Below are positions 1 to 20,146 of a DNA stretch of 20,146 bases, piece by piece. The notes beneath the pieces are model-generated. The model worked only from the letters and a program-made list of their open reading frames with translations, was not told where the DNA came from and searched no databases. The translations under genes and the position numbers were made by a program. The stretch spans positions 1 through 20,146 of the IMG/VR virus record IMGVR_UViG_3300020578_002891; one strand, written 5' to 3'. The DNA is from a virus. Positions within the stretch are counted from its first letter, which is position 1; the number at the start of each line of letters is the position of its first letter.

Positions 1-1
1 G

Positions 2-1876
2 GTCATACAGGCCAATTTAGGTGCCTATCAAACTTATGCAAATGCAAATGTAGTATCCATACAAGCCAATTTGGGTGCATATCAGACTTATGCCAATGCC
101 AATGCTGCTGCACAAACAAACGAAATCAATAATTTATTTTCTAATGCTGGAGTGCAAGCCACAAGTATAAATCTTGTAAATGCAAATGTAACTGCTGCCA
201 ATGGTGCAATTACTGCACTGACTGCCAATGCTGCTACACAGGCTGGTCTAATTACTTCTGTTAATGCCAATGTAACTGCGGCCAATACGGCCATCGCTAG
301 TTTACAGAGCAACGCCGCCGTACAACAAGGTGTGTTAGATGTATTGTCGGGAAATGCCGTAACACAAACTTTAGAATTACAACAGTTAACAAGCAACGCC
401 GCAGTGCAAGCTGCTAACTTAACCGTTCTACTTGCAAATGCAGTCAGTCAAGAATCTAGTTTAACAGTTTTGGTTAGTAACGCTGCTGCTCAAAGCACCG
501 CAATTGACAGCATCAATGCAAACATAGGTGCTTTTCAAACTTTTGCAAATGCCAATGCAGCAGCGCAGGCTACCTCAATCACAACTTTATTGAGTAACGC
601 CGCTGTCCAGGCACAGTTTTTAGACAGTTTGACCACCAATGCTGCCGCACAAGGAGCATCTATTATCAATATAGATGCAAATTTAGGAACGGCGTCAACA
701 AACATAACTGCCTTGCAGGCCAACGCAGGCACACAAGGTGCTGCAATTGACAGTATAAATGCCAATATAGGTGCTTATCAAACTTTTGCAAATGCCAATG
801 CCGCAGTACAAGCTACTTCGTTAACTACTTTAATTGCAAATGCTGCTACGCAAGCACAATCATTAGATAGTCTCACAGCAAATGCAGCCACACAGGCCAC
901 AAGTATCAATTTGATCAATGCAAACATTGGTTTATATCAAACTTTTGCAAATGCCAATGTAGTTGCTATACAGGCAAATCTTGGTGCCTTCCAGACTTTC
1001 AGTAATGCCAATGCAGCATCACAAGCAACATCAATTAACACAATCAATGCATATCAAACTTTTGCAAATGCCAACGTAGTTGCTATACAGGCAAATCTTG
1101 GTGCCTATCAGTCATATGCAAACACTCAAGCTAGTCAAATGTACTTGCCTTCTGTCTCACGTTTAAGTGTGACAAACAGCGGTGCCTCGGGTTATCTGTT
1201 TGACCAATATTCTGGCAGTAATCCAACCATTTATGTAACCGGCGGTGAAACAATATCATTTGCTTTAAGTGTCAGTGGTCACCCGTTTATGATTCGTGTA
1301 TCATCTGGTGGTTCAAATTACGACACAGGTCTGACTCATGTTGCAACAGATGGAACTGTTAGCACAGATTCTAGTGCCCAAGGAAAAGTCAGTGGAACAC
1401 TATATTGGAAAGTTCCTTTTGATTTAGTTGGTTCCACCTACGTGTATCAATGTTCCGTACACGGCGGTATGGTTGGAAGCATCGTAATTTTACCACCCGC
1501 TACTTTTGTTTCTGCTAATCTTAGTGCCTATCAAACATATGCCAATGCCAATGCTGCCAGCCTTCAAAATGATATCAATAACATAGTATCTCAAGCAAAT
1601 GCAAATACCGCTGCCTATTTGACCACTTACACTGGCAATGTGCAGGCAGGTAATCTTATGGTCACAGGAAATATAAGAGCTGTCAGCAATGTTTTTGCAA
1701 AAACAACTATTACATCTCCTGCGGCATTTGATAGCCTCACAGCAGTGTCCGGAGCCAGGGCCTTTGTGTCAGATGGCAACATTACGGCCGCGGGCAACTT
1801 TGGTGCTACAATCAGTGGCGGTGGCTCAAATGTTGCCCCTGTATGGTCCGATGGGGTTTATTGGTATATAGGATAA
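2..1876 (+). CDS. Tail fibre-like structural protein with embedded cupredoxin-like domain (5' end missing)
   Basis: The reading frame is open to the left edge, so the gene starts outside the window; a TTG at 71 falls inside the repeats and is not a convincing start. About 380 visible residues form degenerate repeats rich in Asn, Ala and Gln. In several places the period is 14 residues (pattern N-A-x-x-Q-x-x-x-L-x-x-L-x-x), i.e. two heptads with A/Q/L/L at core positions, which suggests a long trimeric coiled-coil shaft. Nucleotides about 1139-1494 encode a different, beta-rich domain with GHPF followed by YQCSVHGGM, giving His (1280), Cys (1451), His (1460) and Met (1469). That is a type-1 copper ligand set with amicyanin-like C-x2-H-x2-M spacing. 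Repeats resume afterwards. The end, ...PVWSDGVYWYIG, resembles the tips of marine phage fibre proteins. Fibre function is inferred; copper binding is untested. Confidence 0.8.
   Translation, partial: VIQANLGAYQTYANANVVSIQANLGAYQTYANANAAAQTNEINNLFSNAGVQATSINLVNANVTAANGAITALTANAATQAGLITSVNANVTAANTAIASLQSNAAVQQGVLDVLSGNAVTQTLELQQLTSNAAVQAANLTVLLANAVSQESSLTVLVSNAAAQSTAIDSINANIGAFQTFANANAAAQATSITTLLSNAAVQAQFLDSLTTNAAAQGASIINIDANLGTASTNITALQANAGTQGAAIDSINANIGAYQTFANANAAVQATSLTTLIANAATQAQSLDSLTANAATQATSINLINANIGLYQTFANANVVAIQANLGAFQTFSNANAASQATSINTINAYQTFANANVVAIQANLGAYQSYANTQASQMYLPSVSRLSVTNSGASGYLFDQYSGSNPTIYVTGGETISFALSVSGHPFMIRVSSGGSNYDTGLTHVATDGTVSTDSSAQGKVSGTLYWKVPFDLVGSTYVYQCSVHGGMVGSIVILPPATFVSANLSAYQTYANANAASLQNDINNIVSQANANTAAYLTTYTGNVQAGNLMVTGNIRAVSNVFAKTTITSPAAFDSLTAVSGARAFVSDGNITAAGNFGATISGGGSNVAPVWSDGVYWYIG
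934..1106 (+). repeat. Near-identical 56-bp direct repeat within the fibre gene
   Basis: Positions 934-989 and 1051-1106 match at all but one base (T at 958, C at 1075). They are offset by 117 bp, exactly 39 codons, so recombination between them would delete or add an in-frame shaft segment. The rest of the shaft repeat is diverged at DNA level, so this pair looks like the most recent expansion. Confidence 0.85.
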
Positions 1877-1909
1877 CTTGTGTGATAAGCGTAAATTAAT
1901 AAGTATTAC

Positions 1910-2611
1910 ATGATCATACTATACACTTTTTTAGTCACACACATCACCATAGACTGTGTGACGCTATACCTACATCGCAGTCAGGCACATAGAGCAGTGG
2001 AATTTCATCCCATGGTCAGTCACGCAATGAGATTTTGGTTATGGTTAACTACAGGAATGGTCACTCGACAGTGGGTGGCGGTTCATAGAAAACATCATAG
2101 ATTTTGCGAAGAAGTGGGCGACCCACATAGTCCAGTACACTATGGTATATGGCGTGTATTACTTAAAGGAGCATTGTTGTATCATGAGGCAAGCAAAGAT
2201 AAAGACATGGTTAATACATACGGTGTTGGCACTCCTAATGATTGGATTGAGCGTAATGTATACACGGCTCACTCTAGACTTGGCATTACTATTCTCCTTG
2301 TGTTCAACATCTTACTATTCGGTTGGGTGGGTGCCATAATATGGACGGTGCAAATGTTATGGATACCTTTCTGGGCGGCGGGAGTAATCAACGGCGTAGG
2401 ACACTGGTGGGGCTATAGAAACGGTGACACCCGAGACCAAAGTAGAAATATAGTTCCACTTGGCATTCTAATTGGTGGTGAAGAATTACACAACAATCAC
2501 CATTTAGATCCAGCCAGTCCTCGTTTAAGCCGTCGGTGGTTTGAGTTTGACATTGGTTGGATGTATATCCAAATATTTAAATCATTAAGATTGGCCACTG
2601 TTAAAAATTAA
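1910..2611 (+). CDS. Fatty acid (acyl-CoA delta-9 type) desaturase
   Basis: Membrane di-iron desaturase family, which introduces a double bond into acyl chains of membrane lipids. The full histidine set is visible: H22-x4-H27, H59-R-K-H62-H63, and H194-N-N-H197-H198, with the additional family histidine in GVGHWWGYRN (H165). Hydrophobic segments at about 2-20 and 124-160 would anchor it in the inner membrane. At 233 residues it is shorter than cellular relatives and has little sequence before the first histidine box, but the catalytic core looks intact. The ATG at 1910 lies 33 bp after the fibre gene and has no clear Shine-Dalgarno sequence. As a phage gene it is best read as an auxiliary metabolic gene altering host membrane fluidity during infection; that role is inferred. 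Confidence 0.9.
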   Translation: MIILYTFLVTHITIDCVTLYLHRSQAHRAVEFHPMVSHAMRFWLWLTTGMVTRQWVAVHRKHHRFCEEVGDPHSPVHYGIWRVLLKGALLYHEASKDKDMVNTYGVGTPNDWIERNVYTAHSRLGITILLVFNILLFGWVGAIIWTVQMLWIPFWAAGVINGVGHWWGYRNGDTRDQSRNIVPLGILIGGEELHNNHHLDPASPRLSRRWFEFDIGWMYIQIFKSLRLATVKN

Positions 2612-2619
2612 TATACAAT
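2591..2619 (+). promoter_or_regulatory. Possible sigma70-type promoter before the primase
   Basis: TTGGCC (2591-2596) and TACAAT (2614-2619) are separated by 17 bp, matching the -35 and -10 boxes at 4/6 and 5/6 positions. The expected transcription start would be at or near the primase ATG (2626), which also lacks a Shine-Dalgarno sequence, so a leaderless mRNA is possible. In an AT-rich genome such matches arise by chance, so this is weak. Confidence 0.3.
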
Positions 2620-2625
2620 AGCAGT

Positions 2626-3654
2626 ATGTTAGACTCTATCCAGCAACAGGTTTTGCAACTACTTCCTGCCCGCAAAAAAACGGGTCAGAATGGCTGGACG
2701 AGTTTTAATGCTGTATGCTGCATACATAACGGAGAAACTGCTGATACTCGAGGTAGAGGTGGTATTAAAACAAACGCAGGACAAATATCATATCACTGTT
2801 TCAACTGCGGATATACAGCAAGTTTTATTCCTGGCCGTCATTTAAGTTTTAAGTTTCGCAAGTTATTGTCATGGTTAGGAGCAGATGATTTAACTGTTAG
2901 ACGCTTGGTAATTGAAGCAGTTAGACTAAAAGAACTTGTAGCTCCTGAGGAGCTTGAGCAGGTACCCGAAGAACAAATTCAATATGAGGCCAGACCATTG
3001 CCCGAAGGTTCAGTAAGTTTTGATCAATGGACCACTTACTTTGCCGTTCAAGGCAATGACTATCTGGTGCCTGATGGTGTAGTACGAGCAGTGCATTATG
3101 TAAATCATAGAAAAATTGATTTTCAAAAATACAAATTTTACTTAACAGATTACGAAGCATACAACTTACACCGTAGAATTATAATACCTTATTATTACAA
3201 AAATCAAATAGTAGGATACACAGCCAGAGCTATTGTGGACGGAGTAAAACCAAAGTATTGGAGCAGTCATCCAGCAGACTTTGTGTTTAATTTAGACATG
3301 CAAAAACCAGACTGGCGATTTGTAATTGTGTGCGAAGGTCCATTTGATGCTATGAGTATAGATGGTGTTAGCGTAAGTGGATCAGAAGTGTCAGACATCC
3401 AAGTTGAACAAATAGATAGATTGCAGCGCGAAGTCATAGTTGTTCCTGACTCAGATCGTGCAGGAAGAAAGTTAGTTGACCGAGCCATAGAAGCAGGATG
3501 GACTGTAAGTTTTCCTGTGTGGCAAGAGTCATGCAAAGATATAAACGATGCTGTAGTGAGATACGGTAAACTGTTTGTGCTTAAGAGTATACTGGCAGCA
3601 AGAGAAACCAGCAAGCTCAAGATTGAATTAAAGAAAAAAAAGTTATATGCTTGA
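2626..3654 (+). CDS. gp61: T4-like DNA primase (gp61 family)
   Basis: Synthesises RNA primers for lagging-strand replication and works with the gp41 helicase as the primosome. The N-terminus has a zinc-binding module (C31-x2-H34 and C58-x2-C61). The C-terminal half is a Toprim domain with CEGPFD (E237, D241) and the acidic pair D275-S-D277 followed by R278. Length (342 residues) fits T4 gp61. The last 8 bp overlap the next gene. From R286 to the end the protein is repeated, about 83% identical by eye, in the fragment at 4863-5039. Confidence 0.9.
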   Translation: MLDSIQQQVLQLLPARKKTGQNGWTSFNAVCCIHNGETADTRGRGGIKTNAGQISYHCFNCGYTASFIPGRHLSFKFRKLLSWLGADDLTVRRLVIEAVRLKELVAPEELEQVPEEQIQYEARPLPEGSVSFDQWTTYFAVQGNDYLVPDGVVRAVHYVNHRKIDFQKYKFYLTDYEAYNLHRRIIIPYYYKNQIVGYTARAIVDGVKPKYWSSHPADFVFNLDMQKPDWRFVIVCEGPFDAMSIDGVSVSGSEVSDIQVEQIDRLQREVIVVPDSDRAGRKLVDRAIEAGWTVSFPVWQESCKDINDAVVRYGKLFVLKSILAARETSKLKIELKKKKLYA

Positions 3655-4543
3655 CTTGATTAAAGGGTTTCATCTAGAAACAACCAACATCTGCACGTTG
3701 CAATGTCCTGGGTGTGCTAGAACTAGATTTATAAAAAACTTTCCAACGCAATGGAATAACAAGCAATTAAATTTAACAAATTTAAAAAATTTTTTAGATA
3801 TTGATATCAAAAGTAAAATTTTTAATCTCTGCGGAAATTATGGAGATACGATATACTACAATGATTTGTTTGATCTAGTAAAATGGATTAAGCAAAATAA
3901 TGGTATTGTCGCAATTGGTACCAATGGCAGTTATAAATCAAAAAAGTGGTGGAATGAATTGTGTTCATTATTGAGTTTTGATGATCATATTATATTTGCC
4001 ATTGATGGTACCCCAGAGAATTTTACCAATTATAGAATCAATGCAGATTGGCCTTCTATAAAGGATGGCATAGAAGTATCAACCAAGTTTACAAAAGTAA
4101 GTTGGAAATTTATTCCTTTTGAATACAATCAATTTGATATTGACAAAGCTAAAGCAATATCTAAAGATTTAGGAGTGCATTCATTTATAGTTGATCCATC
4201 AGATCGATGGAACGAGCATACTGTAAATTTTAAACCAGATACATTACTTGGGTATCGTACAGAACATGTGATAAATTGGTTACCAGAAAAGAAAACATCA
4301 ATAACTCCAAAATGCAAAACAACACATTTTGAACACTTTATTTCTGCTGAAGGATATTATATGCCGTGTTGTTTTGTAGCCGACTATAGATTTTATTACG
4401 CAAGTGAATTTTATAAAAATAAAAAAAGTTACGATATAAGTAATACAACATTGACTTCTGTTCTAGAAAATTTAGAAAGTTTTTATCAAGCTATCGAAGA
4501 AACAAAATTGAAATACTGCACTTTTAATTGCCCAAAAATATGA
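3647..4543 (+). CDS. Radical SAM protein with SPASM/twitch-like C-terminus
   Basis: Contains the radical SAM [4Fe-4S] motif C16-x3-C20-x2-C23 close to the N-terminus (NICTLQCPGC), which cleaves S-adenosylmethionine to start radical chemistry. C-terminal cysteines (PKCK, MPCC, and the final YCTFNCPKI) suggest an auxiliary Fe-S cluster as in SPASM/twitch proteins, many of which modify peptides or proteins. The substrate is unknown and no obvious precursor peptide lies next to it. The ATG sits inside the primase stop region (8-bp overlap) and the gene ends in an ATGA overlap with the truncated helicase copy, so it was translationally coupled on both sides. This is the cargo between primase and the first helicase copy. 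Confidence 0.85.
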   Translation: MLDLIKGFHLETTNICTLQCPGCARTRFIKNFPTQWNNKQLNLTNLKNFLDIDIKSKIFNLCGNYGDTIYYNDLFDLVKWIKQNNGIVAIGTNGSYKSKKWWNELCSLLSFDDHIIFAIDGTPENFTNYRINADWPSIKDGIEVSTKFTKVSWKFIPFEYNQFDIDKAKAISKDLGVHSFIVDPSDRWNEHTVNFKPDTLLGYRTEHVINWLPEKKTSITPKCKTTHFEHFISAEGYYMPCCFVADYRFYYASEFYKNKKSYDISNTTLTSVLENLESFYQAIEETKLKYCTFNCPKI

Positions 4544-4890
4544 AAGATTACACTCCTGAAGTACAAAGACTTTTCTTAGAGATGATGTTAGAAGACGCCG
4601 AAACATACGTGCGTGTTCAAAACATTTATAATGCAGACAACTTTGATCGCAGTATTAGAGAAGCTGCACGGTTTATAAAAAAACATAGCGATGACTATAA
4701 AACTCTACCTACTAGAGAACAGATACAAGCAGCCACCGGCGTAGAACTAAGAACAGTTCCAGATCTCAGAGAAGGTCATTATGATTGGTTCTTAACGGAA
4801 TTTGAAGGTTTCAGTCGCAAACAAGAACTAGAACGTGCTATTTTAAAAGCCGCGGATATGATCGAGCCATTGAAGCAGGATGGACTGTGA
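4540..4890 (+). pseudogene. Truncated copy of the gp41 helicase (N-terminal part only)
   Basis: From the ATG at 4540 (ATGA overlap with the radical SAM gene) about 108 residues align with residues 6-113 of the full helicase at 6314-7756, about 86% identical by eye. Similarity stops at DMIE (about 4865), where the sequence switches to a primase copy in another frame. Eight unrelated residues follow before the stop at 4888-4890. The RecA-like ATPase domain is absent, so it cannot be a helicase. Differences from the full copy are mostly third-position or conservative, showing that both copies diverged while functional. The surviving 116-residue ORF may still be translated; whether it has a role is unknown. 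Confidence 0.85.
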
Positions 4891-5039
4891 GTTTTCCTAT
4901 ATGGCAAGAAACCTGCAAAGACATAAATGAAGCTGTCATACGATACGGTAAACTGTTTGTTATAAAAAGCATTTTACAGGCCAAAGAAACTACTAGATTG
5001 AAAATAGAATTGAAAAAGAAAAAGTATGCAATGGTTTAA
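4863..5039 (+). pseudogene. Truncated copy of the gp61 primase C-terminus
   Basis: Reading from CGA at 4863 gives RAIEAGWTVSFPIWQETC and on to the stop at 5037-5039. It matches primase residues 286-339 at about 45 of 54 positions, all changes conservative. The frame is intact but has no start of its own and is out of frame with the helicase fragment it is joined to. At the junction both parents share only CGA (4863-4865). It lacks the zinc and Toprim motifs, so it cannot be active. The next ORF starts inside its 3' end, as happens at the complete primase. Confidence 0.85.
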
Positions 5040-5127
5040 AAAAATTCTACGTGAATTTTTGATTTGGTACAGATTTAGACGCGAACTTAAAAGTATGCGC
5101 GACGACGAACCGTACATATACAAATGA
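5026..5127 (+). CDS. Small basic hypothetical protein, 33 residues
   Basis: The ATG at 5026 lies within the end of the primase fragment and the stop (5125-5127) overlaps the methyltransferase ATG as ATGA. The product starts MQWFKKILREFLIWYRF and ends EPYIYK; the first 17 residues could form an amphipathic, membrane-touching helix and the whole is rich in Lys/Arg. Tight packing between two other frames supports real coding. Function unknown. Confidence 0.5.
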   Translation: MQWFKKILREFLIWYRFRRELKSMRDDEPYIYK

Positions 5128-5804
5128 ATCCAATTCAAGAATTTTATAACACATATCCGTTTCCGGGCGAGTACTCTTGGAAACAATTGATGGATATAGC
5201 GTATCCACCTCGTAACAGATACCTTGCAGTGATAGACAAATATTTACAAGATGGACAAACTGTATTAGATGTTGGATGCGGTACTGGTTTAATTACCAAT
5301 TTGTTTGCTAGCAGATATCGCAGTAAATTTACAGGCATCGATTTTTCTCGCGGTCTAGATATAGCCAAGCAGTTTGCTCACGTAAATCACCTGCAGAATG
5401 TGAAGTACATAAAACAAGATTTTGATAATTTTTGTCCTAGTGATCAATTTGATGTGGTGATCGCACAAAGCTTTTTAACACATAGTCATAATCCTTTATC
5501 TGCATTGGCTAGATTACAAAAGCATACCAAACCTGGCGGCCTCTTGATTTTTAGTGTGTATAATCCAGCCGGTCAGTTTTTTAAAAAGGTCTGCAATTTG
5601 AATTACAACAATGATCGTTTGGCTTTAGATCAAAAAAGCAATCCATTGGACAATGTGTTGGGCGACAATTGTATAAGAACCAAATTTGTCACGTGGCGGC
5701 TGAAAGAAATAATGCCATCAGTAAAAAATCGTTTGGTAGCCTTATCGGCTCTGTTTAACAGTCGTAACGGTGGTTTAACAATTTATGTTTATGAAAATAA
5801 ATGA
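5124..5804 (+). CDS. Class I SAM-dependent methyltransferase
   Basis: The protein contains the class I methyltransferase motif I (VLDVGCGTG, residues about 49-57), an acidic end to strand 2 (FTGIDFS), a motif II-like FDVVIAQS, and KPGGLLIFSV after it. This is the Methyltransf_11/25-type core, about 226 residues. No target-recognition domain typical of DNA methyltransferases (such as DPPY) is visible, so a small molecule, lipid or protein substrate is more likely. It overlaps both neighbours and is part of the second cargo between the primase fragment and the full helicase. Confidence 0.8.
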   Translation: MNPIQEFYNTYPFPGEYSWKQLMDIAYPPRNRYLAVIDKYLQDGQTVLDVGCGTGLITNLFASRYRSKFTGIDFSRGLDIAKQFAHVNHLQNVKYIKQDFDNFCPSDQFDVVIAQSFLTHSHNPLSALARLQKHTKPGGLLIFSVYNPAGQFFKKVCNLNYNNDRLALDQKSNPLDNVLGDNCIRTKFVTWRLKEIMPSVKNRLVALSALFNSRNGGLTIYVYENK

Positions 5805-6330
5805 AATAGAGCAAGATATTTGGCAGTGGATCGAGCAATATGTAGAAACTGAGCATAAATTTTACGATTATAAATTTCCGCCTTGCCCCTATGCCAAATC
5901 TGCCAGACTCAGAGGACTTGTTGATGTGGTGGCACATGAATCTGGAAACATAAAAAAGTTTATCAGCGAGCAAGTCAACGATCTGATTGGTGGAAAAAAA
6001 TTCAATGTGCGGGTGCTGGTATTTGCACCAAGATACAAGTATCTGTATGGATTTAAAAAATTTATAAACAAAGTTAATTTGGAAATTGTTCCGCTAGATT
6101 TTTATGCACAATACGGTACAGCATTGCGTACCGCTAGTCGTTATACGGGATTATTAAACAAAGGACCCTACTCAATTGTGATTGTAAATAAACTATCGGA
6201 TGTTCTTGCTGGGCATCAAGCTTTACTTAATACAGATTATTACAAACCATGGGCCAAGCATCATTATGATGCCGTGGTAGTTCGTAGACAACAAATGTAC
6301 GAAAAATATAAACATGAACACAACGACTAA
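5791..6330 (+). CDS. Hypothetical protein, possibly DUF1415-like
   Basis: I prefer the ATG at 5791 (MKINEIEQ) over one two codons upstream at 5785; both overlap the methyltransferase end. The protein is about 179 residues. An early W-x-x-Q/E-Y-V region is followed by PPCPYAK, then VRVLVFAPRY, and later KGPYSIVIVN. The order (aromatic helix, C-P-[FY]-A, a beta strand ending in P, a late P-Y-x-x-x-x segment) and length recall DUF1415 proteins, but this is by eye and tentative. No catalytic motif is recognised. The 3' end overlaps the helicase start by 17 bp, so the two are probably co-translated. Confidence 0.6.
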   Translation: MKINEIEQDIWQWIEQYVETEHKFYDYKFPPCPYAKSARLRGLVDVVAHESGNIKKFISEQVNDLIGGKKFNVRVLVFAPRYKYLYGFKKFINKVNLEIVPLDFYAQYGTALRTASRYTGLLNKGPYSIVIVNKLSDVLAGHQALLNTDYYKPWAKHHYDAVVVRRQQMYEKYKHEHND

Positions 6331-7756
6331 AGATTATAACGTAAACATTCAAAAGTTATTTTTGGAAATGATGCTTGAAGACGCAGAAACATATGTGCGT
6401 GTTCAAAACATTTACAACGCAGATAACTTTGATAGAAGTTTACGTGAGGTTGCCCGTTTTATAAAAAAGCACAGTGATGATCATAAAACTTTGCCCACAA
6501 GAGAGCAGATACAGGCTACCACTGGCGTTGAACTACGATCAGTTCCTGATCTGCAAGAAGGACATTATGAATGGTTTCTTGCAGAGTTTGAAAGTTTTAG
6601 TCGCAAGCAAGAACTAGAGCGAGCGATTCTTCAAGCCGCAGACATGATCGAAAAAGGCGACTTTGATCCTGTGGAAAAATTAATCAAGGATGCAGTACAA
6701 ATCAGTTTAACCAAGGATATGGGCACAGACTACTTTAGTGATCCGGCAGCTCGTATCAACCGGTATTTTAATAGCGGTGGGCAAGTGAGTACAGGCTGGC
6801 CCAGTGTTGACAAACTGCTGTACGGCGGTTTTAGCAGAGGCGAACTAAACATTTTTGCCGGCGGTTCGGGATCGGGTAAGAGTTTAGTCATGATGAACAT
6901 TGCACTCAATTGGTTGCAAGCAGGCCTTAACGGTGTATACATAACACTAGAACTTAGTGAAGAACTGACCAGCTTGCGTACTGATGCAATGTTGGCAAAT
7001 ATGAGTACCAAAGACATACGTCGGGACATTGATACCACTACACTCAAAGTAAAAATGGTAGGAAAGAAATCCGGAACTTATCAAGTAAAGGGCTTGCCTG
7101 CACAGAGCAATATTAACGATATCCGTGCGTACTTGAAAGAGTATCAAATTCAAACAGGGCGTCAAGTAGATTTCATTATGATTGATTACTTGGACTTACT
7201 CATGCCTGTCAGTGCCAAGGTTAGTCCCAATGATCTGTTTGTCAAAGACAAGTATGTGAGTGAAGAACTACGTAACTTGGCCAAAGAACTAGGTATCCTG
7301 ATGGTAACTGCAAGTCAGTTAAATCGTAGTGCAGTAGAAGAAGTGGAGTTTGACCATAGTCATATCTCAGGAGGTATCAGTAAAATTAACACAGCAGACA
7401 ATGTGTTTGGTATTTTTACCAGCAGAGCCATGCGTGAGCGCGGCCGTTATCAGATTCAGTGTATGAAAAGTCGTAGCAGCACAGGTGTGGGCATGAAAGT
7501 GGACTTGGAATACAATATCGAAACCATGCGTATCACTGATCCTGGTCCGGATGCACAAAGTGAAAATGGAGGAACAGGATTTCGTACTAGCAATCAAATC
7601 ATGGATCAAATCAAAACATCGACTAGCACATCCAGTCCGCCCATGACTACAGCTCGACCCAAACCAGGATTCAATATTGAAAACAAAGTCCAGGCAAATG
7701 TTGACAGTTCACGACTTAAAAGTATGCTAGCAAGCCTTAAAACAAAAAGCGAATAA
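6314..7756 (+). CDS. gp41: Replicative DNA helicase, T4 gp41 / DnaB family
   Basis: Hexameric 5'-3' helicase that unwinds the replication fork and recruits the primase. The N-terminal helical domain (about 1-135) is followed by a RecA-like domain with Walker A GGSGSGKS (183-190), Walker B IMIDYLDLL (about 288-296), and TASQLNR (332-338), all typical of DnaB/gp41. The C-terminal tail (after about 405) is Ser/Thr/Pro rich. Length (480) matches T4 gp41. The first 113 residues are duplicated at 4540-4865. This is the only complete helicase copy in the window. Confidence 0.95.
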   Translation: MNTTTKDYNVNIQKLFLEMMLEDAETYVRVQNIYNADNFDRSLREVARFIKKHSDDHKTLPTREQIQATTGVELRSVPDLQEGHYEWFLAEFESFSRKQELERAILQAADMIEKGDFDPVEKLIKDAVQISLTKDMGTDYFSDPAARINRYFNSGGQVSTGWPSVDKLLYGGFSRGELNIFAGGSGSGKSLVMMNIALNWLQAGLNGVYITLELSEELTSLRTDAMLANMSTKDIRRDIDTTTLKVKMVGKKSGTYQVKGLPAQSNINDIRAYLKEYQIQTGRQVDFIMIDYLDLLMPVSAKVSPNDLFVKDKYVSEELRNLAKELGILMVTASQLNRSAVEEVEFDHSHISGGISKINTADNVFGIFTSRAMRERGRYQIQCMKSRSSTGVGMKVDLEYNIETMRITDPGPDAQSENGGTGFRTSNQIMDQIKTSTSTSSPPMTTARPKPGFNIENKVQANVDSSRLKSMLASLKTKSE

Positions 7757-7761
7757 ATATC
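7752..7761 (+). promoter_or_regulatory. T4-type late promoter
   Basis: AATAAATATC overlaps the helicase stop codon. It matches the T4/cyanomyovirus late element (NATAAATA), read by sigma gp55 with gp33/gp45. It would start transcription about 7767 for the operon running to 10477. The same core recurs at 10493, 11045 and 11506. Confidence 0.65.
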
Positions 7762-7778
7762 TAATAACGGAGTAGATT

Positions 7779-8027
7779 TTGCAAAAGCGTACTCGCAGCA
7801 TTCTTGATGAACTGGCACACATGCCTGTCAATAAAGACAGAGAAAATCTTGTGGAAAGTCGTGCGAGTCATGTTATACAAGGTGCTATTAATTTAATTAA
7901 CTACATCAAAGAGAACTATGATTCCGAGCAAGCGGATGAGCTAGAACGTAGATTATTGAATAGTATTAGAGCACAAGATCCTGCAAAATTCGCTCGAGGT
8001 GTAAGGAGATTCCGTAATGAAAATTAA
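7779..8027 (+). CDS. Conserved-type hypothetical protein, TTG start
   Basis: A TTG start is chosen because GGAG (7769-7772) lies 6 bases upstream and an in-frame stop at 7773-7775 rules out anything longer; the first in-frame ATG (7821) would remove the RTRSILDEL segment. The 82-residue protein is charged and helical (NLINYIKENYDSEQADELERR). It resembles, from memory, a small protein common in T4-like cyanophages starting QKRTRSILEEL. First gene after a late promoter; the next gene overlaps it. Function unknown. Confidence 0.7.
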   Translation: MQKRTRSILDELAHMPVNKDRENLVESRASHVIQGAINLINYIKENYDSEQADELERRLLNSIRAQDPAKFARGVRRFRNEN

Positions 8028-8547
8028 TGATATTGTTCAAGAAGGTTTTGTGTCCAGTTTTGCCAAAGCGTTGTTGCCTCAAAATTTACAATCGGTTATA
8101 AAAACTGCCAAATCCTCTAAGGAACCAAGTGAAAACGAATTGGCTCAAGCAGCCTACGAAAAGTTTGGAAAGTACCCGGATTACGACGAAAAAAAAGCTC
8201 AGGAATTATTGGCAAGAACAACTGATCCTGCTAGAAGACAAAAAATTCAGGACCTATTAGGCAGAATGAGTTGGTTACGAGATCAACAAAAAATCAAACA
8301 AAAAGCTGAATTAAAGCAACAGCTTCGTAATAGACCTCCGGCACCGACGCCAACATCCCCTTCTGTAGTAAGTCCTCTGCATCCCGATGTACAAGTGGTA
8401 AACTCGGGTGTCAATGCAATTTTGAGGTATAGAGGACGAGATTACGAGCGAGACGAATACACAGGATCATGGTCTCCGGTTGGTGGAAAGAAACCAGCTT
8501 CCCCGGGAATCAATAGTCTTTTAAATTCTGAGCTGGCGAAATTATGA
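8017..8547 (+). CDS. Hypothetical protein, probably late
   Basis: A strong AAGGAG (8003-8008) precedes the ATG at 8017. Residues 1-100 are helical and charged (DPARRQKIQDLLGRMSWLRD). A Pro-rich linker (about 107-120) leads to a short C-terminal module, ILRYRGRDYERDEYTGSWSP, that looks like a small beta unit. No enzyme motif. Its place after a late promoter suggests a virion or assembly protein, but this is only context. Confidence 0.6.
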   Translation: MKINDIVQEGFVSSFAKALLPQNLQSVIKTAKSSKEPSENELAQAAYEKFGKYPDYDEKKAQELLARTTDPARRQKIQDLLGRMSWLRDQQKIKQKAELKQQLRNRPPAPTPTSPSVVSPLHPDVQVVNSGVNAILRYRGRDYERDEYTGSWSPVGGKKPASPGINSLLNSELAKL

Positions 8548-9383
8548 TGAAACTCATTGAAGGCGGCAATGTTTTTAAACAGGCTGACAAAACTCCTTTA
8601 ACAAGACGCATATTAACTAGCGAAATACCTGGCACAATTGCTTGGTTAGAACAAATCACTGGGTTGGATTTTACTTTAGATCGAGATGAGGAACATGTGC
8701 CTATTAAATGGTTAGGCACAACTGGTCGTAAAAAAGGCACGGAAGCGGAACCAGGATCGTCGGGAGATCTGGATTTATCCGTTGACGAAACTCAAATCAG
8801 CAAAGAAGAATTAATATCAAAATTAGCAGCGTGGTGTAGACAGCAAGGAATACCTGATGAGCAAATTTCTAATACCGCAAAAGATAAAACAAATTGGATA
8901 GAAAAATCCGGAGACAATGTGCATTTTAAGACTCCGGTTAATGGTAATCTAGATTCTGGATTTGCACAAACAGATTTCATGTTTAGCGGTGATCCAGTTT
9001 GGCAACAATTTGCCATGCGTGGCGGAAGAGAAGGTAGCCAGTTTACCGGAGAGAGTCGAGCTATATTGTTAGCAAGTATTGTTAGCGTACTACATCCAGG
9101 ATTGAAATACAGTTACAAACATGGGTTGGTTGATCGTGCTACAAATACCACAATAGAAAACGGCAAAAATCCTGCCACTATCAGCAAGCTGACAGGAATT
9201 CCTGTTGCGAAATTAAACACAGCCGATGACATACTAGATGCAGTTAGTAAAAGGCCCAATTACAATCAGCTGGTAGCAGCAGCCAGGGAAACACTGGCCA
9301 AGAGCGATATTCAGTTGCCCGAAGCAGCGCCTATGCCAGGTACAGCAGCTTGGTTTAGAGAAACAGCAAACAAGATTGTATAA
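8544..9383 (+). CDS. Predicted nucleotidyltransferase (polymerase-beta fold)
   Basis: The 279-residue protein has WLGTTG (56-61) and, after a loop, GSSGDLDLSVD (71-81), giving the D75-x-D77 pair, and then a strand AQTDFMFSG with D144 as the likely third carboxylate. This is the hG[GS]...Dh[DE]h...h[DE]h arrangement of polymerase-beta-type nucleotidyltransferases, though the loop before the D-x-D is longer than usual. The substrate (tRNA, other RNA, DNA end, protein or antibiotic-like) cannot be told. The start overlaps the previous stop, and its stop overlaps the ligase-like gene by one base, so the two are tightly coupled and late. Confidence is in the family, not the substrate. Confidence 0.6.
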   Translation: MMKLIEGGNVFKQADKTPLTRRILTSEIPGTIAWLEQITGLDFTLDRDEEHVPIKWLGTTGRKKGTEAEPGSSGDLDLSVDETQISKEELISKLAAWCRQQGIPDEQISNTAKDKTNWIEKSGDNVHFKTPVNGNLDSGFAQTDFMFSGDPVWQQFAMRGGREGSQFTGESRAILLASIVSVLHPGLKYSYKHGLVDRATNTTIENGKNPATISKLTGIPVAKLNTADDILDAVSKRPNYNQLVAAARETLAKSDIQLPEAAPMPGTAAWFRETANKIV

Positions 9384-10477
9384 TGCTATTAGAATTCATA
9401 ACCACAATTACCGAAGGCATACGCACACCGCACCCGGAGGATTTTATTCTCAATGGTAGTCAAGCAGCATCGGACGCTATTGCGGGCATGCTATCTGCAG
9501 TTTCAAATCCTTCAATCGTCAGCATCAAATGGGACGGAAGTCCGGCAATCATATTTGGACGTAGACCCGCCGATGGGATATTCACAATGAACTACAAAGA
9601 ATACATAGGCATTCCTGGCGGCCAGGTAACATCTAGTACAGAATTATTAAACTTTTTTGCCCAGCAAGGAAAAAACATGGATGTTGGACAGAAATTAGCT
9701 AGTATGTTTGATGCAGTGGCCAGTATAGTACCTGGAAACTTTCAAGGATTTGTACAAGGCGATGTTATGTGGACCGAACCAGTTCCTGAACAACAAAGTT
9801 ATTTTGTATTTCAGGCTAATCCATATGGTGTTACCTATAAAGTAAAATCTAATAGCCAAGTTGGTCGAGAAATCAAAGGAAGACCTTTTGGTTTAGCAGT
9901 ACATACTTACGGCACTGATGTAGAAAAAACCAGTAAAGGCACTGAATTACAGAATAAAACATCACTACAAGGACTTGGTGGTCTTGGCGGCACTAATCAA
10001 AATATTACCATATTAACAGGCAATATGGGTAATAAATTTAGGTTAAAAGAACCTGTCCAACAGACTCGAGCAGCTAGAGCAGCAGTGCAAAATTTTGCAG
10101 CATCAAACGGAGATTCTTTTTTAGGTAGTCTAACTCAATCTACAGTAAGCAAACTACAAACTTATTATAATAGAAAATACACAGGACAAGCAGTTGATGC
10201 CAACTGGCTGCAAAACAATCTTACTGCACCACAATTCAAACTTGTAGCGGCAGAAGAAAATCGTCCAATAATGGAAGCCATGGACACAGCCTATGTGGCA
10301 ATTTATAACCTAAAATTAGCAATACTACAGCAGTTAGAGCCACAAGTTGGCGGCGTAGAGCAGTATGTGGGCGATGTACCCAAAGGTGAGGGTTTTGTGA
10401 TTAATACACCCAGCGGCTTTATCAAACTGGTAAATCGTGGTGTATTTTCTACTGCAAATGTGCAAGGAAGATTGTGA
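9383..10477 (+). CDS. Predicted ATP-dependent DNA/RNA ligase-like protein
   Basis: Residues 47-54 read VSIKWDGSP, matching the covalent-nucleotidyltransferase motif I K-x-D-G with K49 as the candidate AMP-accepting lysine. GFVQGDVMW (122-130) fits motif III, and EGFVI (336-340) followed by FIKLVN (K348) fits motifs IV and V of RNA/DNA ligases. The middle region (about 180-230) is Gly/Thr/Asn rich and unfamiliar. The spacing between motifs III and IV is large, so this is a divergent member. At 364 residues it is close to T4 RNA ligases. It is the last gene of a late operon, right after a predicted nucleotidyltransferase; joint action on RNA or DNA ends is an inference. Confidence 0.6.
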   Translation: MLLEFITTITEGIRTPHPEDFILNGSQAASDAIAGMLSAVSNPSIVSIKWDGSPAIIFGRRPADGIFTMNYKEYIGIPGGQVTSSTELLNFFAQQGKNMDVGQKLASMFDAVASIVPGNFQGFVQGDVMWTEPVPEQQSYFVFQANPYGVTYKVKSNSQVGREIKGRPFGLAVHTYGTDVEKTSKGTELQNKTSLQGLGGLGGTNQNITILTGNMGNKFRLKEPVQQTRAARAAVQNFAASNGDSFLGSLTQSTVSKLQTYYNRKYTGQAVDANWLQNNLTAPQFKLVAAEENRPIMEAMDTAYVAIYNLKLAILQQLEPQVGGVEQYVGDVPKGEGFVINTPSGFIKLVNRGVFSTANVQGRL

Positions 10478-10492
10478 TTTTTTCCAAACCTG

Positions 10493-10502
10493 CATAAATA
10501 TT
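10493..10502 (+). promoter_or_regulatory. T4-type late promoter
   Basis: CATAAATATT is identical over 10 bases to the element at 11045-11054 and fits NATAAATA. It is followed by a possible leader hairpin (ATTTGC 10500-10505 with GCAAAT 10519-10524) and by AAGGAG (10529-10534) seven bases before the ATG at 10542. Confidence 0.75.
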
Positions 10503-10541
10503 TGCATGCGCTAACGACGCAAATGTTTAAGGAGAAATAAC

Positions 10542-10991
10542 ATGGCAATTGGAGTAACAAGAGTAAGCGGCGACAGTCAAATCGTAACCAATGTAGGTGA
10601 CGGTACAAGTAAAAATGCAAACGCCGTAATTATCAACACTGGTATCAACAGCCCAATTCAGGCTTTTAAGATTACCACACTAGGTGTTACAGCTAACCTA
10701 GCAAATGAACTAAAAGGACCAAGTGGTGCAGGTTTAGATCCAGCAGTTCACACACTATTAAAAACTATTAGTTCAAACGCAACTGTTTTAGCATATCAAG
10801 TTGATGCTAATGGTGCAACTGCACAACTCAGTGTTATCGCCGAGCGTAGTGGCTGGAGTGCATCAGACATGCAAACTGTTATCCGTACATTGAGCCACGA
10901 CGGCACCCCAGGTGCCAACATTGGTGCATACGGTAATGTGTTCCCTGCACTAGCAGTAGTAACAACCTCAAGCGGTATCAAGATTGCTTAA
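10542..10991 (+). CDS. Stand-alone highly expressed late protein, unknown
   Basis: A 149-residue protein starting MAIGVTRVSG, rich in Ala, Thr, Val and Gly with few charges and no cysteine, typical of a beta-rich virion protein. It has its own late promoter, an optimal Shine-Dalgarno and its own terminator, so it is transcribed alone and probably abundantly. VLAY (82-85) and QTVIRTL (111-117) align with VLAY (64-67) and QTAIQAI (92-98) of the next cassette, with almost the same spacing, suggesting distant paralogy. A capsid, decoration or tail role is guessed from expression only. Confidence 0.7.
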   Translation: MAIGVTRVSGDSQIVTNVGDGTSKNANAVIINTGINSPIQAFKITTLGVTANLANELKGPSGAGLDPAVHTLLKTISSNATVLAYQVDANGATAQLSVIAERSGWSASDMQTVIRTLSHDGTPGANIGAYGNVFPALAVVTTSSGIKIA

Positions 10992-11007
10992 TTGATCTTA
11001 TACTAAT

Positions 11008-11036
11008 AAAAAAAGCAGCCGAGGCTGCTTTTTTTT
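11008..11036 (+). terminator. Intrinsic terminator
   Basis: AAAAGCAGC, loop CGAG, GCTGCTTTT and a further T-run: a stem of about 8-9 bp with a U-tract, 17 bases after the stop at 10991. It ends the first MAIG cassette. Confidence 0.9.
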
Positions 11037-11044
11037 ATGACCGC

Positions 11045-11054
11045 CATAAATATT
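11045..11054 (+). promoter_or_regulatory. T4-type late promoter
   Basis: CATAAATATT starts nine bases after the previous terminator. TTTAGGAGAAACAAA then precedes the ATG at 11087 (AGGAG at about 11075-11079), mirroring the layout upstream of 10542. Confidence 0.75.
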
Positions 11055-11086
11055 GTTAGCGAAAGCAAAATTTTAGGAGAAACAAA

Positions 11087-11452
11087 ATGGCAATTGGTCT
11101 TGATCGTAGCGCAGGCTACAATTATGCAGGTTTAACAGGTGTATTGAATGGTATTGTACACACCGAAGTAGGACAAAGTGTAGTGTTTTATGTTGTAGCA
11201 GCAGGCGTCAATTTGAGTGCAGAAGATGACGCAGCCAACGAAGCATTTGAAGCAATTATTCAGGTGTTCCCACCAGTGTTGGCATATTTTGCACATGCAA
11301 CATCAGGTGTAATTAGTCTATGCTGCGACGGTGTGAATGCACCAGCTGCAAGCGTATTACAAACTGCAATCCAGGCAATTGGAACTAAAAAAGGTTCTGT
11401 GAACCTAGGCAGTGCAACAGTCACAGATGGTACAAGTTTTGTTGTTAGTTAA
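11087..11452 (+). CDS. Second stand-alone late MAIG protein, unknown
   Basis: A 121-residue protein starting MAIGLDRSAG. It is hydrophobic and acidic, with a helical centre (EAFEAIIQVFPPVLAYFAH) and a C-terminal Val/Thr-rich strand region; a CC pair occurs at 79-80. Promoter, ribosome binding site and terminator are its own. Its VLAY...QTAIQAI segment matches the first cassette's protein. No family is recognised. An abundant virion or virion-assembly protein is the most natural reading, but nothing proves it. Confidence 0.7.
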   Translation: MAIGLDRSAGYNYAGLTGVLNGIVHTEVGQSVVFYVVAAGVNLSAEDDAANEAFEAIIQVFPPVLAYFAHATSGVISLCCDGVNAPAASVLQTAIQAIGTKKGSVNLGSATVTDGTSFVVS

Positions 11453-11474
11453 TAACTAATAAAACAAAAAAAAC

Positions 11475-11502
11475 AAAGGCAGACATAATTCTGCCTTTTT
11501 TA
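11475..11502 (+). terminator. Intrinsic terminator
   Basis: AAAGGCAG (11475-11482), loop ACATAATT, CTGCCTTT (11491-11498) and a run of T: an 8-bp stem with U-tract, 22 bases after the stop at 11452. Confidence 0.9.
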
Positions 11503-11505
11503 TTC

Positions 11506-11513
11506 TATAAATA
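11506..11513 (+). promoter_or_regulatory. T4-type late promoter, exact TATAAATA
   Basis: TATAAATA is a perfect match to the T4 late consensus and directly follows a terminator. The ATG of the next gene is only five bases beyond it (11519), so transcription should begin at or just inside that gene. Confidence 0.75.
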
Positions 11514-11518
11514 TCTGT

Positions 11519-11953
11519 ATGTATTTTTACACCGGCGTAACACTAGTTGATATAACCGCAACAGGCGTAATAAGGCATATCAACGAAAACAAACTCAAAA
11601 GAAATCAACAACGCAATTGGGAAACTGTGCTGCAATGCATAGGTATTAAAGCTCAGCCGCAATACATTGATGGCCCATATGTGAGAGATTTAGAAGTAGA
11701 TGAAACATCATACTTCCCAGATATATATTTTGGTAATCAACGCTGTTGGATTTTTAGTTTTGGTGTAGAATATGAAGATGTGTTTCTAAAGGATGGGGAT
11801 CAAGTAGGTGCATTAGATGAAGCATTTAGTAGAGTTCCTATTATATGTGGTTTACAAGAAACAGCTAGATTTATGTTACCAATATTTTATCCTTTTGGCG
11901 CAATAAAAAACATATATTTTATAAAAGGTAGAATTAACTTAAATACTGTTTAA
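11519..11953 (+). CDS. Conserved-type hypothetical protein, possibly leaderless
   Basis: A 144-residue protein starting MYFYTGVTLVDITATGV, with NQQRNWETVLQ at 33-43. From memory this resembles a hypothetical protein carried by many T4-like marine phages next to virion genes. No ribosome binding site precedes the ATG, and the late promoter is so close that the mRNA would be nearly leaderless; no later start would keep the conserved front. Acidic, with aromatic strands (YFPDIYFGNQRCWIFSF). Function unknown. Confidence 0.7.
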   Translation: MYFYTGVTLVDITATGVIRHINENKLKRNQQRNWETVLQCIGIKAQPQYIDGPYVRDLEVDETSYFPDIYFGNQRCWIFSFGVEYEDVFLKDGDQVGALDEAFSRVPIICGLQETARFMLPIFYPFGAIKNIYFIKGRINLNTV

Positions 11954-11981
11954 ACACAGGCATCATTAAGGCACCTCGTTC

Positions 11982-12119
11982 ATGGCACACAATCTAGGCA
12001 ACAGTACAGAACCCTCTAACCCAATTGGAATGATAAAATGGCAGCAAGTGAAAGAGCAAGCCTTGAAGCGCATGTGGATTTATGTGCTGAAAGATATAAG
12101 GCTTTGGAAGATAAATTAG
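11982..12119 (+). CDS. Doubtful small ORF, 45 residues
   Basis: ATG at 11982 with AAGG (11968-11971) ten bases upstream; product starts MAHNLGNSTEPSNPIG. It overlaps the next gene by 82 bases in another frame. It could be a leader peptide coupling translation to the gene at 12038, or simply chance. It is the only coding candidate in the 84-base gap after 11953. Confidence 0.2.
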   Translation: MAHNLGNSTEPSNPIGMIKWQQVKEQALKRMWIYVLKDIRLWKIN

Positions 12120-12304
12120 ATAGATTAGAAGAACGTATGCACACAATGGAAGAACATATTGTAATCATACGTACGAAAATATCAGAATCGGCAGCTGAGG
12201 CTACAAGTAAAAGTAGCGGGCAGTTGGTTACTGTAGGTACAGCATTTGGCGTAGCAATGCTTACTGGCTTAATTATGGTCATGGTACAACTTATTCTAAA
12301 ATAA
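12038..12304 (+). CDS. Small coiled-coil membrane protein (XhlA-like architecture)
   Basis: 88 residues: an N-terminal charged helix with heptads (YKALEDKLDRLEERMHTMEE, about 20-39), a short linker, and one C-terminal hydrophobic segment at about 66-87. That makes it a tail-anchored inner-membrane protein. The plan is like phage XhlA/haemolysin-type lysis proteins and some holin-associated proteins; a similar small protein is, from memory, found in cyanophages. An in-frame stop (12017-12019) prevents a longer N-terminus. A lysis role is only a suggestion; no endolysin is visible nearby. Confidence 0.65.
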   Translation: MAASERASLEAHVDLCAERYKALEDKLDRLEERMHTMEEHIVIIRTKISESAAEATSKSSGQLVTVGTAFGVAMLTGLIMVMVQLILK

Positions 12305-12306
12305 AA

Positions 12307-12519
12307 ATGAAGATAGTAGAACTTGTAAATAAAATAAGATTATCAATCACTAACGAAGAAGCTGATGTATTAGGGAAATTTGAAGGCACAGAGAAAATAG
12401 CTAGAGAAGATTTATCACCTAGACAATTAACCGTTGCAAATCATTTAGTAATCAAGGATGTTTTATTTAGAAAAAACGAAGATGGCAAAATCTACTACAA
12501 ACAAAAAATTGGAGTTTAG
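12307..12519 (+). CDS. Small hypothetical protein, 70 residues
   Basis: Starts two bases after the previous stop. The product is MKIVELVNKIRLSITNEE... ending KIYYKQKIGV, mostly helical and then two short strands, suggestive of a small winged-helix-like unit but with no proven family. The 3' end overlaps the next gene. Function unknown. Confidence 0.65.
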   Translation: MKIVELVNKIRLSITNEEADVLGKFEGTEKIAREDLSPRQLTVANHLVIKDVLFRKNEDGKIYYKQKIGV

Positions 12520-12997
12520 TCAGGCACAAGCGACATTTGCAACAGTAGGCATAAAATACATAAAAGAATGGACAAATAAACAACTTAGAACATATGTCAA
12601 TGAACCCGTAGTTATACCTGTTGGTAGCTACGGGTTTTTAGTGGGTCCATACCATATTAAAGGTAGGCACTCTAGCTGTTGGGCAGTTGAACAGCAAGAT
12701 GGGAAAGTTATACATAATTTTACATCCAAAATTAATGCTATACTATACTGCCTAAAAGCCATGAAAAATTATAATGCAGCAGCAGAACTACTAGAACTAG
12801 ACAGACAGCTGGGAAAATTCGATAGAGATATAGATTTTTATGAGCACACTATTAGGCACACTAAAAACAAGTTCAAAGTGGAAACTGCCTTAAATAGATG
12901 TGCTGATGCACGAATGCAGCGCCGATCTGTTTCAAACATTTTGAAAAAAACTTTAATTTTGGCTAAATACTTAAAATTTGGGAACACACCACTATGA
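12482..12997 (+). CDS. Hypothetical protein, probably phage-specific
   Basis: I choose ATG 12482 (MAKSTTNKKLEF) rather than the upstream in-frame codon at 12458, because the longer form would use codons deep inside the previous gene. About 171 residues: a central strand segment (VIPVGSYGFLVGPYHIKG) followed by a charged helical half (LLELDRQLGKFDRDIDFYEH). No enzyme motif is recognised. The stop overlaps the next gene as ATGA. Confidence 0.65.
   Translation: MAKSTTNKKLEFSQAQATFATVGIKYIKEWTNKQLRTYVNEPVVIPVGSYGFLVGPYHIKGRHSSCWAVEQQDGKVIHNFTSKINAILYCLKAMKNYNAAAELLELDRQLGKFDRDIDFYEHTIRHTKNKFKVETALNRCADARMQRRSVSNILKKTLILAKYLKFGNTPL
12963..12970 (+). promoter_or_regulatory. Weak late-promoter-like element
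   Basis: CTAAATAC, 23 bases before the ATG at 12994, shares GCTAAATAC with the element before the tailspike (17247-17255). It lies inside coding sequence (LAKY), so chance is possible. Confidence 0.3.
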
Positions 12998-13683
12998 GAT
13001 TAAATGAAATGGGCGTTAAGCCTTCCGCAAAAAAAATCAACAAAGTAATGGAAAGCCGCTTTGGCGTCAAGATCGATTATGACAACTTAAACTTTCCTAA
13101 AGCTTATGTGCTAGCTCAAGGTTTAACTGAAAATCTTGAAAAAATCAAGCACAGTCATGGAGTTCATGTAGCAGAAAAAAATCCTAAGTATATGGAACTG
13201 CTAATGGTTCGTGAAGGCCTACATCACTGGATGGTTGAAAATAGACAACAATTAGTCATGGAAAGCGAAATGGGCAAGAGCCAAGCTATTTTAGCTGCCA
13301 AGGACATGGTTGATAGTATTCAAGACATGCTAGAAGAAGTAAGCAAAATGCAAAACGAACAGATGCCTGCTTTACTAGACACTATCCGTGACCAAATTGG
13401 TATGGAGCAAGCTGAAACATTTAAAGGTTCAGTAGAGCCACTTTTAGCCAATATGACTCAACAATTAAGCGCGGCCAGAGGCACTGCCGACGATGCAGCT
13501 CGTGCATTAGCAGGCGAACAAGTTGCAGCTCCAATGGGTATGAGCGGTGCTCCTGCTATGGCACCAGGTGGTATGCCAGGACCGATGCCACCAGCTGATA
13601 TGACCAGTGACATGGATACAGACAGCTTTGCAGCTACAGATGCAGCTGCCGGTCCTAATGCAGTAGGTAGAGAGAAGCGTTAA
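12994..13683 (+). CDS. Probable virion/assembly protein with Met/Pro-rich tail
   Basis: 229 residues. The first about 165 are almost wholly helical and charged, including VDSIQDMLEEVSKMQNEQMP. The tail (about 175-225) is low complexity, rich in Met, Pro, Gly and Ala (APMGMSGAPAMAPGGMPGPM). A long helical body with a disordered tail is seen in scaffold and core proteins, but no family is identified. It is coupled to its neighbours by overlaps at both ends. Confidence 0.65.
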   Translation: MRLNEMGVKPSAKKINKVMESRFGVKIDYDNLNFPKAYVLAQGLTENLEKIKHSHGVHVAEKNPKYMELLMVREGLHHWMVENRQQLVMESEMGKSQAILAAKDMVDSIQDMLEEVSKMQNEQMPALLDTIRDQIGMEQAETFKGSVEPLLANMTQQLSAARGTADDAARALAGEQVAAPMGMSGAPAMAPGGMPGPMPPADMTSDMDTDSFAATDAAAGPNAVGREKR

Positions 13684-14111
13684 TGCGTGTTGCAGAAGTA
13701 ATCGTTGAGAATCAAGCTGTAGATCGGTATCTTGACGAAGTTCTTGAAGACGAAGCTGATGGGCGTGGTGATGCAAACTTGATGACCACGCTGGAGTTTC
13801 TACGCAACAGAGCACACGATACTCACATCCAACCAAGAATAAGAGTTGATAGTTTAATTAACTTAGTGCAAGGAACAGGCGAAACTCAATTTAATCTAGA
13901 AAATCTATTAGACGCTTACAAAGGAAATCCGGATATAAAAAATTTAATAAAAGATATCAAGGATGATTCAAGTGGCGTAAAATATGTTTACCTCCAACCA
14001 TTTCAAGATGATACAGATATGCCCGCAGAAATTGGACAGAAAATCCCACAAACCGCACCAGAACGCACTGTAGATTCAATGGCCAAATCGGCACTTGCAA
14101 AAAGATCTTAA
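13683..14111 (+). CDS. Hypothetical protein, probably virion-related
   Basis: 142 residues, acidic and helical at the front (VDRYLDEVLEDEADG), with a central DSLINLVQGTGE segment and a Pro-rich end. The ATG shares its A with the preceding stop codon, so it is co-translated with the Met/Pro-rich protein and probably acts with it. No domain recognised. Its last bases contain the -35 box of the iscU promoter. Confidence 0.65.
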   Translation: MRVAEVIVENQAVDRYLDEVLEDEADGRGDANLMTTLEFLRNRAHDTHIQPRIRVDSLINLVQGTGETQFNLENLLDAYKGNPDIKNLIKDIKDDSSGVKYVYLQPFQDDTDMPAEIGQKIPQTAPERTVDSMAKSALAKRS

Positions 14112-14123
14112 TTAATCTATAAT
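14095..14123 (+). promoter_or_regulatory. Sigma70-type promoter before iscU
   Basis: TTGCAA (14095-14100), a 17-bp spacer, and a perfect TATAAT (14118-14123), followed by AAGGAG (14130-14135) and the ATG at 14144. Spacing and -10 box are ideal for host RNA polymerase, unlike the late elements elsewhere in the window, suggesting early or host-like expression of iscU and the genes after it. Confidence 0.65.
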
Positions 14124-14143
14124 TACTTCAAGGAGAAATACTT

Positions 14144-14521
14144 ATGTCTTATTCGGCACAGGTAGTGGATCACTACGAAAATCCACGTAATGTTGGAAAA
14201 CTGGATAAAAATGATCCTCAAGTAGGTACAGGACTAGTAGGAGCTCCAGCCTGCGGCGATGTACTTCAGCTTCAAATAAAAGTAGAGCAAGGAATGATAA
14301 CAGATGCGAAGTTTAAAACTTATGGCTGCGGTTCAGCGATTGCGAGTTCGTCGTTGATATCTGAGTGGGTCAAAGGCAAAACTCTCGAAGAAGCTGAGCA
14401 AATTAAGAATACACAAATTGCCGAAGAACTGGCATTACCGCCGGTTAAAATACATTGTTCAATACTAGCCGAAGATGCAATAAAAGCAGCATTAAACGAT
14501 TATAAAAATAAAAATGCTTAA
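14144..14521 (+). CDS. iscU: IscU-type Fe-S cluster assembly scaffold
   Basis: Scaffold on which [2Fe-2S]/[4Fe-4S] clusters are built before delivery to apo-proteins. The conserved ligands are present: C37 and D39 in PACGD, C62 in YGCGSAIASSS, H104 and C105 in IHCS, at nearly the E. coli positions. LPPVK (98-102), the motif bound by the HscA chaperone, is intact. Length 125 against about 128 in E. coli, so it is a full-length working form. No cysteine desulfurase, HscA/B or ferredoxin is in the window, so it would rely on host partners. It overlaps the radical SAM gene by 8 bp. Confidence 0.95.
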   Translation: MSYSAQVVDHYENPRNVGKLDKNDPQVGTGLVGAPACGDVLQLQIKVEQGMITDAKFKTYGCGSAIASSSLISEWVKGKTLEEAEQIKNTQIAEELALPPVKIHCSILAEDAIKAALNDYKNKNA

Positions 14522-16226
14522 TGTATTATTTTATCACGCCAATCTGTTAGATGCTACTAAAACAAAAAGATTTTATTTAGGAACTTCATCCTTTTTTTTG
14601 AAAACCTATTTTGATGTTCACTTTCCAGAGCTAGCGAACAAGGTAAATTGGATTACACCTATACAGGCTTACATCAATGATGATGAGCTGATTTCTATAT
14701 GTAATAGAGAAAAAATAGATTTACTATGTACAAGTCATTATATATGGAATAATGAATTTTTACTAATGCCGCAATTATCAAGAATCAAAGATAAAATTTG
14801 TGCCAAGGTAATTAGTGGTGGACCTAGTATTTCTGTTCATGTTGATGACAATTTTTTTCAAAAACATCCTTATATTGATTATGCTATATACGGACCCGGA
14901 GAAAAAGCATTTGCAGATTTACTTGTAAGCCAACTTGGTAACAAAAAAATTATTTCCTTTAATACATCAAATATAGCTTTTTACGACAAAGAAAAAAATA
15001 AAACAGTAATTTCAAAATTTGAATATGTTCCGTTAACTTCTGTTAGTCCTTACTTGCATAATAAAGAAGTGTTTAGTCACTCAGTGAAAGAGTTACAAAA
15101 TAAAGGATACGATGTTGCTGTTCCGTTTGACCTCACTAGAGGCTGTCCGTACTCATGTACATTCTGCGATTGGAATAGCGGACTTAGTAATAAAGTATCT
15201 AGGCGTAAAAACAGTTTCCATGATGATATTGATTTATTTCACGAATTAAACATTAAAACAATTTATCTGTCAGACGCCAATATAGGACAATTCCCCGAAG
15301 ACATTGATATGATAGCCTACATGGCCAAGAAAAACATTGAAGAAAATGCCGGATTTCAAGTTGAAGGAAATCTAAGTAAGCTACGCAAAGAAAATAACTT
15401 AAAAATAATGCATTTAATGGCACAAGGAAAGCTGGTCAATAAATACGGAATGGTTTTAGCTGTTCAAGATATCAATGAGAGTATTTTAAATAATATTGAT
15501 CGACCAGATGTAACTTGGGAAGTGCATAAACAAATGATCCACGAAATGCGCTTGCATTACCCTGAATATATAATGAAATTACAGTTGATACAAGGATTAC
15601 CGGGTCAAACTGTTCTTGGTTGGAGAGAAACTCTAAAAGAAGTTACCAAAGAAAGAGTTTATGCATACATTTTTATCAATGAACTTTTACCTACCAGTCC
15701 GGCTGCACTAGACAAAAATTATCAACAAAAATTTCAATTCACTTATTCCACTAGCGAAAGATTTACCACACGCAAAGAAGGATACAGTTTTTATAGAGGA
15801 AAATTTCCTGCATCATGTGTGAGTTTTACTCAACGAGATTTTGTCAAGATGACTGTACTTTCTCATTTGTATTTGTGTATAATGTCTTTGAGAACGCTGT
15901 TTGACAATTACCAAGGATTTGATACAGAAAAATTAATCGATATGCTATTAGCCAGTGAAAACTGTAAAATGATAGAAGAAAATTTATACAACAATTGGAC
16001 AATGTTAGATAAATTTTATTATACAATTAATTTCAGTGGGGAATCAAAAATGATACCCGGGGATAGTATGTCGGAACACATACAAGATTGGTTAGATACT
16101 AAAGAATTTCAAAAAATTTTACTTAGTAATATAACTAATGATTCCTTAAAAAAAGAAGTATTTATGTGTATAAGACAATCACAACTGTCTGAAAAAATTG
16201 TAACATTAGTGGATCAATATTATTGA
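14514..16226 (+). CDS. Large radical SAM protein with cobalamin-binding-like N-terminal domain
   Basis: 570 residues. C211-x3-C215-x2-C218 (TRGCPYSCTFCDW) is the radical SAM cluster motif. The first about 140 residues look like the Rossmann domain of B12-dependent radical SAM enzymes (ISGGPSIS, then YAIYGPGEKAFADLL), but the cobalamin-ligating D-x-H-x-x-G motif is not visible, so B12 may not be bound or may be bound base-off. After the barrel, about 200 residues are unfamiliar. Members modify tRNA, lipids or peptides; the substrate here is unknown. Being sandwiched by overlap between iscU and iscA strongly suggests that these supply its clusters. Confidence 0.85.
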   Translation: MLNVLFYHANLLDATKTKRFYLGTSSFFLKTYFDVHFPELANKVNWITPIQAYINDDELISICNREKIDLLCTSHYIWNNEFLLMPQLSRIKDKICAKVISGGPSISVHVDDNFFQKHPYIDYAIYGPGEKAFADLLVSQLGNKKIISFNTSNIAFYDKEKNKTVISKFEYVPLTSVSPYLHNKEVFSHSVKELQNKGYDVAVPFDLTRGCPYSCTFCDWNSGLSNKVSRRKNSFHDDIDLFHELNIKTIYLSDANIGQFPEDIDMIAYMAKKNIEENAGFQVEGNLSKLRKENNLKIMHLMAQGKLVNKYGMVLAVQDINESILNNIDRPDVTWEVHKQMIHEMRLHYPEYIMKLQLIQGLPGQTVLGWRETLKEVTKERVYAYIFINELLPTSPAALDKNYQQKFQFTYSTSERFTTRKEGYSFYRGKFPASCVSFTQRDFVKMTVLSHLYLCIMSLRTLFDNYQGFDTEKLIDMLLASENCKMIEENLYNNWTMLDKFYYTINFSGESKMIPGDSMSEHIQDWLDTKEFQKILLSNITNDSLKKEVFMCIRQSQLSEKIVTLVDQYY

Positions 16227-16552
16227 TGATAAATCTTACTGAATTAGCAGCTAAAAAAGTACAGCAACAGTTGTCCAAGCGAGGCCGAGGTAAAGGCATC
16301 ATGATAGGCGTTCGGACCACAGGATGCAGCGGACTTGCATATAAATTAGAGTATGTAGACACTCCTCCTATAACACGAGATTGGATAGTCTACGAAAGTA
16401 ACGGCATTAAAATTTATGTCAACGGCCGAGATTTGCCGTACATCGATGGTATGACCATGGACTGGAAACGTCAAGGACTCAATGAAGGATTTGATTTTAT
16501 CAATGAAAAAGAACGTGACCGTTGCGGTTGCGGAGAAAGTTTTCGAATCTAA
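16226..16552 (+). CDS. iscA: IscA/HesB A-type Fe-S carrier
   Basis: Carries and transfers Fe-S clusters to target enzymes, especially [4Fe-4S] proteins. The three ligands are present: C34 in TTGCSGLAYKL, and C100 and C102 in the C-terminal CGCGESF, at almost the same places as in E. coli IscA. I start at ATG 16226, whose A is the last base of the previous stop, rather than at a TTG one codon earlier. Length 108 is normal for the family. The next gene follows with no gap. Confidence 0.95.
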   Translation: MINLTELAAKKVQQQLSKRGRGKGIMIGVRTTGCSGLAYKLEYVDTPPITRDWIVYESNGIKIYVNGRDLPYIDGMTMDWKRQGLNEGFDFINEKERDRCGCGESFRI

Positions 16553-17251
16553 ATGATTGTACAAAAATTTGATTATACTCCTCTAGCCAGAGAAAGCATA
16601 GAGGGCAAACGCCATTATGCACTACCTGATGGAAGCAGAGTACCTAGTGTTACAACCATACTTGATCGCACCAAGCCTTTAGAAGCCCAACAAAAACTAC
16701 AGGAATGGAAGAATCGTGTAGGGCACGAAAGGGCACAACAGATTACCACAGAAGCCGCCAATCGCGGCACCAGAATGCACACTTATCTAGAACGCTACGT
16801 TAAGCTTGGCGATATTGGCGATTTCCCTACTAATCCATTTGCACAGCCCAGCTGGTTTATGGCCGCACAAGTTATACTGGAAGGATTGACGAATGTCGAT
16901 GAATACTGGGGTTGCGAGGTACCTTTATATTATTCTGGGCTATATGCAGGCACTACTGATTGTGTCGGGCTATGGAAGGGACAGCCGGCTATTATGGATT
17001 TTAAGCAAACGAACAAGCCTAAGAAAAAAGAATGGATCGACGATTATTTTCTACAGCTCGCAGCATATGCGGCGGCTCACAATGACACATATGGAACAGA
17101 GATCCAAACGGGTGTTATCCTTATGTGTGCAAAACCTGCTGACGACAACTCGGATCCAGTATATCAGGAATTTGTGCTAGAACCCCAAGATTTTGCCTAC
17201 TGGACGGATCAATGGATGCGTAGAGTAGAGCTGTACTATCTCTCAAGCTAA
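16553..17251 (+). CDS. PD-(D/E)XK exonuclease (RecB/Cas4-like fold)
   Basis: 232 residues with H76 (GTRMHTYLE), D136 (AGTTDCVG), D149-x-K151 (IMDFKQT) and Q168 (YFLQLAAYA), the full motif series of RecB-type nucleases. This kind of protein is annotated as exonuclease in many T4-like marine phages and would process DNA ends in recombination or degrade host DNA. No cysteine cluster of the Cas4 type is visible and no CRISPR is nearby. It directly abuts iscA and is probably in the same transcript. Confidence 0.85.
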   Translation: MIVQKFDYTPLARESIEGKRHYALPDGSRVPSVTTILDRTKPLEAQQKLQEWKNRVGHERAQQITTEAANRGTRMHTYLERYVKLGDIGDFPTNPFAQPSWFMAAQVILEGLTNVDEYWGCEVPLYYSGLYAGTTDCVGLWKGQPAIMDFKQTNKPKKKEWIDDYFLQLAAYAAAHNDTYGTEIQTGVILMCAKPADDNSDPVYQEFVLEPQDFAYWTDQWMRRVELYYLSS

Positions 17252-17256
17252 ATACA
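17248..17256 (+). promoter_or_regulatory. Late-promoter-like element before the tailspike
   Basis: CTAAATACA overlaps the nuclease stop, 21 bases before the tailspike ATG; TTGAGGA (17263-17269) is the likely ribosome binding site. It deviates from NATAAATA at one core base, so it is weaker than the other sites, but its position before an obvious virion gene supports it. Confidence 0.45.
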
Positions 17257-17275
17257 CAATAATTGAGGATTTAGC

Positions 17276-18655
17276 ATGGCCGTTACACAAATTTCCAGAA
17301 TTCAACATCGACGTGGATTAGAGCAAGATTTGCCACAATTGAGCTCGGCTGAGTTAGGTTGGAGTTTAGATACTAGAAAACTTTATATTGGTAATGGCAC
17401 AATAGAAGAAGGTGCCCCGACTGTTGGGGTAACACGTATTTTAACCGAACATGATATTGCTGCAATAACCAGCGAAGTTAGTCTTGCTAATTATACTTTT
17501 TTTGGTAATGCTGCAGGTTATATTGCTCAGACCGGAGCAAGTGCAATTAGTCCTGTGGTTAGAACATTACAGGACAAATTAGACGATTTTGTTAACGTCA
17601 GAGATTTTGGTGCAGTAGGCGACGGAGTCACAAACGACACTGCTGCAATTAATAGAGCTATCCAACAAATCTACAAATCCACAGTTAGTCCAACGGAACC
17701 GAGAGCAAGAAGAGCAATTTATTTTCCAGGTGGTACGTATCTAATAACCAGTGCTATTTTGATACCGCCTTTTGCCAAACTTGTTGGTGATGGTATAGGA
17801 AGTGTGACAATACAACAAACAAATGCCAATCAAAGTATAGCCGAAACATGTGATAGCTTGTTCCAAACTGATGCTAATATAGGTACAAGTTCTGCGGTAT
17901 ATCCACACGATATCGAAATTGATGGATTGCATTTTTACAATTCAAATTCAAGCGTAACCTCCACCTTGCTTGGTATTGACAGTGCAAGCAATGTCAAAGT
18001 CAGAAATAGCAAGTTCACTTCTGTCGCATCTGCAGGATTTTACCCCAATTTAGTTAGTGTAATAACTTCAACAGATACATCAAGAAAAATTACATTTGAT
18101 TCCTGTGAATTTAGAACTGGCGGGCATGCTTTTTTAGTAACTGGTACATCTTGTTATGCAATTAGAGTTTTAAATAGTTCTTTTGAAAATATATCCAATG
18201 CAGCAGTATTTCTTGGAAATACTGTAGGATTCACTGGTGTAGGCAATTATTACGGCACCGGAGTAAAATCTATTGTTAAAAATTCATCTAATCATGTTCA
18301 ATCCTTTGGTGATTACTTTGCAGATAACAACCTATTACAAGCAGGGTTGATTCTAGGAAACTTATTATATTCAACAACTCAAGAATATACTTTGACAACT
18401 TCTACATTGGCGCTTCCGGTTACAGCAAATATTCCTTTTGAAATAACGTACACAATCAATAAAAATTCTGCATACAGATTTGGAACCGCAGTTTTTACTC
18501 CGATTGAGTCTGGGTCTAGCATTGTGTACACAGATCACTATACTGAAACTGTAACCGGAGTTGAGGCAAATCTTTCAGCAAATAACGATAGTCTTTTATT
18601 TTCTTTAACAAGTGGCACAGCTACATTAAAATTCAATTTTAAATTTTTCAATTAA
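17276..18655 (+). CDS. Tailspike / receptor-binding protein with pectate-lyase-like beta-helix
   Basis: 459 residues. Residues about 8-45 (RRGLEQDLPQLSSAELGW, then DTRKLYIGNGT) match the phage tail attachment module of the Mtd N-terminal type. VNVRDFGAVGDGVTNDTAAI (106-125) is the signature opening of the pectate-lyase superfamily (Pectate_lyase_3), followed by NPGGTYLI-type strands (YFPGGTYLI) and repeats suited to a right-handed beta-helix up to about 350. A separate beta domain ends the protein. Such spikes bind or cleave surface polysaccharide; no active-site residues can be assigned, so the sugar target is unknown. Confidence 0.85.
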   Translation: MAVTQISRIQHRRGLEQDLPQLSSAELGWSLDTRKLYIGNGTIEEGAPTVGVTRILTEHDIAAITSEVSLANYTFFGNAAGYIAQTGASAISPVVRTLQDKLDDFVNVRDFGAVGDGVTNDTAAINRAIQQIYKSTVSPTEPRARRAIYFPGGTYLITSAILIPPFAKLVGDGIGSVTIQQTNANQSIAETCDSLFQTDANIGTSSAVYPHDIEIDGLHFYNSNSSVTSTLLGIDSASNVKVRNSKFTSVASAGFYPNLVSVITSTDTSRKITFDSCEFRTGGHAFLVTGTSCYAIRVLNSSFENISNAAVFLGNTVGFTGVGNYYGTGVKSIVKNSSNHVQSFGDYFADNNLLQAGLILGNLLYSTTQEYTLTTSTLALPVTANIPFEITYTINKNSAYRFGTAVFTPIESGSSIVYTDHYTETVTGVEANLSANNDSLLFSLTSGTATLKFNFKFFN

Positions 18656-19104
18656 TGTTTAAACTTTTGCCTAATAATAGGCTAAGTGAATGGAAATCGT
18701 TTAGGAACCAGCTAAATCAAGTCACGTTGCCTATTGCAGTAAGAAAAACTCAAGAATTTTGGCAATCATGTCCTTTTACGCCTTTTTATCTAGACCCAAA
18801 CAATCCCAATGAATGGCCTGATCCCTGGCAGTTAATAATAGAAAATTATTATTGTGATCTTGCAAAAACTTTAGGAATCGTGTATACTTTACACCTAACT
18901 GACTATAAAGACCAAATTTTTCCTGAATTAAGAACATATTTTGATCCAAACACCAGGCATTATTATCATATAGCCTATTTGTGTCATGGGAAATATGTTC
19001 TTAATTTGATCGAAGGTGAAGTTGTAAATAAAGAACACATTAATCAACAATTAAAATTAAAACGTTGCTACACAGCAACAGATTTAAAATTAGAACAATA
19101 CTAA
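18655..19104 (+). CDS. Hypothetical protein, 149 residues
   Basis: The ATG shares its A with the tailspike stop, so the two are coupled. The protein is rich in aromatic residues (WQSCPFTPFYLDP, YYCDLAKTLG, HYYHIAYLCHGKY), soluble, and without known motifs. It might serve the tailspike (assembly or chaperone), as genes directly after fibre genes often do, but it also precedes nrdA and could belong there. Function unknown. Confidence 0.65.
   Translation: MFKLLPNNRLSEWKSFRNQLNQVTLPIAVRKTQEFWQSCPFTPFYLDPNNPNEWPDPWQLIIENYYCDLAKTLGIVYTLHLTDYKDQIFPELRTYFDPNTRHYYHIAYLCHGKYVLNLIEGEVVNKEHINQQLKLKRCYTATDLKLEQY
19064..19079 (+). other. Short inverted repeat upstream of nrdA
   Basis: GTTGCT, loop ACAC, AGCAAC: a perfect 6-bp stem inside the end of the preceding gene, 37 bases before the nrdA ATG. 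No T-run follows, so it is not an intrinsic terminator; it could be an mRNA structure or chance. Confidence 0.25.
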
Positions 19105-19115
19105 AGGCGTGAACA

Positions 19116-20146
19116 ATGCAAATTCAAGTTACTAAAAGAGATGGCAGCAAAGAACAATTAGATTTAGAAAAATTACATCGAGTGGTATTTTGGGCAACCG
19201 AAGGAATAACGGGTGTAAGTGCGAGTGAAGTAGAAATTAAGAGTCATATACAGTTTTACAACGGAATTCGAACAGCAGACATTCAAGAAACACTAATTAA
19301 AAGTGCAGCCGATCTTATTTGTGAGGAAACACCAAATTATCAATACGTAGCAGGTAGATTAATCAATTATCATTTGCGTAAACAAGTGTACGGAGATTAC
19401 TCTCCATGGCCACTGCTAAAACTAGTAAAAAAGAATGTGGAGTCTGGATTTTATGATCACGGCCTTCTCGCCGCCTACTCCGAAGACGAATGTAACAAAT
19501 TAAACAGCTTTATTCATCACGAGCGTGATGAAAACTTTACCTACGTGGCCATGGAACAATGGCGTGGCAAGTACCTAGTACAAAATCGTGTAAACAACGA
19601 AATATTCGAAACTCCGCAGGTGGCATACATACTGATAGCAGCTACACTTTTTCAAAACTATCCCAAAGAAACAAGATTACAATGGGTGAAAGATTACTAT
19701 GACGCTATCAGTTTACATGATATTAGTTTGCCTACTCCTGTCATGGCCGGTGTTCGTACACCGCAGAAACAGTTCTCTAGCTGTGTGCTTATTGAAACAG
19801 ACGATAGTCTTGACAGTATCAATGCTACTACTAGCAGTATTGTCAAGTACGTCTCCCAAAAAGCCGGAATTGGAATCGGAGCAGGTAGAATACGAGCACT
19901 TGGGAGCCCAATACGCAACGGAGATGCTTACCACACCGGGGTTATACCTTTTTACAAGTTGTTCCAAAGCGCGACGCGGAGTTGTAGCCAAGGGGGTGTA
20001 CGTAATGGCGCCGCTACATTGTACTACCCAATCTGGCACTACGAGATTGAGGATCTAATTGTATTAAAGAACAACAAAGGCACAGAAGACAATCGTGTGC
20101 GCCATATGGATTACGGCGTGCAATTTAACAAGTTGATGTATGAAAG
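19116..20146 (+). CDS. nrdA: Class Ia ribonucleotide reductase large subunit (3' end missing)
   Basis: Reduces ribonucleoside diphosphates to deoxy forms for phage DNA synthesis, together with the di-iron NrdB. The frame is open from ATG 19116 through the right edge (343 codons). Residues 3 to about 90 are an ATP-cone (KRDGSKEQLDLEKLHRV), then SLPTPVMAGVRTP (204-216), FSSC with the redox cysteine C223 (C225 in E. coli), D230 of the specificity site, and GGVRNGAATLYYP. Similarity to E. coli NrdA is strong throughout. The radical-site cysteines lie beyond the edge. AGGCG before the ATG is a modest ribosome binding site. nrdB presumably follows. Confidence 0.95.
   Translation, partial: MQIQVTKRDGSKEQLDLEKLHRVVFWATEGITGVSASEVEIKSHIQFYNGIRTADIQETLIKSAADLICEETPNYQYVAGRLINYHLRKQVYGDYSPWPLLKLVKKNVESGFYDHGLLAAYSEDECNKLNSFIHHERDENFTYVAMEQWRGKYLVQNRVNNEIFETPQVAYILIAATLFQNYPKETRLQWVKDYYDAISLHDISLPTPVMAGVRTPQKQFSSCVLIETDDSLDSINATTSSIVKYVSQKAGIGIGAGRIRALGSPIRNGDAYHTGVIPFYKLFQSATRSCSQGGVRNGAATLYYPIWHYEIEDLIVLKNNKGTEDNRVRHMDYGVQFNKLMYE

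Follow-up and report, generated by a model that had tools for sequence, protein, structure and literature searches.

Partial copies of primase and helicase genes separate two accessory cargoes in a phage replication locus, probably through off-register exchange between related phages

How a phage comes to carry two different sets of accessory genes between its primase and helicase genes, with pieces of these same two genes fused in the middle, is the question raised by the locus described here. The window that we analysed is the entire virus record IMGVR_UViG_3300020578_002891, 20,146 bp long, a genome fragment of an uncultured large phage. Judged by the helicase, its nearest isolated phages are the PA5oct-type jumbo Pseudomonas phages and Atu_ph07; the helicase is 49% identical to that of the PA5oct type over 98% of the protein, and in PA5oct the primase adjoins the helicase directly, with virion genes next. 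Both the helicase relatedness and the primase-helicase gene order fit a PA5oct-like jumbo phage. The names gp41 and gp61, used in the initial annotation, are appropriate by function, whereas its term 'T4-like' is loose, this phage being nearer to the PA5oct-type jumbo phages than to T4. Genome contigs scanned with the window helicase yielded a single fragment, in a MAG, and no host assignment.

The map of the locus is reported in Table 1. As the initial annotation had described, the locus contains an out-of-frame fusion of a 5' fragment of the helicase gene (HEL') with a 3' fragment of the primase gene (PRIM'), with an intact primase on the left and an intact helicase on the right. The cargo on the left of the fusion is a radical SAM protein with SPASM-like cysteines at its C-terminus; the CxxxCxxC motif and C223/C241/C242/C291/C295 are invariant in 14 homologues, and the nearest homologue, in locus L155, stands at 75%. 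The start codon of HEL' overlaps the stop codon of this gene (ATGA at 4540), as happens at a genuine junction between radical SAM and helicase genes. On the right of the fusion, the 33-aa ORF overlaps the methyltransferase through an ATGA at 5124, the methyltransferase overlaps the 181-aa ORF by 20 nt, and the latter overlaps the helicase by 17 nt. The methyltransferase, used as a query, found no further relative, and the predicted structure of the 181-aa protein (pLDDT 70, a middling confidence) had no PDB match at E<=0.001. The layout does not resemble that of a moron-type insertion, which brings its own promoter and terminator: the ORFs overlap each other and the flanks by 4–20 nt and leave no intergenic space. 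Neither does the cargo resemble a homing endonuclease or integrase-driven element, as no endonuclease, integrase or transposase was found in it by Pfam and PHROGs.

Table 1. Features of the primase-helicase locus in the window
Feature	Coordinates	Strand	Evidence and remarks
Intact primase (gp61/DnaG-TOPRIM type)	2626..3654	+	phrog_47 DNA primase E=2e-39; Toprim_2 above cut-off; putatively parent A side, at least its 3' end
Cargo A, radical SAM protein, 298 aa	3647..4543	+	phrog_21308 radical SAM E=1.2e-21
HEL', helicase 5' fragment	4540..4866	+	Residues 5-113 of the full copy
Joint	4859..4866	+	Putative TGATCGAG microhomology, from relatives' helicases and primases
PRIM', primase 3' fragment	4859..5039	+	Primase residues 285-340
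Cargo B1, 33-aa ORF	5026..5127	+	Kept in L013 (73%) and L159 (45%); invariant EPYIYK end
Cargo B2, class I SAM methyltransferase, 226 aa	5124..5804	+	Methyltransf_31 E=1.4e-19; L013 69%
Cargo B3, 181 aa, phrog_28122-like N-terminus	5785..6330	+	L013 68%, L159 60%
Intact replicative helicase (DnaB/gp41 type)	6314..7756	+	DnaB_C E=3.8e-20; putatively parent B
DOWN1, conserved downstream 82-aa gene	7779..8027	+	Marks the second cargo slot, empty in the window

That HEL' and PRIM' are copies of the flanking genes was evident from a direct-repeat search, which paired 4564-4863 with 6350-6649 (helicase, 300 nt, 79%) and 3477-3643 with 4859-5025 (primase, 167 nt, 76%). When the primase-helicase gap was compared by blastn to the window's own flanking genes, matches were obtained with E=3.7e-72 for the helicase and 1.3e-31 for the primase, while a control run at the same threshold on reversed sequences of all 214 inter-gene gaps of the family gave zero matches. 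The protein identities, estimated by eye at about 86% and 83%, were measured as 85–86% over ~110 aa for HEL'/HEL and 84% over 55 aa for PRIM'/PRIM. Silent differences between the copies have reached saturation (pS 0.79 for the helicase and 0.80 for the primase), and since this makes the dN/dS ratio of both copy pairs unreliable, we report the non-synonymous differences as such (pN 0.093 and 0.105, respectively). The amino-acid change shows no clear excess over the full genes of the relatives, HEL' being mid-range and PRIM' near the upper end but within the range, and neither fragment has an internal stop or frameshift ahead of the joint. Thus, as had been proposed, the copies diverged as working genes, with saturated silent sites and conserved amino acids; the fusion itself would be either young or made of fragments that remain in use.

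At the joint, the helicase frame runs from 4540 to 4863 and then reads EPLKQDGL up to a stop codon (4888-4890), and the primase frame can be followed between about 4860 and 5039. The stop codon of HEL' shares bases with a GTG at 4887 (GTGA, 4887-4890), an arrangement that may allow re-initiation into PRIM'. It had been noted that only CGA is shared at the joint: the window's own copies do share little more, but the relatives share 7–8 nt. In fact, at this point the helicases of relatives have ATGATCGAG and their primases TTGATCGAGCC, so that TGATCGAG (4859-4866, 7–8 nt) is the likely sequence common to both sides. The 29-mer spanning the joint was absent from all other viral contigs searched, and the joint is known from one contig alone, the main uncertainty of the present reading; a separate contig (L003), which matches the window at 99.98% identity, begins only at 5969, to the right of the joint.

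Where the duplicated pieces come from is suggested by their affinities. The HEL' protein is 94% identical to the helicases of L090/L015/L086/L083, against 86% to the window's own helicase (108 codons). In the helicase tree the full copy pairs with L104 (98/86) and HEL' groups with L088 and L083 (81/87), and a sisterhood of HEL and HEL' was weakly rejected by the AU test (p=0.042). In the primase tree, built on the last 56 codons, the full copy pairs with L088 (100/95) and PRIM' groups with L023 (98/85); here the sisterhood of the two copies was not rejected (p=0.28, on only 168 columns), a value that is not decisive alone. In both trees, then, the duplicates stand nearer to other genomes than to their own full copies. 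L088 is the nearest relative of both the full primase 3' end and HEL', which would be the two ends of a piece derived from one parent. By sliding identity, the ATPase domain of the window helicase falls in the L104/L097/L004/L007/L103 class (~80–85%), compared with ~60–66% between the window helicase and the kin of HEL' (L088/L015/L086) in the ATPase half. None of the contigs found was similar enough to be taken for an actual parent, the best DNA identities being 81–87%, and sliding identity gave no clean breakpoint for the left crossover, the primase being strongly mosaic with an L088-like 3' end.

These affinities, together with the trees, point to an off-register exchange between two parents rather than to a duplication within one genome. 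A tandem duplication of primase, cargo and helicase, followed by the replacement of one cargo and by divergence of the copies, would give an identical final gene order, and sister primase copies are compatible with the AU test. Nevertheless, silent sites are saturated although neither fragment decayed, HEL' is closer to the helicases of other phages than to its own full copy, and the two cargoes are unrelated, and we consider this origin highly improbable; in its simple form we rejected it as a first choice on the silent-site saturation and on the grouping of HEL' with other phages. We believe, instead, that the region probably arose when two related phages, infecting the same cell, exchanged DNA off register. 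The recombination put forward in the initial annotation is thus supported by the position of HEL' among the genes of other phages and by the agreement of the trees, with co-infection as its presumed setting.

The two parental arrangements required by such an exchange were searched among ~300 loci fetched from viral contigs, of which 216 were non-redundant and had both primase and helicase. As predicted, the order primase-radical SAM-helicase, with no other cargo, was found in 18 different loci, and L013 has the order primase-33aa ORF-methyltransferase-181aa ORF-helicase; in L159 the order is primase-33aa ORF-181aa ORF-B12 radical SAM-helicase. The primase-helicase gap is empty in 106/216 loci and holds 592–3742 nt of cargo in the other 110, with no gap of 100–500 nt in the whole set, and the second slot, which extends from the helicase to the following conserved gene, contains cargo in 104/156; the loci were sampled as best hits, and the counts should not be read as unbiased frequencies. 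The cargo families include several kinds of radical SAM proteins, methyltransferases, a weak match to Stf0 sulphotransferase and several without a Pfam match. On the helicase tree, cargo type requires at least 88 changes (shuffled mean 106, lowest 102) and cargo presence or absence 65 (shuffled mean 73, lowest 66), indicating that cargo turns over almost as fast as random labels would; the cargo differs even between loci with 99% identical helicases. The primase-helicase locus is an accessory-gene hotspot.

No other of the 216 loci has a scar of the size of that in the window, but smaller ones are present. In L041, L061 and L274 we observed 55–69 nt copies (93–96%) of the 3' end of their own helicase, with E-values from 3e-27 to 6e-19, lying between the cargo of the second slot and DOWN1, within ~100 nt of DOWN1 in L041 and L274 and further upstream in L061. 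In L033, L044 and L275, the cargo starts with codons that reproduce the start segment of the helicase over ~15–20 nt (e.g. TTGTTAAAAGAATAC), and in L044, which has two tandem cargoes, this segment opens each of them. Matches of 15–36 nt to own repeats in further loci (e.g. L004, L084, L139, L142 and L155) were weak and were set aside as possible coincidences, unlike the start-codon repeats, which were read in the sequences themselves. The partial duplication of core-gene ends beside cargo is therefore recurrent, and the window is by far its largest example among the loci examined.

A joint seen in one contig could also be an assembly or library chimera, in which two coexisting phages were artificially joined at 4859-4866. 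The joint was found in no second contig, and closely related phages are in play, making mis-joins possible: over its first 2022 nt the window is 100% identical to L104, and the sequences then diverge, to ~90% and below, a pattern that could reflect either a recent transfer or closely related phages complicating the assembly. However, the common k-mers that assemblers need greatly exceed 8 nt, and a join between homologous genes would be made in register, giving no duplication, whereas this joint is out of register and yet falls at matching loci, similarly oriented, in the two parents. In addition, genuine cargo-gene junctions end both sides, and the smaller scars of other contigs follow a like logic independently. 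On balance an artefact seems unlikely.

On these grounds, the off-register exchange could have occurred as follows. Parent A would have carried primase-radical SAM-helicase and parent B primase-33aa ORF-methyltransferase-unknown-helicase. A DNA end of A, broken in the helicase after codon ~113, may have joined the primase of B at codon ~285 through ~7–8 nt of microhomology, while the other side would be either a regular homologous crossover, within the primase common to both or in genes upstream, or just DNA derived from A. The outcome keeps both essential genes intact, the primase on the left and the helicase on the right, and, since every frame overlaps the next, ribosomes could pass the scar by re-initiation, sparing the helicase from polarity; translation could thus continue across the fusion, and the recombinant would be viable. 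Later, the HEL'/HEL and PRIM/PRIM' repeats could recombine and delete either cargo, returning a simple locus with the cargo of A or of B. It has been reported that lambda Red efficiently exchanges sequences 22% diverged (PMC2327257), which makes recombination between repeats of 76–79% identity plausible.

A different question is whether the fragments acquired a use afterwards, which would be compatible with the two-parent origin. HEL' (116 aa) and/or PRIM' (50 aa) might be kept as functional small proteins, for instance a free helicase N-terminal domain modulating helicase or primase. Both are open, both are placed for translational coupling by the ATGA and GTGA overlaps, and their amino-acid changes are not in excess of those of full genes; against this, a young scar would equally show no decay and such pieces are retained in no other locus among the 216. 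We judge this use very unlikely.

Among known processes, the nearest appears to be homology-facilitated illegitimate recombination (HFIR) (PMC3240628; refs 42–44 in PMC3784515). HFIR, like the window, has one end joined at a microhomology of few nt, foreign genes beside a homologous anchor and a partly duplicated flank; it is described for transformation and conjugation, whereas the window is part of a phage genome. A homologous crossover at the other end and dependence on a recombinase of the RecA/UvsX type would also be expected of an HFIR product. Here, a flank partly duplicated with gain of foreign genes is present, and a short microhomology joining sequences that are not otherwise related is recognisable through the genes of relatives, not of the actual parents. 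The effector/immunity arrays of the Vibrio cholerae T6SS (PMC5361080) grow by sequential displacement, in an HFIR-like manner, and share with the window a new module stacked upstream, a leftover 3' piece of the displaced gene and copies that resemble those of other strains more than one another; their authors used against duplication the same phylogenetic argument as ours (PMC5361080). Those arrays are, however, a bacterial competition locus, whereas the window holds phage cargo flanked by core replication genes, each intact once. For T4-like phages, it has already been proposed that recombination carried out by the phage itself brings in ORFs between conserved genes (PMC1524935), and their variable ORFs are similarly novel, in the same direction, between conserved genes and in some cases beside paralogous duplicates; of the two, only the window leaves matched fragments of both flanks and two complete cargoes. 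Finally, Streptococcus pneumoniae merodiploids (PMC3784515) result from unequal exchange with imported DNA, giving a partial duplication in which both alleles are carried, but their duplications of ~100–900 kb arise via long repeats, compared with ~0.5 kb repeats and microhomology in the window.

The gain and swap of accessory genes by lytic phages is usually inferred from finished products, and the window shows a rarely seen intermediate, visible in one locus family beside both simple arrangements, the cargo-free state and the series of smaller scars. We tentatively suggest, as a possibility still short of an even chance, that off-register exchange at the ends of core genes may be a main route of cargo stacking and swapping in this phage group; the partial primase and helicase duplicates (in the window, L041/L061/L274 and L033/L044/L275) would then be metastable intermediates, resolved to one cargo by homologous recombination, and cassettes would be exchanged at this locus with no integrase devoted to the task. 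The model is testable: misaligned exchange would stack cargo between essential genes with neither integrase nor transposase, and the repeats left over would permit later swaps.

The interval between the helicase gene and DOWN1, a conserved 82-aa gene lying downstream of it, is a second cargo slot, which was filled, by 666-3832 nt, in 104 of 156 related primase-helicase loci (best-hit samples rather than unbiased frequencies); in the window this slot (7757-7778) is empty. In L041, L061 and L274, the cargo in this second slot is separated from the conserved gene that follows by a stretch that contains a copy, 55-69 nt long, of the helicase 3'-end. In the primase-helicase gaps of L033, L044 and L275, the segment at the start of the helicase (TTGTTAAAAGAATAC-like) is repeated at the beginning of the cargo ORFs, as though every cargo had borrowed the start site of the helicase. 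L044 and L027 each carry two tandem cargoes of the same family.

Location of the features in the window and in related loci
Feature	Location	Match
Fatty acid desaturase gene	window 1910-2611	Pfam FA_desaturase
33-aa ORF + 181-aa protein + partner cargo set	window 5026-6330; L013 885-2186; L159 1193-3725	
B12-binding radical SAM gene + two small neighbours	window 14144-16552	KedN5-like, NCBIfam E=2e-26, below cut-off
Helicase 3'-end copy	L041 11191-11262	
Helicase 3'-end copy	L061 4706-4762	
Helicase 3'-end copy	L274, upstream of its DOWN1 gene	

The desaturase gene is immediately 5' of the primase, a position kept in many relatives. Within it, past position 2022, identity to L104 drops to ~90% and below, while window 1-2022 is 100% identical to L104 7376-9397 across 2022 nt; this pattern reflects either an exchange that happened very recently or a join made in assembly. 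The identical stretch includes a repetitive tail-fibre-like gene, whose product shows, by eye, a cupredoxin-like domain stretch (window ~1220-1560; HPFMIRV...YQCSVHGGM). Further along the window, the two small genes flanking the B12-binding radical SAM gene resemble, again by eye, the Fe-S assembly proteins IscU and ErpA.

In the window, L013 and L159, the 33-aa ORF, with its invariant end EPYIYK, accompanies the 181-aa protein of unknown function and either a methyltransferase or a B12 radical SAM protein, and together they possibly form a peptide-modification set.
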